Shown here piece after piece: positions 1-64,000 of a stretch of 64,000 bases of DNA. The notes under the pieces were generated by a model. The model did no database searches. It saw nothing but the letters and a program-made list of their open reading frames with translations, and was not told the DNA's origin. This DNA comes from Beijerinckiaceae bacterium (GTDB lineage Bacteria; Pseudomonadota; Alphaproteobacteria; Rhizobiales; Beijerinckiaceae): contig WSYC01000008.1 in assembly GCA_009773635.1 (NCBI GenBank), forward strand, positions 20,645 to 84,644, written 5' to 3'. Positions within the stretch are counted from its first letter, which is position 1; every line of letters begins with the position of its first letter. The position numbers and the translations under genes were made by a program.

Positions 1-1061
1 AGGCGCTTCTGCTTGCCGCGATGCAGGAGTGCCTGCAGCCGGATGGCGGCCCGCTGAACCGCGATGCCGGCTCGGCGGTTCGGATCGCGGCGGATCTGAT
101 CCCGTTGCTGGCGCTTTATCGCGCGCGCCAGCTTGCGGCGCCGGAATTCCTCGTGCCCGCGCTGCTGCGCATGATCGGCTTCATCCGCATGATGCAACAC
201 CCCGATGGCGGGTTGGCGCTGTTTGCGGGCGCCGGTCTCGTGACGCGGGATCTTGTCGCGGAAGTCACACGGTTTGGTGCGGGGCGCGTCATCAGACTTG
301 ATTCCGCGCCAGAGTCCGGCTTCGAGCGGCTGGAGGATGAATATGGCATCGTGATCGTTGATACCGGCTTGGTGCCACCGCCAGCTTTCGCCGGAGAGGC
401 CGGAGCCAGCGCGCTGGCGTTCGAGTTCTCGACGAAAGCCGACCGGTTGATCGTCAATTGCGGCATACCCCCCTCTGCGGAAGGTGATCTCGCCCGCAGT
501 TTGCGCGCCGGGCCGGGCCACTCGACGGTGTTGATCGATGACATCGCCTTCGCCAGCATCGAACCGGCGACTACTGGTCTTGATGCGCGTGCCGTTGCCA
601 TTCTTGACGGTCAGGACGGGCTCGTACCGCAACGCAATTTGGAGCCGGGCGGGGGTGAAAGCCTGACCGTGGGCCACATGGGCCTGCGGGAAGCCACCGG
701 CTACGGGATCGAGCGCCAGTTCACCCTGCTTCCCGACGGCGGAGGCCTCCAGGGGCTCGACCGGGCCATCGACCTCGATGGAACCCAGCAAAACCGCCGG
801 ATCACGCTCGCGTTTCACCTGCATCCCCGCGTGCTGGCGGTTCCGCTGTCGCGGCAGGATGCCGTGGTTCTGCGCCTGCCGCATCAGGTGCCGGGGCGCG
901 ACATGTGGCTGTTCGAATCGCCTGGCATCGCGCTTCATCTCGAGGAAAGCCGATGCTTCGAGCAGGATATCGCATCCCCGAAGACAGAAGCCATCGTGCT
1001 GGATGTCGTGGTCTCCGGCACCACCGAGATCCATTGGCGCCTTACTCCCTATCGCGGGTAA
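1..1061 (+). CDS. Heparinase II/III family protein, C-terminal part (5' end outside window)
   Basis: The reading frame is already open at the first base, so the N-terminal part lies upstream of the window. About 350 residues are visible and end with a beta-strand-rich tail (motifs such as [16 protein letters not shown] and [10 protein letters not shown]), which resembles the C-terminal domain of heparinase II/III-like proteins. These are polysaccharide lyase-like enzymes whose natural substrate in alphaproteobacteria is mostly unknown. In Hyphomicrobiales such a gene often sits just before purH, as here, and that order supports the call. The catalytic toroid domain is not visible, so activity cannot be judged. 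Confidence 0.75.
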
Positions 1062-1098
1062 CGCGTCCGGCCCGGCGAAATCTGTCGAAACTTGCCGG

Positions 1099-1119
1099 GT
1101 GCAACAAATTTTGTGCAAC
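1099..1119. promoter_or_regulatory. Paired GTGCAAC motifs upstream of purH
   Basis: Two copies of GTGCAAC (1099-1105 and 1113-1119) are separated by an AT-rich AAATTTT, so the pair also forms an imperfect palindrome around AAATTT. It lies about 120 bp before purH and just after the heparinase-like gene. The AT-rich core stands out in GC-rich DNA. A regulator site is an inference; no regulator is identified. Confidence 0.3.
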
Positions 1120-1237
1120 GCGGCATGGTGCCGGCGGCACCCCTGTGCTATCGGCCAGCCAGAAATACGTGCAGCAGCCTGCCCGAGAGGTTCTGCCACC
1201 CCAGAAATCCTCGAACCCCGAAATTACCCGGAGTTTT

Positions 1238-2836
1238 ATGATGCCGTCGAACACCCGCCCCATCCAGCGTGCCCTGCTGTCGGTTTTCGACAAGACCGGG
1301 CTTGTCGAGCTGGCAACTGCGCTGCATGCGCGCGGCGTCGTGCTGATTTCCACCGGCGGCTCGCGTGCGGCGCTGGAAAAGGCCGGCATTCCGGTGATGG
1401 ATATTGCCGAGCTCACCAGCTTTCCCGAAATGATGGATGGCCGGGTGAAAACGCTGCACCCGAAGGTGCACGGTGGGCTCCTGGCGATGCGCGGCAACCC
1501 CGAGCATGAGGCGGCCCTGCTCGCGCATGACATCGCGCCGATCGATCTGCTGGTCGGCAATCTCTATCCCTTCCGCGAGACCCTGGCGCGCGGGGCGGGA
1601 TTCGATGAAATCATCGAGAATATCGATATCGGCGGCCCAGCGATGATCCGCTCGTCCGCCAAGAACCACGATGGCGTCTGCGTGGTTGTCGACCCCCGCG
1701 ATTACACCGCGCTTCTGGCCGAGCTGGACGCCAACAACGGCGAGACGACCCGCGATTTCCGCCGCGCGCTGGCAGCCAAGGCTTTTGGCCATACGGCGGC
1801 GTATGACCGCGCGATTTCCGAGTGGTTTTCCGGTGTCACCAAGGATGGCCCGCAACTGGCGCGGGACGAGCAAGGCAAGAACGCCACCGAGCTGCGCTAT
1901 GGCGAGAACCCGCATCAGGCCGCCTGGCTGGCGCTGAAGCCGCAACAGGTGCGCGTCGGGGTTGCCACGGCACGGCAGGTGCAGGGCAAGGCGCTCTCCT
2001 ACAACAACCTCAACGACGCCGATGCCGCCTTCGAATGCGTTGCGGAGTTTGATCCCCGGCGCACGAGCGCCATCGCGATCATCAAGCACGCGAACCCCTG
2101 CGGCGTCTCCGAGGGCGCTGATCTCGTCGATGCCTACAGGCGCGCGCTGGCCTGTGATCCGGTGTCAGCGTTCGGCGGTATTGTCGCGGCGAACCGGACG
2201 CTCGATGCCGAGGCGGCAAAGGCCATCACCGAGATTTTCACGGAAGTGATCATCGCACCGGATGCGACGGACGAGGCTATCGCCATCGTTGCCGCCAAGA
2301 AGAACCTGCGCCTGCTGCTGACCGGCGGCCTGCCGGATCCGCGCGCGAAGGACATCGTGCTGCGCTCGATCGCGGGCGGCCGCCTCGTACAGACCCGCGA
2401 CAACGCCGTCGTCGACGACATGGTGCTCAAGGTCGTCACCAAGCGGGCACCATCCGAGGCCGAGCTTTCAGACATGCGGTTCGCCTATCGCGTCGTCAAG
2501 CACGTGAAGTCGAACGCGATTGTCTATGTGAAGGGCGGGGCGACGGTCGGCATCGGCGCGGGGCAGATGAGCCGGGTCGATTCGGCCCGCATCGCGGCGT
2601 GGAAGGCGGCGGAAGCGGCCAAAGCCATCGGATCGGAGAGGCCACTGACCTTCGGATCCGTCGCAGCCTCCGATGCCTTCTTCCCGTTTGCGGACGGGCT
2701 GGAGGCGCTGGTTGCCGCGGGCGCAACGGCGGTGATCCAGCCGGGTGGCTCAATGCGCGACAACGAGGTGATCGAAGCCGCCAATGCGGCCGGCATCGCC
2801 ATGGTGTTCACGGGTGTCAGGCACTTCCGGCACTGA
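1238..2836 (+). CDS. purH: Bifunctional AICAR transformylase / IMP cyclohydrolase PurH
   Basis: Catalyses the last two steps of de novo IMP synthesis in the cytoplasm: formylation of AICAR from 10-formyl-THF, then cyclisation of FAICAR. The 532-residue product has an N-terminal methylglyoxal-synthase-like cyclohydrolase domain (about residues 1-150, with [14 protein letters not shown] near 68-81) and a C-terminal transformylase domain carrying KHANPCG near 282-288 and [10 protein letters not shown] near 484. Length is normal for the family. The open frame runs upstream to about 905, but family proteins begin close to the [15 protein letters not shown] segment, so the tandem ATGs at 1238 and 1241 are the likely start. 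A 176-bp gap separates it from the heparinase-like gene. Confidence 0.97.
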
Positions 2837-2879
2837 CACACCTTCCGGCCGAGGCTGGCCCGACCGGAAAAACCAGACG

Positions 2880-5800
2880 TCAATCCCGTGCGAGATCGCT
2901 CAAGAGGCCGCCGAGCACCGTCAGCTTGGCCTGATTGAGTGAGCCGCTTGCAAGCCCCTGCACGGTTTTCATCGTCCGCTCAAGGCTCTCGCCCTTCGCC
3001 GTTGCCCAGGCTGTCACACCCTTTTCGCCGGCGCCATTGCGCGCGACGACTTCCGTGGCGATCTTGCGCATGGCTTCATCCGTCGCCGCCAGTGCCCGGT
3101 CAAGCGCGAGGCGCTCGTAGGGGTCGCTCGCCCGGATGGCCTGCGCATCCGCCCGGATTCCCGAGAGATCGAACCGGTCCTGCAGCGCGAAGATCGTGGT
3201 CGCGGCTGCGATCACATCGATTTTTGCCCGCTCGGCAATCAGCGTCGCATCAAGCGCGGAGGCGGAGATCGGGATATCGACGATACGGGCGGCGAGCGCC
3301 GCCGGGACCTTCTCCGCCACGAGTTGGGCGATGGCGGCCTCGCGATGCGCTTTCGAAGCCGGCGACAGCAGGCTGTCCCGCCTCTTCTCGATCTCGCTAA
3401 CGCCCTTTCTGAAGCGCTTCACCAGCGCTTCAAGCCCCGAGGAGAACTCGATGTTACGCAGGAACCAGAGCATGCGTTCGGTGCTGTGGGTCTGCGCGGC
3501 GAGATAGAGCGAGAGCTGTGCCGCGCCACTGATTTTCGTATCCAGTGCATCGATCGCCAGATTGATATCGAGAATCCCGAACACGTCGCGCGCCAGCGCA
3601 TAGGCGCGGGCGACATCCGGGATTGCGCGTCCGGTTCGAGCGGCAAGGCGGGTAACGATCCCCGGTCCGCCGCGGTTGATGACGGCATTGGAGAGTTGCG
3701 TTGCCACGATTTCGCGCCTCAGGCGATGCGAAAGGATGGCATCCGGGTATTTCGCCTGCACCGCCTTGGGGAAATAGCGCTTCAGTTCCTCGACGAGATA
3801 GGCATCATCCGGCACGTTCGAGGCGAGGAGGTGATCGTAAAGCGAGAGTTTTGCATAGGCGAGCAGCACCGCCACTTCCGGCCTCGTGAGCGCCTCGCCG
3901 CGCGCCGAGCGGGCGTCCAGCTCGGCATCAACAGGCAGGCCTTCGACCCGGCGGTCGAGCCGGCCCTCGGCTTCGAGCGCACGCATGAGGTCCTGAAGCT
4001 CCGGGTTGGCGGCGGTGCCGGAACGCTCATTGAGCGAGAGCGCCAGCGACTGGAGGTAGTTGTTCCGAAGCACGAGCTGGCCGACCTCGTCGGTCATCGA
4101 GGCCAGCAGGATGTTGCGGTCCGCGCGCGTCAGCCGGCCATCGCTCTCGGGTTTTGCGAGCGCGATCTTGAGGTTCACCTCGACATCGGAGGAGTTCACA
4201 CCGGCGGAATTGTCGATGGCATCGGTGTTCAGCTTGACGCCGTGCTGCGCGGCTTCGATGCGCGCCGCCTGCGTCATGCCGAGGTTGGCACCTTCGCCGA
4301 TCACGCGGGCGTTGAGCTCGGCGGCGGTGATGCGGATCGGATCATTCGCGCGGTCCCCCGCGTCGGCGTCGGTCTCGTGGGTTGCGCGCAGATACGTGCC
4401 GATACCGCCAAACCAGAGAAGATCAACCTTCGCTTTGAGGATCGCGGTCATCACGGCCTGCGGGGTCGCGTCCTCGCCGTCGAGCCCGAGCAGGGCCTTG
4501 ATTTCCGGCGACAGCGGTATCTTCTTCAAGGAGCGCGAGAAAATGCCGCCACCCTTCGAGATCAGCGCCTGATCATAATCCTGCCAGCTCGACCGGGCCT
4601 TCTCGAAGAGCCGCTTGCGCTCGGCGAACCCCTTTGCCGCATCGGGGTTCGGATCGATGAAGATATCGCGGTGATCGAAGGCCGCGACGAGGCGGATCTG
4701 TTCGGAGAGCAGCATGCCGTTGCCGAAGACATCGCCGGACATATCGCCGACGCCGGCGACCGTGAACGGCATCGTCTGGATGTCGATATCGACCTCGCGG
4801 AAATGCCGCTTCACGGCTTCCCAGGCGCCGCGGGCGGTAATCCCCATCTTCTTGTGGTCGTAGCCGGCCGAGCCGCCGGAGGCGAAGGCATCGGAGAGCC
4901 AATGGCCGCGGGCATCGGAGATCGCATTGGCGGTGTCGGAGAAGGTTGCGGTGCCCTTGTCGGCGGCGACAACGAGATAGGGATCATCCACGTCGTAGCG
5001 GATCGTGCGTGCGGGCGGCACGATGGCCTCGCCCTTGATCGTGTCGGTGAGGTCGAGCAGGGCGGAGACGAAGGTCTTGTAGCTCGCGGTGCCCTCGGCA
5101 AACCAGGCATCGCGATCCGAGGCCGGCGGCAGGTTCTTCGGCACGAAGCCGCCCTTCGCGCCGACAGGCACGATGACCGCGTTCTTCACCTGCTGGGCTT
5201 TGACCAGACCGAGGATTTCCGTGCGGAAATCCATCGGTCGGTCGGACCAGCGCAAGCCCCCGCGTGCGACCTTGCCGAAGCGCAAGTGCAGGCCCTCGAC
5301 CTGTGGCGAGGCGACAAAAATCTCGTAGAGCGGTTTGGGGAGCGGCAGGTTGTCGACCATGGCGCACGCGAACTTGAAAGCCAGCGTCGGCCGGCCCAAC
5401 TGGTAGACGTTGGTGCGCAGCGTCGCCTGAATGAGGTTCAGCATGCGCCGGAAGATGCGGTCGTCATCAAGGCTCGTGATCTTGTCGATCTCGGAGAGAA
5501 GCGCGGCCTGCATGGCCTCGCCGAGGCGCGCGCGGTCGCTCTCTTTCTCCTTGAGGTCGGGGTCGAAGCGTAGAGCGAAGAGCCGGGCGAGGCTCTGCGT
5601 TGCCTGCGGATAGCGCGCGAGCGCATCCGCAAGATAGATCTGGCCGTAAGGCACGCCAATCTGGCGCAAGTACCGGGCATAGGAGCGCAGGATATCGGCC
5701 TCGCGCGGCAAGAGCCCGGCTTCGGTGACAAGGATATTGAAGCGATCCGATTCGAGCGTGCCGGAGAAGACACCATCGAGCGTCGCCTCCAGCGCGCGCT

Positions 5801-7655
5801 CAAGCGTTGCGATATCGATCGCGCCGCCCCGCGCGCGTTCAAGCGTCATATCATGAAGCCAATGCGTTTCTGCCGCCTCACCCCCCGGAACAATGCGGTA
5901 TGTCCGCTCGTTGATGACGGTAAAGCCGAGATTTTCCAGCACCGGCACACGGCTCGAAAGCGGAATCGGGTTGCCGTGCGAGAACACCTTGAGGCTGGCG
6001 CGGTTCTGGTCGTCGCCCGTCTTGCGATAGAAGTTGAACGCAAACGGCGCCGCCTTGCCGAGGCGTTCGAGCGTCGCGATATCGACGATGGCATCGGAGG
6101 CGGAAAACGCCTCGCGATAGGCGGCATTGAAGGCTCCGGCCCAGGTGCGACCCCAGCCGGGTGCCTTGTCTGCCGGAGCTTCGGTCGCGAGCGCGTCGCG
6201 GAAATCATCGGCCCAGGTCCGGACGATCGCGGCAATGCCAGCCTCCAGCGTCGCCCGATCGATCGCCGGGGTCTGCCCTTCCGTGCGCCCGACGATGTAA
6301 TGCGTGCGCGAGAGCGGCCCTTCGGGGTAGGCGGGGTAGGCGGCTGAAATGCGCCCGTCGTAGATTTTGGCGAGATATTCGCCGATCCTCAGACGGACGG
6401 AGGTGTCGTAGCGGTCCTTCGGCACGTAGACCATGACCGAGACGAAGCGGTCGAAGCGGTCGGCGCGCGCCAGAGCCCGGAGGCGCGGCCGTTCCGAGAG
6501 CGCGAGAACATCCAGCGAAAACCGGAACAGCGTGTCGAGATCGACCTGAAACAGCTCGTCACGCGGATAGCTTTCGAGCACGTTGGCGAGCGCCTTGCCG
6601 GAATGGCTGGCGGGATCAAACCCCGCCCGGTCGAACACGCGGGCGACCTTGTGCCTGAGATAAGGCACGGCGCGGGCCGAACCGGTGTAGGCGGTCGAGG
6701 TGAAAAGGCCGACGACGCGCAACTCGCCCTCAAGCTCGCCATGCGTGTTGAGAATCTTGACGCCGACGTAATCGAGATAGACGCGGCGGTGGATCTTCGA
6801 TTTCACGTTCGCCTTGGCGACGAACAATGGCGTCGGCTCCTTCAGGAAGGCACGGATCTCCGGGGTCATCACCACCAGTTCCTTGCCGCGTCGGAGAACC
6901 TTCACATCCGGCGCGCGCAGGATGCCAAGCCCCTCCGAAGGCACGGGATCGGCCAGCATATCCTGGTCCGCGAAGTGGTATTCGCGCATGCCCAGCAGCG
7001 TGAAATTATCCGCCAGCAGCCAATCGAGAAACTGCACGGCCTCGGCGATCTCGTCCGCCGGCAGCAACGGCGGGCTCGCGCGGTAACGGGTTGCGATCTC
7101 GGCAAGGCGGGTGCGCATCGGCATCCAGTCGGTCACAGCCGCACGGATATCCGCGAAAATCGAGGCAAAGACCGCTGTCAGATCAGCGCTGGCGGCATCG
7201 TCAAGCCGCGCGCTGATGTGGATATGCAGCAGGCTCTCGCGCTGGACCGGCGCAAACTCGCGGGCGGTCGAGGCCCCGAGGACACGCGAGAGCTTGCCAG
7301 AGGGCTCACGCTCGAGCGCCAGAATCGGATGGGCGACCAGCGCAACGGCAAGGCCGCGTTCGCCCAGCTCAGACAGCGTGGAATCAAGCAGGAACGGCAT
7401 GTCATCGTTGATGATCTCGATGAGCGTTCCCGGCAGCCCGAAGGGCGTCAGCGGCTCGATGCGGATCTTGGCCTTGCCATGCTCGCGCTGACCGAGATTG
7501 GCGAGTGCGGCTGCGCCAAGCTTCAGGCGCGCTGCGGCATCCACCGCCGCAGCATCTTCTGCATCGACCCGGTTGAACAGGATCTGCGCGAGCTGCTCGG
7601 CGGCGGCATGCGAACCTGTCGACGAGGGAATCGTCCGGGGGTGGTCATTTGACAT
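2880..7655 (-). CDS. NAD-specific glutamate dehydrogenase, large (about 180 kDa) type
   Basis: Oxidatively deaminates glutamate to 2-oxoglutarate and ammonia with NAD, mainly for catabolism of glutamate-family amino acids. At 1591 residues it matches the giant GDH class of Proteobacteria (roughly 1600 residues), which has long N- and C-terminal regulatory extensions around a central GDH core. The core shows [11 protein letters not shown] near residue 830 with the catalytic-type lysine, followed by [13 protein letters not shown] and [13 protein letters not shown] segments of the nucleotide-binding region. The frame opens at 7688, but the ATG at 7655 (MSNDHPRT) has a GGAG upstream and is preferred. 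Convergent with purH; a weak inverted repeat (TTCCGG/CCGGAA, 2843-2869) lies between the two stops. Confidence 0.95.
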
Positions 7656-7831
7656 GCAGGAAGGCTCCGCAGGCTGGGAGGAGGGCATCGCCGTGTTTCG
7701 GCTTGCTGGCAGACGCTCGGGCGGTCATGCTTTGCAATCTGATCTCGGGAATCGGGTCTCGAACGGATGATCACGGGCACGCGGAGACAACTTCTTTCGT
7801 CTAATGCGCCCTGCATAAATAGGAGGCAAGC

Positions 7832-8440
7832 ATGGAACCGCAAAAAACAGCCGAAATCGAATCGAAAAAACGCATAACACCGGCGGATGTCATTGCACTG
7901 AACCTCCAGCAGGCGCCTCTGAGCCCGGATATGGCGGCCTATTTCGTCAAGTGCGACGAGAAGCTCGGCTTCGTGCCGAACGTGCTGATGGCCTACTCGC
8001 ATTCGATGGCGAAGCTGGAGACCTTCGCAGCGCTCTACAACGAGCTGATGCTCGCGCCCTCCGGCCTGTCGAAACTCGAACGCGAGATGATCGCGGTGGT
8101 CGTTTCCGCCGAGAACCGCTGCTGGTATTGTCTTGTTGCGCATGGCGCGGCGGTGCGGGCGCTCTCCGGCAAGCCCGAACTCGGCGATGCCCTGGCTTTC
8201 AACTACCGCGTGGCTGATATCACGCCGCGCCAGCGGGTCATGCTCGATTTTTCCGCGAAGATGGCGAAGGCCTCCGCCGAAATCGAGGATGCGGACCGGG
8301 AGAGGCTGCGCGCAGCCGGGTTCAGCGAGGCCGACATCTGGGATATCGCGGCAGTCGCTTCGTTCTATGCGATGTCCAACCGCATGGCGTCCGCTGTCGG
8401 CATGAAGCCGAACCCGGAATACCACGCACAGGCGCGCTAG
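7832..8440 (+). CDS. AhpD-like peroxidase-related protein (carboxymuconolactone decarboxylase fold)
   Basis: A 202-residue all-helical protein of the AhpD/CMD superfamily. The redox signature Cys97-Trp-Tyr-Cys100-Leu-Val-Ala-His104 matches the CxxC...H proton-relay site of AhpD-type alkylhydroperoxidases. The length and the long N-terminal arm fit the uncharacterised peroxidase-related subfamily. It probably reduces peroxides or acts as a thiol-disulfide enzyme in the cytoplasm, but no substrate is known. The ATG follows an AGGAGG-like stretch (aggaggcaagc). It is divergent from the GDH gene with about 175 bp between starts. Its TAG stop lies inside a dispersed palindromic repeat. Confidence 0.88.
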   Translation: MEPQKTAEIESKKRITPADVIALNLQQAPLSPDMAAYFVKCDEKLGFVPNVLMAYSHSMAKLETFAALYNELMLAPSGLSKLEREMIAVVVSAENRCWYCLVAHGAAVRALSGKPELGDALAFNYRVADITPRQRVMLDFSAKMAKASAEIEDADRERLRAAGFSEADIWDIAAVASFYAMSNRMASAVGMKPNPEYHAQAR

Positions 8441-8542
8441 AGCATTTTCCGATCAAGTGGATGCCGGTTGATCGCAAGAAAATGCGTCAAAGCAAATAGA
8501 TAGATCGGGCGATCTGATTCAATCAGATCAAATTCCGCTCTA
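8438..8542. repeat. 105-bp dispersed palindromic intergenic element with TAGAGC/GCTCTA ends
   Basis: The element is bounded by inverted ends TAGAGC (8438-8443) and GCTCTA (8537-8542). Inside are two nested palindromes: a 44-bp unit (8442-8485) with arms starting GCATTTTC and ending GAAAATGC around GATCAA/TTGATC, and a perfect 9-bp-arm hairpin GATCTGATT/AATCAGATC (8511-8529). Similar short elements are common between genes in Hyphomicrobiales. A relative of the 44-bp unit occurs at 42985-43028. The stop codon of the preceding gene is the first three bases of the element. Confidence 0.8.
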
Positions 8543-8551
8543 ATGCCGGAC

Positions 8552-8588
8552 AAAGAAAAGGCGGCTCGAACGGGGGGCTCGAGCCGCC
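8552..8588 (-). terminator. Rho-independent terminator on the minus strand with no obvious upstream gene
   Basis: A perfect 10-bp stem, GGCGGCTCGA (8560-8569) and TCGAGCCGCC (8579-8588), is followed on the minus strand by a T-rich tract (TTTTCTTT, complement of 8552-8559). It is a strong terminator for leftward transcription only. No convincing minus-strand gene lies to its right before the plus-strand DUF2794 gene, so it may end a small RNA or an antisense transcript. Confidence 0.6.
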
Positions 8589-8859
8589 ATGCCAGTGACG
8601 GTAGATCCGACGGGGATCGCGATGAAGGAGCGAGGGGGCTGGGGGGCGTAGGGTCCCGCTCGGTCACCTTTACCATGGCATTGATTGCAGGTTTGCCGCC
8701 GCTTCGGGCGGGCGCATGGTCGAAATCGGGCCAAATTGTGAAATTGCAATCAGAGGGTGGAATTTTCGACTTTGCCGGGTAACATCCGCAGTCGACGCGG
8801 GTCGACTGCATTTCCCTATTCTGGAACGTGCGCCCGGATCATGGATGGCGGAGAACTGG
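8589..8859. other. Non-coding stretch between the minus-strand terminator and the DUF2794 gene
   Basis: No recognisable protein is encoded here on either strand; open frames are low-complexity and start-poor. It contains a 9-bp-arm palindrome at 8788-8809 and could hold a leftward small RNA ending at the terminator at 8552-8588. Combined with the repeat to its left, it separates the AhpD-like gene from DUF2794 by about 420 bp, long for this gene-dense window. Confidence 0.5.
8788..8809. promoter_or_regulatory. Perfect 9-bp-arm palindrome upstream of the DUF2794 gene
   Basis: GCAGTCGAC (8788-8796), a GCGG spacer, and GTCGACTGC (8801-8809) form a perfect inverted repeat about 50 bp before the DUF2794 start. 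No T-tract follows, so it is more like an operator for a dimeric regulator than a terminator. The regulator is unknown. Confidence 0.4.
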
Positions 8860-9243
8860 ATGGCATATCCCGATCAGGACGCTGCGCACCAAGCTGGTTC
8901 GGACCAAACGGGCGTTGTCGTGCCGTTTGTCGCCGGGCGAATGCCGGAAACGGTGCGGTTCGACCGGCACGAACTCTCGATCATCCTTCGGGTTTACGGG
9001 CGCTATGTTGCCGCAGGCGAATGGCGCGACTACGCGATCGATTTCGGGCGGGAACGCGCGGTTTTCGTCATCCTGCGCCGGACCGGCGAAGCGCCGCTCT
9101 ACCGGATCGTGAAGGACCCCAAGCGAGCCGAGAAGCAGGGTGCTTACGCCGTGATCGCGCAGGATGGCCGTATTCTCAAGCGAGGGCATGATCTCGACCG
9201 CGTGGTCCGCGTGCTGGAAAAGCCGGCGAAGGTCGTGGGGTAA
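8860..9243 (+). CDS. DUF2794 family protein
   Basis: A 127-residue cytoplasmic protein of the alphaproteobacterial DUF2794 family, recognised by the central pattern VRFDRHELSIILRVYGRYVAAGEWRDYA (split: VYGRYVAAGEWRDYAIDF near residues 47-64) and PLYRIVKDPKRAEKQGAY. The function is unknown; the family is small, conserved and usually single-copy. The frame extends upstream, but the ATG at 8860 has GGAGAA a few bases ahead and gives the family length; 8845 is an alternative. No signal peptide or membrane segment is visible. Confidence 0.82.
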   Translation: MAYPDQDAAHQAGSDQTGVVVPFVAGRMPETVRFDRHELSIILRVYGRYVAAGEWRDYAIDFGRERAVFVILRRTGEAPLYRIVKDPKRAEKQGAYAVIAQDGRILKRGHDLDRVVRVLEKPAKVVG

Positions 9244-9310
9244 TCAACCAACCCGGTCTGGCCAGAACAATCCTGTGCCCTGAATGGGCGCGCTCCGGCT
9301 TTCGCGCAAT

Positions 9311-9337
9311 AAAAAAGCCCCGGTTTCCCGGGGCTTT
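9311..9337 (-). terminator. Terminator of the Bax inhibitor-1 family gene
   Basis: A 10-bp stem AAAGCCCCGG (9314-9323) / CCGGGGCTTT (9328-9337) with a TTTC loop is followed on the minus strand by a T-tract (complement of the A-run 9311-9316). It lies 25 bp past the stop of the minus-strand gene and may also work for the plus-strand DUF2794 gene ending at 9243. Confidence 0.85.
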
Positions 9338-9361
9338 CGCATTTATGGCTCCCGCCTGAGA

Positions 9362-10135
9362 TCACTCGTTGCGGTTGCCGAACAGGCTCAGCAGCATCTG
9401 GAACATATTGATGAAGTTCAGATACAGCGTGAGCGCGCCCATCAGCGACCACTTCTGCATGAGAACCTGATCGCCGGCAACGACGTCATATTCTTCCTTG
9501 AGGCGCTGCGTATCCCAGGCGGTGAGGCCCGCGAACACCAGCACGCCGATCACGTTGATCGCGAACTGGAGGGCAGAGGACTGCATGAAAATATTGACGA
9601 TGCCCGCGATGATCAGCCCGAAGAGGCCCATCAGCATGAACTTGCCCATCGCCGAAAGATCCTTCTTCGTGGTGTAGCCGAAGAGCGAAAGACCGCCGAA
9701 GGCCGCAGCCGTGATGAAGAACACCTGCGCGATCGAGCCAAGCTTGTAGATCACGAAGATCGACGAGAGCGAGAGGCCCATCACAGCCGCGAAGGCGTAG
9801 AAAGTGCCGAGCAGCGCGCCGTAGCTCATCTTTTCCCAACGGAAGGACAAGACAAGTGTGAAAGCGAGCGGCGCGAGGATGATCAGCCACTTCAGCGGGC
9901 TGACCCAGATCGCCTGCCCGAACGGCGTCAACGCCATGCGGCCCGAGGCACCCGTGGTCGTGCCGAGCATGAAGGCCCCGATCGCGACAAGGCCGGAGAG
10001 GGCCAGCGCGATCGTCATGTGGTTGTAGATGCCAAGCATATAGGAGCGCAGGCCCTGGTCATACTGGGCAGCGCTCATGCTGCGGCCCATGCCCGTGGCA
10101 TATGGGGCATAAGCGTTGCGATCGTAATCGGCCAT
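9362..10135 (-). CDS. Bax inhibitor-1 / YccA family membrane protein
   Basis: A 257-residue inner-membrane protein with about seven hydrophobic helices after a short charged N-terminus (MADYDRNAYAPYATG). Segments such as YNHMTIALALSGLVA, GLSLSSIFVIY and GLTAWDTQRLKEEYD are typical of the BI-1 family, related to E. coli YccA/YbhL, which influence FtsH proteolysis or ion leak. The specific role here is unknown. The frame opens at 10240, but the ATG at 10135 has an AAAGAGG Shine-Dalgarno sequence 5 bp upstream and matches family length. Monocistronic with its own terminator. Confidence 0.93.
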   Translation of the reverse strand: MADYDRNAYAPYATGMGRSMSAAQYDQGLRSYMLGIYNHMTIALALSGLVAIGAFMLGTTTGASGRMALTPFGQAIWVSPLKWLIILAPLAFTLVLSFRWEKMSYGALLGTFYAFAAVMGLSLSSIFVIYKLGSIAQVFFITAAAFGGLSLFGYTTKKDLSAMGKFMLMGLFGLIIAGIVNIFMQSSALQFAINVIGVLVFAGLTAWDTQRLKEEYDVVAGDQVLMQKWSLMGALTLYLNFINMFQMLLSLFGNRNE

Positions 10136-10344
10136 CGAACCCTCTTTGAGTAGGACCGGAAGGATGTCCTGCCGGTTGAAACTGTGCACCGCGACATGCG
10201 GGGCTGCGCTTAATATGGCAAGCTTTCCCGTTTTTCTCAAGGGGGTGCAGTCTTGATGCCCTTGGCTGGGTAAATGCGTGCCCCGAAAGCTTTGGGCTTC
10301 AAGAAGTTTGTCAGAAAAACGGCAGTGTTAACCCCGCGCTTTAT

Positions 10345-12948
10345 TCAAGCATGACGCAAGTAAGGGGCAGGTTTCTGGCCCAGAAGATGCCATGTTCCTG
10401 CAAGGCCTAAAATAATCGTGATCAGGAAGGCAGCAAAGGCGATCGAGATAACTGTGAGCCATGGGATCACGAAATCGAGATTCATGATCTGGACCACCAC
10501 AAAGCTGGCCCCGATTGCTCCGCAGATCAGCCCGAAAACCACAGCGATCCCACCCAGTGCAGCGTATTCGACCAGCATGGCCTTGAGCAGCGTCGCGCGC
10601 GTCGCGCCGAGCGTTTTCAGGATCACGCTCTCGTGCTGACGCGTCCGTGCCGTCGCAGCCAGCGCCCCGGCAAGCACAAGGATGCTCGCGATCAGCGCAA
10701 TCGCGCTTGAGGCGCGAATCGCCAGCGCGAGCTGGGTCACGATCTGCTCGACCGCATTCAGCGCATCGCGTACCCGCACCGACGAGATCGTCGGGAAGCT
10801 GGCGGCAACCTTGCGGGCGAGCGCGATCTCGTCCGCCGGCCCGGCATCCTTGCCAAGCGCCAGCGTCGCCAGAAATGTATAGGGCGCGCCGGCAAAAGTG
10901 TTGGGCGAGAACACCATGACGAAATTGATCCCGAGCCGCTGCCAGCGCACCTCGCGGAGGTTGGCAATCGTCGCGGTGATCCGTCGACCGAGCACATTGA
11001 CGACGAGCTGGTCGCCGACCCTGAGGCCAAGGCCATCAGCGACATCCTTCGCAAACGAGACCAGCGGCGTGCCCCGGTAATTCTCCGGCCACCATTCACC
11101 CGAAGCGATGGTCGAGCCCTCCGGTGGCGTGGCGGCGTAGGTAATGCCGCGATCGCCTTCCAGAACCCAGGAGACGCGTTCCGCCGCGACAATCTGGCTG
11201 GCGGAAACGCCCTTGAGTTCAACGATGCGTCCGCGCAGCTGCGGCACCTGTTCGATGGTTGCGCCGGGACTGGCCTCTTTCAGGAATGCGTCGAAACGCG
11301 GCATCTCGCGCGCGGGGATATCGACGAAGAAGAATGTCGGCGCGGTGCCCGGCAAGGTCTGGCGGAATTGCCGGCCGAGGTTGAGATCGATCAGCGTCAG
11401 CGCGACGAGTAACGTCAGCCCCAGTCCGAGCGAGAGCACCACCGAGGGCGTGAGGCTGCCGGGGCGATGGAGGTTTGCCAGCGCCAACCGCAGGATCGGG
11501 GTGCGCGGCCGCGGCAGGCGGCGAGCGACTGCCATCACGACGAAGGCAACCCCGCGCAGAAGCACGATGGTGACCGCGGCTGCGGCGAGATAGATCATCG
11601 CGATCCGGCGGTCGGAGGCGAACAGCACAGCCAGCGCAACGAAGGCTGCCAGCGACAGGAACAGCAACGCGAAATCCGCCAGCGCAGGGCGGAAGACCGT
11701 TGCGCCGAACGCATCCCGGAACAGCGTCGAAGCCGCCACCGCCTTGCCGCGCGCCAGCGGCAGGATCGAGAAGGTCAGCGCGGCAACGAGCCCGTAGCCG
11801 AGCCCGAGCGCCAATTCGCCGAGATAGATGCCGGGCGCGAGCGGATAGGGCAGCAGATGCCCGAAGGCCTTGATCGCGGCATAGGGCAGGCCTGCGCCGA
11901 TCACAAGGCCGAGAAGGGTGCCGATCAGCGCGAAGGCCATCACCTGCGCAAGGCTCGACAGGAACACGAAATTTCGGGTCGCACCGAGGCTTTTGAGCGT
12001 CGCGATCCGCATCACCTGCCGTTCGGCGAAAGCGCGGGCGGCATTCGCAACGCCGACGCCGCCGATCAGCAGCGCGGTGAGCCCCACCAACGTCAGGAAC
12101 TGCGTGAAGCGATCGACCTGCCGCTGCAGTTGCGGCGAGGCGCGCAGGCGCGTGGTCGTCTGCCAGCCGGCATCGGGAACCTCTTTCGCGATCGCCGTCA
12201 GCGCGGTTGCGATCTGCGCTTCCGTGCCGTCTACGCCGAGATCGAGGCGGTAGACGAAGCGCGTCAGCGATCCCGGCTGGATCAACCCGGTCTCATTCAG
12301 CGCCGCGCGTGTCATGATGACGCGGGGCCCGAAACCAAGGCCGCCGGAGAGCTTGTCCGGCTCGCTGGCAAGATGCGCGGCGATGCGGAATTCGCTCGCG
12401 CCGATCCTGACCTTGTCGCTGATGCCGATGCCAAGCCGCCCGGTGAGCAGGGGGTCCGCGACAATGCCGGCGATTCCCGAGGCATCCGGCTTGAGGAGAT
12501 CGCCGACGGCGCGGGTTTCCGGGCCGTCGCGCCCGATGAGCGCGAGACGGCCGGCAACGGGGTAGGCGTCATCAACGGCCTTGATTTCGACCAGCGCGCT
12601 CTCGCCCGCTTCGCCTTTCTCGCTGCGCGCCATCGCGCGCGAGAGCGCGATTTTTGAAATCCGGCCCTGCTTGCCGAGCGCGGCGAGTTCATCCGGGCCG
12701 GCTTCGCGCTGGATCAGCGTAAAGGCCGCATCCGCGCCGAGAATGACGCGGCCCTCGCGCCCGAGCCCCTCGTTGAGGGCGCGCGAGAGCGTCACCACCG
12801 CCACGATCGCGCCGACACCGAGCGCGATGCAGGCGATGAGAATGCCGAAATGGCGGAAGGAATGCGGGATTTCCCGGGCGACAAGCCGCAGAATCAGGCG
12901 AAATTGTCCGACGAGGCGGTTCGGTGCAGGCGCGGCAAGTTCGCTCAT
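10345..12948 (-). CDS. ABC transporter permease, YbbP/FtsX-like (predicted exporter for a lipid or hydrophobic substrate)
   Basis: An 867-residue inner-membrane protein with a duplicated FtsX/MacB-type permease layout: an N-terminal helix near residue 35, a large periplasmic domain, helices around 300-430, a second set after 470, another periplasmic domain, and a C-terminal helix triplet. It pairs with the ATPase encoded one base upstream, as in the ybbA-ybbP pairs found next to tesA in many Proteobacteria. The start ATG at 12948 ([10 protein letters not shown]) follows the stop of the ATPase gene by one base; the frame extends further upstream only into that gene. Substrate unknown. Confidence 0.93.
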
Positions 12949-12949
12949 G

Positions 12950-13723
12950 TCAGCCTGCCGCCAGACGGGAGGCGCGTTCTTCAACAACATGCCCGCTCTT
13001 CAGCCGGATGATGCGGTCGCAGCGCTCGGCAAGATCGAGATCATGCGTGACGAGCAGCAGCGTCATGCCCCGGTCACGTTTCAGCGCGAACAGGAGATCG
13101 ATGATCTCGCCGCCGGTGGTTTCGTCGAGATTGCCGGTGGGCTCATCCGCGACAAGGATCGCGGGGCGCGGTGCCAGCGCGCGTGCCAGCGCCACGCGCT
13201 GCTGCTCGCCGCCGGAGAGCTGGCCGGGGTAATGATCGAGCCGGGCGCCGAGGCCCACGGCCGTGAGTTCAGCGGCGGCGCGCTCGAAAGCATCGGCCTC
13301 GCCGGCAAGTTCGAGCGGAACCGCGACATTTTCCAGCGCCGTCATCGTCGAGATCAGGTGGAAGGCCTGGAAGACGATGCCGATCTTCTTCCCGCGGAAG
13401 GTCGCGAGACTATCCTCGGAGAGGCGGGTGATCTCCTCGCCGGTGATCGTCACCGAGCCGCTATCGGGCCGTTCGAGCCCGGCGGCCGTCATCAGCAGCG
13501 TCGATTTGCCCGAACCGGACGGGCCGACGAGGCCGATCGCCTCCCCCGCCTTGATGGCGAGCGAAACACCGCGCAGGATGTGCACGCGCGAAGCCCCCGC
13601 GCCGAGGCTGAGTTCGACGTCCTTCATCTCGATGACGGGCTTCATGGGAGCCAGCCCCGACGCGGCGGTTTTCGCCTCTGACTTGTCTTGCGGCACACTC
13701 AGCAACATCTTCACCCTATCCAT
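12950..13723 (-). CDS. ABC transporter ATP-binding protein, YbbA/LolD-like
   Basis: A 257-residue ATPase with Walker [10 protein letters not shown] (near 66-74), Q-loop in FQAFHLIS, signature LSGGEQQR, Walker B ILVADEP and H-loop VTHD. The short extension after the Q-loop is typical of the MacB/LolD/YbbA branch. It powers the large permease encoded immediately downstream. The first 26 residues before [14 protein letters not shown] are not part of the ATPase fold; the ATG at 13723 has AAGGGA upstream, while 13645 is a shorter alternative without one. Divergent from the TesA-like esterase with only 61 bp between starts, an arrangement seen for ybbAP-tesA in other Proteobacteria. Confidence 0.94.
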
Positions 13724-13784
13724 GGTCGTTGTTCCCTTCCTAGATGGGGCGAAAAATGGCTTTTGTCAGGAGAGAGATGACGCA

Positions 13785-14450
13785 ATGACTGCATTCGGTT
13801 TGCTTTTCCCGCGCGTGATGCTGCGCCGGCTGGTTCTGGCCGGGTTCCTGCTGGCCCTGGCGGGCGGTCTCGCGACGCAGGTCGAAGCACGCACCATCCG
13901 CGTCGTGGCCTTCGGCGACAGTCTCAGCGCGGGCTATCAGCTCGGTGCTGCCGATGCCTTCCCGGCGGTTCTCGAGGCGGCGTTGAAGGCACGGGGACAG
14001 GACGTTGCTGTCGAGAATGCCGGCGTTTCCGGCGATACCGCCACTGCAGGACTCGACCGGCTCGACTGGAGCATCGCCGAGGGCACGGATATCGTCATTG
14101 TCGAGCTTGGCGCGAACGATGCGCTGCGCGGGATCGATCCGGCGATCACCGAAAAGGCGCTCGATGAAATCATCACGCGCCTCAAGGCGCGCAAGATCAC
14201 GGTGCTGCTCGCGGGCATGTATGCTCCGCGCAACAATGGCGAGGCTTACGTGAAGGCTTTCGACGCGATCTACCCGCGCCTTCAGCAGAAGCATGACGTG
14301 GCGCTCTATCCGTTCTTTCTGGACGGCATTCAGGGGGATGCCACACTCAACCTCGCGGATGGCATGCACCCCAATCCGCGCGGGGTGCGCGTCATCGTCG
14401 AGCGGATCGCGCCGGTTGTCGAAGCGCTCGTCAGGGCCGTGAACCGTTGA
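13785..14450 (+). CDS. Arylesterase / thioesterase I-like SGNH hydrolase (TesA family), secreted
   Basis: A 221-residue SGNH hydrolase. An N-terminal hydrophobic segment (about residues 12-34) ending in VEA looks like a Sec signal peptide, implying a periplasmic enzyme. SGNH motifs are all present: GDSLSAG (catalytic Ser46), the Gly block NAGVSGDT, GANDALRG, and the D192-x-x-H195 pair in DGMHPN. The family hydrolyses acyl-CoA, lysophospholipid and aryl esters; the real substrate here is not known. The frame runs far upstream, but the ATG at 13785 after AGGAGAGAG gives the usual length. Divergent from the ybbAP-like pair, suggesting a functional link in envelope lipid handling. Confidence 0.92.
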   Translation: MTAFGLLFPRVMLRRLVLAGFLLALAGGLATQVEARTIRVVAFGDSLSAGYQLGAADAFPAVLEAALKARGQDVAVENAGVSGDTATAGLDRLDWSIAEGTDIVIVELGANDALRGIDPAITEKALDEIITRLKARKITVLLAGMYAPRNNGEAYVKAFDAIYPRLQQKHDVALYPFFLDGIQGDATLNLADGMHPNPRGVRVIVERIAPVVEALVRAVNR

Positions 14451-14531
14451 TCACCGCGCTGTCACGATGCCGTCAGGCAGTTGCATCAGGCCGGTTCTCC
14501 GGTTCATTCTCCAGTGAGTGGAGGAACTGAC

Positions 14532-15089
14532 ATGAAAAAACTTGATCTCTGGCGCGACCCCTGGCCACTCGATGAAGCGCAATGCCCGTGCGATGTGCAT
14601 TTCACCGGCTGGTTGCGGGAACAGGGGCTGACAGGCCAGCGGATTTTCCACTTCGGCACCGGCGATCATCATCACGTCGGCTTGCAGGCGCCGGCGGGCG
14701 GGCACTCGGTGCTCGGGATCACCGCCACCGAGGCTGAGTATTCCAGCTATATCCGCCTTGTTGTGGAAAACCCGGATCTGGGTCGGCACTACAAGGTGCT
14801 GTTTTCCGATATCTACCAGACCAACCTCGCGCTTCTGCCGGAGTTCGATATCGTCACGCTGTTCCATCTCGGCGAGTTCTGGTCTGCGAACAACGCGCCT
14901 TTCGCGACGCTGGATGATCGCGGGTTGCTCGAAGGCATGGCGGGTAAAGTCGCGCCTTCCGGGTATATCGCGTTCTTTACCGGCTCCTTCGCCTATGATG
15001 TCGCGGACAGGCTGATCCCGGAGGTGTTGCCGCGCATGGGCTTCACCGAACTTCCCCGCTATCGAAGCCTGCGGCTTTTCCGGCGCTGA
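14532..15089 (+). CDS. Conserved-looking hypothetical protein, possibly methyltransferase-like
   Basis: A 185-residue soluble protein with no family I can name confidently. It begins MKKLDLWRDPWPLDEAQC, contains a glycine- and histidine-containing turn after a beta strand (IFHFGTGDHHHVG, near 40-52), a later acidic strand (LLPEFDIVTLFHLGEFW) and a final LRLFRR. The strand-turn and the D-rich strand loosely recall the SAM-binding core of class I methyltransferases, but the canonical E/DxGxGxG is not present. The ATG at 14532 has GGAGGAA 6 bp upstream, a strong ribosome site. It follows the esterase gene by 81 bp on the same strand. Confidence 0.7.
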   Translation: MKKLDLWRDPWPLDEAQCPCDVHFTGWLREQGLTGQRIFHFGTGDHHHVGLQAPAGGHSVLGITATEAEYSSYIRLVVENPDLGRHYKVLFSDIYQTNLALLPEFDIVTLFHLGEFWSANNAPFATLDDRGLLEGMAGKVAPSGYIAFFTGSFAYDVADRLIPEVLPRMGFTELPRYRSLRLFRR

Positions 15090-15098
15090 ACGCGGAAA

Positions 15099-15130
15099 TC
15101 CTTACCCAAGCATTTCCTTACCCAAGCATT
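15099..15130. repeat. Perfect 16-bp tandem duplication upstream of thpR
   Basis: TCCTTACCCAAGCATT occurs twice back to back (15099-15114 and 15115-15130) with no mismatch. It lies just upstream of a strong palindrome (15133-15155) in the 118-bp gap before thpR. Confidence 0.75.
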
Positions 15131-15132
15131 AA

Positions 15133-15155
15133 GTTGCACGAAATATTCGTGCAAC
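15133..15155. promoter_or_regulatory. Near-perfect 23-bp palindrome upstream of thpR
   Basis: Arms GTTGCACGAA (15133-15142) and TTCGTGCAAC (15146-15155) flank a 3-bp ATA centre. It is AT-richer than its surroundings, has no T-tract and sits about 52 bp before the thpR start, so an operator is more likely than a terminator. The half-site GTGCAAC also occurs upstream of purH (1099-1119). Confidence 0.45.
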
Positions 15156-15207
15156 ATTTCCCCGGAATGGTAGCTTCAATCAGTCGCGTGATTCGGGGGG
15201 AACGGTC

Positions 15208-15762
15208 ATGCCTCGCCTCTTTGTCGGGCTCGAGTTGCCGGAAGAAGCCGCCAACCTGCTTTCAGGCCTGCGCTGGGGGCTCCCCGGCGCGCGTTGGGCA
15301 GACCCTTCCGATTATCATCTCACGCTCCGCTTCATCGGCGATATCGATCGCCGTGCGGCGCGCGAGATCGAGGAGGAACTCTCCGAGATCGACCGGCAGG
15401 CGCTCAGGATTTCGATCGTCGGGCTCGGCGTGTTTGGCGGCGACAAGCCCCACACCGTCTATGCCAGCATCGCACCGAACCGGGCGCTGATCGAGCTTCA
15501 GGCGGAGAGCGAGCGGTGCCTGCGGCGGCTCGGCCTCAAACCGGAGGGCCGCAAGTTCACCCCGCACATCACGCTGGCGCGGCTCAGATCGGCCTCGGTG
15601 CTGGATGTCGCGGATTATCTGGCAGCGAACGCGCCGTTTCCGCAGTGCCATTTCACGGCGGACCGCTTCGCGCTGTTCTCGGCGCGCGAGAGCTTCGGCG
15701 GCGGACCGTATATTGTGGAAGCCGCCTACCCCCTGCAGGAGGCGGTTGTTCCACTGGCGTAA
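15208..15762 (+). CDS. thpR: RNA 2',3'-cyclic phosphodiesterase ThpR (2H phosphoesterase)
   Basis: A 184-residue cytoplasmic enzyme of the LigT/ThpR branch of the 2H phosphoesterases, which open 2',3'-cyclic phosphates at RNA ends to 2'-phosphates. Both signature motifs are present: HLTLRF (His37) and HITLAR (His120). The N-terminal RLFVGLELP strand is also typical. Length is normal. The ATG at 15208 follows GGGGGAACGGTC. Convergent with the short-chain dehydrogenase gene, 18 bp away. Confidence 0.93.
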   Translation: MPRLFVGLELPEEAANLLSGLRWGLPGARWADPSDYHLTLRFIGDIDRRAAREIEEELSEIDRQALRISIVGLGVFGGDKPHTVYASIAPNRALIELQAESERCLRRLGLKPEGRKFTPHITLARLRSASVLDVADYLAANAPFPQCHFTADRFALFSARESFGGGPYIVEAAYPLQEAVVPLA

Positions 15763-15780
15763 GGCCAGCGGATTGCGGCT

Positions 15781-16566
15781 CTATTTCGGCTGAAGCCGGA
15801 TCGTGCCGTCGAGGCGGATCGTCGTGCCGTTGAGGTAGTCGTTGCGGCAGATGGTCTCGACGAGGCTGGCGTATTCCCGGGGGTTGCCGAGCCGCTGCGG
15901 AAACGGCACCTGCATCGCCAGCGATTTGCGGTAGTCCTCGGAAATCTGGTCGAACATCGGGGTGTGAAAAATGCCGGGCATGATCGACATCACCCGGATG
16001 CCATGGCTAGCAAGATCGCGCGCGACCGGGAGCGTGAGGCCGACGATGCCGCCCTTCGAAGCCGAATACGCGGCCTGGCCGATCTGCCCGTCCTCCGCCG
16101 CAACGGAAGCGGTGTTGACGATCACGCCGCGTCCGCCGTCCTCGGTAACGGGCTCAAGCGCGGCCATCGCGACCGACGAATTCGCGATCATGCGGAAGGA
16201 GCCGATCAGGTTGATGCCGATCACCTTCGAAAAGCTTCCGAGATCATGCGCGATGAGCGCGCCGGTTTCCCGGTCCTTCGATACCGTGCGCTTGCCGGCG
16301 ACGATGCCGGCGCAGTTGACGAGAATGCGCTCGATGCCATGCTTTGCGCGCACCGCGGCCAGCGCGGCGGCGACGGAAGCGTCATCGGTCACATCACAAC
16401 GCGCAAACGTCCCGTCGATCTCGGCAGCGACGCGGGTGCCGCGCTCCTCGTTGAGATCGAGCACGCCGACCCGGACCCCGAAACTCGCGAGATGCCGCGC
16501 GGTGGCTTCGCCGAGGCCCGAGGCTGCGCCGGTGACAACGGCGGCGATGGTGGAATCAAGCTTCAT
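15781..16566 (-). CDS. Short-chain dehydrogenase, type II 3-hydroxyacyl-CoA dehydrogenase-like
   Basis: A 261-residue Rossmann-fold oxidoreductase with the NAD-binding TGAASGLG (near 12-19), D-rich strand VLDLNEE (NAD preference), VNCAG, catalytic Ser in NTASVAA and YSASK (Tyr and Lys). The C-terminal MPGIFHTPMF and PFPQRLGNPREYA segments resemble HSD17B10-type 3-hydroxy-2-methylbutyryl-CoA dehydrogenases, acting in isoleucine or fatty acid breakdown. The frame opens at 16605, but the ATG at 16566 has GGAG 7 bp upstream and starts at the first strand as in the family. Substrate assignment is inference. Confidence 0.9.
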   Translation of the reverse strand: MKLDSTIAAVVTGAASGLGEATARHLASFGVRVGVLDLNEERGTRVAAEIDGTFARCDVTDDASVAAALAAVRAKHGIERILVNCAGIVAGKRTVSKDRETGALIAHDLGSFSKVIGINLIGSFRMIANSSVAMAALEPVTEDGGRGVIVNTASVAAEDGQIGQAAYSASKGGIVGLTLPVARDLASHGIRVMSIMPGIFHTPMFDQISEDYRKSLAMQVPFPQRLGNPREYASLVETICRNDYLNGTTIRLDGTIRLQPK

Positions 16567-16752
16567 GACGCGCTCCGGAAATGGATGACTGCTCTGGTTA
16601 GCCATGGTGTGCGCGCAGGCGCAAGCCCGTCTTTTGCAGCAGCGTGATGCGGAATTTACGGCAGGGGCAACAATCGGGACCGCTCTCCATCATCGCGCCA
16701 TAATCACCGGCAGAATCGGGAAGGATATGGGTTCCTTGAGGAGGGGACAGGG

Positions 16753-17175
16753 ATGGACGGGATGTTTCGCCGTGGCAACTGGCAGGCAGGTGTCTGGCAA
16801 GATGGCGTCTGGCAGGCGCCGTTTTCCAAGGCCGAGATGGAGGCCGCCCGCCGCGCTTTGCGCGATGAGGAAGGCGTGCTCGCCGACGTCGTCGAGCGGA
16901 TGCGCAAGCTCGCCCGTGCGCTGCCGTTTTCCGAGGATGTGCTGGCGGCCTATCACTGCGTGCGTGACCCTGCGACCGCGCTTCGGGTCCGCCTGACGCT
17001 GCTGGCCGCGCTCGCCTACTTCGTGATGCCGGTGGATGCCCTCCCCGATATAATTCCGATCCTTGGCTTCACCGATGATGCCGCAGTGCTCGCGGCGGCG
17101 ATTGCCGCCGTGCGCGGCGCGATCCTGCCCGAACACCGCGAAAAAGCCCGCGCGATGCTGGATGATGCCGAGTAA
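16753..17175 (+). CDS. YkvA-like DUF1232 membrane-associated protein
   Basis: A 140-residue protein with one DUF1232 domain: a hydrophobic helix (LTLLAALAYFVMPVDALPD) running into the family signature PVDALPDIIPILGFTDDAAVL. The N-terminal 25 residues hold near-repeats NWQAGVWQDGVWQAPF. The family is small, single-pass and of unknown function. The ATG at 16753 has GAGGAGGGGACAGGG ahead. It is divergent from the dehydrogenase gene, with 186 bp between starts, and convergent with the sigma factor gene 3 bp downstream. Confidence 0.87.
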   Translation: MDGMFRRGNWQAGVWQDGVWQAPFSKAEMEAARRALRDEEGVLADVVERMRKLARALPFSEDVLAAYHCVRDPATALRVRLTLLAALAYFVMPVDALPDIIPILGFTDDAAVLAAAIAAVRGAILPEHREKARAMLDDAE

Positions 17176-17178
17176 ATT

Positions 17179-17811
17179 CTAGCGCGTATCGAGAATGCCG
17201 CCCGCTTCGAGCGCGCGGCGCAGCCGCGTGAACGCGAGCCGGAGGCGCGACTTCACCGTCCCGAGCGGAATCCTGACCCGTTCCGCGATCTGCGCATGCG
17301 AGAGGCCCTCGTAAAACGCGAGCCGAACGAGATCGCGCTGCTCGACCGGGAGGTCGAGAATCAGGTTGCGGACGATATCGTCGCGCTGCTGCCCGTCGAG
17401 TTCGGCGTCGAACCGGCGCTCTTCGGGCAGATCGAGAATCGCAGGGGATTGCGGGTCGAGATATTCCGTGCGGCTGCGGCGCGAAAAATCGATCCGCCGG
17501 TTGCGGGCAACCCGGTATAGCCAGGTTGTCACGGATGATTTTCCGGCGTCGAACAATTCGGCCTTGCGCCAGAGCGTGATCATCACGTCCTGCGCGATCT
17601 CCTCGGCAGAACCCGGATCAAGTCCGAGACGCTGGAGATAGGCTTCAAGCCGCGGCGTGAAATGATCGAAGATCTCCGTGAACGCCGCCCGGTCGCGCCG
17701 TTCTGCCACGGCACGCATCAGCTGGGCCCAATGATCGGCTGATGGCAAGAAAAACCCCGGCTCCAGAGAAAAGGTGGCCCTTACCAGGCGCAACCCCTGT
17801 GAGCATACCAT
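17179..17811 (-). CDS. ECF-type RNA polymerase sigma factor
   Basis: A sigma-70 family protein with region 2 (RAAFTEIFDHFTPRLEAYL, then SAEEIAQDVMITLWRKA) and region 4 (LPVEQRDLVRLAFYEGLSHA, then IAERVRIPLGTVKSRLRLAF), and no regions 1 or 3, so an extracytoplasmic-function sigma. The start is uncertain: 17811 (ATG) gives 210 residues, 17748 (TTG) or 17718 (ATG) would fit the compact family better, and the frame continues to 17946. No anti-sigma gene is adjacent on the same strand, so how it is held inactive is not visible. It is divergent from the IalB-like gene, a possible target. Confidence 0.88.
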   Translation of the reverse strand: MVCSQGLRLVRATFSLEPGFFLPSADHWAQLMRAVAERRDRAAFTEIFDHFTPRLEAYLQRLGLDPGSAEEIAQDVMITLWRKAELFDAGKSSVTTWLYRVARNRRIDFSRRSRTEYLDPQSPAILDLPEERRFDAELDGQQRDDIVRNLILDLPVEQRDLVRLAFYEGLSHAQIAERVRIPLGTVKSRLRLAFTRLRRALEAGGILDTR

Positions 17812-17995
17812 GCTACACGCGGGACCAAACCCATGCGAGAGGCTTTGTGATCCGCACGTCGGTGGCGCATGACAGATCGATTTGGCGGAAAAGCGGCGAT
17901 GGAGTATGCAGCCTTTATCGTCGTGGCGATGCTTCGCCGGGTTCATGCCCTATTCAGGCCATATCTGGCTTGCATTCCGCTTCGATCAGGGGAAA

Positions 17996-18017
17996 AACAC
18001 GGGATCGCAACCGTGTT
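17996..18017. promoter_or_regulatory. Inverted repeat between the sigma factor and IalB-like genes
   Basis: AACACGG (17996-18002) and CCGTGTT (18011-18017) flank an 8-bp spacer in the roughly 280-bp divergent region. It lies about 80 bp before the IalB-like start. A dimeric regulator site is plausible; no terminator T-tract follows. The rest of the region shows no recognisable gene. Confidence 0.35.
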
Positions 18018-18080
18018 CGATCACCGGACCCCCGACAAAATATACCCAGGCCGCGTGGCCGGAAATCTGGACGATGTGAC

Positions 18081-18098
18081 AAGGAGTGTTTCCCGTTG
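18081..18098 (+). promoter_or_regulatory. Strong Shine-Dalgarno site that selects a TTG start
   Basis: AAGGAG (18081-18086) lies 9 bp before an in-frame TTG (18096-18098). The first in-frame ATG (18111) has no ribosome-binding sequence near it, and would be 24 bp from this one. This favours TTG as the initiator of the IalB-like gene. Confidence 0.6.
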
Positions 18099-18698
18099 GA
18101 CTTGATTGTCATGAAAATCCGCCAAACACCCCGGCTCGCCGCGCTCGCCTGCCTGCTGGCCACGCTCGCACTTGGCGCGTCACCTGCGCTCGCCCAGCAG
18201 AAGAAGCAGCCCGAAAAGAAGACTGCTGCCAAGGAAGCGCCCGCTGCGCCCGGTGGCGCGCAGACCTTCCTCATCGGCACCTTCGGTGACTGGAAGGCCC
18301 TGATGACCGGCAAGGACAAGCAGAAGGTCTGCTATGCACTCAGCCAGCCGAAAGAGCGCCTGCCAGCGAAGCTGGTGCGCGACCCCGGCTATCTCTTCAT
18401 TTCCAACCGGACGGCGGATGGCGCGAAGAACGAGGTGGCTTTCAAGCTCGGATTTGCGACCAAGACCGGGCAGGATGGCTCGCTCACCATCGGTACCGGC
18501 AATTTCCCGCTCGTCGGCAGCGGCGACAGCGCCTTCCTCAAGAACCCGGCGCAGGAAGCCCAGCTCATCGAGCTCATGAAGAAATCCGCCGGCATTTCGA
18601 TCAAGATGTCCTCGGCGCGCGGCAACGAGACGACCGACAAATACTCGTTGAGCGGTTTTGGCAAGGCGATCGAGGCCGTTGCCAAGGAATGCCCGTGA
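18096..18698 (+). CDS. Invasion-associated locus B (IalB)-like secreted protein
   Basis: A 200-residue periplasmic protein with a Sec signal peptide ([20 protein letters not shown], cleavage after SPALA near residue 33), a lysine-rich linker and an IalB domain. The domain is recognised by [40 protein letters not shown] and a C-terminal Cys in AKECP, which may pair with the Cys of KVCYAL. IalB-like proteins are widespread in Hyphomicrobiales and named after a Bartonella invasion factor, but most are general envelope proteins of unknown role. The TTG at 18096 is chosen because of the strong AAGGAG; ATG 18111 is the alternative. Confidence 0.85.
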
Positions 18699-18708
18699 GA
18701 TCGATCCC

Positions 18709-19956
18709 TTGACCGAGATCCCGATCCAGCATGCCGCCTCAGCAGAGTGGCTGGTTGCCGCGCCTGCGGGTGCGCCGAAGCCGAATCTTGCCGGCATGCC
18801 GCGCGCGGCGCTGGCCGAATTCCTGCGCACCATCGGCGTGCCGGAGAAGGAAATTCGCATGCGCGTCGCGCAGCTCTGGCACTGGATCTATGTGCGCGGG
18901 GCGACGGATTTTGCGGAGATGACCAATGTCGCCCGCTCCCTGCATGGGGTGCTGGACGCGGCAGCGACACTTCAGCGACCCGAAATCGTCCGCGAGCAGG
19001 TTTCCTCCGATGGCACCCGCAAATGGGTGCTGCGCCTGCCATCGAAGGGCGTGCACGACAAAGGCGCCGAGGTTGAATGCGTCTATATTCCCGAGAAGGA
19101 TCGCGGCACGCTCTGCGTCTCCAGCCAGGTCGGCTGCACGCTCAACTGCTCGTTCTGCCACACCGGCACGCAGAAGCTGGTGCGCAACCTCGAAGCCTGG
19201 GAGATCGTCGCACAGGTGATCGTCGCGCGTGACCGCCTCGGCGATTATCAGGGCCGCACCCCGCCCGAAGGCGCTTTCGTGCCGAATGATGGCGGGCGCT
19301 TCGTCTCGAACATCGTGTTCATGGGGATGGGCGAGCCGCTCTACAACTACGACAACGTGCGCGATGCGATCGGCGTGCTTGTCGATCCCGATGGCATCCA
19401 GCTCTCGAAGCGCAAGGTCACCGTCTCCACTTCCGGCGTGGTGCCGGAGATCGCGCGCCTTGGCGCTGAGGCCGGGACCTCGCTCGCGATTTCGCTGCAC
19501 GCGACCAACGATGCGCTGCGCGATGTTCTGGTGCCGATCAACAAGAAATACCCGATCGCGGAACTGCTGCAGGCCTGCCGCGATTACCCTTGCGCCTCGA
19601 ACGCGCGGCGCATCACCTTTGAATACGTCATGCTCAAGGGCGTCAACGACAGCCTCGCGGAAGCGCGGGCGCTGGTGAAGCTGCTCAAGGGCGTGCACGC
19701 CAAGATCAACCTGATCCCGTTCAACCCCTGGCCGGGTTCGTCCTACGAATGCTCGGACTGGGCGCAGATCGAGCGCTTCTCGGATGTGATTTTCGAGGCC
19801 GGCTATTCCTCGCCGATCCGCACGCCGCGCGGGCGGGATATTCTCGCTGCCTGCGGGCAGCTGAAAAGCGATACCGAGAAGATGCGCGCCCGCACGCGGC
19901 TGATGCTTGATGCGGAACTGGCGCTGGAAACCCAGCTCGCGCTTGGTGCGGACTGA
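18709..19956 (+). CDS. rlmN: 23S rRNA A2503 / tRNA A37 C2-methyltransferase RlmN
   Basis: A radical SAM enzyme that methylates C2 of adenosine in 23S rRNA and in tRNA. The 4Fe-4S motif is Cys143-TLN-Cys147-SF-Cys150, preceded by LCVSSQVG, and followed by [12 protein letters not shown] and SLHATND. A further cysteine near the C-terminus (DILAACGQL) matches the second catalytic cysteine of the family. The start is unclear: TTG at 18709 follows the IalB stop by 10 bp and gives 415 residues; an earlier TTG at 18658 would overlap that gene by 41 bp. Probably co-transcribed with the IalB-like gene. Confidence 0.95.
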
Positions 19957-20084
19957 TTCAGAATTCTGTAAAGTTAATTTCAATTCAGCGTGGTGTGTGC
20001 CCCGGCACAGCGGCTTCGGCAGCACATTTGTAAATCTCGCAACGCTATCTTCTTCCACCAAGAAGACGTGTTGGGGAGCGCAAG

Positions 20085-20933
20085 ATGAACCTCGTAGGAC
20101 GTTTCATCGCCCGGTTTCTGGAAAAACCGCTCGCAGGCTACAAGCCGGCGACGACCCCGGATTTCACCATCCTGCGCTCCGTTCTCAAACCTGCCGATGT
20201 CATTCTCGTCGAGGGCAACAACCGCGTTTCCTCCGTCATCAAGTATCTCACGCAGTCGACCTGGTCGCATTCGGCGATCTATGTCGGCGATGTCCTCGGC
20301 CGCAGCGAGCCTGACGGCGAGCCGCATGTGCTGATCGAGGCGGAGATGACGCAGGGCGTCGTCTCCTCGCCGCTGTCGAAGTATCGCGATTGCCACATCC
20401 GCATCTGCCGCCCGGCGGCGCTACGCCCCGAAGATCAGGTTCGCGTCGTCGAGTTCCTGAAGGCCCGCATCGGCCATGAGTATGACATCAAGAACGTGCT
20501 CGATCTCGCCCGCTTCCTGATCCCGATGCCGATCCCGGCACGCTATCGCCGCCGCATGCTGGCGCTCGGTTCGGGTGATCCCTCCCGCGCGATCTGCTCG
20601 ACGTTGATCGCGGAAGCGTTCCAGTCCGTGCATTACCCGATCCTGCCGCGCGTCGAGAATGTCGTTGACCGCAAGAAGGTCCGCTCGCGCTATGCTCGCC
20701 GCGAGATCCTGCACATCCGCCATCATTCGCTCTATGCGCCCCGCGATTTCGATATCTCGCCGTATTTCGGCGTGGTGAAACCGACAATCGAGGCCGGGTT
20801 CGATTACAAGGCGCTGCGCTGGGCCGGCAATTTCGCGGTCTCCCCGGTCAAGGCGGTCAATGAGCCGATGGTGCCCGGCTGGTCGACAGCGCATCTGCCG
20901 GAGTTCGCGACCGCAGCCGCCCAGACGGATTGA
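20085..20933 (+). CDS. YiiX/YebB-like permuted NlpC/P60 hydrolase
   Basis: A 282-residue protein with the circularly permuted papain-like fold: ADVILVEGNNRVSSVIKYLT, then the histidine in STWSHSAIYVGD (near 57-68), an acidic VLIEAEMTQG, and the nucleophile-type cysteine in AICSTLIAEAF (near 168). In permuted NlpC/P60 enzymes the His precedes the Cys, as here. Relatives cleave or bind lipid-linked or amide substrates; the real substrate is unknown. No signal peptide is visible. The ATG at 20085 has GGGGAGCGCAAG upstream. Convergent with the LysE-type exporter. Confidence 0.82.
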   Translation: MNLVGRFIARFLEKPLAGYKPATTPDFTILRSVLKPADVILVEGNNRVSSVIKYLTQSTWSHSAIYVGDVLGRSEPDGEPHVLIEAEMTQGVVSSPLSKYRDCHIRICRPAALRPEDQVRVVEFLKARIGHEYDIKNVLDLARFLIPMPIPARYRRRMLALGSGDPSRAICSTLIAEAFQSVHYPILPRVENVVDRKKVRSRYARREILHIRHHSLYAPRDFDISPYFGVVKPTIEAGFDYKALRWAGNFAVSPVKAVNEPMVPGWSTAHLPEFATAAAQTD

Positions 20934-20952
20934 GCCTGCCCGCTGGCAAGGC

Positions 20953-21594
20953 TTATCGGCTCTGCGTTCTCAGAACCTGCACGGCAAAGAAGCCGAACAC
21001 GCCCGCGAAGGCGTAATCCACCCCGCGCATGATCCTGGGGTTGCGTTTGAGCATGTCGATGAAGCGCTCGGCCACAAGAATGAGCGCCACGGCAAAGGGT
21101 GTCATGAACAGCACGGCATAGATGCCGAGAAAAAAGAGCTTCCCGGCGGCATGCGGATCACCTGCGGCGATGAACTGTGGCAGGAAAGTGAGGAAAAACA
21201 GCACAACCTTCGGGTTCGTGAGGTTGATCCCGATGCCCATGATGAAGGTCTTGCGCAGCGAGGGAGCCTGCTGGTCGGCATTGGCAAGGTTGAGCGCCGA
21301 GCCGTGGCGGATCGCATCGTAGGCCATCCACAGAAGATAGAGCGCGCCGATGATCTTCACCGTAGTGAACGCGGTGGCCGAGGCCGCGATCAGCGCCGAG
21401 AGCCCGAACGCGGCCGCAAGGGAATGAACGAGATTGCCGGTGCAGGCACCGGTCATCGCGGCAATTCCGGCTTTCCGCCCGCCTTGCACCGTCTTGGCCA
21501 GGAAGAAGCTCATGTCCGGCCCCGGCGTGATGAACAGGATGAAACACGCGATCGAATAGGTGATCATCGTCGAGGTGTCGGGCAGGAAGGTCAT
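20953..21594 (-). CDS. LysE/RhtB family amino acid exporter
   Basis: A 213-residue inner-membrane protein with six hydrophobic helices. The N-terminal FILFITPGPDMSFFLAKTVQ carries the family TPGPD signature, and GIGINLTNPKVVLFFLTFLP is the typical NPK motif region. LysE/RhtB proteins export amino acids or related metabolites using the proton gradient; the substrate is not predictable. The frame opens at 21666, but ATG 21594 (MTFLPDTSTM) begins just before the first helix as usual. A second member of this family is encoded at 38160-38774. Confidence 0.91.
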   Translation of the reverse strand: MTFLPDTSTMITYSIACFILFITPGPDMSFFLAKTVQGGRKAGIAAMTGACTGNLVHSLAAAFGLSALIAASATAFTTVKIIGALYLLWMAYDAIRHGSALNLANADQQAPSLRKTFIMGIGINLTNPKVVLFFLTFLPQFIAAGDPHAAGKLFFLGIYAVLFMTPFAVALILVAERFIDMLKRNPRIMRGVDYAFAGVFGFFAVQVLRTQSR

Positions 21595-21774
21595 CGGGAT
21601 TTCCGTGATCAGCGGGATGTCGAAGGACGAGAATCGTCCGATGAGAATGGAGGGTTCGCGCCGCAAGGTCTACCCGAAACTCCTGTGATCGGGCATCCGT
21701 GATCGCGCGGCAGTCGACAGCCCGGACAGGTCTGCTAGCCTGTCGTTCAACGCCGTCCAGCTTTGAGGTCATCC

Positions 21775-23514
21775 ATGTTCAACCGCACCCTGTTGCTTGC
21801 CGCTCTCGCAGTGTCAGGCGCTTCCACCCTGTTTGCGCAAGGCACCGTTCCCGCCCCCGGCCAACCCGTTCTCTCCGCGCAATCGCGGCTTCTGCCGGTG
21901 CTCGCGCAGAAGGGCATGGTCGCAAGCCAGGAGCGTCGCGCCAGCGAGATCGGCGTCGACATCATGAAGCGTGGCGGCAATGCGGTGGATGCCGCCGTTG
22001 CCACCGGTTTCGCGCTGGCAGTGACACTGCCCCGCGCCGGCAATCTCGGCGGCGGCGGTTTCATGCTCGTGCATGTTGCGAAAACCGGTGAGACCATCGC
22101 CATCGACTACCGTGAAACCGCGCCGGCAGCGGCGACGCGCGACATGTTTCTTGATTCCAAAGGCGATCCGGACCCCGCAAAGTCGCGGGACTCAGGGCTT
22201 TCGGTCGGCGTGCCCGGCACGGTGCGCGGCCTTGCGCTCGCGCATGAGAAATACGGTTCGGGCAAATTCAGCCTCGCGCAACTCGTCGAACCGGCGGCAA
22301 AACTCGCCCGCGAGGGCATTCCTGTGGAGGATGACCTTGCGGACTCCTTGCCCGCAGCCGCGCCGAAGTTCGCGAAATTCCCGGCCTCGGCGGCAGTGTT
22401 CCTGCGCGATGGCAAGGCGCTTCGGCGCGGTGACACCTTCATCCAGCCTGATCTCGCGGTGACGCTGGAGGCCATCCGCCAACAGGGGCCGGATGCGTTC
22501 TACACCGGGCGGATCGCGACCCAGATCGCCCAGGCCGTCCGCGATGCCGGCGGCGTGATGACCGAAGCCGACCTTGCGACCTACAGGCCGGCGCTGCGCG
22601 CCGCGGTTCGCGGCACGTATCGCGGCTACGACATCGCCTCGATGCCGCCGCCCTCCTCCGGCGGGGTGCATCTCATCCAGATCCTCAACATTCTCGAAGG
22701 CTATGACCTCAAGGCGATGGGGGCAGGCAGCGCGGCAGCGCTCCATGTCATGGCGGAGGCGATGAAGCCCGCCTACGCGGATCGCGCGACGTTTCTGGGC
22801 GATCCCGACCGCGTGAAGGTGCCGGTGAAGGGGCTGACGTCGAAGAAATACGCGGAGAGCCAGCGCGCCGCCATCTCGCTCGATCGGGCGCGCAAGGCCG
22901 AGGAGATCAAATCCGGCGACCCCCTTCCTTATGAAAGCGACCAGACCACGCATTTCTCGGTTGTTGATGCCGAGGGCAATGCTGTCGCCAACACCTACAC
23001 CCTCAATTTCTCCTACGGCATGGGCATGATCGCGGCGGGAACCGGCGTGCTCATGAACAACGAGATGGACGATTTCTCCGCCAAGGCGGGTGCGCAGAAC
23101 GCCTATGGTCTCGTCGGCGGAGACACGAATTCGGTCCATCCCGGCGCGCGGCCGCTCTCCTCGATGACGCCGACCTTCCTGTTCCGCGATGGCAAGCTCG
23201 TGCTGGTCACGGGTTCGCCCGGTGGCAGCCGGATCATCACGACCGTGTTGCAGGTCGTCGTCAATGTCATCGACTTCGGCATGAACATCGCAGAAGCCGT
23301 GGCGGCGCCGCGCATCCACCACCAGTGGAAGCCGGATGCCATTGCTATCGAGACCGGTTTTTCGCCGGATACGCTGAAGATGCTGGTGGACAAGGGGCAG
23401 GCGGTGCGGCTCGGCACCACCAGCGGCTCGGCGAATTCGATCCTGCTCACCAAGGAGGGGATAACCGGCGCGTCCGATCCGCGCCAGCGTGGCACGGCGG
23501 CAGCCGGCTACTGA
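21775..23514 (+). CDS. ggt: Gamma-glutamyltransferase / glutathione hydrolase
   Basis: A periplasmic Ntn-hydrolase that removes or transfers the gamma-glutamyl group of glutathione and related compounds. The 579-residue precursor has a signal peptide (MFNRTLLLAALAVSGAST, cleavage near FA-QG). It self-cleaves before the threonine of QTTHFSVVD (Thr391) to give large and small subunits. Other hallmarks are RGGNAVDAAVA, GNLGGGGFMLVH, VGVPGTVRG, PLSSMTPT and TGSPGGSRI. The ATG at 21775 follows GAGGTC; a TTG 12 bp upstream is the earliest in-frame start. Convergent with the DUF1223 gene, 5 bp apart. Confidence 0.96.
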   Translation: MFNRTLLLAALAVSGASTLFAQGTVPAPGQPVLSAQSRLLPVLAQKGMVASQERRASEIGVDIMKRGGNAVDAAVATGFALAVTLPRAGNLGGGGFMLVHVAKTGETIAIDYRETAPAAATRDMFLDSKGDPDPAKSRDSGLSVGVPGTVRGLALAHEKYGSGKFSLAQLVEPAAKLAREGIPVEDDLADSLPAAAPKFAKFPASAAVFLRDGKALRRGDTFIQPDLAVTLEAIRQQGPDAFYTGRIATQIAQAVRDAGGVMTEADLATYRPALRAAVRGTYRGYDIASMPPPSSGGVHLIQILNILEGYDLKAMGAGSAAALHVMAEAMKPAYADRATFLGDPDRVKVPVKGLTSKKYAESQRAAISLDRARKAEEIKSGDPLPYESDQTTHFSVVDAEGNAVANTYTLNFSYGMGMIAAGTGVLMNNEMDDFSAKAGAQNAYGLVGGDTNSVHPGARPLSSMTPTFLFRDGKLVLVTGSPGGSRIITTVLQVVVNVIDFGMNIAEAVAAPRIHHQWKPDAIAIETGFSPDTLKMLVDKGQAVRLGTTSGSANSILLTKEGITGASDPRQRGTAAAGY

Positions 23515-23519
23515 GGCGA

Positions 23520-24272
23520 TCAGGCCCGGATGCCATCCGGGCCGATCAGCGCGCCGGCGAGCACGCTCGCGGGCGCTTCCACCGAACCGATCTGGATCAG
23601 CAGCGCGAAGCCATCAGCGTTGTCGATGGCGATATCCTTGCGGGCAATCGAAACCTTCCGCTCGGGTCCGCCGACAGGGCCGAGATCGATCAGATCGCGG
23701 ACAACATTGCCATAGGTGATCGTGCGGCCGGAATTTTCACCGCGCCCGATCTGCACGATCTGGCGGGAGGTGATCGGCAGCAGCATCAACCGCGCGCGCT
23801 GCAGGGCGGCTTCCGGCACGAAAGCTGTTGCGTTCCAGCCGTCGCCGGCCTTCTCGACGGCAAGACCACTGCCGGTCGGCTTGGTGGTCGACGCCTTCAG
23901 GCGCCCGATGGCCTTGATGTCCGACCCCACGCAATGCGCAGTGCCGTTGACGATGGTCTGCGGCGTGTAGACGCGCTTGCCCGCCACCATCGCCGCATAG
24001 GCGCGTTGACGCCGGGTGAAAGCCGGCTTGGCAAGCGTATCCTTCCACCCGAGGTAATCCCAGATCTCGACGGGATAGGTGAGCGGGATCATGTCCCGCT
24101 GCTTCGCCAGCTCCAGCATGAGGGCATCCGCCGGGGGGCACGAGGAGCAGCCCTGGCTCGTGAATAGCTCGACGATCGTCGGGCTGCCCTCGAAAGATTG
24201 GGCGCGCGCGGCTGCCGGCGCAAAAAGCGCTCCAAGGGACAGGGCCGAGAAGGTGCGACGTGTGAGTGACAT
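23520..24272 (-). CDS. DUF1223 thioredoxin-fold protein with twin-arginine signal
   Basis: A 250-residue protein. The N-terminus, MSLTRRTFSALSLGALFAPA then AAARAQ, looks like a twin-arginine export signal. The mature part begins with VELFTSQGCSSCPPADAL, the CxxC (C-S-S-C) signature of DUF1223 proteins, which have a thioredoxin-like fold and unknown role. HCVGSD and PITSRQIVQIGRGENSGRT are also typical. A periplasmic thiol-disulfide function is inference. It precedes acnA's 3' end on the same strand, but acnA has its own terminator pointing this way, so the two are probably separate transcription units. Confidence 0.87.
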   Translation of the reverse strand: MSLTRRTFSALSLGALFAPAAARAQSFEGSPTIVELFTSQGCSSCPPADALMLELAKQRDMIPLTYPVEIWDYLGWKDTLAKPAFTRRQRAYAAMVAGKRVYTPQTIVNGTAHCVGSDIKAIGRLKASTTKPTGSGLAVEKAGDGWNATAFVPEAALQRARLMLLPITSRQIVQIGRGENSGRTITYGNVVRDLIDLGPVGGPERKVSIARKDIAIDNADGFALLIQIGSVEAPASVLAGALIGPDGIRA

Positions 24273-24375
24273 GGTGATGGTTCTACCCGAAACTGATTTC
24301 GAATTTCATCCAATCCGTTTTGCAGATCAATGACCAATCACAAGCCGGTGTAATCGACCCGACGCAGGATAGCGC

Positions 24376-24408
24376 CATAAAAAACGCCGCGGGAGGACCC
24401 CCGCGGCG
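24376..24408 (-). terminator. Terminator of acnA
   Basis: A 9-bp stem CGCCGCGGG (24385-24393) / CCCGCGGCG (24400-24408) is followed on the minus strand by a T-run (complement of the A-run at 24379-24384). It lies 25 bp beyond the acnA stop. Confidence 0.88.
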
Positions 24409-24433
24409 CCGTCTTGTCGATGTTGCTTCGGTG

Positions 24434-27130
24434 TCAGCTGGCGAGCTGGCGCAGCACATAATGCAGGATGCCACCGTTCTTGTAGTACTCGATCTCGTCG
24501 AGCGTATCGATGCGGCAAAGCAGCGGCACGTCGAACGAGGAGCCGTCGGCGCGGGTGATGGTGGCCTTCATCTTCGAGCGCGGCGCAACCGAGGTCAGCC
24601 CCTCGATCGAGACGGTTTCATCGCCCTTCAGGCCGAGCGTCTGCCAGGAAGTGCCCTCTTCGAAGGTGAAGGGGACAATGCCCATGCCGACAAGGTTCGA
24701 GCGGTGGATACGCTCGAAGCTCTGCGCGATCACGGCCTTGACGCCCAGCAGCATCGTGCCCTTCGCCGCCCAGTCACGGCTCGAGCCGTTACCGTATTCG
24801 ACACCTGCGAAGACGACCAACGGAACCTGCTCGGCCTCGTAACGCATTGCGGCATCGTAGATGAACATCTTCTCGCCCGAGGGCTGGTGGATGGCGTAGC
24901 CGCCTTCCGGGGTGTTGCCATCGGCGTCCTTCACCACGAAGTTCTTGATGCGGATATTGGCGAAGGTGCCGCGCATCATCACTTCATGGTTGCCGCGGCG
25001 CGTGCCGTACTGGTTGAAGTCGGCCGGGCGCACCTGCCGCTCCAAGAGGTAGGCACCCGCCGGCGAGGCCGCCTTGATCGAGCCGGCCGGGGAGATGTGG
25101 TCGGTCGTGATCTTGTCGCCAAAGAGCGCGAGGATGCGGGCGCCCTTGAGGTTGGTGACCGGTTTGGGCGTCTTGGTGATCGTGGTGAAATACGGCGGGT
25201 TCTGAACGTAGGTCGAGCCGGAATTCCACGCGTAAGTCTGGCCGGTCGAGGTCTTGACCCCCTGCCAGCGCGCATCGCCCTTGAACACATCTGCGTATTT
25301 CGAGGCGAAGAGTTCGCGGGTGACGTTTTTCTTGATGTAATCCTGGATTTCCTTCGAGGAGGGCCAGATATCCTTGAGGTAGACGGGCTGGCCGTCCGAA
25401 CCCATGCCGAGCGGCTCCTTGGTGATGTCCCGCGTCACGGAGCCCGCGAGCGCATAGGCCACAACCAGCGGCGGGGACGCGAGATAGTTCGCCTGCACAT
25501 CCGGCGAGACGCGACCTTCGAAGTTGCGGTTGCCCGAGAGCACGGCGGCGGCAATGAGGCCGTTGTCGTTGATCGCCTTCGAGATTTCAGCCGGCAGCGG
25601 GCCGGAGTTGCCGATGCAGGTTGTGCAGCCGAAGCCGACGAGGTTGAAGCCGAGGGCATCAAGTTCCTTCTGCAAGCCGGCGTTCTCGAGGTATTCCGCG
25701 ACGACCTGAGATCCCGGAGCGAGTGAGGTCTTCACCCACGGCTTGGCCTTCAAACCCTTGGCATTGGCGTTGCGGGCGAGCAGACCGGCCGCAATCAGCA
25801 CCGAGGGGTTCGAGGTATTGGTGCAGGAGGTGATCGCTGCAATCGCGACATCGCCATGGCGCAGTTCGAAATCACGGCCTTCGACCTGAACCTTGCGGCC
25901 CTCATCGCCGGCCTTCTTGAACTCGCCCGAGAGCGCGGTCGCGAACCCTGCAGCGATATCGGTCAGCGCAACACGGCCCTCCGGGCGCTTCGGGCCGGCC
26001 ATCGACGGCAGGACGGTGGTGAGGTCGAGGCTGAGCGTATCCGTGAACACCGGGTTGGCGGCACCCTTCTCGCGGAACAGGCCCTGCGCCTTGCAATAGG
26101 CATCCGTCAGCGCCACGCGATCGGCCTCGCGGCCGGTTTCGCGCAGGTAATTCACGGTTTCGGCGTCGCAGGGGAAGAAGCCGCAGGTCGCGCCGTATTC
26201 CGGGCCCATGTTGGCGATCGTCGCGCGGTCCGAGAGCGAGAGCGCATCAAGGCCGGGGCCGTAGAATTCGACGAACTTGCCGACAACGCCCTTCTTGCGC
26301 AGCATCTGCGTCACGGTCAGCACGAGATCGGTCGCGGTGACGCCCTCGTTCAGCTTGCCGGAGAGCTCGAAGCCGATGACTTCGGGGAGCAGCATCGACT
26401 GCGGCTGCCCGAGCATCGCGGCTTCCGCCTCGATGCCACCAACACCCCAGCCGAGCACCGCAAGGCCGTTGACCATGGTGGTGTGGCTGTCAGTGCCGAC
26501 GACGGTATCCGGATAGGCCAAGGTGGAACCGTCGGTATCGCGCTTGGTCCAGACGGTCTGGGCGAGATATTCGACGTTGACCTGATGGCAGATACCGGTG
26601 CCCGGCGGCACGACGCGGAAGTTCGCGAACGCGCCCTGACCCCATTTCAGGAAGTTGTAGCGCTCCATGTTGCGCTCGTATTCGAGCTCCACGTTGCGAT
26701 CGAAGGCCTTGGGCGAGCCGAATTCATCGACGATAACCGAGTGGTCGATCACGAGATCGACCGGCACCAGCGGGTTGATCTTGTTGGGATCACCGCCGAG
26801 CGTGTTCATGCCGTCACGCATCGCGGCGAGGTCGACGACCGCCGGAACGCCGGTGAAATCCTGCATCAGCACGCGGGCCGGGCGGAAGCCGATTTCCTTC
26901 TCGGCCTTGCCCTTGTTGTCGAGCCAGGCGGAGACAGCCTCGATGTCCGCCTTGGTGACCGTGCGGCCGTCTTCATTGCGCAGGAGGTTCTCGAGCAGCA
27001 CCTTCATCGAATAGGGAAGCTGCGAGACGCCCTTCAGGCCATTCTTCTCTGCATCGGGGAGCGAATAATAGGTATAGGTCTTGCCATTGACCTTGAGGTC
27101 CTTGCGGCATTTGAAGCTGTCGAGCGACAT
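24434..27130 (-). CDS. acnA: Aconitate hydratase A
   Basis: The TCA-cycle enzyme that isomerises citrate to isocitrate via cis-aconitate. The 898-residue protein has the AcnA/IRP1 layout. The three iron-sulfur ligands are visible: Cys436 in TSCTNTSNP, and Cys502 and Cys505 in [28 protein letters not shown] and the C-terminal swivel-domain [17 protein letters not shown] with [14 protein letters not shown] are also present. The ATG at 27130 gives [12 protein letters not shown], the usual alphaproteobacterial N-terminus. It is divergent from the ccm operon across about 290 bp, in which I see no gene. Confidence 0.98.
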
Positions 27131-27422
27131 CGCGCGAATTCCTTGAAAAGGGTTACGTTCGGGGTGGCCGGGGCAGCCAAGTCAACCTCGGGAGGCATGG
27201 AGTTGGACCATGACCCAGAGCGCGCTTCTTTCTGGCCGGAGCCGGAAGGCGTTCGCGTGCGCCGCCCGGGTGTGCCCGGACCCCGCGCTTAACCCAAGCG
27301 CGCGACGCAGTTGAGCGCTCTATAGATCATTTCTAAATTTCCCGCTACACGCCGATAGAGTGAAGATGCTCAATCCGGCGTGAAAATAATCGCGCGTTGG
27401 CGGATGATCGTCCCGGGTGAGT

Positions 27423-28079
27423 ATGAAACGGAAGAGCAGCGTGAACGGCACCAGCTTCCCCCATGCCGGAGAAATGCGGCTTGAGGCGCGTAACCTCATG
27501 ATCCGGCGCGGCTATCGGCTGCTGTTCGAGGGGCTCGATCTTGATCTCGCGGCGGGCGAGGTCCTCCAGCTCACCGGGCCGAATGGCTCCGGCAAATCGA
27601 CGCTGATGCGCATTCTCGCCGGGTTTTCGCAGGCCGATGCCGGCACGATCCGCTGGCCCGGGCTTGAAGAAGATGATGAGCCCGCCAATGCGCTGCATTA
27701 CCATGGCCATCGCGAGGGCCTGCGCGAGGCGCTGACACCGGCTGAGAATCTTGCCTTCGCCGCCGGGCTCCTTGGCGGCGATGCCGGGTCCATTCCCGAT
27801 GCCCTCGATGCGCTCGATGTCGGCCCGCTGGCAGATCTACCGGTGCAAGTGCTCTCGGCGGGGCAGCGCCGCCGCGTCGCGCTGGCGCGGCTGCTGGTCG
27901 CGCCGCGTCCGGTCTGGCTGCTCGACGAGCCGCTCGCCGCGCTCGATACCGCCGGGCAGGCGCTTGTCGGGCGGTTGCTGGCGGAACATGCGGCCGCAGG
28001 CGGTATGGCCATTGTCGCGACGCACCAGCCGCTGGGGATCGATGTCCGTCATCTGGCGCTTGGGGGCATCCCTTCATGA
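27423..28079 (+). CDS. ccmA: Haem exporter ATP-binding protein CcmA
   Basis: The ATPase of the CcmABCD complex, which releases haem-loaded CcmE for cytochrome c maturation. It has Walker A GPNGSGKST, a Q-loop region HYHGHREGLREALTP typical of CcmA, signature LSAGQRRRVALARLL, and Walker B VWLLDEPLAALD. At 218 residues from ATG 27423 it has about 17 extra residues before MRLEARNLMIRRG, where family members usually begin; other possible starts are GTG 27441, which has GGAAG 6 bp upstream, and ATG 27474. It is the first gene of a tightly packed operon and overlaps ccmB by 4 bp. Confidence 0.94.
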   Translation: MKRKSSVNGTSFPHAGEMRLEARNLMIRRGYRLLFEGLDLDLAAGEVLQLTGPNGSGKSTLMRILAGFSQADAGTIRWPGLEEDDEPANALHYHGHREGLREALTPAENLAFAAGLLGGDAGSIPDALDALDVGPLADLPVQVLSAGQRRRVALARLLVAPRPVWLLDEPLAALDTAGQALVGRLLAEHAAAGGMAIVATHQPLGIDVRHLALGGIPS

Positions 28080-28741
28080 GCGCTATTCTTGCCGTGATCC
28101 GCCGTGAATTGACGCTCGCTCGCCGTATCGGCGCCGGTGTCGAGCTTGGCATCGTTTTTTTCCTCATCCTGATTTCAGTGGTGCCGTTCGCCATAGGCGC
28201 CGACCAGAAGCTCATTGGCCGCATCGCCCCGGCGCTGTTGTGGCTCGCGGCGCTGCTCGCGACCCTGCTCGGGCTTGATCGGTTGCTTCAGGCGGATGAG
28301 GAGGACGGGATCGTCGATCACCTCCAGCTGGCTGAGACGCCGTTGATGCTGGTGCTGGCCGCGAAGGCACTGGCGCACTGGCTGGTAACGGGCCTGCCGC
28401 TCAGCCTCGTCGCACCGCTGCTTGGGCTGATGCTGGCGATCGAGCCGCAGGCGATGCTGCCGCTGTCGATCTCGCTGCTGATCGGCACACCGGCGCTGAC
28501 GTTGATCGGGCTCATCGGGGCGTCGCTCACGGTCAGCCTCAAGCGCGGCGGCTTGTTGCTTTCGGTACTCGTGCTGCCGCTCTCGATCCCGACGCTGATC
28601 TTCGGCGCCACCGTAGTCAAGGAAGCCGCCGCCGGGCGCGCATATTCCACCCCGCTGATGCTGCTCGCCGGTGTCAGCCTGATCATGCTGGTCGTCGCGC
28701 CGCTCGCGGCGGCGGGTGCCCTCAGGTTCGCGCGGAATTGA
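28076..28741 (+). CDS. ccmB: Haem exporter permease CcmB
   Basis: A 221-residue inner-membrane protein with six predicted helices and the CcmB N-terminal pattern LAVIRRELTLARR. It includes the LDRLLQADEEDGIVDHLQLA cytoplasmic loop and the SLKRGGLLLSVLVLPLSIPT segment characteristic of the family. It forms the membrane part of the CcmABCD complex. The ATGA overlap with ccmA indicates translational coupling. Confidence 0.96.
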   Translation: MSAILAVIRRELTLARRIGAGVELGIVFFLILISVVPFAIGADQKLIGRIAPALLWLAALLATLLGLDRLLQADEEDGIVDHLQLAETPLMLVLAAKALAHWLVTGLPLSLVAPLLGLMLAIEPQAMLPLSISLLIGTPALTLIGLIGASLTVSLKRGGLLLSVLVLPLSIPTLIFGATVVKEAAAGRAYSTPLMLLAGVSLIMLVVAPLAAAGALRFARN

Positions 28742-28836
28742 ACACCCATGACCGCTGATTTGATCGATCGTATTTGCGAAGGCGGGGCGTATGCCCTATT
28801 TCATCGCGCGAAGCTTCCCATTCCGGCAGGAACCTG

Positions 28837-29607
28837 ATGGAAACCGCCCCCAAACCGTCGCTCTGGCTCCGCCTTGCCAACCCTGCCGCCTTCAACGCGC
28901 TGGCGAATGTGCTGCTCTGGCCTTTGATTGTCGGCACGATCGCGGCCTTCGGCTATGGGCTCTATGGCGCGTTCATGACCTCGCCGGCGGATTACCAGCA
29001 GGGTGAAACCGTCCGCATCATGTATATCCACGTGCCGGCGGCCTGGCTGTCGCTGTTCGTCTACGCGGGCATGGCTGTCTCGGCGCTGGGCACGCTGGTG
29101 TTCCGCCACCCGATGGCGGATGTCGCGCAGAAGGCCGCCGCCCCTGTTGGCGCGGGTTTCACACTCATCTGCCTCCTCACCGGCTCCTTCTGGGGCAAGC
29201 CGATGTGGGGGACGTGGTGGGAGTGGGACGCGCGGCTGACCTCGGTCCTGATCCTGTTCCTGATCTACCTCGGCATCATCGCGCTCTGGCGGGCGATCGA
29301 CGAGCCGCAGCGTGGGGCGCGGGCGGTCGCGATCATGACGCTTGTCGGTGCGGTCAACCTGCCGATCATCAAATTCTCGGTCGATTGGTGGTACACGCTG
29401 CATCAACCGGCGTCCGTGTTCCGCATGGGCGGGCCGACGATCGACAGGGCGATGCTGACGCCGCTCTTCGTGATGGGGCTCGCCTATCTCCTGCTCTACC
29501 TCGTGCTGCTGATCGTCCGCATGAAAACCGAGCTGATGGTCCGGCGTATCGAGCGGCTCCAGATCGTCGCGGCGGACAAACAGGCGCGTCAGGGAGGCTC
29601 GCGATGA
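28837..29607 (+). CDS. ccmC: Haem-handling protein CcmC
   Basis: A 256-residue inner-membrane protein that presents haem to CcmE. The conserved tryptophan-rich motif WGTWWEWDARLTS is present, flanked by histidines in the periplasmic loops (MYIHVPAAW; DWWYTLHQPAS). Six helices are predictable. The frame opens at 28774, but the ATG at 28837 has AGGAA 5 bp upstream and yields the family N-terminus. A 95-bp gap follows ccmB, the only sizeable gap in the operon. It overlaps ccmD by 4 bp. Confidence 0.96.
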   Translation: METAPKPSLWLRLANPAAFNALANVLLWPLIVGTIAAFGYGLYGAFMTSPADYQQGETVRIMYIHVPAAWLSLFVYAGMAVSALGTLVFRHPMADVAQKAAAPVGAGFTLICLLTGSFWGKPMWGTWWEWDARLTSVLILFLIYLGIIALWRAIDEPQRGARAVAIMTLVGAVNLPIIKFSVDWWYTLHQPASVFRMGGPTIDRAMLTPLFVMGLAYLLLYLVLLIVRMKTELMVRRIERLQIVAADKQARQGGSR

Positions 29608-29774
29608 TCGATCTTGGCCCGCATGCCGACTATATCGTCGCGTCCTACGCCGCCGCCGGGCTGGTGCTCGGCTTGCTGATCGGCGCGAGCGTGCTGGCGA
29701 ACCTGGCTGCCGCGAGGCGGCTGGCGGCGCTTGAGGCGCGGGAAGCCTCCAAGCCGGCGGCGGCAAAACAATGA
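29604..29774 (+). CDS. ccmD: Haem exporter subunit CcmD
   Basis: A 56-residue protein with one membrane helix (HADYIVASYAAAGLVLGLLI) and a charged, alanine-rich cytoplasmic tail, the standard CcmD plan. It stabilises the CcmABC-CcmE complex. The ATG overlaps the ccmC stop (ATGA), has AGGGAGG upstream, and its own stop overlaps ccmG in the same way. Small genes of this kind are easily missed; position between ccmC and ccmG settles the call. Confidence 0.93.
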   Translation: MIDLGPHADYIVASYAAAGLVLGLLIGASVLANLAAARRLAALEAREASKPAAAKQ

Positions 29775-30337
29775 ACGCCCCCGCCCCCCGACGGCGCAGC
29801 CTTGTTGCTTGGCTGCCGCTGGCGCTGTTTGCGGCGCTGGTCGCGGTGTTTCTGGTGCGGCTCTATTCGGGCGATCCGTCGAAGCTGCCCTCGGCGCTGC
29901 TGGGCAAACCGGTGCCGGTGTTCACGCTGCCACCGGTCGAGGGCGCGAGCCAGCCCGGCTTCTCGAATGATGATCTCGCCAAGGGCAAGGTCAGCCTCGT
30001 CAATGTCTTCGCGTCCTGGTGCGCGCCCTGTCATCAGGAGCACCCGTTGCTGATGGCGCTGGCGAAGGATCCGCGGTTCCAGATCCTCGGCATCAACCAG
30101 AAGGACAAGGCCGAGAACGCCCGGCGCTTTCTCGGACGGCTCGGCAATCCCTACACTGCCGTCGGCGCGGATGCCGATGGTCGCATCTCCATCGAATGGG
30201 GGGTTTATGGCGTGCCGGAAACTTTCGTCGTCACCGGCGACGGGCGGATCGCCTACAAGCACGTCGGCCCGCTGACGGAAGAGTCGATCCGTGACAAACT
30301 GATCCCGGAAATCGAGAAGGCACTGGCCGGGAAATAA
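29771..30337 (+). CDS. ccmG: Thiol:disulfide interchange protein CcmG/DsbE
   Basis: A 188-residue membrane-anchored periplasmic thioredoxin that reduces apocytochrome c before haem attachment. An N-terminal anchor helix (LVAWLPLALFAALVAVFLV) precedes a thioredoxin domain with active-site Cys84-Ala-Pro-Cys87 in SWCAPCHQEHP and the cis-proline region YGVPETFVV, both typical of CcmG. It is the last gene of the ccmABCDG operon. The ATGA overlap with ccmD implies coupling. A repeat region starts 11 bp after its stop. Confidence 0.96.
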   Translation: MNAPAPRRRSLVAWLPLALFAALVAVFLVRLYSGDPSKLPSALLGKPVPVFTLPPVEGASQPGFSNDDLAKGKVSLVNVFASWCAPCHQEHPLLMALAKDPRFQILGINQKDKAENARRFLGRLGNPYTAVGADADGRISIEWGVYGVPETFVVTGDGRIAYKHVGPLTEESIRDKLIPEIEKALAGK

Positions 30338-30347
30338 ATCCCGCCTT

Positions 30348-30628
30348 GCCGATTATTCCTTCTTCCCCTCGGGGTCGAAGCCGTGGCGCATCATCATCGG
30401 CAACAGGCTTTCGCGCAAAAGTGGGAACCGGTTTTGCGGCCGAAAGCCGTAAAAAGAATCGCCGGTTATTCCTTCTTCCCCTCGGGGTCGAACCCGTGGC
30501 GCATCATCATCGGCAACAGGCTTTCGCGCAAAAGTGGGAACCGGTTTTGTGGCCGAAAGCCGCAGAAAAGAATCGCCGGTTATTCCTTCTTCCCCTCGGG
30601 GTCGAACCCGTGACGCATCATCATCGGC
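30348..30628. repeat. Tandem repeat (113 + 114 + 54 bp) that duplicates the yciB 3' end with a palindromic element
   Basis: Two full copies (30348-30460 and 30461-30574) and a partial third (30575-30628) lie head to tail. Each full copy contains, on the minus strand, the last 15 codons of yciB including its stop ([15 protein letters not shown]) followed by an intergenic palindromic unit with CGCAAAAGTGGGAACCG and CCGGTTTTGCGG-type arms. The third, partial copy is the real end of yciB. Copies differ at only a few positions, so the duplication looks recent. The block fills the whole 242-bp gap between ccmG and yciB. Confidence 0.9.
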
Positions 30629-31227
30629 GTCTGCGCCAGCGTGAAGAGAATGGTCAGCGGCATGATGCCCCAGACCTTGAACGCGACCCAGAAATCGGTC
30701 GTCTGCGTGCGCCAGATGACCTCGTTGAGGCCGGCAAGCACGAAGAAGAACACGCCCCAGCGGAAGGTGAGCTTCTTCCAGCCTTCGGGATCGAGATGGA
30801 ACACGCTGCCAAGCACGTAGGGCAGCAGCGGCTTGCCGAAAGCGAGCCCGCCAAGCAGCACCGCCCCGAACAGCGAATTGACGATCGTCGGCTTCAGTTT
30901 GATGAAGAGATCATCCTGCAGGATCAGCGTCAGTGAGCCGAAGACCAGCACAACCGCGCCCGTCACCAGCGGCATGATCGGCAGCTTGCGGTGCAGGAAC
31001 CACGCGATGCCGAGCGAGACCAGCATCGCGGCCATGAACACGGCGGTTGCGATCAGGATCGGCGCTTTGGGCGACGACACGAGCTCCTGCCCGAAAATCG
31101 CTCCCACCGCCGGCTTGAACCATTCCGGCCGTGAATTGGCCGCGAAGAAGAGAACCAGTGGCCCCATTTCAAGCGCGAGCTTGGCGAAGGGGTTCTGCTG
31201 CGGCGGGGAGGCGGGTTCGGTGGTCAT
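30580..31227 (-). CDS. yciB: YciB/IspZ family inner-membrane (septation) protein
   Basis: A 215-residue protein with five to six predicted helices. Family motifs include [37 protein letters not shown] and [17 protein letters not shown]. YciB homologues in gammaproteobacteria influence envelope synthesis and septation; in alphaproteobacteria the role is undefined. The frame opens at 31326, but ATG 31227 (MTTEPASPP) with an upstream AGGAAG fits the family. Its last 15 codons and stop are copied twice more just downstream as part of a tandem repeat. Divergent from the FAH-family gene. Confidence 0.93.
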
Positions 31228-31376
31228 GGTCAAAAAGCTTCCTGACAAACAGGTTTGATGGCTGATGCCCTTGCTGTCAGAGACCTTTGCGGAAGGGCCT
31301 CGAAGCGCTAGGACTGTGAAATCCAATTCGCGCGATACCCCGTTCGCGCGTCATCCACAATCCCGGAGTTGATGCC

Positions 31377-32075
31377 ATGGTGCCTGCCGTTCCCGTTCTC
31401 GAGCCCCGCCCGAGCCTTGCCATCGTGGGGTCGGCGGCGCGCTTTCCCGTGCGGCGCGCCTTCTGCATCGGCCGGAATTATGCCGCGCACGCACTCGAAA
31501 TGGGCGGTAACCCCGATCGCGAGCCGCCGTTCTTCTTCATGAAGCTCGCCGAAGCAATCCAGCCGATCGAGAACAGCGCGGAAACCCCGCTCGCCTACCC
31601 CGCGATGACCTCGGACTATCACCACGAGGTGGAGCTGGTGGTCGCGCTTGCTTCGGGCGGCAAGGATATCGCCGAGAAGGATGCGATGAAGCACGTCTAT
31701 GGCTTCGCGGCGGGCCTCGACATGACCCGGCGCGATCTTCAGGGCGAGGCCAAGAAGCTCGGCCGCCCCTGGGAAATCGCGAAATCGGCCGACGCCTCCG
31801 GCCCCGTCGGGCCGATCACGCCGGCTTCGGATGCGTTTTCGCTCAAGGGGAATATCCGCCTGACGGTGGATGGCAAAGTGCGGCAGGATGCCACGATGGC
31901 GGCGATGATCTGGTCCGTGCCCGAGCAGATCGCGATCCTCTCGCGCTATTTCGAGCTGAAGGCCGGCGATCTCATCTTCACCGGCACACCCGAGGGTGTC
32001 GCTGCCGTGACGCGCGGACAGGTGATGACGGTGGATATCGAAGGCGTGACGCCGATCACCGTCAGGCTGGTCTGA
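31377..32075 (+). CDS. Fumarylacetoacetate hydrolase (FAH) family protein
   Basis: A 232-residue enzyme of the FAH superfamily (C-C bond hydrolases and decarboxylases acting on beta-keto acids). The metal-binding carboxylates are in DYHHEVELVVAL (the E-x-E pair), with RNYAAHALEMG before and GFAAGLDMTRRDLQ, FTGTPEGVAAV after. Length suggests the small fumarylpyruvate- or acylpyruvate-hydrolase type rather than the 420-residue tyrosine-pathway enzyme. The exact substrate is not readable. ATG 31377 has GGAG upstream. Its stop is one base from the ftsY stop on the other strand. Confidence 0.9.
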   Translation: MVPAVPVLEPRPSLAIVGSAARFPVRRAFCIGRNYAAHALEMGGNPDREPPFFFMKLAEAIQPIENSAETPLAYPAMTSDYHHEVELVVALASGGKDIAEKDAMKHVYGFAAGLDMTRRDLQGEAKKLGRPWEIAKSADASGPVGPITPASDAFSLKGNIRLTVDGKVRQDATMAAMIWSVPEQIAILSRYFELKAGDLIFTGTPEGVAAVTRGQVMTVDIEGVTPITVRLV

Positions 32076-32076
32076 G

Positions 32077-33156
32077 TTATTTCTCGTCGAGCCCGGCGAT
32101 CGCGCGGGCGAAATCGCGGGCGGCGAAGGGTTCGAGATCATCGACACCTTCGCCGACGCCGATGAAATGCACGGGCAGACCGAATTTGCCGGCGAGTGCG
32201 ACGAGGATGCCGCCGCGCGCCGTGCCGTCGAGCTTGGTCATGATCAGCCCGGTGATCCCGGCGATGGATTTGAAGGCTTCGACCTGCGAAATCGCGTTCT
32301 GGCCGACGGTCGCGTCGAGCACGAGCAGAGCGGCATGGGGCGCTGTTTCGTCCACTTTCTTGATCACACGGACGATTTTGGAGAGTTCCTCCATCAGTCC
32401 CTGCTTGTTCTGGAGCCGCCCGGCGGTATCGATCAGCAGGATATCGGTGCCGGCTTCCCGCGCTTCGGTGAGCGCGTCGAAGGCGAGACCGGCGGCATCG
32501 CCTCCCTGATTGCGCGCCACGAACCCGGCGCCGGTGCGTTCCGCCCAGATCTTGAGCTGCTCGATCGCGGCAGCGCGGAAGGTGTCGCCTGCCGCCAGCG
32601 TCACGGACTTGCCCTCCGCGCGGAATTTCGCGGCGAGCTTGCCGATGGTCGTCGTCTTGCCGGAGCCGTTGACGCCGACCATCAGGATCACGAACGGTTT
32701 CTTGTTGGCATCGATCACCAGCGGCATCGCAACGGGGGCCAGCACCTTCTCGACCTCGGCGGCGAGCGCAGCCTTGATCTCTTCGGGCGCGACGGTCTTG
32801 TCGAAGCGGTCCTTGCCGATGGTCTGGACAATGCGCCCGGCGACTTCGATCCCGAGATCGGCCTGGATCAGCACGTCCTCGAGATCCTGCAACGTCTCCG
32901 CATCGAGCTTTCGCGTCGTGAAGATTGCGGTGATGCCGGAGCCGATCTGCGACGCCGTGCGGCCAAGTCCGCTTGACAGCCGTTTCCACCACGAGAGCTT
33001 CGGGGAGGCTGGGGGAGAGGGTGCGGCACTTTCAGCGGCAGGCGATGCCGGGGTGTCCGTCGTCAGCGCTGCCGGGATGTCCTGAGCGGCAGGCTCCATC
33101 TTGCCGCGTCCGAAAAGGCGGCCGAGGAAACCTCCGGATTTCTTGTCGTCACTCAT
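32077..33156 (-). CDS. ftsY: Signal recognition particle receptor FtsY
   Basis: The membrane-associated SRP GTPase that receives ribosome-SRP complexes. The 359-residue protein has a charged, proline-rich A domain (about residues 1-55), the N domain, and a G domain with GVNGSGKTTTIGKLA, DTFRAAAIEQL, DTAGRLQNK and TKLDGTARGG. It is the third gene of the minus-strand dapF-mtaB-ftsY run, 20 bp after mtaB. Its partner ffh is 6 kb away on the other strand. Confidence 0.97.
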   Translation of the reverse strand: MSDDKKSGGFLGRLFGRGKMEPAAQDIPAALTTDTPASPAAESAAPSPPASPKLSWWKRLSSGLGRTASQIGSGITAIFTTRKLDAETLQDLEDVLIQADLGIEVAGRIVQTIGKDRFDKTVAPEEIKAALAAEVEKVLAPVAMPLVIDANKKPFVILMVGVNGSGKTTTIGKLAAKFRAEGKSVTLAAGDTFRAAAIEQLKIWAERTGAGFVARNQGGDAAGLAFDALTEAREAGTDILLIDTAGRLQNKQGLMEELSKIVRVIKKVDETAPHAALLVLDATVGQNAISQVEAFKSIAGITGLIMTKLDGTARGGILVALAGKFGLPVHFIGVGEGVDDLEPFAARDFARAIAGLDEK

Positions 33157-33176
33157 GGTTCTGGCCTTGCCGCATT

Positions 33177-34508
33177 CTATTCCGCCGCGATCCCGCAGGC
33201 GCCGGTCAGCAGCATACCTGCGAGGCGCGTTCCGTCATGCCCTGTAATTCTGGCGCGCGCCAGTGTTCCCGGCTCGGCAATTTCGGAAAATCGAACGGTG
33301 GTGAAGTCGTCGAGATGGCCGATCTGCCCGCGCTCGGTCAGGATATCGGCCTCCTGCCCCACCCAGCCGTCGAGATGGCGCGCAAGCGCGAGACGCCCGG
33401 CCTCCCGCAGCCGCGCGGCACGCGCCTTGATGACATCGCCAGCCACTTGCGGCATCCGCGCTGCCGGCGTGCCCGCGCGCGGCGAATATGGGAAGACGTG
33501 CAGGAACGTGAGCCCGCAATCGTCAATCAGACGGAGCGAATTTTCGAACATGGCCTCGGTCTCGGTCGGAAAGCCGGTGATGATATCTGCGCCGAACACG
33601 AATTCGGGTCGCGCGGCGCGCAGCTCCGCACAGAAACGGATCGCATCCGCGCGGCTGTGCCGACGCTTCATCCGCTTGAGGGTGAGATCGTCGCCGGCCT
33701 GCAGCGAGAGGTGGAGATGCGGCATCAGCCGCGCTTCTTCCTTCAGGAGGCTGATCAACAGCGCATCAGCCTCGATGGAATCGATCGAGGAAATCCGCAG
33801 CCGCTTGAGATCGGGCACGTGATCGAGGATCGCCTTGACGAGCGTGCCGAGCTTCGGCGCTCCCGGCAGGTCCGCGCCATAGGAGGTAAGGTCGACGCCG
33901 GTGAGCACGACCTCGCGATAGCCGGATGCCACCAGCCGCGCGATCTGGGCTGTCACTTCGCCCATCGGCACCGAGCGGGAATTGCCGCGCCCGAACGGGA
34001 TGATGCAGAAGGTGCAGCGGTGATCGCAGCCGTTCTGCACCTGCACGAAGGCGCGGGCGCGCCCTTCGAGCGTGTCGATCTGGTTCCCTGCGATCATGTG
34101 CCCGGCGGTTTCGCGGGTGCTCATGATGTCGTTGACGAGGACGCGCTCGGTGGCCGCAATGCCGAAATCCGGCGGCATCGTCGGTACGGTTTCGGACCAG
34201 GTTTCCGGCTTCAGCTTGATGTCGTTGCCGATGATCTGGCTGACCTCGCTCATGGCGGCGAAGGTTTCGGGTTCGGTCTGCGCCGCGCAGCCGGTAATGA
34301 TGATGCGGCGATCCGGGCTATCGCGCTTGAGGCGCCGGATGGTTTGCCGCGCCTGCCGTACCGCTTCGGCAGTGACCGCGCAGGTGTTGACAATCACAAG
34401 ATCCGTCTGCCCCGCCTCGCGCGCGGCCTTGCGGATGGCCTCGCTTTCCAGCGTGTTGAGCCGGCAGCCGAGGGTGATCACCTCGACGGAAGGGGCATCC
34501 ATTGTCAT
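33177..34508 (-). CDS. mtaB: tRNA t6A37 methylthiotransferase MtaB
   Basis: A radical SAM methylthiotransferase that converts t6A to ms2t6A at position 37 of tRNAs. The N-terminal UPF0004 domain starts VEVITLGCRLNTLESEAIR, with further cysteines in VIVNTCAVT and IITGCAAQ for the auxiliary cluster. The radical SAM motif is CDHRCTFCIIPFGRGNSRS. A C-terminal TRAM-like segment follows. The TLGCRLN start motif separates MtaB from MiaB. At 443 residues it is full length. Its ATG overlaps the dapF stop (ATGA), so the two are translationally coupled. Confidence 0.95.
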   Translation of the reverse strand: MTMDAPSVEVITLGCRLNTLESEAIRKAAREAGQTDLVIVNTCAVTAEAVRQARQTIRRLKRDSPDRRIIITGCAAQTEPETFAAMSEVSQIIGNDIKLKPETWSETVPTMPPDFGIAATERVLVNDIMSTRETAGHMIAGNQIDTLEGRARAFVQVQNGCDHRCTFCIIPFGRGNSRSVPMGEVTAQIARLVASGYREVVLTGVDLTSYGADLPGAPKLGTLVKAILDHVPDLKRLRISSIDSIEADALLISLLKEEARLMPHLHLSLQAGDDLTLKRMKRRHSRADAIRFCAELRAARPEFVFGADIITGFPTETEAMFENSLRLIDDCGLTFLHVFPYSPRAGTPAARMPQVAGDVIKARAARLREAGRLALARHLDGWVGQEADILTERGQIGHLDDFTTVRFSEIAEPGTLARARITGHDGTRLAGMLLTGACGIAAE

Positions 34509-35428
34509 TCGGCGGCAGCAGGCAATGCGAGGAGTGAAGGATCAATCACTCCCGAGAAACTCGTCGCGACCGGACCGGTCATGATGACATGACCGTTGGT
34601 ATCGCGACCGATCGTGAGCGTGCCGCCGGGCAGGGTGATGCGGATATCGCCGTTCGCGAGCCCGAGGCGCGCCGCCGCGACCGCAACCGCGCAGGCAGCG
34701 GTGCCGCAGGCAAGCGTAATGCCCGCCGCGCGCTCCCAGACGTGAACGCGAAAGGCATTGGGGCCCAGCGGGCTTACCAGCGAGATATTGGCCTTTTCAG
34801 GGAAGATCGGATGCCGCTCCAGCAGCGGTCCGATGCGGGTAAGGTCGAAGCGGTCGGCATCCTCGACGAAGAAGATCGCATGCGGATTGCCCATGCTGAC
34901 GGCCGAGAACCATGCCGGCAACGCCGGGTCGATGGCGGAAACATCGAGCGGAACACGCATCGTATCCGCACCGGCCCCGGCGAGCGGGATTTCGTGCCAA
35001 TCAAGGGATGGCAGGCCCATATCGACCGCGACGAGCCCATCGCTCAACCGGGCATGAAGCAGGCCGGCGCGGGTCTCGATCACGGCATCCAAAGTGCCCT
35101 TTTCATACGCGAGCCATTGGCCAATGCAGCGCGTCGCATTGCCGCAGGCCCCGACTTCCCCGCCATCGGGGTTGTAAATGCGCATGGTCGCGTCCGCCTT
35201 CACGCTGGGTTCGAGCACGATGAGCTGGTCACAGCCGATCCCCAGGCGGCGATCCGCGATCCGCGCCAGCACTGCTGTTGGCAGGGCGAGGGGGTGGCGG
35301 CGTGCATCGATCACGACAAAGTCATTGCCGAGGCCGTGCATCTTGCGGAAGGGGATCACATCATCACCAGCCAGGTCGGAAAGCTGGTCCTGACGCGTTA
35401 TTGCACTTGCCCCGTGAGTGGTTACCAT
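34505..35428 (-). CDS. dapF: Diaminopimelate epimerase
   Basis: Interconverts LL- and meso-diaminopimelate for lysine and peptidoglycan synthesis. Both catalytic cysteines are visible, in EVGACGNATRC and ITLACGTAACA, with FRKMHGLGNDFVVID at the N-terminus and SMGNPHAIFF in the middle. The start is uncertain: ATG 35428 has AGGA 8 bp upstream and gives 307 residues with about 23 extra residues; the GTG at 35359 would begin at IPFRKMHG as in most homologues. First gene of the dapF-mtaB-ftsY operon, divergent from a secreted phytase-like gene. Confidence 0.96.
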   Translation of the reverse strand: MVTTHGASAITRQDQLSDLAGDDVIPFRKMHGLGNDFVVIDARRHPLALPTAVLARIADRRLGIGCDQLIVLEPSVKADATMRIYNPDGGEVGACGNATRCIGQWLAYEKGTLDAVIETRAGLLHARLSDGLVAVDMGLPSLDWHEIPLAGAGADTMRVPLDVSAIDPALPAWFSAVSMGNPHAIFFVEDADRFDLTRIGPLLERHPIFPEKANISLVSPLGPNAFRVHVWERAAGITLACGTAACAVAVAAARLGLANGDIRITLPGGTLTIGRDTNGHVIMTGPVATSFSGVIDPSLLALPAAAE

Positions 35429-35562
35429 GGAATTGTCCTGAACGCATTTGAACAAAGACTTGTCATGGCTTTGGTGTCCATGCAGATAGCGATATAACGG
35501 GTTCTGGCGCCAGACGAAATGTCTCGTGACGCTTTCGGCCCCATGAGATAGGCAATTTGTTG

Positions 35563-36987
35563 ATGCGGCGCCACAATGCGGTTCCGGGTTCCCGATCCAT
35601 GCCTCTCGTCGCTCTGAAGGCGATGATGGTCGGCCTTGCTATGCCGTTTCTGGCCGCGACAGCCGTTCCGCAGGCGAACGACAAGCCAACGCCGGATCCG
35701 CCGCCACCGCCCCCCCCTGTGCTCTCGGCACCCGCGCCGCAGAAGCCTGTGGGGATGCCGGTCCAGATCGCCAACCTGCCGCTGGGCGTTGTCACTTTCC
35801 CGAATGGCAAGGCCATGAACCTTGCTGTGGCCATGGGTTCTGCCGCCTTCCGCCAGCCAGGAGACGCGCAGGGACGGCTCTGGTTGATGACGGATCGCGG
35901 ACCAAACGCCCTGTGTGCGGATGCCAAGCGGCTGATCGGCCTTGAGCCCGAACAGCTCTGTAGCGGCGACAAGGCGGGGCGGATCTACCCGTTGCCCGGC
36001 TTCGTGCCCTCGCTTTATGCCGTCGATATCGGACCGGATATGGTTGCGCGGATCAACGTCTTCGTGCCGCTCAAGGGCAAGTCCGGCAAGCCGATTTCGG
36101 GCCGGCCGACCCCTGGTGCCGGTGGCGCAAAGGGCGAGCAATCCTTTGCGATCGACGGCAAGCCATTGCCCCCCGACCCGTCGGGTATTGACCCCGAAGC
36201 CTTTGTGCGGCTCGGCGACGGCAGCTTCTGGGTCGCCGAGGAGTTCGGTCCCTCGCTATTCGAGGTGAGCCCGGAAGGTACGATCCGCAAGCGGCTGGTG
36301 CCGGCCAATGCCGCCGGTGATTTCAAGGATGCCGATTATGACATCGTGCCCAGCTTGCCACCGATCATGCGGCTCAGGGTGCCCAACCGCGGTTTCGAGG
36401 GCCTCGCGATCTCGCCGGATGAGAAATTTCTCTTTGCGATGATGCAGGCGCCGCTCGCCAACCCGGATCCTGAGGCCGTCCGCCAGTCCCGCAATGTGCG
36501 CATCTGGAAAATCGAGCGCGAAACCGGGCAGATCGTTGGCCAGTTCCTGTACCAGCTCGATGAGCCCCGGGAATTCAAGGCGGATAACGACGGGCGCGAG
36601 CGGACCCGGCAGGAGGTCAGCGCGAGCGAGCTTGTTGCGGTCGGGGACAACAAACTGCTGGTACTGGAAAAGATCGACAAGACGTCGCGGCTGTTTCTGG
36701 TGACGATGGATGAGACCAACCGCGTGCCCGGCGAGTTTGATCTGCCGGAGATGAACCCCAGTCTCGAAGTGCTTGAGGGCGAGGCTCTTGCCTTACGCGG
36801 GCTGGTGCCGCTGCCGAAGACGCTGGTGCTTGATACCGATGCGGTTCCCGGCCTGCCCGCCAAGATCGAAGGTGTTGCCGTGATGGCACCCGACGAGCTT
36901 ATCGTCGTCAACGACAGCGATTTCGGCATCGACGGCGTGCGCACGCAGCTGTTTCGGATTACATTGCCGCAGCCGGTCTTGCGCTAG
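35563..36987 (+). CDS. Secreted esterase-like phytase-family protein
   Basis: A 474-residue exported protein. A signal peptide (about residues 13-38, ending FLAATAVPQA) is followed by a proline-rich linker with a run of eight prolines, then a beta-propeller-like domain with WLMTDRGPNALC, GLAISPDEKFLFAMMQAPL and VNDSDFGIDG. This pattern fits the family described as esterase-like activity of phytase, whose members have calcium-dependent propellers and poorly known substrates. Three tandem starts (TTG TTG ATG) occur; ATG 35563 is used. Followed 33 bp later by another secreted protein gene, probably in one operon. Confidence 0.82.
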   Translation: MRRHNAVPGSRSMPLVALKAMMVGLAMPFLAATAVPQANDKPTPDPPPPPPPVLSAPAPQKPVGMPVQIANLPLGVVTFPNGKAMNLAVAMGSAAFRQPGDAQGRLWLMTDRGPNALCADAKRLIGLEPEQLCSGDKAGRIYPLPGFVPSLYAVDIGPDMVARINVFVPLKGKSGKPISGRPTPGAGGAKGEQSFAIDGKPLPPDPSGIDPEAFVRLGDGSFWVAEEFGPSLFEVSPEGTIRKRLVPANAAGDFKDADYDIVPSLPPIMRLRVPNRGFEGLAISPDEKFLFAMMQAPLANPDPEAVRQSRNVRIWKIERETGQIVGQFLYQLDEPREFKADNDGRERTRQEVSASELVAVGDNKLLVLEKIDKTSRLFLVTMDETNRVPGEFDLPEMNPSLEVLEGEALALRGLVPLPKTLVLDTDAVPGLPAKIEGVAVMAPDELIVVNDSDFGIDGVRTQLFRITLPQPVLR

Positions 36988-37020
36988 GGCGATGCGCCCA
37001 ACGACCTGATGGAGGCACCC

Positions 37021-37704
37021 ATGCTGATGCCCGGAAATTCTCCGACCCTGCGCAAGATGTGCGGAGCGTTGCTGTTTGCAGGGCTTCTGCTGGCCGCGCC
37101 CGTTGCGGCCCAGCAGGCTTCACCACCAGCGCCGCAGGCACCTGCCACGCAAGCTCCCGCTGTCCCCGTGCCTGCACCACCTGCCACTCCCCCTGCCGAG
37201 GTCGCCAAGCCGGTGGAGCCGGTGAAACCCGCCGGAGATGGCGGCGGCGAAATGCGGGATGTTGCCGCGCGCCCGGTCATCCGGCTGAAGGGCCAGAGCA
37301 CCTGGAACGAGGGTTTTGCCTCGCTGAAGAAGGCGCTCGCGCTGCTCGATGCCGAGGCCAGGCGCCTCAACCTGCCGCGTGAAGGCAACCCGATGGCCTA
37401 TTTCGTCGATAGCGACGATATCGGCTTCACCTACGAGGCGATGCTGCCGCTCGGCGCGCCCGCACCTGCCGGCACAGCGTTCGGCAAGGAATTTGATGCC
37501 GCGCTCTCGCCCGGCGGCCGCGCAGTGGTCTTCAGCCACGAAGGCGCTTATGACGAGATCGACACCGCCTACGAGGCGCTGACAGCCTGGCTCGATGACA
37601 AGAACCTCGTCTCTACCGGTAAATTCCTCGAGGAATACGAGCTTGTGCCGGAAAAGAGCGACGAGACCACGCTGAAGCTCAAGATTGTGGTGTTTTTGAA
37701 GTGA
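37021..37704 (+). CDS. Exported protein with a GyrI-like ligand-binding domain
   Basis: A 227-residue protein with a signal peptide (CGALLFAGLLLAAPVAAQ) and a proline/alanine-rich linker (about residues 32-70). The C-terminal 130 residues (AMLPLGAPAPAGTAFG, then HEGAYDEIDTAYEALTAWLD) look like the GyrI/effector-binding fold, which binds small molecules. A periplasmic GyrI-like domain is unusual because the fold is better known in cytoplasmic regulators. ATG 37021 has GGAGG 5 bp upstream and is preferred to the ATG at 37009. The stop overlaps the GNAT start (TGATG). Confidence 0.72.
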   Translation: MLMPGNSPTLRKMCGALLFAGLLLAAPVAAQQASPPAPQAPATQAPAVPVPAPPATPPAEVAKPVEPVKPAGDGGGEMRDVAARPVIRLKGQSTWNEGFASLKKALALLDAEARRLNLPREGNPMAYFVDSDDIGFTYEAMLPLGAPAPAGTAFGKEFDAALSPGGRAVVFSHEGAYDEIDTAYEALTAWLDDKNLVSTGKFLEEYELVPEKSDETTLKLKIVVFLK

Positions 37705-38159
37705 TGCATGCAAGTGGTGCACTCGTCTGCCGCAACGCGTGCAAGACAGACCTTGAAGCCATCCTCCGGCTTTATTCTCAGCTGAGCAGCAACAACCCCG
37801 ATGTGCCCGAGGTGCTGGCGCAAAAGCGTTTCGATAAAATGCTCGACATGCTGGGTCTTTATTTCGGTGTCGGGGAAATCGAGGGACGTGTTGTGACTAC
37901 GGCTGTGCTCCTGCTGGTGCCAAACCTGACGCGCGGCGCGCGTCCTTTCGGTGTGATCGAGAATGTTGTCACCGATGCAGCCATGCGCGGCAACGGCTTC
38001 GGAAAAACGTTGATCCAGTATCTTCTGGAACGGGCCCGGTACGCCGACGCTTACAAAGTCATGCTCATGACAGGGCGCACGGAAGACAACGTGCTTCATT
38101 TCTACGAGAGTTGCGGTTTTACTCGGGGAACGAAGACCGCTTTTGAAGTGCGCTTCTAA
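37704..38159 (+). CDS. GNAT family N-acetyltransferase
   Basis: A 151-residue acyl-CoA-dependent N-acetyltransferase. It has the GNAT motif A, VIENVVTDAAMRGNGFGKTL (acetyl-CoA loop RGNGFG), and the C-terminal VMLMTGRTEDNVLHFYESCG motif B. The substrate is unknown. The ATG at 37704 shares bases with the stop of the preceding gene, so translation is coupled; a GTG lies one codon earlier. The stop is directly adjacent to that of the minus-strand LysE gene. Confidence 0.9.
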   Translation: MHASGALVCRNACKTDLEAILRLYSQLSSNNPDVPEVLAQKRFDKMLDMLGLYFGVGEIEGRVVTTAVLLLVPNLTRGARPFGVIENVVTDAAMRGNGFGKTLIQYLLERARYADAYKVMLMTGRTEDNVLHFYESCGFTRGTKTAFEVRF

Positions 38160-38774
38160 CTACCCCCGCGTCGCCGTCACCACGCCTGCGCCGATCAGCA
38201 GCGCGCCGCCGGTGCGGTTGAACGTGCGGATCGCGGATGGCTGGCGGAACAGGGTCCGCGCTTTCGAGGCCACCAGCGCGTAACCAAAGGCGTTGAGGAA
38301 GGCGAGGACGAGGAAGGTCGTCTCGAAAATCACCATCTGCGGCAGCAGCGGCGCGTTCGTATCGAGAAATTGCGGCAGGAACGCCACGAAGAACGTGATA
38401 CTTTTCGGGTTGAGCGCCGTGATCAGCCAGGCGTGCGCCAGCATCTTGAGCCGCGACGTCGCCTCGGTGTTGGCGCGCGCCTCGAAGGTGCCGCCAGCGC
38501 GGAACAGTTTTATCCCGAGCCAGATCAGGTAGGCCGCGCCGCACCACTTGAGCACGGTGAACACGGTCGCCGATGCCATCAGCAGCGCGCCGATGCCGAG
38601 CATCGAGAGCGTCATCGCGGTGAAATCACCGAGCGCGACCCCCGCCGCCATCGGCAGCGCGACGCGCCAGCCCTGTCCGAGGGCGTAGGAAATCACCAGG
38701 AGGATCGTCGGGCCGGGGATCAGCAGCAGGACGACGGAGGCGGCGGAAAAGGCGAGCCAGGTTTCGAAGGACAC
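38160..38774 (-). CDS. LysE/RhtB family exporter (second copy)
   Basis: A 204-residue inner-membrane exporter with six helices. Family markers are VVLLLIPGPTILLVISYALG near the N-terminus and ALNPKSITFFVAFLPQFL. The long frame runs upstream to 39167 without similarity to the family; the GTG at 38774, with GGAG 7 bp upstream, gives VSFETWLAFSAAS and normal length. It is a divergent paralogue of the exporter at 20953-21594. Confidence 0.9.
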   Translation of the reverse strand: MSFETWLAFSAASVVLLLIPGPTILLVISYALGQGWRVALPMAAGVALGDFTAMTLSMLGIGALLMASATVFTVLKWCGAAYLIWLGIKLFRAGGTFEARANTEATSRLKMLAHAWLITALNPKSITFFVAFLPQFLDTNAPLLPQMVIFETTFLVLAFLNAFGYALVASKARTLFRQPSAIRTFNRTGGALLIGAGVVTATRG

Positions 38775-39181
38775 GGGCGAACTCCAGAATGAGCCCTGAG
38801 CCAGCCATGAGAAAGCGGCGCTGTCCAGCTCTCCGTTGTGATTGCCCTCGCCTTGACCTTCCCGCTCGTTCGCTGTAATCACCGCGCTCCAATCAGGTGA
38901 GATCGTCTTGATCCGCCGACCCGAGGTTCGCCCCGGGAGGTCAACGCCCGACAGCGCGATGCGCCCTCGGGCGCGAAATCGTTTGGAACAACGCGGGCCA
39001 ACCAGCCTGCGCCCTGCCGGAAGCCCTTGGGCTGAAGGCAAGGAGCAACGCGACGCCGAGCTTATGCGAGGGAAGCCCGGCGCAGCCGGACACGAAGAAA
39101 CCTCCCCGGAGGGGTAGGAGCAATGCGACGCCGAGCAGGAAGCGACAGCTTCCGTTGCGAGGGTCAAAAGGGAAAAAAGAT
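38775..39181. other. 407-bp non-coding region between lysE-like and ffh genes, with short direct repeats
   Basis: No convincing gene is seen. The right half carries an imperfect 20-bp direct repeat beginning AGGAGCAA and ending GCGACGCCGAG at 39041-39060 and 39116-39135 (one mismatch, 75 bp apart), and a small CCTCC/GGAGG hairpin between them. It must contain the promoter of the ffh operon and of the divergent exporter. I searched by eye for a 4.5S-type SRP RNA because ffh is next door, and did not find its conserved tetraloop and asymmetric loop. Confidence 0.5.
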
Positions 39182-40753
39182 ATGTTCGAGGGCCTTTCGG
39201 GTCGTCTTTCCGGCATTCTCGACAAACTCACGCGCCGCGGTGCGCTGAGCGAGGCGGATGTTGCCGAGGCGATGCGCGAGGTGCGCCGGGCGCTGCTCGA
39301 GGCCGATGTCGCACTCGATGTTGTCCGCGATTTCACCGAGAAGGTGCGCGCCCGCGCGGTTGGCGCGAATGTCGTCAAGTCGGTCACCCCCGGCCAGATG
39401 GTCGTCAAGATCGTCAACGATGAGCTTGTCGCGATGCTCGGCTCGGATGCCGATCCGATCAGCCTGCAGGCGACCCCGCCGGTCGGCATTCTCATGGTCG
39501 GCCTGCAAGGCTCCGGTAAAACCACGACCACCGCGAAAATCGCCAGACGCCTCACCAACCGGGACAAGAAAAAGGTCCTGATGGCCTCGCTCGATACGCG
39601 CCGTCCGGCCGCGATGGAGCAGCTGGCGGTTCTGGGCCGCGACAACGGCATTGATGTTTTGCCCATCGTCGCCGGCCAGAACGCCATCGAGATTTCACGC
39701 CGCGCTGAACAAGCTGCGCGTCTCGGCGGCTATGATGTCGTGATCTTCGATACCGCCGGCCGCGTCACGCTCGATGACGAGCTGATGGAGGAGGTTGTCC
39801 GCGTCAAGGCCGCGATCGGCCCGCATGAGGTGCTGCTGGTGGCGGATGCGCTCACCGGTCAGGACGCGGTGAATACCGCCCGCGCCTTCGATGGCCGCGT
39901 CGGCATCACCGGCATCGTGCTGACCCGCGTCGATGGCGACGGGCGCGGCGGTGCGGCGCTCTCGATGCGCGCGGTGACCGGCAAGCCGATCAAGCTCATC
40001 GGCATGGGCGAGAAGATGGATGCGCTGGAGGATTTCCATCCCTCGCGCATCGCCAACCGCATCCTCGGCATGGGCGATATCGTCAGCCTCGTCGAGAAGG
40101 CCGCGGCGAACATCGATCAGGAAAAAGCGCTGGCGATGGCCGAGCGCATGAAGAAGGGCAAGTTCGACCTTTCGGACCTGCGCGATCAGCTCAAGCAGAT
40201 GGAAAAACTCGGCGGCCTTGGCGGCCTCATGGGCATGCTGCCGGGTGTTGCGAAGGCCAAGGGCCAGATGGAAGCCGCTGGCGTCAACGACAAGATGATC
40301 GCACGGCAGGTGGCCATCGTGAATTCGATGACCCCCACTGAGCGCGCCAACCCGGATATCCTCAAGCATTCCAGAAAGAAGCGCATCGCGGCGGGTTCGG
40401 GCACCTCGGCGGAGGAGATCAACAAGCTCCTCAAGATGCATCGCGGCATGGCCGACATGATGAAGGCTGTCGGCAAGGGCGGAAAAGGATTGGGCGGACG
40501 CGGGCCGATGGCGGGGCTGGCGAATATGTTCGGGATGGGTGGCGGCATGCCGGATCTCTCGAAGCTTCCGCCTCCGGGTGCGGGCGGTGGCATGTCCACC
40601 GATGCCATCGCCGAGGCGCAGAAGCAGCTTGAGAAGCTTCAGGGGCCGGGTGGCGCGAAGCTGCCGGGTCTTCCGGGCCTCGGCAAGGGGCTTCCGGGCC
40701 TTGGCGGCCTGCCGGGGCTGGGCGGGTTTAACCCGTTCGGGAAGAAGAAATGA
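39182..40753 (+). CDS. ffh: Signal recognition particle protein Ffh
   Basis: The SRP54 GTPase that binds signal sequences of nascent membrane proteins. The 523-residue protein has the N domain (MFEGLSGRLSGILDKLTRRG), G domain with GLQGSGKTTTTAKIA, DTRRPAAMEQL, DTAGR and TRVDGDGRGG, and an M domain with methionine-rich helices and the SRP RNA-binding NSMTPTERANPDILKHSRKKR segment. The C-terminal 100 residues are unusually rich in Gly, Pro, Leu and Met, with short repeats of GLPGLGG. ATG 39182 is the family start. It overlaps the NIPSNAP gene by 4 bp. Confidence 0.97.
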   Translation: MFEGLSGRLSGILDKLTRRGALSEADVAEAMREVRRALLEADVALDVVRDFTEKVRARAVGANVVKSVTPGQMVVKIVNDELVAMLGSDADPISLQATPPVGILMVGLQGSGKTTTTAKIARRLTNRDKKKVLMASLDTRRPAAMEQLAVLGRDNGIDVLPIVAGQNAIEISRRAEQAARLGGYDVVIFDTAGRVTLDDELMEEVVRVKAAIGPHEVLLVADALTGQDAVNTARAFDGRVGITGIVLTRVDGDGRGGAALSMRAVTGKPIKLIGMGEKMDALEDFHPSRIANRILGMGDIVSLVEKAAANIDQEKALAMAERMKKGKFDLSDLRDQLKQMEKLGGLGGLMGMLPGVAKAKGQMEAAGVNDKMIARQVAIVNSMTPTERANPDILKHSRKKRIAAGSGTSAEEINKLLKMHRGMADMMKAVGKGGKGLGGRGPMAGLANMFGMGGGMPDLSKLPPPGAGGGMSTDAIAEAQKQLEKLQGPGGAKLPGLPGLGKGLPGLGGLPGLGGFNPFGKKK

Positions 40754-41067
40754 GCGGCACCATGGTCACTTGCTACCTCAAATATATCATTGATCCCTAC
40801 AAACTCGCCGAGTTCGAGGAATATGGCCGGATGTGGATCCCGCTGGTCGAGAAACTTGGTGGCAAGCATCACGGATATTTTCTTCCCTCTGAGGGCGCCA
40901 GCAATGTTGCTCTCGCGCTTTTCAGTTTCGAAGGCCTTGCCGCTTACGAGGAATATCGCCGCAAGATGGCGGTTGATCCCGAATGCAACGCTGCGATCGC
41001 CTTTGCCGAGCGGACGCGCTGCATCCTGAGTTACGAGCGCAGCTTCATGCGCCCCGTATTTTCCTGA
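40750..41067 (+). CDS. NIPSNAP family protein
   Basis: A 105-residue dimeric alpha/beta-barrel protein of the NIPSNAP family (Dabb-like fold), with the typical YLKYIIDPYKLAEFEEYGRM start and GGKHHGYFLPSEG middle. Function in bacteria is unknown. It is coupled to ffh by an ATGA overlap and precedes rpsP by 30 bp, so it is part of the SRP-ribosome operon. This insertion is seen in related alphaproteobacteria. Confidence 0.88.
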   Translation: MSGTMVTCYLKYIIDPYKLAEFEEYGRMWIPLVEKLGGKHHGYFLPSEGASNVALALFSFEGLAAYEEYRRKMAVDPECNAAIAFAERTRCILSYERSFMRPVFS

Positions 41068-41097
41068 ACTTCTGTCTCACTGAAAGGAACCTGAACC

Positions 41098-41454
41098 ATG
41101 TCTATCAAAATTCGTCTCGCCCGTGGTGGTGCCAAGAAGCGCCCGGTTTATCGTATCGTCGTGGCCGATGCCCGCGCCCCGCGTGATGGCCGCTTCCTCG
41201 AGAAGCTCGGGACCTATAACCCGATGCTGCCGAAGGAATCCGGTACCCGCGTCGTGCTCGATCTCGAGAAGGCCAAGGCCTGGCTCGCCAAGGGTGCGCA
41301 GCCGACCGATCGCGTCGCCCGCTTCCTCGATGCCGCCGGCGTCCTGAAGCGTGAAGCCCGCAACAACCCGAAGGCCGCCGAACCCGGCAAGAAGGCTGTG
41401 GAGCGCGCTGCCGAGAAGGCCAAGAAGGCCGGCGAAGCCGCCGCTGCCGAGTAA
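41098..41454 (+). CDS. rpsP: 30S ribosomal protein S16
   Basis: A ribosomal protein of the 30S body. The N-terminal 80 residues ([20 protein letters not shown], then [16 protein letters not shown]) are canonical. The 118-residue length exceeds the roughly 82 residues of E. coli S16 because of a Lys/Ala-rich, low-complexity tail, common in alphaproteobacteria. AAAGGAACC lies 6-8 bp before the ATG. Confidence 0.98.
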
Positions 41455-41463
41455 GGCTCCATC

Positions 41464-41542
41464 GTCATGGCCGGGTTTAGCCCGGCCATCCACGACTAAC
41501 ATAGGAGAAAGTCATGGATGCTCGGGCCAAGCCCGAGCATGA
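41464..41542. repeat. Pair of palindromic REP-like units between rpsP and rimM
   Basis: Two hairpins occupy the 109-bp gap: ATGGCCGGG (41467-41475) / CCCGGCCAT (41481-41489), and a perfect 10-bp stem ATGCTCGGGC (41518-41527) / GCCCGAGCAT (41531-41540). Both are bordered by GTCATG- or CATGAC-type sequence, so the block resembles a two-REP mosaic element as known in Hyphomicrobiales. It lies inside the operon and could affect mRNA stability or the relative expression of rpsP and rimM. Confidence 0.7.
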
Positions 41543-41563
41543 CGCGTTTGAGGAGCACGACCT

Positions 41564-42157
41564 ATGAAAAAACCCCGCAAGCCGAAACCATCCACCACCA
41601 TGCCCCCGCCCGAGCGGCGGCTGGTGATGTGCGTCATCGGTGCGCCGCACGGCGTGCGCGGGGAATGCCGTGTTAAAAGCTTCACCGGCGATCCCATGGC
41701 GATCGCGGATTACGGTACGCTGTTTTCCGCCGATGGCCGGGTTTTCGAGATCGACGATGGCCGCTTCCTCAAGGATGACATGCTCGTCGTGAAGTTCGCT
41801 GGCATGAATGATCGCGACGAGATCGCCAAGCTCACCGGCACCGAGCTTTTCGTCGACCGTGCCAACCTGCCGGAGACCGACGAGGAAGACGAATTCTACC
41901 ACGCTGATCTCATCGGGCTTGAGGCGGTGGATGCCGAGGGCACCGTGATCGGCACCATCCATGTGATCCAGAATTTCGGCGCGGGCGATATCATCGAACT
42001 CAGGCCCGCTGAGGGCGGCGCGACCTGGTTTCTGCCCTTCACCAAAGCGGCCGTGCCCAAGGTCGACCTTCTGGCAAGGCGCATCCTGATCGATCCGGTG
42101 TTCCTCGCCAAGCCGGAACCGGCAAAGGCCAAGCCCGCAGATGAGCCCGGGGACTGA
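41564..42157 (+). CDS. rimM: Ribosome maturation factor RimM
   Basis: Binds S19 and helps 30S head maturation. The 197-residue protein has the N-terminal RimM barrel ([20 protein letters not shown]) and a C-terminal PRC-barrel ([19 protein letters not shown], then [11 protein letters not shown]). The C-terminal [15 protein letters not shown] tail and the basic N-terminal KKPRKPKP are extensions beyond the core. ATG 41564 has GAGGAGCACG upstream. trmD begins two bases after its stop. Confidence 0.96.
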
Positions 42158-42159
42158 GC

Positions 42160-42912
42160 GTGGCCGGCTTTTCCGCCACGGTCCTCACGCTGATGCCGGA
42201 GATGTTTCCGGGCACGCTCAAGCAATCGCTCGCCGGGGATGCGCTCGAGCGCGGCCTCTGGTCGCTGGCGGTGAAGGATATCCGCGATCACGGCATCGGA
42301 CGGCATCGGACAGTCGATGATACGCCGGCTGGCGGTGGCCCCGGCATGGTGATCCGTGCCGACGTGCTGGCGGCGGCGGTCGATGCCGCCATCCCCGCCG
42401 ATGACCCGCGCCCGCGCTATCTGATGTCGCCGCGTGGCCGCGTGTTCACGCAAGCCGAGGCGCGCAAGCTCGCCACGGGGCCGGGCGTTATTCTTGTCTG
42501 TGGCCGTTTTGAGGGCATCGACGAGCGGATCATTGCCGGCCGCGGCTTCGAGGAAATTTCCATCGGCGACTACGTGCTCTCGGGCGGGGAGCTCGCCGCG
42601 CAGGTCATCCTGGATGCAATCATCCGCCTCATCCCCGGCGTCATGGGCGGAGAAGGCTCGGACTTTGAGGAAAGCCACGAGCACGGCCTGCTCGAATACC
42701 CGCAATATACCCGCCCGCGTGAATGGGAAGGGCAGGAGATCCCGGAGGTGCTCCTCTCCGGCAACCACGCGGCGATCGCCCGCTGGCGGCGGGAGGAGGC
42801 CGAGCGCCTGACGCGGGAACGCCGGCCCGATCTTGCGGCGAAAATCCCGCCCGCGCCGGCAAAGGCGGCCAAAAAGCGCCCGCGCGCGGAAATTCCGCCC
42901 GCCGAGGGGTGA
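42160..42912 (+). CDS. trmD: tRNA (guanine-37-N1)-methyltransferase TrmD
   Basis: A SPOUT-class enzyme that makes m1G37 to prevent frameshifting. It has [17 protein letters not shown] at the N-terminus, [15 protein letters not shown], the trefoil-knot SAM site [14 protein letters not shown] and [15 protein letters not shown], and LEYPQYTRP. Initiation is at GTG 42160, two bases after the rimM stop, implying coupling. The C-terminal 30 residues are a basic Pro/Ala-rich extension. A chance-looking duplication CGGCATCGGA occurs at 42291-42310 but the encoded [11 protein letters not shown] is normal for the family. Confidence 0.97.
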
Positions 42913-42984
42913 CAAGCGCGGCGTTCTCGTGTATCGCCCGCGCTCAACTCAAAACAGCGTGTCCAAACGCTCGTCCTCGAAGGC

Positions 42985-43028
42985 GTTTTCAAGCGAAGTG
43001 GTTCCCGGTTCGCGTGAAGAAAAGGCCA
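42985..43028. repeat. 44-bp palindromic element related to the one at 8442-8485
   Basis: It starts GCGTTTTC and ends GAAAAGGC around GAAGTGG and CCGGTTCGCG, with the same length and layout as the 44-bp core at 8442-8485 (GCATTTTC...GAAAATGC). It lies in the 193-bp gap between trmD and rplS. The flanking TAGAGC/GCTCTA ends of the other copy are not present. Confidence 0.65.
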
Positions 43029-43105
43029 GAAATTGAGACCCTGAGCGGTTGATCCGGTTTTACCGGAGCGACAGTCAGGGAGACGAAACGGAAAAGGTTT
43101 TAACG

Positions 43106-43489
43106 ATGGATATCCTCCAGACTCTGGAAAAAGAAGAAGCCGCGCGCGTTCTCGGCGAAAAGTCGATCCCGGAATTCGCACCCGGCGATACCGTGATCGT
43201 CAACGTCAAGGTCAAGGAAGGCGAGCGCAGCCGCGTTCAGGCCTATGAAGGCGTCTGCATCGCCCGCAATGGTGGCGGTCTCAACGAGAGCTTCACGGTC
43301 CGCAAGATTTCGTATGGCGAAGGTGTCGAGCGCGTGTTCCCGCTCTACTCGCCCAATATCGACAGCATCAAGGTTGTCCGCCGCGGCAAGGTGCGTCGCG
43401 CCAAGCTTTATTACCTGCGTGATCGTCGTGGCAAGTCGGCGCGTATCGCCGAGCGCACGGACCGCCGGCTGGACGAGAAGAAGGCCTGA
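43106..43489 (+). CDS. rplS: 50S ribosomal protein L19
   Basis: A ribosomal protein at the subunit interface. The 127-residue product shows [40 protein letters not shown] and [15 protein letters not shown], canonical for L19. The frame opens at 43049, but ATG 43106 ([12 protein letters not shown]) is the usual start. Last gene of the ffh-rplS operon, followed by a strong terminator. The 193-bp gap after trmD may contain a separate promoter. Confidence 0.97.
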
Positions 43490-43511
43490 GGCCTCCTCGC
43501 GACAAAAACAG

Positions 43512-43538
43512 AAGGCGACCTTCAGGTCGCCTTTTTTG
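43512..43538 (+). terminator. Terminator of the ffh-rplS operon
   Basis: A perfect 9-bp stem AAGGCGACC (43512-43520) / GGTCGCCTT (43525-43533) with a TTCA loop is followed by TTTTG. It lies 23 bp after the rplS stop. Confidence 0.92.
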
Positions 43539-43614
43539 TTGCGGGCTGCCAACTTGCGGGCAACAAAAAGCCCGCCACGGAAACGCCGCAGCAGGCTGAA
43601 GAGAGCCGTCGCGA

Positions 43615-43719
43615 TCAGCCCTTGCGGGTGATCGGGGCCTTTTCCGGCGCGGTGGCGCAGGCAACGGCAGCGCTGGCGAGCAGCGTCATCAGCAATACTT
43701 TGGCAATCGTCTTGGTCAT
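43615..43719 (-). CDS. 34-residue putative lipoprotein (entericidin-like size)
   Basis: A short gene encoding a lipoprotein-type signal (MTKTIAKVLLMTLLASAAVA) followed by Cys21 in an AVAC lipobox and only 13 further residues (ATAPEKAPITRKG). A strong ribosome site (GGAGAAG, 7 bp before ATG 43719) supports translation. The lipobox is acceptable though it has Ala rather than Leu at -3. It resembles the tiny cell-envelope lipoproteins of the entericidin type in size and layout, without clear sequence identity. Convergent with rplS and divergent from hmgA. Confidence 0.65.
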   Translation of the reverse strand: MTKTIAKVLLMTLLASAAVACATAPEKAPITRKG

Positions 43720-43835
43720 CGAGCTTCTCCGGTGTTCACGTGCAGGATCACGCGAGCGCAAGTTGTCGTTGAGTCGGTTAACAGTGTCTATTCCAAGTGT
43801 TGCATAAAAGCGTCGAATGCGGCTGTCTTGTGATA

Positions 43836-43857
43836 ATTGTTGTTCGTTTGCAACAAT
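43836..43857. promoter_or_regulatory. Inverted repeat upstream of hmgA (distal)
   Basis: ATTGTTG (43836-43842) and CAACAAT (43851-43857) flank an 8-bp spacer in the AT-rich 311-bp region between the small lipoprotein gene and hmgA. It could be an operator for either divergent gene. Confidence 0.4.
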
Positions 43858-43897
43858 TTGAGCGCTTTCCTGCCCGATTGTCGGTTGGATGTAAATA

Positions 43898-43911
43898 GTT
43901 GCAAATGCAAC
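43898..43911. promoter_or_regulatory. Perfect palindrome upstream of hmgA (proximal)
   Basis: GTTGCAAATGCAAC is a 14-bp inverted repeat (6-bp arms, AA centre) about 120 bp before the hmgA start. Together with the distal repeat 41 bp away it suggests a two-site operator. Homogentisate genes are often controlled by MarR- or IclR-type repressors; none is encoded in the window near it. Confidence 0.45.
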
Positions 43912-44030
43912 GAATTGGCTTACCATTACCGCTCGATCTGACAAACTGGCAGCAGAAGATCGGTATGCTCACGGCCCCGATCGCCATCCGGCCCGGACGC
44001 CGGGAAGAACCAGAGCAAGGGAGCAGCGCC

Positions 44031-45398
44031 ATGAATGTGCATTCAAAGGCGGGCACGGCCGCCGGTGCCAAGCTGACCGTTGAAGCCAAGCTGAGCTACA
44101 TGACCGGCTTCGGCAATTCCTTCGAGACCGAAGCCCTGCCGGATGCGCTGCCGGTGGGCCGCAATTCGCCGCAGAAGTGCAATTACGGGCTTTATGCCGA
44201 GCAGCTCTCCGGCTCGCCCTTCACCGCGCCGCGCTCCACGAACGAGCGGTCATGGCTCTATCGCATTGCGCCGGGCGTGAAGCACCAGGCACGCTACACC
44301 AGGACGGACCCCGGCCTGATCCGCACGGCACCGAACCGTGAGGAGAGCGACCTGCCGATCGGGCAGATGCGCTGGATGCCGATTCCCATTCCGCAGGAAA
44401 AGCTCAATTTCCGCACCGGGCTCCACACCATGATCACGGCGGGCGATGCCGAGGGGCAGGCTGGCATGGCCGCGCATATCGCGCTGGTCACGGAATCCAT
44501 GGTCGACGAATATTTCTTCAATTCCGACGGCGAGCTGATGGTGATCGCGCAGCAGGGCAATTTGCGCTTCTGCACGGAGTTCGGCATCATCGAGATCGAG
44601 CCGGGAGAAGTCTGCGTCATCCCGCGCGGCGTGATCTTCCGCTGCGAGCTGGTGGATGGCCCGGCGCGCGCCTATGTCTGCGAGAATTACGGCGGCGCGC
44701 TGACGCTGCCCGAACGCGGTCCGATCGGCGCGAACTGCCTTGCCAATGCCCGCGACTTCAAGGCCCCGGTGGCGGCCTACGAGGATATCCAGCGCCCCGG
44801 CAAGCTCTACGTCAAATGGTGCGGCGAGATGTTCGTGACCGAACTTCTCGCCTCGCCGCTCGATGTCATCGCCTGGCACGGCAACTACTACCCCTACAAA
44901 TATGACCTCAGGCATTATTCGCCCGTCGGTGCGATCGCCTTCGACCACCCGGACCCCTCGATCTTCACGGTGCTGACATCGCCCTCGGGCGAGGTCGGGA
45001 CGGCGAACATCGATTTCGTGATCTTTCCTGAGCGCTGGATGGTGGCGGAGAACACCTTCCGCCCGCCGTGGTATCACCGCAATATCATGAGCGAGTTCAT
45101 GGGGCTGATCTACGGCGTCTATGACGCCAAGCCCGAGGGCTTCGTGCCGGGCGGGATGAGCCTGCACAACATGATGCTGCCGCACGGGCCGGATGCGCCG
45201 GCTTTCGAGAAGGCCTCGAGCGAGCCGATGGTGCCGCACAAGCAGGTTGGCACCATGGCGTTCATGCTGGAAACACGGCTGCCGCAGCGGCTCACCGCCT
45301 ATGCCTCGACCTTGAAGGCGATCGACGAGAAGTATCTCGATTGCTGGGGCGGGCTGAAGCGCCGGTTTGATCCGACAAGCAAGACACCGAAGTGGTGA
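44031..45398 (+). CDS. hmgA: Homogentisate 1,2-dioxygenase
   Basis: Opens the ring of homogentisate in tyrosine and phenylalanine breakdown to give maleylacetoacetate. The 455-residue enzyme has [19 protein letters not shown] at the N-terminus and the iron site in [18 protein letters not shown] (His and Glu ligands six residues apart) with the later MLPHGPD histidine. [14 protein letters not shown] is also typical. The frame opens at 43899, but ATG 44031 with AAGGGAG upstream gives the family length. The other tyrosine-pathway genes are not adjacent; a small FAH-family gene is 12 kb away. Confidence 0.97.
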
Positions 45399-45415
45399 TC
45401 GTGCCGAACTGAAAG

Positions 45416-45442
45416 AAGGCCGGCATTGCAGCCGGCCGTTTT
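45416..45442. terminator. Bidirectional terminator between hmgA and the TadG-like gene
   Basis: GGCCGGC (45418-45424) / GCCGGCC (45431-45437) with an ATTGCA loop is flanked by GTTTTC on the plus side and by a T-rich TTCTTTC on the minus side. It lies between convergent stops at 45398 and 45462. Confidence 0.8.
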
Positions 45443-45461
45443 CAGGGACGGACGATGTGGT

Positions 45462-46937
45462 TCACTTGCTCAGGCGCAGCTCGGCGATGATGCTGCCGAT
45501 CTTCGAGAACGCCGTGAGGAACTGCTCGGCATTCTTGGCGTCGAAGAACTGTCCCTTGGTATGCAGGGCGCAATCCCGCAGCATGGTCTTGGTCGCCAGA
45601 TCGTCCACCGCGAAGGCGACGGAGAAAATCTGGATATTGCTGGCCTTGTCGGCCGCGATATTGGCGCAGATTTGCTTGGTGAGCGTGTTGGCCTGCGCGC
45701 CGTTGTTGCCGTTGTGCTTGGGATAAGTTGCCGAGCGCGTGTTGAGGCCGTCGGTCATCAGGACGAGATACTTGCGTACCGGCTCGGATTCCGTTGAAGT
45801 CGCGCCCTCGAACGGGGCTTGCGACGACAGTGTCCGCCAGCCCCAGAGCAAGCCCGCCGGGATATAGGTCTCGCCGTTCGGATTGAGATCCTTGATCGCC
45901 TTCTTCACCTTGGTGAGGTTGGATGTCAGCTCGACAAGCGGTGCCCCGCATCCGGTATCCATCAGGCCGGGGATGCGTGTGCCGTAGTTGCCGTCCTGCG
46001 TATCGAGCGGGCTGTTGCGCGAGCCAACGCAGCCATGCCACACATGCTTGGCACCTTCCTGCATCGCGCATTTCTCGACCTGCGGTCCGTAAACATTGTC
46101 GCAGACATTCGCGGAATACGCCGGCTTCGGCGAACTGCCGCCGCAGCTATAGGGCACGCCGTCATTGTAACACGTGCCGGGCGGTGAGCCGGGGGTCGCC
46201 GGATAGTTCACAACGCGGCAATTGGTCTTGCCGGTAACGGGGTTTTCCTTCCAGCACACTTTCCTGGAGGGGTCCTGATAGTCGTCCGGCACCGAGAGCC
46301 AGGATTTCGTGCGATTTCCGAGGCCAACGTTGACATAATTCGAAAACGGCACGATCGAGAATTTCAGCTGGTCGGGCTTGGTCGAGAGCTTGCCCAGATT
46401 CTGGACGAGATCGGTCGAGGCTTTCTTCAGCGTATCGATTTTCCAGCCGGTCATCGAGTAGGTTGTATCCAGAACCAGTGCGATTTCCGTATTGGACGAA
46501 ATCGTGCCGACGGCTTCGGCCAGAACATCCATCTTGACCTTGTCGAGGCCAAAGAGCCCGCCGAACATGGTCTTGACCTCGGCATTCGCCTTCACGCGAT
46601 AACCGTAGTTCGCACCTTCCCGTGTGATATTTTCCGGGTTGAACGAAACCTGCGCGCGGCCTGCGAGGTTGCCGGTATTGCTTTCGAATACGGCCTTCGC
46701 GACCTGTTCGCGCTCACTTGGCGTGCCGATGGTCCGGGCTGCCGCCAGCGCTGCCGCATCTGCCGCTGCGTAGATCTCGGCGCGGGTCTGCGTCGCGCGG
46801 GAATAGTCCACCGCCAGCCCGGTGACGCCGATCAGCGAAACCAACCCGATACCGAGCAGAGTCACGAAACTTCCGCGCTCATCGGTGTTGAAGGCGAGCA
46901 GCGACTTCTTCAGGCTCAGAAATGTTTTCAGGCGCAT
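45462..46937 (-). CDS. TadG-like pilus assembly protein with VWA domain and cysteine-rich insert
   Basis: A 491-residue single-pass membrane protein. The N-terminal FNTDERGSFVTLLGIGLVSL is a TadE/TadG-type helix with the E in the mature-start region. A von Willebrand A domain follows with a MIDAS-like DTTYSMTG (near residue 157) and LMTDGLNTR. Between these lies an insert of about 150 residues with at least ten cysteines (for example VCWKEN, GTCYNDGVPYSC, VCDNVYG, EKCAMQ), implying disulfide bonding outside the cytoplasm. No other tad genes are in the window, so it may be an orphan surface protein rather than part of a pilus system. Confidence 0.85.
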   Translation of the reverse strand: MRLKTFLSLKKSLLAFNTDERGSFVTLLGIGLVSLIGVTGLAVDYSRATQTRAEIYAAADAAALAAARTIGTPSEREQVAKAVFESNTGNLAGRAQVSFNPENITREGANYGYRVKANAEVKTMFGGLFGLDKVKMDVLAEAVGTISSNTEIALVLDTTYSMTGWKIDTLKKASTDLVQNLGKLSTKPDQLKFSIVPFSNYVNVGLGNRTKSWLSVPDDYQDPSRKVCWKENPVTGKTNCRVVNYPATPGSPPGTCYNDGVPYSCGGSSPKPAYSANVCDNVYGPQVEKCAMQEGAKHVWHGCVGSRNSPLDTQDGNYGTRIPGLMDTGCGAPLVELTSNLTKVKKAIKDLNPNGETYIPAGLLWGWRTLSSQAPFEGATSTESEPVRKYLVLMTDGLNTRSATYPKHNGNNGAQANTLTKQICANIAADKASNIQIFSVAFAVDDLATKTMLRDCALHTKGQFFDAKNAEQFLTAFSKIGSIIAELRLSK

Positions 46938-47090
46938 GGCGTGTTCCCGGATGATCCAGCTGATGCGTTCGGCATCGACGGGGCAAGATACTCCCGGGAC
47001 AGGCTATAAAAGGTTGACGAGGCCAGTTTTGCTTCAAAAATCAAGACTTAAGGTTATCACGACGTTCAGGAAGAACCAGAGCAAGGCGGG

Positions 47091-49034
47091 TTAGCGGGCT
47101 TTTTCAAAGCCCACGCGGAGGAGATCTGCGCCGCAAGTGCCCAACCGGGCTTCGAAGGCCGCCAGCGCTTTTGGCTGACGCGGCGCCCGCAGCACCGCAA
47201 AATCATAATGTTCGGATGCGAGCGGGATAAAACCGAGGCCCTGCTCCCGCGCAACCGGCTCGATCGTCACGCCCCAATCGGCGCGATGCTGCGCGATGCT
47301 GGCCGCGACGGCATTGTGCGAGCGTGGCTGGTTCCAGTATCCCGCCGGACGCGCCCCGCCGAGAAGCTGATCGATCAGCGTCCGCGTGCCTGCGCCCTGG
47401 TTGCGATTGACCATGATGCAGGCGGGATCGGCCAGCGCCGCGGCAACCGCCGCGTCCGGCGTCTTGCCCTCGAAGCGGGCGTCACCGCGACGGAACACGA
47501 GGCCCTGCATCCGCCGCCAGCCCGGGATGAGCCGCATCGCCCCGGTCAGGAACGGGGCATTGTAGATGCCGCTGGCCGGATCGATGAGGTGGATCGGCGC
47601 GATGTCGCATTCCCCGCGCTTGAGCGCCGAAAGCCCGCCGAGCGAGCCGATCGCCAGCGTCCGCGCCGAGATGCCGTCATCAACGAGCGCGCCGATGATG
47701 ACATCAAGCCCGGTGCAATGGCTGCCCATGATCACGAGATCGGGCACGCGGATGTGCGGTGTGAACAGGCGCACGTCCACGCGCGCGCCGGCCGGCAGTC
47801 CTTCGGCCAGCGCATCAACCCGGATGAACCCGTCGGCCTGGCTGAACGCGGTAACGGCGCCCGATCCCTTGCCGACCGGATGCGCGACCAGCCCCGCCTC
47901 GCCTTGCGAAAGCGCGACCATCACGAATTCGGTCCGGCCAAGCTCCGATTGAACGGCGACCGGCAGCTGCGCAGCAATCTCGCGCTCCTCCCGTTCCGGC
48001 TGCCCGGCCAGAATGCGCAGGACGGGGGCAACGATATCGTGGAATGTGAACATCGCCGAGGTCGGAAACCCCGGCAGGATGACCACCGGCTTGCCCTCGC
48101 ACACGGCGAGGCAGAGCGGTTTGCCCGGTTTGAGCGCGACGCCATGCACGACAATGCCGGGCGCGCCGAGCTGGCTGACGATGCGGTAGGTGAGATCCCC
48201 GGCGCCCTTGGAAGTGCCGCCGGACAGGATGACGCCATCGGCCTCGGCCATGGCCCTGCCGAGCGCGGTGTCCAGCTGCTCCCGATCATCGGGGATCGCG
48301 CCAAAGCGCAGGGGTGTGCAGCCGTTCTCCTCCAGCGCGGCCGCAACGATCGGCCCGTTCGAATCATAGACCGCCGCCGGCCTCAGCGGCGCGCCGACCG
48401 GAACGAGCTCGTCGCCAGTCGAGATCACCGCGATGCGCGGCTTGCGCCAGACCGGCGCACTGGCAAGCCCGACAGCGGCGAGCATGCCAATTTCCCGCGA
48501 GCCGATCAGGGTGCCCCGGTGCAGCAGCACCTGGCCGCAGGCGATATCCGACCCAGCAAAAGCCATGTTCTGGCCGGGGCTGAGCGCCCGCTGCACCACG
48601 ATCGCGTTTTCTCCCTCGGGTTCGGAGTGCTCGATCATGACAATCGCATCCGCGCCGCGCGGCATCGGGCCACCGGTCGAGATCGGTGTCGCCGTGCCCG
48701 GCATGACCGTAAGCTCGGGCGAATACCCGCAGGTGATCGTCTCGTTATTCAGAATCAACCGTTTCGGCGCTGCGCTGGACGCGCCCGCTAGATCCGCCGC
48801 CCGGGCGGCAAAGCCGTCAACGACGGACCGATCGAAGGCCGGCGCATCCACGCCGGCGGCGACATCCTCGGCGAGTACGCGCCCGACGAGTTCGGTGATG
48901 TCGACATGCTCGATGCCAAGAGGGCGCGGGACGAGCGCCGCCCGGAACAGCCGGATAGCCTCGTCGCGCGAGACAACCGAGAGGAACTGCTCCTGCTCGA
49001 TACCGGCGCGACCGGGGTTTGGCGCTTCGCTCAT
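47091..49034 (-). CDS. MoeA-type molybdopterin molybdenumtransferase fused to a periplasmic-binding-protein-like domain
   Basis: A 647-residue two-part cytoplasmic protein. Residues 1 to about 420 are MoeA-like, which inserts the metal into adenylylated molybdopterin: FDRSVVDGFAARA, GADAIVMIEHSE, PGQNMAFAGSDIACG, AVISTGDELVPVG, SGGTSKGAGDLT and LPGFPTSAMF. The last two deviate from the usual GGVSxGxxD and PGNPVS. From about 430 onward (IMGSHCTGLDVIIGALVDDG, NRNQGAGTRTLIDQL, SHNAVAASIAQHRADWG) is a type found fused to MoeA and HTH proteins and resembling PBP ligand-binding domains. Last gene of a three-gene operon; its ATG overlaps the preceding stop. Confidence 0.92.
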   Translation of the reverse strand: MSEAPNPGRAGIEQEQFLSVVSRDEAIRLFRAALVPRPLGIEHVDITELVGRVLAEDVAAGVDAPAFDRSVVDGFAARAADLAGASSAAPKRLILNNETITCGYSPELTVMPGTATPISTGGPMPRGADAIVMIEHSEPEGENAIVVQRALSPGQNMAFAGSDIACGQVLLHRGTLIGSREIGMLAAVGLASAPVWRKPRIAVISTGDELVPVGAPLRPAAVYDSNGPIVAAALEENGCTPLRFGAIPDDREQLDTALGRAMAEADGVILSGGTSKGAGDLTYRIVSQLGAPGIVVHGVALKPGKPLCLAVCEGKPVVILPGFPTSAMFTFHDIVAPVLRILAGQPEREEREIAAQLPVAVQSELGRTEFVMVALSQGEAGLVAHPVGKGSGAVTAFSQADGFIRVDALAEGLPAGARVDVRLFTPHIRVPDLVIMGSHCTGLDVIIGALVDDGISARTLAIGSLGGLSALKRGECDIAPIHLIDPASGIYNAPFLTGAMRLIPGWRRMQGLVFRRGDARFEGKTPDAAVAAALADPACIMVNRNQGAGTRTLIDQLLGGARPAGYWNQPRSHNAVAASIAQHRADWGVTIEPVAREQGLGFIPLASEHYDFAVLRAPRQPKALAAFEARLGTCGADLLRVGFEKAR

Positions 49035-50110
49035 GGCGCTGCCTCGTTGATATCATCGGGAAGCGGGCAAGGGCAGGACAAGGGAATTGCAGCCAGCATG
49101 GTTCCCTCCCTGAAGCCCTCGCATTCCGGCGGCACGAGCGCGACGAACCCGGCCTCCGCCAAGGCCGTCAGCGTGATCTCGCCGGTGCCAAGCGGAAGAT
49201 AGCCTTCCGGCACGGCCTTGAGCAAGACAACCTCGCTCATGCCGACAACGGACACGATCTTGCGTGCGAGGGGGCGCGACACCATCGCCGTTTCGCGTGC
49301 GCTCAACCGGTCAAGCAGCGGCAGAATGAGCGCGATGGTGGCGGCAACCATGGCGTCAAAGCGGCGTGGCAGCCAAAGGATCGGCGTTCCCGATGCTCCA
49401 GCATCAATATGCGCGGTTTCACCGGGATTCAGCGCCAACCCGCGCTCGGCGCCCTCCGACCACGCAAGCCCGAGATCGACGCTGCCAAGAGCGGACGCGT
49501 TCTCGAGATGGCAGCCCCGCGCCCTCAGGAACCGCGCCAGCCAATCCTGCTCCGGCATGGCGAGATCAGGATCGGCGAGATCGGGATTGGCAAGATCGGG
49601 ATTGGCAAGATCGGGCATGGCAATTCGAGGTCGGCGGACAGCCACAGCCTTGATCCCCGCCAGCGCGAGGGCGAGGCTCAGGTTCGACGTGATACGGGTG
49701 CCGGCGTCTGCCAGAACCGCGCCTGCCTCAACATCGTGCCCGGCAAGCCGCACCGATTCCCCCGGCGCGACGCCGATCGAAATTGCGTGGAAGGGGCCGG
49801 AATCGTCCAATCCCTCGGACGGAAGAACCGCGTCGCAGCCATCCGGCAGGACATCGCCCGGGCGAACGCTCCCGGGCAACTCCGTGAGAATGACCGGCGT
49901 ATGCACCGTCGCCCCGACCAGATCAGCGGCACGAACCGCGAGCCCGGCCCGCAAGGCAACGGACCGCGTCGGCAAGGCGTGGGGTGCCGGAACTGGCCGC
50001 GCGAGGACAAGCCCCGCCGCCGCGCCGAGCGGAATGGCCTCGGGCTCGACCGGGTGCAAGGCGGCCATCGTCGGCGCGAGCATATCGTGCACCGAGAGCC
50101 GCGCTCTCAT
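49031..50110 (-). CDS. Degenerate MoeA-like molybdopterin-binding protein
   Basis: A 359-residue protein that keeps the general MoeA arrangement (LPTRSVALRAGLAVRAADLV, LPDGCDAVLPSEG, GESVRLAGHDVEAGAVLADAG, then a C-terminal domain with LAEAGFVALVPPECEG). It lacks the MoeA catalytic landmarks: the DGxA loop, STGDEL, GGVSxGxxD and PGNPxS are absent or changed, the last to LPRRFDAM. A run of near-identical pentapeptides (PDLAN) sits where STGDEL would follow. It may bind molybdopterin without metal insertion or act as a partner of the fused MoeA. Coupled to both neighbours by ATGA overlaps. Confidence 0.8.
   Translation of the reverse strand: MRARLSVHDMLAPTMAALHPVEPEAIPLGAAAGLVLARPVPAPHALPTRSVALRAGLAVRAADLVGATVHTPVILTELPGSVRPGDVLPDGCDAVLPSEGLDDSGPFHAISIGVAPGESVRLAGHDVEAGAVLADAGTRITSNLSLALALAGIKAVAVRRPRIAMPDLANPDLANPDLADPDLAMPEQDWLARFLRARGCHLENASALGSVDLGLAWSEGAERGLALNPGETAHIDAGASGTPILWLPRRFDAMVAATIALILPLLDRLSARETAMVSRPLARKIVSVVGMSEVVLLKAVPEGYLPLGTGEITLTALAEAGFVALVPPECEGFREGTMLAAIPLSCPCPLPDDINEAAP
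49561..49620. repeat. Four 15-bp in-frame tandem repeats inside the degenerate MoeA-like gene
   Basis: Four consecutive 15-bp units of the form CGAGATCGGGATTGG, differing at a few positions, encode the pentapeptide PDLAN/PDLAD/PDLAM on the minus strand. The repeat keeps the reading frame. It is a minisatellite prone to length change, in a predicted loop after the strand VAVRRPRIAM. Confidence 0.85.
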
Positions 50111-51027
50111 CGGTTGAGCCGGACACGCCCGGCCTCCGAGACATCGTAGCCACCCAGGAGCGTAGCCTGCCGGACGAATTCCGGCTTGCGCATCAAGGCA
50201 AACAGCGCCTGCGGCCCGGGTTCGAAATAGCTGCGCCGACGCATGGCGAGATCAAAATGCTCCCAGACAACCGGCACGAAGGTGAGGCCATGCGCCAGCG
50301 CCACCGAGCGCGTCGCGATGCCGCAATCGATCTCGCCCGCGCGGATGCCGAGCGCAAGATCATGCCCGGTGGGGTAGGTCGTGTCCATCCTCGTGCGATC
50401 ATCCGCAGGGGTGGCGGCGCCGATGTGTTGCTCAATGGATAAGCCTTGCCGCGCCATCAGCGATTCCAGCAGGAGCTGCGCGCCAGCGCCCTTCTGGCGC
50501 AGTCCGATGCGGGCACCGGACCGAACGGCGGAACCTAATCCGTCGATCCCGAGCGGATTACCAGCAGCGAGCATCAACCCCTGCTCGCGGCGCGCGAACG
50601 CGATCAGCACGACGTCGTGAAAGCCCTGATCCGCCAGAATGGCGGCTTCGTTGGCATCATCCGCGCCGTCGGCGTCGTGAAGATGGACCGCGGCCAGCAT
50701 GACCTCATTACCCGCCAGATGAGTCAGCCCGGCCTCGGACCCCTCGGACAGCAGCGCCAGGCCAGCGCCGGATCGACGCACGGTCCACTCCAGCAGGAGG
50801 TCGTGACTGCCGCCGACGATAGCGGGCGGCGCGAGCGCCGCAAAACCGGCCGGCGCGGTCAGGCCCGCCGCGACCCAGCGATCGAGCGCCGCACGCGGGA
50901 AGAGCCATTTCCCCGTGACTTTCGAGCAGGGAACAGCGCCATTCGCCACGAGATCGTAGAGTTTGCGCTCCTTGATGTGGAGATAGGCGGCCGCCTGCTC
51001 GGTGCTGAGGTAGGAAATGTCCTGCAT
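50107..51027 (-). CDS. Helix-turn-helix regulator fused to a PBP-like ligand-binding domain
   Basis: A 306-residue cytoplasmic protein. Residues 5-50 (YLSTEQAAAYLHIKERKLYD, then GAVPCSKVTGKWLFPRAALD) form an excisionase/MerR-like DNA-binding domain. The rest (GGSHDLLLEWTVRRSGAGLA, GLRQKGAGAQLLLESLM, YPTGHDLALGIRAGEIDCGI, WEHFDLAMRR) resembles the C-terminal domain of the fused MoeA two genes downstream. A one-component sensor of an oxyanion or cofactor intermediate is the likely role, as in molybdate and tungstate regulators. The frame extends to 51657, but ATG 51027 begins at the DNA-binding domain. Divergent from tupB by 94 bp. Confidence 0.87.
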   Translation of the reverse strand: MQDISYLSTEQAAAYLHIKERKLYDLVANGAVPCSKVTGKWLFPRAALDRWVAAGLTAPAGFAALAPPAIVGGSHDLLLEWTVRRSGAGLALLSEGSEAGLTHLAGNEVMLAAVHLHDADGADDANEAAILADQGFHDVVLIAFARREQGLMLAAGNPLGIDGLGSAVRSGARIGLRQKGAGAQLLLESLMARQGLSIEQHIGAATPADDRTRMDTTYPTGHDLALGIRAGEIDCGIATRSVALAHGLTFVPVVWEHFDLAMRRRSYFEPGPQALFALMRKPEFVRQATLLGGYDVSEAGRVRLNR

Positions 51028-51030
51028 GAG

Positions 51031-51048
51031 TATGCATGTTAGCGCATA
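51031..51048. promoter_or_regulatory. Inverted repeat in the divergent promoter of the tungstate locus
   Basis: TATGC (51031-51035) and GCATA (51044-51048) with an 8-bp spacer lie immediately before the regulator start and about 75 bp before tupB. A candidate plus-strand promoter follows, with TTGCCA near 51059 and CATAAC near 51081. The regulator encoded next to it is the obvious candidate ligand-responsive binder; this is inference. Confidence 0.4.
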
Positions 51049-51121
51049 AATTCCGTACTTGCCAAGATATGATCGCAATTCATAACAATCGCACCCGTAT
51101 GCAGGATGTGATGGGAGCAGG

Positions 51122-51832
51122 ATGGAACCGGTAGACGCCTTTGCCAACGCCTTCCGGTTGGTGCGCGAGCTTGATCCGGCGTTTACCGGTATTGTCGCCC
51201 TGTCCCTGCGGGTCACGGGCAGTGCGGTACTGATCGCGGCGCTGATCGGTTTGCCGCTTGGAGCGTTGCTCGCGTTGTCGCGCTTTCCGGGGCGCAGCGG
51301 GGTCATCATTCTCGTCAGCGCGCTGATGGGGCTTCCGCCGGTTGTGGCCGGGCTTGCCATCTTCCTGCTTCTGTCGCGGGCGGGGCCGCTTGGCGGTTTC
51401 GGCTGGCTGTTCTCGCCGACGGCGATGATTCTCGCGCAGGCCGTTCTCGTCCTGCCGATCGTGATCGCGCTGACACGGCAGGTAATCGAGGATCTCTGGG
51501 CGGAATACCGCGAGCACCTGATGTCGATCGGAATGACGGGTATCCGTGCCATTCCGACGCTGTTGCGGGAAGCGCGTTTCTCGCTCGCAACGGCGCTGCT
51601 GGCCGGGTTCGGGCGTGCCAGCGCGGAGGTGGGCGCGGTGCTGATCGTCGGCGGCAATATCGCCGGCTATACCCGCACGATGACGACCGCGATCGCACTC
51701 GAGACCTCGAAGGGTGATCTGCCGCTGGCGCTTGGGCTGGGGCTGGTTCTGATCGCGCTGACCTTGCTCATCAACGCGCTCGCCTATGGCGTGAGCCGCA
51801 TTGGCCTGCGCACCGCTGGGCAGGGCGCATGA
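51122..51832 (+). CDS. tupB: Tungstate ABC transporter permease (TupB-like)
   Basis: A 236-residue inner-membrane permease with five to six helices and the ABC-permease EAA-like loop (EYREHLMSIGMTGIRAIPTL). The segment GLPPVVAGLAIFLLLSRAGP is characteristic of TupB/WtpB-type oxyanion permeases. Assignment to tungstate rather than molybdate rests on the accompanying TupA-type binding protein. It is the first gene of a plus-strand tupBCA operon and overlaps tupC by 4 bp. Confidence 0.88.
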   Translation: MEPVDAFANAFRLVRELDPAFTGIVALSLRVTGSAVLIAALIGLPLGALLALSRFPGRSGVIILVSALMGLPPVVAGLAIFLLLSRAGPLGGFGWLFSPTAMILAQAVLVLPIVIALTRQVIEDLWAEYREHLMSIGMTGIRAIPTLLREARFSLATALLAGFGRASAEVGAVLIVGGNIAGYTRTMTTAIALETSKGDLPLALGLGLVLIALTLLINALAYGVSRIGLRTAGQGA

Positions 51833-52548
51833 CAGGCTCCGCCTCCATCCTGCCGTTGCGCGTGGATAGCCTCGGCTTTTCTGCCGATAGTCGGACGCTG
51901 CTTGCTGATGTCTCCTTCACCCTGCCGGCTGGTGGGATCACAGCAGTCATTGGCCCGAACGGTGCCGGCAAATCGCTGTTGCTGCGCCTCTGTCACGGGC
52001 TGCTGATGCCAGGCGCAGGGCGCGTCGAATGGGCCAGAGATCGTGCCGGACGCAAACGCCACGCCATGGTGTTCCAGCGTCCGGTCATGCTGCGGCGTTC
52101 GGCCGAAGCCAACCTCGAGCACGCTCTCGCCGCCGCCGGCTGGGCCAGCGTGGAGCGGCGCGAGCGGGTTCTGGCCGCGCTCGCCCGCTTCGGCCTTCAA
52201 CCTCTCGCTGATAGCCCGGCCCGCCTGCTCTCCGGCGGCGAGCAGCAACGGCTCGCCATCGCACGGGCCTGGGCGCTGGCACCGGAGGTGATCTTTCTTG
52301 ATGAGCCCACATCCCACCTCGATCCCGGTGCAACACGTCAGATCGAGACGATGCTTTTTGCGCTGGCGGCGGATGGCGTAACGCTGGTGATGGCGACGCA
52401 TGATCTCGGCCAGGCACGACGGCTCGCGCATCGCGTTTTGTTTCTCAACCGGGGCCAACTTGTCGAGGATGCGCCGGCCCCGATGTTTTTCGAAAGCCCG
52501 GCAACCGCCGAAGCGAAAGCCTTCGTTGCCGGAGATTTGCTCTGGTAG
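51829..52548 (+). CDS. tupC: Tungstate ABC transporter ATP-binding protein (TupC-like)
   Basis: A 239-residue ATPase: Walker A GPNGAGKSLLLRL, Q-loop MVFQRPVMLRRSAEANLEHA (the RPVMLRRS pattern is typical of TupC), signature [14 protein letters not shown], Walker B VIFLDEPTSHLD and H-loop ATHD. It lacks the C-terminal molybdopterin-binding (TOBE) domain of ModC, which supports TupC over ModC. Coupled to tupB by ATGA. Confidence 0.9.
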   Translation: MTGSASILPLRVDSLGFSADSRTLLADVSFTLPAGGITAVIGPNGAGKSLLLRLCHGLLMPGAGRVEWARDRAGRKRHAMVFQRPVMLRRSAEANLEHALAAAGWASVERRERVLAALARFGLQPLADSPARLLSGGEQQRLAIARAWALAPEVIFLDEPTSHLDPGATRQIETMLFALAADGVTLVMATHDLGQARRLAHRVLFLNRGQLVEDAPAPMFFESPATAEAKAFVAGDLLW

Positions 52549-52571
52549 CCCCTCAAGCCATGGAGTCTGTC

Positions 52572-53423
52572 ATGATCCGCCGTCGTTTCTTGTTTGCCGC
52601 AGCCCTGCTGGTGCCTTCGAGCCTCGCGCAGGCGCAGACCGCCGCACCGATTTCACCGCCCAAGGCGCCCTATATCGTGGTGTCCTCGACGACCTCGACG
52701 CAGGATTCGGGCCTGTTCAATCATCTCCTGCCGCTGTTCAAGGCGAAGACCGGCATTGACGTCCGCGTCGTCTCGCAGGGCACCGGACAGGCGCTCGATA
52801 CCGGCAAGCGCGGCGATGCGGATGTCGTCTTCGTCCACGCCAAAGCGCAGGAGGAGAATTTCGTCGCCGGGGGGTTCGGTGTCGAGCGCAGGCCGGTGAT
52901 GTACAATGATTTCGTGCTGATCGGACCGAAGAGCGATCCCGCCGGGATCAAGGGTACGAAGAATATCGCGGCGGCGCTGAAAGCGGTGCAGGAAAAGCAG
53001 GCTGCTTTCGTTTCGCGCGGCGATCGCTCGGGCACGCATTCGGCGGAACTGGCGCTCTGGAAACTCGCCGGGATCGAGCTCAATGCGGTCAAGGGTAGCT
53101 GGTATCGCGAGATCGGGCAGGGTATGGGCGCGGCGCTCAATACGGCGGGGGCCATGTCGGCCTATGTGCTTGCCGATCGCGGCACATGGCTCAGCTTCAA
53201 GAACCGGGGTGATCTCGGAATCGTTGTCGAGGGCGACAAGCGTCTCTTCAACCAATACGGCGTCATCCTGGTGGACCCGGCCAAGCATCCGCACGTCAAG
53301 AAGGCGGAAGGGCAAGCCTTCATTGACTGGCTCGTCGGGCCGGAGGGGCAGAAAGCCATTTCGGACTACAAGATCGGTGGCGAGCAGCTGTTTTTTGCGA
53401 ATGCCGGGCAGCCGGGGGTGTAA
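52572..53423 (+). CDS. tupA: Tungstate-binding periplasmic protein (TupA-like)
   Basis: A 283-residue exported solute-binding protein with a Sec signal peptide (MIRRRFLFAAALLVPSSLAQ, then A-QT). The mature N-terminus has VVSSTTSTQDSGLFNHLLPL, the TTST-type oxyanion-binding signature of TupA, and later GDRSGTHSAEL and GMGAALNTAGAMSAYVLADR. TupA family proteins bind tungstate far more tightly than molybdate; this is family knowledge, not shown here. ATG 52572 has GGAG 6 bp upstream; the ATG at 52560 is an alternative. Confidence 0.92.
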   Translation: MIRRRFLFAAALLVPSSLAQAQTAAPISPPKAPYIVVSSTTSTQDSGLFNHLLPLFKAKTGIDVRVVSQGTGQALDTGKRGDADVVFVHAKAQEENFVAGGFGVERRPVMYNDFVLIGPKSDPAGIKGTKNIAAALKAVQEKQAAFVSRGDRSGTHSAELALWKLAGIELNAVKGSWYREIGQGMGAALNTAGAMSAYVLADRGTWLSFKNRGDLGIVVEGDKRLFNQYGVILVDPAKHPHVKKAEGQAFIDWLVGPEGQKAISDYKIGGEQLFFANAGQPGV

Positions 53424-53432
53424 CTACCTCCT

Positions 53433-53876
53433 CTAGCGCTCCTTCACCGCGTTCAGGATAAAGCTGGTACGCGTTCCGGCGACGCCCGGCACGACCTGGA
53501 TCTGGCCGAGCATCGTGGCCGAAAAATCGGCCATGTCGCGCGCGGCGATCTCGATCATGATGTCGCTATCACCGGAGACGATCCAGCAGCCGACGACGCC
53601 CGGGATGGCTTCGAGCGCCCGCGCGACATCGATAGCCGGGACATGCGCCTGCCGCTGGACCGCGGCAAAGGCCCGCATCCCTTCGCCCATTGCGGTGGCG
53701 TCAAGCCGCGTAGCATAGCCCCGGATGATTCCGGTTGCCTCCATCTGCCGGATGCGGCGGGAGATCGCCGAATGCGACAGCGGCACAATTTCAGCGAGTT
53801 CGAGGTTGCTCAGGCGCGCATTGGCCCGCAGAGCCTCGAGAATCTGGCGATCGAAAACGTCGAGAACAGGCTTCAT
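53433..53876 (-). CDS. Lrp/AsnC family transcriptional regulator
   Basis: A 147-residue feast/famine regulator. The N-terminal winged helix (LDVFDRQILEALRANARLSN, ELAEIVPLSHSAISRRIRQM) is followed by an RAM ligand-binding domain (AIPGVVGCWIVSGDSDIMIE). Lrp proteins form octamers that respond to amino acids. It is divergent from the PLP-enzyme gene at 54051 across 174 bp that includes AT-rich stretches (GCAATAATTTTGATAT, TTATTGCAAAAACTG), so it probably controls that gene, as in the known MdeR/MdeA pair. The ATG at 53876 is used; the TTG two codons earlier is less likely. Confidence 0.92.
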   Translation of the reverse strand: MKPVLDVFDRQILEALRANARLSNLELAEIVPLSHSAISRRIRQMEATGIIRGYATRLDATAMGEGMRAFAAVQRQAHVPAIDVARALEAIPGVVGCWIVSGDSDIMIEIAARDMADFSATMLGQIQVVPGVAGTRTSFILNAVKER

Positions 53877-54050
53877 GTGCAAACTTTGTGCGCGAAGGCA
53901 GGGCAGGGCGACCTGCTAATACAAAATATAGCGCATGGGCGCAGTCATCTGCAATAATTTTGATATTTCACTTCATCAGCGCGCACTTATTGCAAAAACT
54001 GAAAATATTGCTGATCCTCCGGAGGCTCAGGCATCAAGGGAGAGCGCATC

Positions 54051-55322
54051 ATGGCCAAGGATTTCCGCGACACCCACATCGGCGCGCATAAGCTGCATCC
54101 GGAAACGCTGATGCTGGGGTATGGTTTTGACCCCGCACTCTCCGAAGGCTCGGTGAAGCCGCCGGTCTTCCTGACCTCGACCTTCTGTTTCCCGAGCGCC
54201 GATGCCGGCCGAGAATTCTTTGATATCGCGGCGGGTCGGGCCACCGGCAAGAATGATATCGACGGCGGACTGGTCTATTCCCGCTTCAACCACCCGAACG
54301 CGCAGATCGTCGAGGAGCGGCTCGCCTTGTTCGAGGGGGCGGATGCCGGCGCGGTATTTTCATCCGGCATGGCGGCGATTGCCACCATCCTGTTCGCGCA
54401 TTGCCGACCGGGTGACATCATCCTGCACTCGCTGCCGCTCTATGGCGGCACGGATGCGATGCTGAACAAGGTGCTGCCAAATTTCGGTATCCGCGCGATG
54501 CCGATCGCCGACCCCAATGATCCCGAGGCGATGCGGGCTGCGGTGCGCGACGCTGAAGCCGCTGGCCGGCTGGCGATGATCTATCTCGAAACGCCGTCGA
54601 ACCCGCTGGCGACGCTGGCCGATATCGGCCTCGCCTCCGACATGGCCGGCGAAAGCGCGACCCGGCAGAAGCATCGCCCGCTGGTGGTGGTCGACAATAC
54701 CCTGCTCGGGCCGGTGTTCCAGAACGCGCTCGCTGCGGGTGCTGACCTCTCGCTCTACTCACTCACCAAATACGTCGGCGGGCATTCCGATCTGATCGCC
54801 GGCGGGGTGCTTGGCCGGCGCGAACCAATGACGCCGGTGCGGGCGTTGCGCGGGCTGCTTGGCGGCAATCTCGATCCACACTCATGCTGGATGCTGTCGC
54901 GTTCGCTCGAAACCGTAACGTTGCGCATGGAACGCGCGGCTGCCAATGCGCTGACGATTGCCCGCTGGCTCAGCGCGCACAAGGAGGTGCAGGCCGTGCA
55001 TTTTCCGGCGCTGGCGCAGGCCGGCAGTGTCCAGCACCGCATCTACCTCAAGCAGTGCAAGGGCGCGGGCTCGCTGATGTCCTTCGATGTCGGCACCCGC
55101 GAACGGGCGTTCCGCGTGCTCGACCGGCTGCGCATCGTCAAGCTCGCGGTGAGCCTTGGCGGTACGGAATCGCTGGTCTGCCACCCCGCGACCACCGTTC
55201 AATCCGGAGTTCCGGTCGCGGCACGCCTCGCGATGGGGGTAACGGACGGGTTGATCCGGCTGTCGGTGGGCATTGAACACGAAGCGGACCTGATCGCCGA
55301 TCTCGAGCAGGCGCTGGCCTAA
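54051..55322 (+). CDS. PLP-dependent Cys/Met metabolism enzyme (cystathionine gamma-synthase family)
   Basis: A 423-residue fold-type I PLP enzyme with the PLP lysine Lys240 in YSLTKYVGGHSD, YSRFNHPNAQIVEERLA, VFSSGMAAIATILF, LETPSNPLATLADI and the C-terminal LAVSLGGTESLVCHPATT. It could be a gamma-lyase, gamma-synthase or sulfhydrylase. The tyrosine-loop reads LYGGTDAML: methionine gamma-lyases have a Cys at the second Gly position, so it is not a canonical MGL. It is about 20 residues longer than average, mostly at the N-terminus and in a TRQKHRP insert. Control by the divergent Lrp-type gene is likely. Confidence 0.9.
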   Translation: MAKDFRDTHIGAHKLHPETLMLGYGFDPALSEGSVKPPVFLTSTFCFPSADAGREFFDIAAGRATGKNDIDGGLVYSRFNHPNAQIVEERLALFEGADAGAVFSSGMAAIATILFAHCRPGDIILHSLPLYGGTDAMLNKVLPNFGIRAMPIADPNDPEAMRAAVRDAEAAGRLAMIYLETPSNPLATLADIGLASDMAGESATRQKHRPLVVVDNTLLGPVFQNALAAGADLSLYSLTKYVGGHSDLIAGGVLGRREPMTPVRALRGLLGGNLDPHSCWMLSRSLETVTLRMERAAANALTIARWLSAHKEVQAVHFPALAQAGSVQHRIYLKQCKGAGSLMSFDVGTRERAFRVLDRLRIVKLAVSLGGTESLVCHPATTVQSGVPVAARLAMGVTDGLIRLSVGIEHEADLIADLEQALA

Positions 55323-56653
55323 GTCGCCACCAGCCGCGTCAGGCTGGTGAGCGGCTGGTGATCAATATCTGCGATCACACCCCAGAGTGCCTCCGCCTTC
55401 TCCGGTCCCAGCAGCGAAGCCGCCTTGGCGCGGATTTTTGCCAGCCTGATATCCGGGGCAATCGGTTGATCGAGGTCATGGCGGGCGGCCAGTACAGCGC
55501 CTGAGCGTAAGCGAACCTCGACACGCGCCTCGGTATCCGGCAGCGCCGGGTCCGTTTCCACCTGCACGCGGTCGCGCAGCGCGATCAACGCGAGGTCGGC
55601 GCACACGGCATCGGTATAGGTGGTGAGCGCGCCGGTATCGCACCCCGCGAGCGCCATCGCGGCGGTCAGGCGATAGCTGAACTTCGCTTCGAGCCCGGTG
55701 GCGGGGCTTGCGATATTGCACACCTTCAGCCAGCGTGGATGTGTGGTGACGCGGACGGAGGCGATATCCTCCACCACAAACCCATGCTCAAAGCGCAGCG
55801 CGTTCAGCGCCTCGATCGCGGCGTGAAGGCCGTGGCAGCAGGCGTGGAACTTGTGCTGCACGGTTTCGAACCAGAAGACCTCGCCGAGCCCGGCGAGAAT
55901 GGGCGCGGGATCGCCGTTTTCACCGGCGTGGGTTTCACCGAACCCCTGTTCGCATTCGAGACCATCCGGACGGGAGATAAACCCCGCTTTGGCCAGCAGT
56001 GCTGCTTCCACGCCGTTCGCGGCGGCCATGCCGGCATGGTAGGGTTTGCCCATGGTGCCGAACTGCGATTTGAGCCCGGAGGCACGCGTCGAGGCGATGC
56101 CCATCGCGTGTGCCATCGCGGTCGGATCGAGGCCGGCGAGCCGCGCCGCCGCCATCGTCGCGCCGAAAGTGCCTGATGTCGCGGTCTGGTGAAACCCGTG
56201 CTGGTAATGCTGGCGGCCGAGCCAGGTACCGATCCGACAGGAAATCTCGACGCCGACAAGCGCCGCATCGAGGAATTCACCCCCCGTCGCGCCGGTCTTC
56301 TCGGCCATAGCGAGCGCCGCCGGGATGATCGCGACGCTGGGGTGGCCGATATGCGCGAAATGCGTGTCGTCGTAATCAAGCGCATGCGAAGCCGTGCCAT
56401 TGGCGAGTGCCGCCGCGCGGGCAGGTGCCTTGCCGTTCTGGCCGATGACCGTGGCTTCCGCCTTGCCGCCCTCGTCCTCTACACGGTCACGCACGATGCG
56501 GGCAACCGGCTCATCCCGCCCGGCGATGGCGACCGCGCACCAATCGAGAAGCGAGAGCCGCATCACCTGACGCGCGCTTTCCGGCAGAGGCGCACCGCGG
56601 GTGCCGGCAAAGGCAATGAGGGCATCGGTAAGCGGCGCGGCGGAGGCGGGCAT
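55319..56653 (-). CDS. MmgE/PrpD family protein
   Basis: A 444-residue member of the 2-methylcitrate dehydratase superfamily (also cis-aconitate decarboxylase and iminodisuccinate epimerase). Family features: HALDYDDTHFAHIGHPSVAI, HQTATSGTFGATMAAARLAG, SQFGTMGKPYHAGMAAANGV and VQHKFHACCHGLH. In the methylcitrate cycle PrpD dehydrates 2-methylcitrate, but many family members act on other carboxylic acids. The frame opens at 56842; ATG 56653 with AGGGAAA upstream is preferred. Its stop overlaps the stop of the convergent PLP-enzyme gene. Confidence 0.88.
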   Translation of the reverse strand: MPASAAPLTDALIAFAGTRGAPLPESARQVMRLSLLDWCAVAIAGRDEPVARIVRDRVEDEGGKAEATVIGQNGKAPARAAALANGTASHALDYDDTHFAHIGHPSVAIIPAALAMAEKTGATGGEFLDAALVGVEISCRIGTWLGRQHYQHGFHQTATSGTFGATMAAARLAGLDPTAMAHAMGIASTRASGLKSQFGTMGKPYHAGMAAANGVEAALLAKAGFISRPDGLECEQGFGETHAGENGDPAPILAGLGEVFWFETVQHKFHACCHGLHAAIEALNALRFEHGFVVEDIASVRVTTHPRWLKVCNIASPATGLEAKFSYRLTAAMALAGCDTGALTTYTDAVCADLALIALRDRVQVETDPALPDTEARVEVRLRSGAVLAARHDLDQPIAPDIRLAKIRAKAASLLGPEKAEALWGVIADIDHQPLTSLTRLVAT

Positions 56654-56810
56654 GGGCGTTTCCCTGTTGAGCCCCAGTCGTGACATATCCGCCACCGACC
56701 GCAAAGAGGGTGGACAGGCATCCTGATGAGAAATCCGCCGCACTTTCGGATGGACTTCGGGCGCATCGCCAGTAGACACTGGGCGCATCAAACCGAAGCG
56801 GAGATCCCGG

Positions 56811-57230
56811 ATGAAAGCGCGCGCAAAACTCATCGAAGGCATGGCCTTTCTCGGGGAGGCCGGCAGCGGTCACACCGTGGTGATGGATGGTTCGCCCGAA
56901 TACGGCGGGCGCAACATCGGCATCCGCCCGATGGAATTGCTGCTGGTCGGGCTTGCCGGCTGCACCGCCTTCGATGTCGTCAATATCCTGCGCAAGGGGC
57001 GCGAGGATGTCGCGGATTGCGTCGTCGAAGTCTCGGCGACGCGCGCGGGCGATGACCCCAAGGTCTTCACCGCGATCCATCTCGACTATCTCGTGAAGGG
57101 CAAGGGTCTCTCGGAAGCCAAGGTCGAGCGGGCGATTGCGCTTTCGGCGGAGAAATACTGCTCGGCCTCGATCATGCTCGGCAAGACCGCCGAGATCACG
57201 CATGCCTGGAAAACCGTGTCGGAGGGCTGA
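56811..57230 (+). CDS. OsmC family peroxiredoxin-like protein
   Basis: A 139-residue protein of the OsmC/Ohr superfamily, close to the YhfA type. The two redox cysteines are Cys51 in GLAGCTAFDVVNIL and Cys117 in AEKYCSASIML. Members reduce organic hydroperoxides or handle sulfide-related thiols. The start ATG at 56811 encodes MKARAKLIEGM. The sulfurtransferase gene begins 3 bp after its stop, so the two are co-transcribed; a shared role in thiol or sulfane-sulfur chemistry is plausible. Confidence 0.91.
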   Translation: MKARAKLIEGMAFLGEAGSGHTVVMDGSPEYGGRNIGIRPMELLLVGLAGCTAFDVVNILRKGREDVADCVVEVSATRAGDDPKVFTAIHLDYLVKGKGLSEAKVERAIALSAEKYCSASIMLGKTAEITHAWKTVSEG

Positions 57231-57233
57231 GGG

Positions 57234-58088
57234 ATGGCGGAGGCTGTGACACCGCTCGTTTCAGCCGCGTGGCTTGCGGCGCGCGCCGGGGATGCCGGGC
57301 TGGTGCGGATCGACCTCCGGCTCGCCGCAGATGGTGGCCGCGCCGCCTATGAGGCCGCGCATGTGCCCGGTGCGATCTTCTCCGACTACGCCGCCGATGG
57401 CTGGCGGCGGAAGGTCGGCGATGTTCCCGGCCTGCTGCCGACGGATGAACATCTGGCCACACTGTTCGCCCGCCTCGGCATCGGCGGGGACCGGCATATC
57501 GTCCTCATTCCGTCGGGCACCAGCGCCAATGATCTTGCGGCCTCCGCGCGGGCGTACTGGACCCTCAAGCTGACGGGGCATGACAGGGTGTCCATCCTCG
57601 ATGGTGGCACGCGCGGATGGATCGCCGGGGGAAATCCGGTCGAACAGGGGGCTGGCCCGTCAGGGGCTGGCACGCCGGGTTCTATCGGCACGAAAGCGCA
57701 GCTCCGCGCCGATGCCGCCGCGACGCTGGTCGCGCAGCGAACAGGCTCGCATGCGCTCATTGATGCGCGCTCGGCAAGCTATTTCGCCGGGCTGGAAAAA
57801 GCCTCGGAGGCGAAAGCTGCCGGGCATATTCCCGGCGCGATTTCAGCCGATTATGCCCGGCTTTTCGATGCTGCAACCGGTCGCCTGAAGCCGGTGGAGG
57901 AGCTTCGCGCATTGCTGGCCGCCGTGCCGGAGGGGCCGGTCATCAATTACTGCAATACCGGGCATACGGCGGCGCTGAACTGGTTCGTGCTGAGCGAGGT
58001 CTTCGGACGTCCCGGCGTGGTGCTTTACGATGGCTCGATGACCGACTGGACGCAGGATGCGAACCGGCCGGTGGCAAGAGGCGCGTGA
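57234..58088 (+). CDS. Two-domain sulfurtransferase (3-mercaptopyruvate/thiosulfate sulfurtransferase, SseA-like)
   Basis: A 284-residue tandem-rhodanese protein. The N-terminal inactive domain contains HVPGAIFSDY; the C-terminal domain has HIPGAISADYARLF and the active-site loop with Cys240 in NYCNTGHTAALNWFV. CNTGHT is not the usual CGSGVTA of SseA nor CRKGVT of rhodanese, so substrate preference cannot be deduced. It is 3 bp after the OsmC gene and convergent with metZ, 6 bp away. Confidence 0.9.
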   Translation: MAEAVTPLVSAAWLAARAGDAGLVRIDLRLAADGGRAAYEAAHVPGAIFSDYAADGWRRKVGDVPGLLPTDEHLATLFARLGIGGDRHIVLIPSGTSANDLAASARAYWTLKLTGHDRVSILDGGTRGWIAGGNPVEQGAGPSGAGTPGSIGTKAQLRADAAATLVAQRTGSHALIDARSASYFAGLEKASEAKAAGHIPGAISADYARLFDAATGRLKPVEELRALLAAVPEGPVINYCNTGHTAALNWFVLSEVFGRPGVVLYDGSMTDWTQDANRPVARGA

Positions 58089-58094
58089 GCCCGG

Positions 58095-59297
58095 TCACAC
58101 CGCCGCGAGCGCCGCCGCCAGATCCGCCTTGAGATCGCCGGGGTGTTCGAGGCCGATCGAGAGCCGCACCAGTCCTTCGCTGACGCCCATCGACTCCCGG
58201 ACCTCCGGCGCGAACCGCTGATGCGTCGTCGTCGCCGGGTGCACCGCGAGACTCTTGGCGTCGCCGAGATTGTTGGAAATGCGGAAAATCCTGAGCGCGT
58301 TGAGAAAGCGGTAGGCGCCGGCCTTGCCGCCCTTGATCTCCAGCGTGATCAGCGTCGAGGGTCCGCCCATCTGCCGCGCGATGATCTCCGCCTGCGGGTG
58401 ATCCTTGCGACCGGGGAAAATCAGCTTCGTTACCTTCGCTTCTTCCGCCAGCCAATCCGCCAGCAGGGCAGCGGTGCGCGTCTGGCGCTCGATGCGCAAG
58501 GAGAGTGTTTCAAGCCCCTTGAGCAGCACCCAGGCGTTGAACGGCGACATTGCCGGGCCGGTCTGGCGCAGAAGCGTGTGGACGTAGGTATTGATGAACT
58601 CTTCGGAGGCGAGAATGACGCCGCCAAGACAGCGGCCCTGCCCGTCGATGTGTTTGGTCGCCGAATAGGTGACGCAATCCGCCCCCAGCGCCAGCGGCTT
58701 CTGCCACAGCGGGGTTGCGAAGACATTGTCGACAACGAGCTTGGCGCCGGCAGCTTTCGCGATTTTCGCGACGGCCTCGATATCGATCACTTCCAGCGTG
58801 GGATTGGACGGGCTTTCGAGGAAAAACACCTTGGTATTCGGCCGGATTGCCGCCTGCCATGCCGCGAGATCGGTGCCGTCAACGAGCGTTGATTCCACGC
58901 CGTAGCGCGGCAGATGCTCTTCCACGACATAGCGGCAGGAGCCGAACAGCGCCCGCGCCGCGACCACATGATCGCCCGCGCGCACGAGACCCATCAGCGC
59001 GGCGGTGACAGCCGCCATGCCGGTGGCCGTGGCGCGGGCAGCTTCCGCGCCTTCGAGCATGGCAATACGCTTTTCAAACATGCCGACGGTGGGGTTCGAG
59101 AAGCGGGCGTAGATATAGCCGGGGTCCTCGCCGACGAAGCGCTTCTCGCATTGCTCGGCGCTGTCATAAACGTGGCCCTGCGTCAGGAACAGGGCTTCCG
59201 AGGTCTCGTTGAACTGCGAGCGCAGCGTGCCGCCGTGGACAAGCTCGGTCTCGAAATGGAGGCTGTTGCCCATTGCGGAAAAATTCTGGTTGGCCAC
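58095..59297 (-). CDS. metZ: O-succinylhomoserine sulfhydrylase MetZ
   Basis: Makes homocysteine directly from O-succinylhomoserine and sulfide in methionine synthesis. The 400-residue PLP enzyme has Lys215 in YSATKHIDGQGRCLGG, IYARFSNPTVGMFEKRIA, ARALFGSCRYVVEEHLPRYG and the C-terminal NNLGDAKSLAVHPATTTHQR, all characteristic of MetZ. Translation starts at GTG 59297, with GAGGATGA upstream. I looked for a SAM-II-type riboswitch in the 134 bp before it, as is common in related bacteria, and did not see one. Confidence 0.95.
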   Translation of the reverse strand: MANQNFSAMGNSLHFETELVHGGTLRSQFNETSEALFLTQGHVYDSAEQCEKRFVGEDPGYIYARFSNPTVGMFEKRIAMLEGAEAARATATGMAAVTAALMGLVRAGDHVVAARALFGSCRYVVEEHLPRYGVESTLVDGTDLAAWQAAIRPNTKVFFLESPSNPTLEVIDIEAVAKIAKAAGAKLVVDNVFATPLWQKPLALGADCVTYSATKHIDGQGRCLGGVILASEEFINTYVHTLLRQTGPAMSPFNAWVLLKGLETLSLRIERQTRTAALLADWLAEEAKVTKLIFPGRKDHPQAEIIARQMGGPSTLITLEIKGGKAGAYRFLNALRIFRISNNLGDAKSLAVHPATTTHQRFAPEVRESMGVSEGLVRLSIGLEHPGDLKADLAAALAAV

Positions 59298-59431
59298 GGC
59301 TCATCCTCGCTCACACATCAACGGCGGCGACCATAGGCGAAATCAGATCGTTCGTAAAGACGGACAAATGTCCCTTTTGCCGGAATTTCGTGCAGGACGT
59401 TCGCTAAACCGGCCGGGATAGGGGTGCGCTC

Positions 59432-60247
59432 CTACTTCCCCCGGAAGACCGGTTTGCGTTTTTCCGCGAAGGCCTTGCGGCCTTCCGCATAGTCCTCGCT
59501 CTGGAAACAGGCGAGTTCAGCGGCATGGCACGCCGCAAGATCACGCGTGCCGGGTTCAGCGGTTGCGGTCGTGACCGCCAGCTTGATGGCAGCGATCGTC
59601 AGCGGCGCATTGCCTGCGATCAGCGCTGCGGTTTCCGCGACCGTGGCCGCCAGCGCCCCGGGAGCCACGAGCGTGTTGATGAGGTTCATGTCGCGGACTT
59701 CAGCGGCCTCGAACAGCCGGGCGGTGAAGAAGATTTCCTTCGCGCGCGAGGGGCCGACAATGCTGACCAACCGGCTGATGCCGGGATAATCGTAGCCGAC
59801 GCCGAGTTTCGCGGCCGGAATCGCAAAACGCGCATCCATCGCGGCGATGCGGATGTCGCAGCTCACAGCCAGCGCCATGCCGCCGCCGACGCAGAAGCCC
59901 TCGATCATCGCGATCGTGGGTTTGGCGATCTCCGAGAGGCGATCCATCGCGCGTTCGCAGGCCAGATTATACGTGTTGACGGCCTCCGGAGAGGAACGCA
60001 TCGCATCGAATTCAGAGATATCCGCGCCCGAGGCAAAGGCTTTTCCGCCCTCGCCGCGTACGACGATGCAACGAACCGTGGAATCACTTTCCAGCTGATC
60101 CAGCGCATCGCCGAGTTGCTGCCACATCGCGAAATTCAGCGCATTACGGCGCGCAGGATTATCGATGACGAGTGTGGCGATCGGCCCGTCGATCTCGACC
60201 CGGATGCGGCCTGCGGCCGGGAGGGATGCGGAGTTGCTCATGGCCAT
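59432..60247 (-). CDS. Enoyl-CoA hydratase/isomerase family protein
   Basis: A 271-residue crotonase. The oxyanion-hole segments are GKAFASGADISEF and EGFCVGGGMALAVSCDIRIA, with ATLVIDNPARRNALN at the N-terminus. The second region lacks the usual catalytic Glu pair in a clear form (AKLGVGYDYPGISRL), so hydratase activity on straight-chain enoyl-CoA is not assured. It starts 3 bp after the MoxR gene, so the two form an operon. The specific pathway is unknown. Confidence 0.9.
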   Translation of the reverse strand: MAMSNSASLPAAGRIRVEIDGPIATLVIDNPARRNALNFAMWQQLGDALDQLESDSTVRCIVVRGEGGKAFASGADISEFDAMRSSPEAVNTYNLACERAMDRLSEIAKPTIAMIEGFCVGGGMALAVSCDIRIAAMDARFAIPAAKLGVGYDYPGISRLVSIVGPSRAKEIFFTARLFEAAEVRDMNLINTLVAPGALAATVAETAALIAGNAPLTIAAIKLAVTTATAEPGTRDLAACHAAELACFQSEDYAEGRKAFAEKRKPVFRGK

Positions 60248-60250
60248 CCG

Positions 60251-61093
<843 letters not shown>

Positions 61094-61206
61094 GGAGAGT
61101 TCCTTCTTCGCCGCAGTTGTGGACGGGCACCGGGGTAGGGGTCAAGAGGCAGCCGCATCAACACGCCGGGTTGACGACAGCAAGGCTTTGAGGCTCATCT
61201 TGCGCC

Positions 61207-62385
61207 ATGCTTCTCAATTTCTTCACAGCGCTGCGTGCCGCGAAGGTGCCTGTCAGTCTCCGGGAATACCTGAACCTGCTCGACGGACTGAAGCAGGATC
61301 TTGCCGGTTCGTCGGTCGAGGACTTCTACTATCTCGCGCGTGCCGTGCTGGTGAAAGACGAGCGCAACCTCGACAGGTTCGACCGGGTGTTCGGCGAGGT
61401 CTTTCGCGGGCTTGAAGACGGCGGCATTGACGGCGTGCCCACCTCGGAAATCCCCGAGGACTGGTTGCGCAAGCTCGCCGAGAAATACATGACCGAGGAG
61501 GAGAGGCGGGAGATCGAGGCGCTGGGCTGGGACAAGCTGTGGGAGACGCTGCGCCAGCGCCTCGCCGAGCAGAAGAAGCGCCATCAGGGCGGCTCGAAAT
61601 GGATCGGCACGGCGGGAACTTCTCCCTTCGGCGCCTATGGCTACAACCCCGAGGGCGTGCGGATCGGGCAGGACCGTAACCGTAATTTCGGTGCCGTGAA
61701 GGTGTGGGACAAGCGCGAGTTCCGCGATCTCGACGGCAAGGCCGAGCTTGGCACGCGCACCATCAAGATCGCGCTCCGACGGCTGCGCAAGTTCGCCCGC
61801 ACGGGCGCGCTTGACGAGCTTGATCTCGATGGCACCATCAAGGGATCGGCGCATCGGGGCTATCTCGATGTCAGGATGCGGCCCGAGCGCCGCAATGCCG
61901 TGAAGGTTCTGCTGCTGCTCGATATCGGCGGCTCGATGGACTGGCATGTCGAGCAGGTCGACGAGCTGTTCTCGGCGGCAAAAGCCGAGTTCAAGCATTT
62001 CGAGCATTTCTATTTCCACAACTGCCTTTACGAGCGGGTGTGGAAGGAAAACCACCGTCGCGACGCATCGAGCCTGCCAACGGTGGATCTCCTGCGCACC
62101 TATGGCTCGGATTACCGCGTGGTGTTCGTCGGCGACGCCTCGATGAGCCCCTACGAGATCATCCAGCCTGGCGGTTCGGTCGAGCATGTCAACGAGGAGG
62201 CCGGAAACGTCTGGCTCCAGCGCGTGCTCGATCATTTCCCCAGAACGGTCTGGCTGAACCCGTTGCCGGACGACGGCTGGCACTACGGCCATTCGATCCA
62301 GATGATCCGCCAGCAGTTCGAGGGGCGTATGTTTCCGCTGACCCTTGAAGGCCTCGACAACGCGATGCGGGCGCTCAGCCGCTAG
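61207..62385 (+). CDS. VWA domain protein, CoxE-like
   Basis: A 392-residue cytoplasmic protein. An N-terminal helical region (FFTALRAAKVPVSLREYLNL) precedes a CoxE-type VWA domain with the MIDAS motif Asp239-Ile-Gly-Gly-Ser243 in LLLDIGGSMDWHVEQVDELF and FVGDASMSPYEI. It is the usual partner of a MoxR ATPase, encoded divergently next door. Together they resemble the CoxDE chaperone pair, but without cox structural genes. ATG 61207 starts at MLLNFFTAL, the family start. Confidence 0.92.
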   Translation: MLLNFFTALRAAKVPVSLREYLNLLDGLKQDLAGSSVEDFYYLARAVLVKDERNLDRFDRVFGEVFRGLEDGGIDGVPTSEIPEDWLRKLAEKYMTEEERREIEALGWDKLWETLRQRLAEQKKRHQGGSKWIGTAGTSPFGAYGYNPEGVRIGQDRNRNFGAVKVWDKREFRDLDGKAELGTRTIKIALRRLRKFARTGALDELDLDGTIKGSAHRGYLDVRMRPERRNAVKVLLLLDIGGSMDWHVEQVDELFSAAKAEFKHFEHFYFHNCLYERVWKENHRRDASSLPTVDLLRTYGSDYRVVFVGDASMSPYEIIQPGGSVEHVNEEAGNVWLQRVLDHFPRTVWLNPLPDDGWHYGHSIQMIRQQFEGRMFPLTLEGLDNAMRALSR

Positions 62386-62418
62386 GGCGAAGCCTCATGA
62401 AGGAAGGCGATACTGAAT

Positions 62419-62574
62419 TTATCCGGGACGTCTGCCTGCCCGGAACGGCTGCGTGAGCAGCTTGTCCAGCCGCTGCTCTGCATTCCCCCGCAAGGTCTCA
62501 AGCCCGATGACGACATCAGCGTCTCCCGGCACGGGCTCGGGGCGATACGTGGCAAAATCCGGTCCCGGACGGGT
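62419..62574 (-). other. In-frame open extension after the stop of the oxidoreductase gene
   Basis: Directly after the TGA at 62575-62577 the same reading frame continues for 51 sense codons to a TAA at 62419-62421, encoding a stretch with LETLRGNAEQRLDKLLTQPF. It could be a separate short gene (an in-frame GTG occurs at codon 15 of the extension), a remnant of a longer C-terminus, or chance in GC-rich DNA. No ribosome site is obvious. Nothing else is seen in the 189-bp gap. Confidence 0.3.
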
Positions 62575-64000
62575 TCATTCGGCATGGTGGTCTCCCCGCT
62601 CCCAGCGATGAAACCGCGCGATCCAGCCGAGCACCCGCTCGGGTGCATGCGCCTTTTTCCAGGCCCCTGCCGTGTACTTATTGGCTTCAGTCAACGTCGG
62701 ATAGGCGTGGATCGTTCCGAGAATCTTGTTCAGTCCCAGCCCGTGCTTCATCGCCAGCACGACTTCGGCAAGAAGATCGCCGGCGTGTTCGCCCACGATG
62801 GTGGCACCGAGAATGCGATCCTTGCCGGGAGTGGTCAGAACCTTGACGAAGCCCTCGGTGGCACCATCCGCGATCGCGCGATCAAGCTCATGCATTGCAA
62901 AATGCGTGACCTCGAAGGCAATGCCCTTCTCGCGGGCCTCGCGCTCGTTGAGGCCGACGCGGGCAATTTCGGGATCGAGAAAGGTCGTCGCAGGCAAAAC
63001 CGAATAGTCGACCTTGAACCGCCAGAAGCGCCCGAACAGCGCGTTCACCGCTGCGTGCCAGCCCTGATGCCCGGCGGCATGGGTCAACTGATAGGGGCCG
63101 GCGACATCCCCGGCGGCAAGGATATTCGGGAAGATGGTTTCGAGATAGTCGTTGGTTTGAACCACCCGGCCGACGGGAATGCCGAGGGCTTCAAGGCCGT
63201 AGCCTTCGAGCCGGGCTACACGCCCGGTGGCGATGATCAAGGCATCGAAGGTGAGGGTATTTTCGCGGCCATCCTGTTCCACAACCAGCGTTTTTTCGCC
63301 GTTTATCACCGCGCAGCGGAGCGCGCGACAGCCGGTGAGAACGCTAACGCCATCGGCCTCCAGACTGGCCCGCGCCAGAGCTGAAACGTCATCATCCTCG
63401 CGCAGGAGGAGACGGTCCGCCATTTCAACTTGCGTCACCGCAGCTCCGAGCCGCGCAAAGCTCTGGGCGAGTTCGCAGCCGATCGGGCCGCCGCCCAGCA
63501 GCACAATCCGGCGGGGGATTTCATTCAGCTCGGCAAAGGCATCCCAGAGCGTATCGGAGGTGAGATAGCCGACCTCATCGAGCCCCGGCAGCGGCGGCAC
63601 GAACGGGCGCGCACCCGTCGCAATGATGATCGAGCGCGTCGTCAGCCGCGTGGTGGTGCCATCCGCATGGGTGATCTCGACCGTCCATGGATCGAGGATC
63701 GCCGCGCGCCCGGTGGCGACCTCAACACCAAGGCCGGTATAGCGCTCGACCGAATCATGCGGCGCGATCTCGGCAATCACCCGGTGAATGCGCGCCATGA
63801 CATCGCGGAAATCGAGTGTCGGCGCTGTTGCCCGCAACCCGTAGCGGTCCGCGTGGCGGATCTGATGCGCAAGTTTTGCGCTGCGGATCAGCGCCTTGGA
63901 AGGCACGCAACCGTAGTTCAGGCAATCGCCGCCCATCCTGTGCGCTTCGATCAGCGTCACTTTTGCGCGCACGGCAGCCGCGACATAGGCGGTGACGAGT
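62575..64000 (-). CDS. FAD-dependent pyridine nucleotide-disulfide oxidoreductase (mercuric reductase/lipoamide dehydrogenase-like), 5' end outside window
   Basis: About 475 residues are visible; the frame is open at the right edge and the N-terminal FAD GxGxxG strand is cut off. The redox-active disulfide is GDCLNYGCVPSK. The NAD-binding site is IVLLGGGPIGCELAQSFARL, followed by ILAAGDVAGPYQLTH (second FAD site) and the C-terminal dimerisation domain with IVGEHAGDLLAEVVLAMKHG and IHAYPTLTEANK. The C-terminus lacks both the lipoamide dehydrogenase HxHPTxxE His-Glu pair and the paired cysteines of mercuric reductase. It belongs to the uncharacterised family of dihydrolipoyl dehydrogenase-like proteins. 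Confidence 0.9.
   Translation of the reverse strand, partial: LVTAYVAAAVRAKVTLIEAHRMGGDCLNYGCVPSKALIRSAKLAHQIRHADRYGLRATAPTLDFRDVMARIHRVIAEIAPHDSVERYTGLGVEVATGRAAILDPWTVEITHADGTTTRLTTRSIIIATGARPFVPPLPGLDEVGYLTSDTLWDAFAELNEIPRRIVLLGGGPIGCELAQSFARLGAAVTQVEMADRLLLREDDDVSALARASLEADGVSVLTGCRALRCAVINGEKTLVVEQDGRENTLTFDALIIATGRVARLEGYGLEALGIPVGRVVQTNDYLETIFPNILAAGDVAGPYQLTHAAGHQGWHAAVNALFGRFWRFKVDYSVLPATTFLDPEIARVGLNEREAREKGIAFEVTHFAMHELDRAIADGATEGFVKVLTTPGKDRILGATIVGEHAGDLLAEVVLAMKHGLGLNKILGTIHAYPTLTEANKYTAGAWKKAHAPERVLGWIARFHRWERGDHHAE

What the first reader, a model, noticed from the sequence alone, without database searches (positions are those of the whole stretch)
47091..53423. Self-contained tungstate uptake, sensing and cofactor-insertion module
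tupBCA is divergent from an operon encoding an HTH-PBP regulator, a degenerate MoeA and a MoeA-PBP fusion. Every gene within each side is coupled by 4-bp overlaps except tupA. The combination suggests uptake of tungstate (or molybdate) feeding a specialised molybdopterin-metal insertion system controlled by the same ligand, separate from housekeeping MoeA. A target tungsto- or molybdoenzyme is not in the window.
Basis: partly seen in the sequence, partly recalled or inferred. Interest (0 to 1): 0.7.

Follow-up and report, generated by a model that had tools for sequence, protein, structure and literature searches.

The report
Tungsten supply genes for formate dehydrogenases
Six neighbouring genes that probably bring tungstate into the cell, sense it and help load it into an enzyme cofactor; many relatives carry them near formate dehydrogenase genes, and they include a degraded copy of the loading enzyme that travels with a live one.

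Summary
The genome has two other moeA genes: one beside moaC, and a mobB-moeA1 pair beside an fdhABC operon. In three relatives these and the window's module form one run. Clients are very probably tungsten FDHs: the genome's FDH1A and FdhA are closest to solved W enzymes, and TupA is in 68 of 69 order genomes with either FDH versus 9 of 81 without. The gene order matches the published Methylorubrum extorquens cluster; there MoeA1+MobB is essential for W loading, while MoeA3 and MoeA5 (by order and identity, MoeA-PBP and degMoeA) were dispensable at 30 uM tungstate. Least expected: degMoeA adjoins MoeA-PBP in every case checked (18/18, 16/16, 15/15; the first two samples share six genomes). 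Best reading: an accessory tungstate capture-and-transfer pair with a dead subunit, for scarce tungsten or exported FdhABC. Its biochemistry is untested.

The parts
47091..49034 (-). moeA-PBP: MoeA (domains I-IV) fused to a C-terminal PBP_like domain
   Evidence: PF03453, PF00994, PF03454, PF12727; NF011068 730 bits, above cut-off 534; most active-site residues kept
49031..50110 (-). degMoeA: conserved, catalytically degraded MoeA paralogue
   Evidence: MoeA_N only; alignment shows loss of the T100, E188 and K279 equivalents and of the STGDE motif; adjacent to MoeA-PBP in the cases checked
50107..51027 (-). regulator: HTH_17 + PBP_like; no leader peptide seen by reading; probable cytosolic oxyanion sensor (inferred)
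   Evidence: PBP motifs compared with MoeA-PBP; no PDB relative by sequence
51028..51121 (.). 94-bp divergent intergenic region; a promoter-like site on the - strand and an 8-bp inverted pair TCCTGCAT/ATGCAGGA whose left arm overlaps the regulator start; weak
51122..51832 (+). tupB, ABC permease
   Evidence: NF038017 241 bits (above cut-off 100), TupB NF041773 160 bits (below cut-off 320)
51829..52548 (+). tupC, ABC ATPase
   Evidence: PF00005
52560..53423 (+). tupA, periplasmic tungstate-binding protein (inferred); STTS and SRGDRSGTH motifs
   Evidence: TupA NF041772 234 bits, below cut-off 400; ligand positions of D. alaskensis TupA from passages of PMC5517513

Best explanation
The window holds the uptake/sensing and accessory-insertion half of a tungsten supply route for formate dehydrogenases. 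TupABC imports tungstate (inferred from homology; M. extorquens TupBCA has been shown to support W-dependent FDH activity in E. coli). The HTH-PBP protein binds tungstate in the cytosol and controls tupBCA and its own operon (inferred). The main insertion of W into the pterin is done by MoeA1 with MobB, which in this genome lie beside fdhABC on another contig (shown genetically in M. extorquens, inferred here). MoeA-PBP and degMoeA, encoded by overlapping genes and not found apart in the Alphaproteobacteria checked, form an accessory pair: the PBP domain captures tungstate and hands it to the MoeA active site, and the dead MoeA is a structural or regulatory subunit. The pair would matter when tungsten is scarce or molybdate in excess, or for the exported FdhABC enzyme rather than FDH1. 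Uptake and FDH linkage are well supported; the pair's mechanism is inference.
For: Two extra moeA genes. C5 locus torD-fdhA-fdhB-fdhC-mobB-moeA1 with mobA and fdhD opposite; moeA1 carries IKPGR and the Ser-to-Ala change reported for W-selective MoeA1. FDH1A on C6 is closest to MeFDH1, a W enzyme (1279.7 bits; next other enzyme 531); FdhA is closest to 9VAP (1151 bits, next 294), listed as Shewanella FdhAB with Cys-W (PMC13397495 passages). One run of fdhABC-mobB-moeA1 / mobA-fdhD / tupACB / regulator-degMoeA-MoeA-PBP in L037, L038, L040. Order sample n=150: TupA in 68 of 69 genomes with FDH1A or FdhA and in 9 of 81 without; MoeA-PBP in 18, all with TupA; an FDH catalytic gene within 30 kb of MoeA-PBP in 10 of 18. 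degMoeA beside MoeA-PBP: 18/18, 16/16 in a phylum sample of 398, 15/15 among 20 named genomes. FdhA at least 73% identical to ours occurs in 14 genomes, all 14 with MoeA-PBP. Methylorubrum thiocyanatum (L142) has degMoeA-MoeA-PBP-mobB-moeA1 / regulator / tupBCA; its MoeA1 and degMoeA are 40.6% and 26.7% identical to E. coli MoeA, the same values as MoeA1 and MoeA5 in the paper.
Against: M. extorquens moeA3 and moeA5 deletions kept about 80% of MeFDH1 activity and most W (0.33 and 0.37 versus 0.48 mol/mol), as did some other dispensable deletions (moeA4, mobA-like), so no role is yet demonstrated. Bosea (3 of 3) and two of the five Bradyrhizobium examined have FDH1 and TupA without MoeA-PBP. 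Three of 18 MoeA-PBP genomes have neither FDH at the thresholds used (G027, G123, G137; G123 is 56% complete). MoeA-PBP is not associated with FDH1A itself (9 of 18 versus 50 of 132; Fisher p 0.44). TupA and TupB are below curated equivalog cut-offs. The associations are not corrected for phylogeny. The Azospirillum partner (L147) scores higher to the MoeA-PBP core than to the window's degMoeA (97 versus 66 bits), although 112 bits to another degMoeA. Both single-sequence structure models failed (mean pLDDT 35 and 33). E. coli, with its own MoeA, can make active MeFDH1 when tungstate uptake is provided (PMC13396061 passages), so a special insertase is not strictly needed.
Confidence: 0.6

Rival explanations
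1. MoeA-PBP is the principal tungstate insertase for the W-FDHs, and degMoeA is a decaying duplicate without function.
For: MoeA-PBP keeps most active-site residues; published co-occurrence with TupA (86%, same locus in 28%; PMC11733289 section 8 read).
Against: M. extorquens moeA3 is dispensable and moeA1/mobB essential at 30 uM W. degMoeA is too regularly kept (18/18, 16/16, 15/15) and in several genomes overlaps moeA-PBP by 4 bp, as here (L037, L045, L142, L143, L148, L151), which is not what decay gives.
Confidence: 0.15
2. MoeA-PBP and degMoeA are a tungstate buffer or co-sensor: the PBP domain holds cytosolic tungstate and the MoeA part docks on MoeA1/MobB or the regulator, without insertion by itself.
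For: The regulator and MoeA-PBP carry the only two PBP_like (PF12727) matches in this genome; dispensability for MeFDH1.
Against: D59, T100, D142, E188, D228, D259, K279 and S303 equivalents are kept in all 8 MoeA-PBP rows aligned, which suggests catalysis.
Confidence: 0.15
3. The module handles molybdate, not tungstate; the FDHs and the NarG/NasA-like enzymes of this genome are its Mo clients.
For: TupA-type proteins also bind molybdate, more weakly (PMC5517513 passages); the genome encodes NarG- and NasA-like enzymes (named by reading the sequence).
Against: TupA motifs; best solved relatives of FDH1A and FdhA are W enzymes; TupA tracks these FDHs.
Confidence: 0.1

Closest known systems
Methylorubrum extorquens moeA1-mobB-tupBCA tungsten maturation cluster (PMC13197769)
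   Same: tupBCA, and moeA genes that by gene order and identity match MoeA-PBP (MoeA3, p3048) and degMoeA (MoeA5, p3047); MoeA1 residue signature; W-FDH1 in the same genome
   Different: In the window's genome mobB-moeA1 lies beside an fdhABC operon on another contig; the regulator here has HTH_17 while that of M. thiocyanatum has a LysR-family HTH_1 on the same PBP_like domain. In the main-text parts read (Results parts 1 and 2 of 3, Discussion, section 15, passages) MoeA3 is not described as a PBP fusion, MoeA5 not as a dead paralogue, and the regulator is not mentioned; Fig. S12 and other supplements were not seen
Archaeal and bacterial MoeA-PBP (MoeA1 clade of PMC11733289; NF011068)
   Same: domain order; groups with chain 1UZ5 in the tree (92/85 support); co-occurs with TupA
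   Different: here always beside a dead MoeA in the genomes checked; the section read does not mention such a partner
TupABC tungstate transporter
   Same: TupA motifs and gene set; Methylorubrum thiocyanatum TupA 65% identical; M. extorquens PA1 TupBCA supports MeFDH1 in E. coli BL21 (PMC13396061 passages)
   Different: below NCBIfam equivalog cut-offs
TunR / ModE metal regulators (recalled; one search found no paper)
   Same: oxyanion-responsive control of uptake genes (inferred)
   Different: sensor is a PBP_like domain, apparently used in the cytosol

Membership tests
MoeA-PBP (NF011068) | full-length match above curated cut-off | tested here: met
   730 bits versus 534
MoeA-PBP (NF011068) | MoeA active-site residues present | tested here: met
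   D59, T100, D142, E188, D228, D259, K279, S303 kept; K275 and R350 equivalents changed (which residues matter is recalled)
Functional MoeA (degMoeA tested) | active-site residues T100, E188, K279 and STGDE motif | tested here: not met
   T100 and E188 lost in 11 of 11 degMoeA rows, K279 in 10 of 11, STGDE absent in 11 of 11 by reading; so not filed as an insertase
TupABC | TupA ligand residues: TTTS motif, R118, T124 (PMC5517513) | tested here: met
   STTS (first Thr is Ser), SRGDRSGTH keeps Arg and Thr, by reading; D170 and H59 not checked
TupABC | NCBIfam equivalog cut-offs | tested here: not met
   TupA 234/400, TupB 160/320; called TupABC-type, not a curated equivalog
TupABC | selective tungstate binding | not testable with these tools
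   needs ITC
W-selective MoeA1 (C5 gene, not in window) | KPGR Arg and Ser-to-Ala in pocket, neighbour mobB | tested here: met
   AIKPGRP and PGNPAA, mobB directly upstream
MeFDH1 (W-FDH1; C6 gene) | closest solved relative is MeFDH1 | tested here: met
   1279.7 bits versus 531 for the next other enzyme; fdh1B-like gene upstream; metal content not testable
Oxyanion-responsive regulator | DNA binding and metal response | not testable with these tools
   only HTH_17 + PBP_like domains shown

The most novel reading that the evidence does not exclude
Alphaproteobacteria use a two-subunit tungstate insertase made of a live MoeA carrying its own cytosolic tungstate-binding domain and an obligate dead MoeA partner. 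It is distinct from the MoeA1-MobB route and dedicated to the exported tungsten formate dehydrogenase FdhABC or to growth at trace tungsten, and it is controlled by a regulator that reuses the same binding domain.
Probability: 0.3. Interest if true: 0.72.

Novelty: new variant of a known kind. Interest (0 to 1): 0.55.

Why it matters
How cells choose tungsten over molybdenum at the insertion step is open, and oxygen-tolerant tungsten FDHs are wanted for CO2 reduction. The data connect uptake, sensing and two insertion routes to named FDHs. They identify two genes of a model methylotroph (MoeA3, MoeA5) as very probably the fusion and a conserved dead partner, and they suggest why deleting them at 30 uM tungstate could hide a function. 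They give a direct test: low tungsten, and FdhABC instead of FDH1.

Tried and rejected
Considered and rejected: degMoeA as random decay (too regularly kept); the module as the ordinary moeA (two others exist); a known riboswitch (no Rfam match at gathering threshold, 44000-57000). Structure prediction of degMoeA and of the regulator from single sequences gave useless models, so no fold search was run. A genome-contig search with the degMoeA alignment was impossible (no conserved stretch). The intergenic region gave only an 8-bp inverted pair that overlaps the start codon and was not pursued. Regulator papers: none found, both narrow term sets.
Full report
What is there. The six genes are confirmed with the coordinates given. 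Overlaps of 4 bp join moeA-PBP/degMoeA, degMoeA/regulator and tupB/tupC; tupA starts after an 11-bp gap behind tupC. Pfam and NCBIfam assign MoeA-PBP (NF011068, 730 bits, cut-off 534), a MoeA_N-only protein, HTH_17+PBP_like, and an ABC transporter whose TupA and TupB match the tungstate equivalogs but below their curated cut-offs. TupA carries STTS...SGL and SRGDRSGTH, the positions described for tungstate binding in D. alaskensis TupA (TTTS, R118, T124; passages of PMC5517513); D170 and H59 were not checked.

The rest of the genome. PF03453 gives four places: the two in the window, one on contig C6 in the order trpE-trpG-trpD-moaC-moeA-lexA (names from reading the sequence), and one on C5. 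The C5 locus reads DUF3306 protein, TorD/NarJ-type chaperone, fdhA, fdhB, fdhC, mobB, moeA1, with mobA and fdhD on the other strand. PF00384 gives seven places: NuoG-, NasA-, NarG-like and one other by reading, plus three FDHs. FDH1A (C6) matches chain 7vw6, the tungsten FDH of M. extorquens, at 1279.7 bits against 531 for the next other enzyme. A second relative on C8 scores 917 bits to the same enzyme. FdhA (C5) matches 9VAP at 1151 bits against 294 for the next; PMC13397495 lists Shewanella FdhAB as Cys-W and names 9VAP as its structure (passages). PF12727 occurs only in the two window proteins.

Linkage in relatives. I fetched 16 neighbourhoods of degMoeA hits. In L037, L038 and L040 the order is fdhA-fdhB-fdhC-mobB-moeA1, mobA-fdhD, tupA-tupC-tupB, then regulator-degMoeA-moeA-PBP in one run (the degMoeA ORFs of L038 and L040 are, and fdhB of L038 was not picked by the ORF filter). 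The best-hit filter found a regulator in 7 of the 16, tupA in 8, moeA1 in 9, mobB, fdhD and mobA in 8 each, MoeA-PBP in 15. In L048 the tup genes, regulator, moeA1, MoeA-PBP and degMoeA lie by an FDH1A gene. In the order sample of 150 genomes, MoeA-PBP is in 18, TupA in 77, FDH1A in 59, FdhA in 58. TupA is in 68 of the 69 genomes with either FDH and in 9 of the 81 without; all 58 FdhA genomes have TupA, 10 of them without FDH1A. MoeA-PBP genomes: 18 of 18 have TupA, 9 of 18 FDH1A (p 0.44), 15 of 18 FdhA. The FdhA proteins at least 73% identical to ours are in 14 genomes, all with MoeA-PBP, while the 44 other FdhA genomes include one with MoeA-PBP. An FDH catalytic gene lies within 30 kb of MoeA-PBP in 10 of 18 and tupA in 13 of 18; in the window's own genome no FDH gene does. 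Fisher values ignore phylogeny.

The dead partner. degMoeA lies within 3 kb of MoeA-PBP in 18 of 18 order genomes (positions; in G089 only a fragment at a contig start, in G137 only a C-terminal match). In a phylum sample of 398, MoeA-PBP is in 16 and a degMoeA-like gene is next to it in 16 of 16, at 111 to 702 bits (six genomes are shared with the order sample). Of 80 FDH1-bearing loci I took 20 named genomes: MoeA-PBP in 15, degMoeA in the same 15 (14 by PF03453, one cut at a contig end, L151), TupA in 19. In order genomes without MoeA-PBP I looked at the 13 loci held among the best degMoeA hits; 12 hold a TGDE motif as in ordinary MoeA, L031 does not; lower hits were not examined. In an alignment of 11 degMoeA rows the T100 and E188 equivalents are lost in 11, K279 in 10, and STGDE in all by reading; the window's copy also lacks most of domain III. 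All 8 MoeA-PBP rows keep D59, T100, D142, E188, D228, D259, K279 and S303. The tree puts degMoeA (100/100), MoeA-PBP (98/98) and MoeA1 (100/99) in three groups, with MoeA-PBP joined by chain 1UZ5 (92/85) and MoeA1 with E. coli MoeA; long branches limit deeper inference.

Link to published genetics. Methylorubrum thiocyanatum (L142) has degMoeA, MoeA-PBP, mobB, moeA1, then a divergent regulator and tupB-tupC-tupA. The paper's locus numbers put MoeA5, MoeA3, MobB, MoeA1 at p3047 to p3050 and name a moeA1-mobB-tupBCA cluster (PMC13197769; Results parts 1 and 2 of 3, Discussion and section 15 read, plus passages; supplements not seen). Identities to E. coli MoeA agree for MoeA1 (40.6 and 40.6) and MoeA5 (26.7 and 26.7); for MoeA3 36.3 in the paper against 38.1 here (MoeA part only). 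I therefore equate MoeA3 with MoeA-PBP and MoeA5 with degMoeA; M. extorquens itself was not fetched. There, moeA1, mobB and fdhD deletions abolish W-FDH1, while moeA3 and moeA5 deletions keep 41 and 40 of 50 U/mg and 0.33 and 0.37 of 0.48 W, at 30 uM tungstate.

Interpretation. Uptake and FDH linkage are strong; an essential insertase role for MoeA-PBP/degMoeA is not supported for FDH1 at high W. The regulator-type protein accompanies tup even where MoeA-PBP is missing: in three Bosea genomes a PBP_like ORF of about 300 aa lies about 2 kb from tupA. In M. thiocyanatum its HTH is of the LysR family (PF00126) on the same PBP_like domain. The accessory pair most likely works at low tungsten or for FdhABC; the second option is suggested by the tie between MoeA-PBP and one group of FdhA, but shared ancestry could also produce that tie.

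What is known already. PMC11733289 (section 8 read, other passages) reported MoeA-PBP with TupA in 86% of cases and in one locus in 28%, and proposed tungsten insertion. PMC13197769 defined the MoeA1-MobB route. PMC13396061 (passages) showed that ModABC or TupBCA lets E. coli make active MeFDH1, without a special MoeA. My searches listed no paper that I recognised as describing the dead MoeA partner or the PBP-type regulator; only open-licence PMC papers were searchable and most listed papers were not opened.

Noticed in passing
L005:4260-7426 (own contig C5): fdhA appears split by a frame break: the Tat-like leader and the 4Fe-4S/catalytic part are in different frames; the same-genus genome G082 has an open frame of 1000 aa. 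Assembly error or real, not resolved.
   Followed up: partly
L005:3415-4260: TorD/NarJ-like FDH chaperone (PF02613) with an N-terminal YdaS/Cro-type HTH match (PF15943): a chaperone that may also bind DNA.
   Followed up: no
L142:12619-13743: The Methylorubrum thiocyanatum tup-linked regulator has a LysR-family HTH on the PBP_like domain instead of HTH_17: the DNA-binding domain differs while the sensor is kept.
   Followed up: partly
L041:11836-12684, also L042 and L044: tupA lies between degMoeA and the regulator with no tupB or tupC found beside it; each of these genomes has a second tupA elsewhere.
   Followed up: no
Order sample: TupA tracks FdhABC (58 of 58) as tightly as FDH1 (58 of 59), also in 10 genomes without FDH1, which predicts that FdhABC of this order is a tungsten enzyme.
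   Followed up: partly
G000:C8:6381-9050 (L055): A second MeFDH1-like FDH alpha subunit, 45% identical to FDH1A; metal unknown.
   Followed up: no
window 53433-53882 (-) and 45462-46937 (-): Flanking genes are an Lrp/AsnC-type regulator and a VWA/Tad-type protein by reading; no evident link to tungsten.
   Followed up: no
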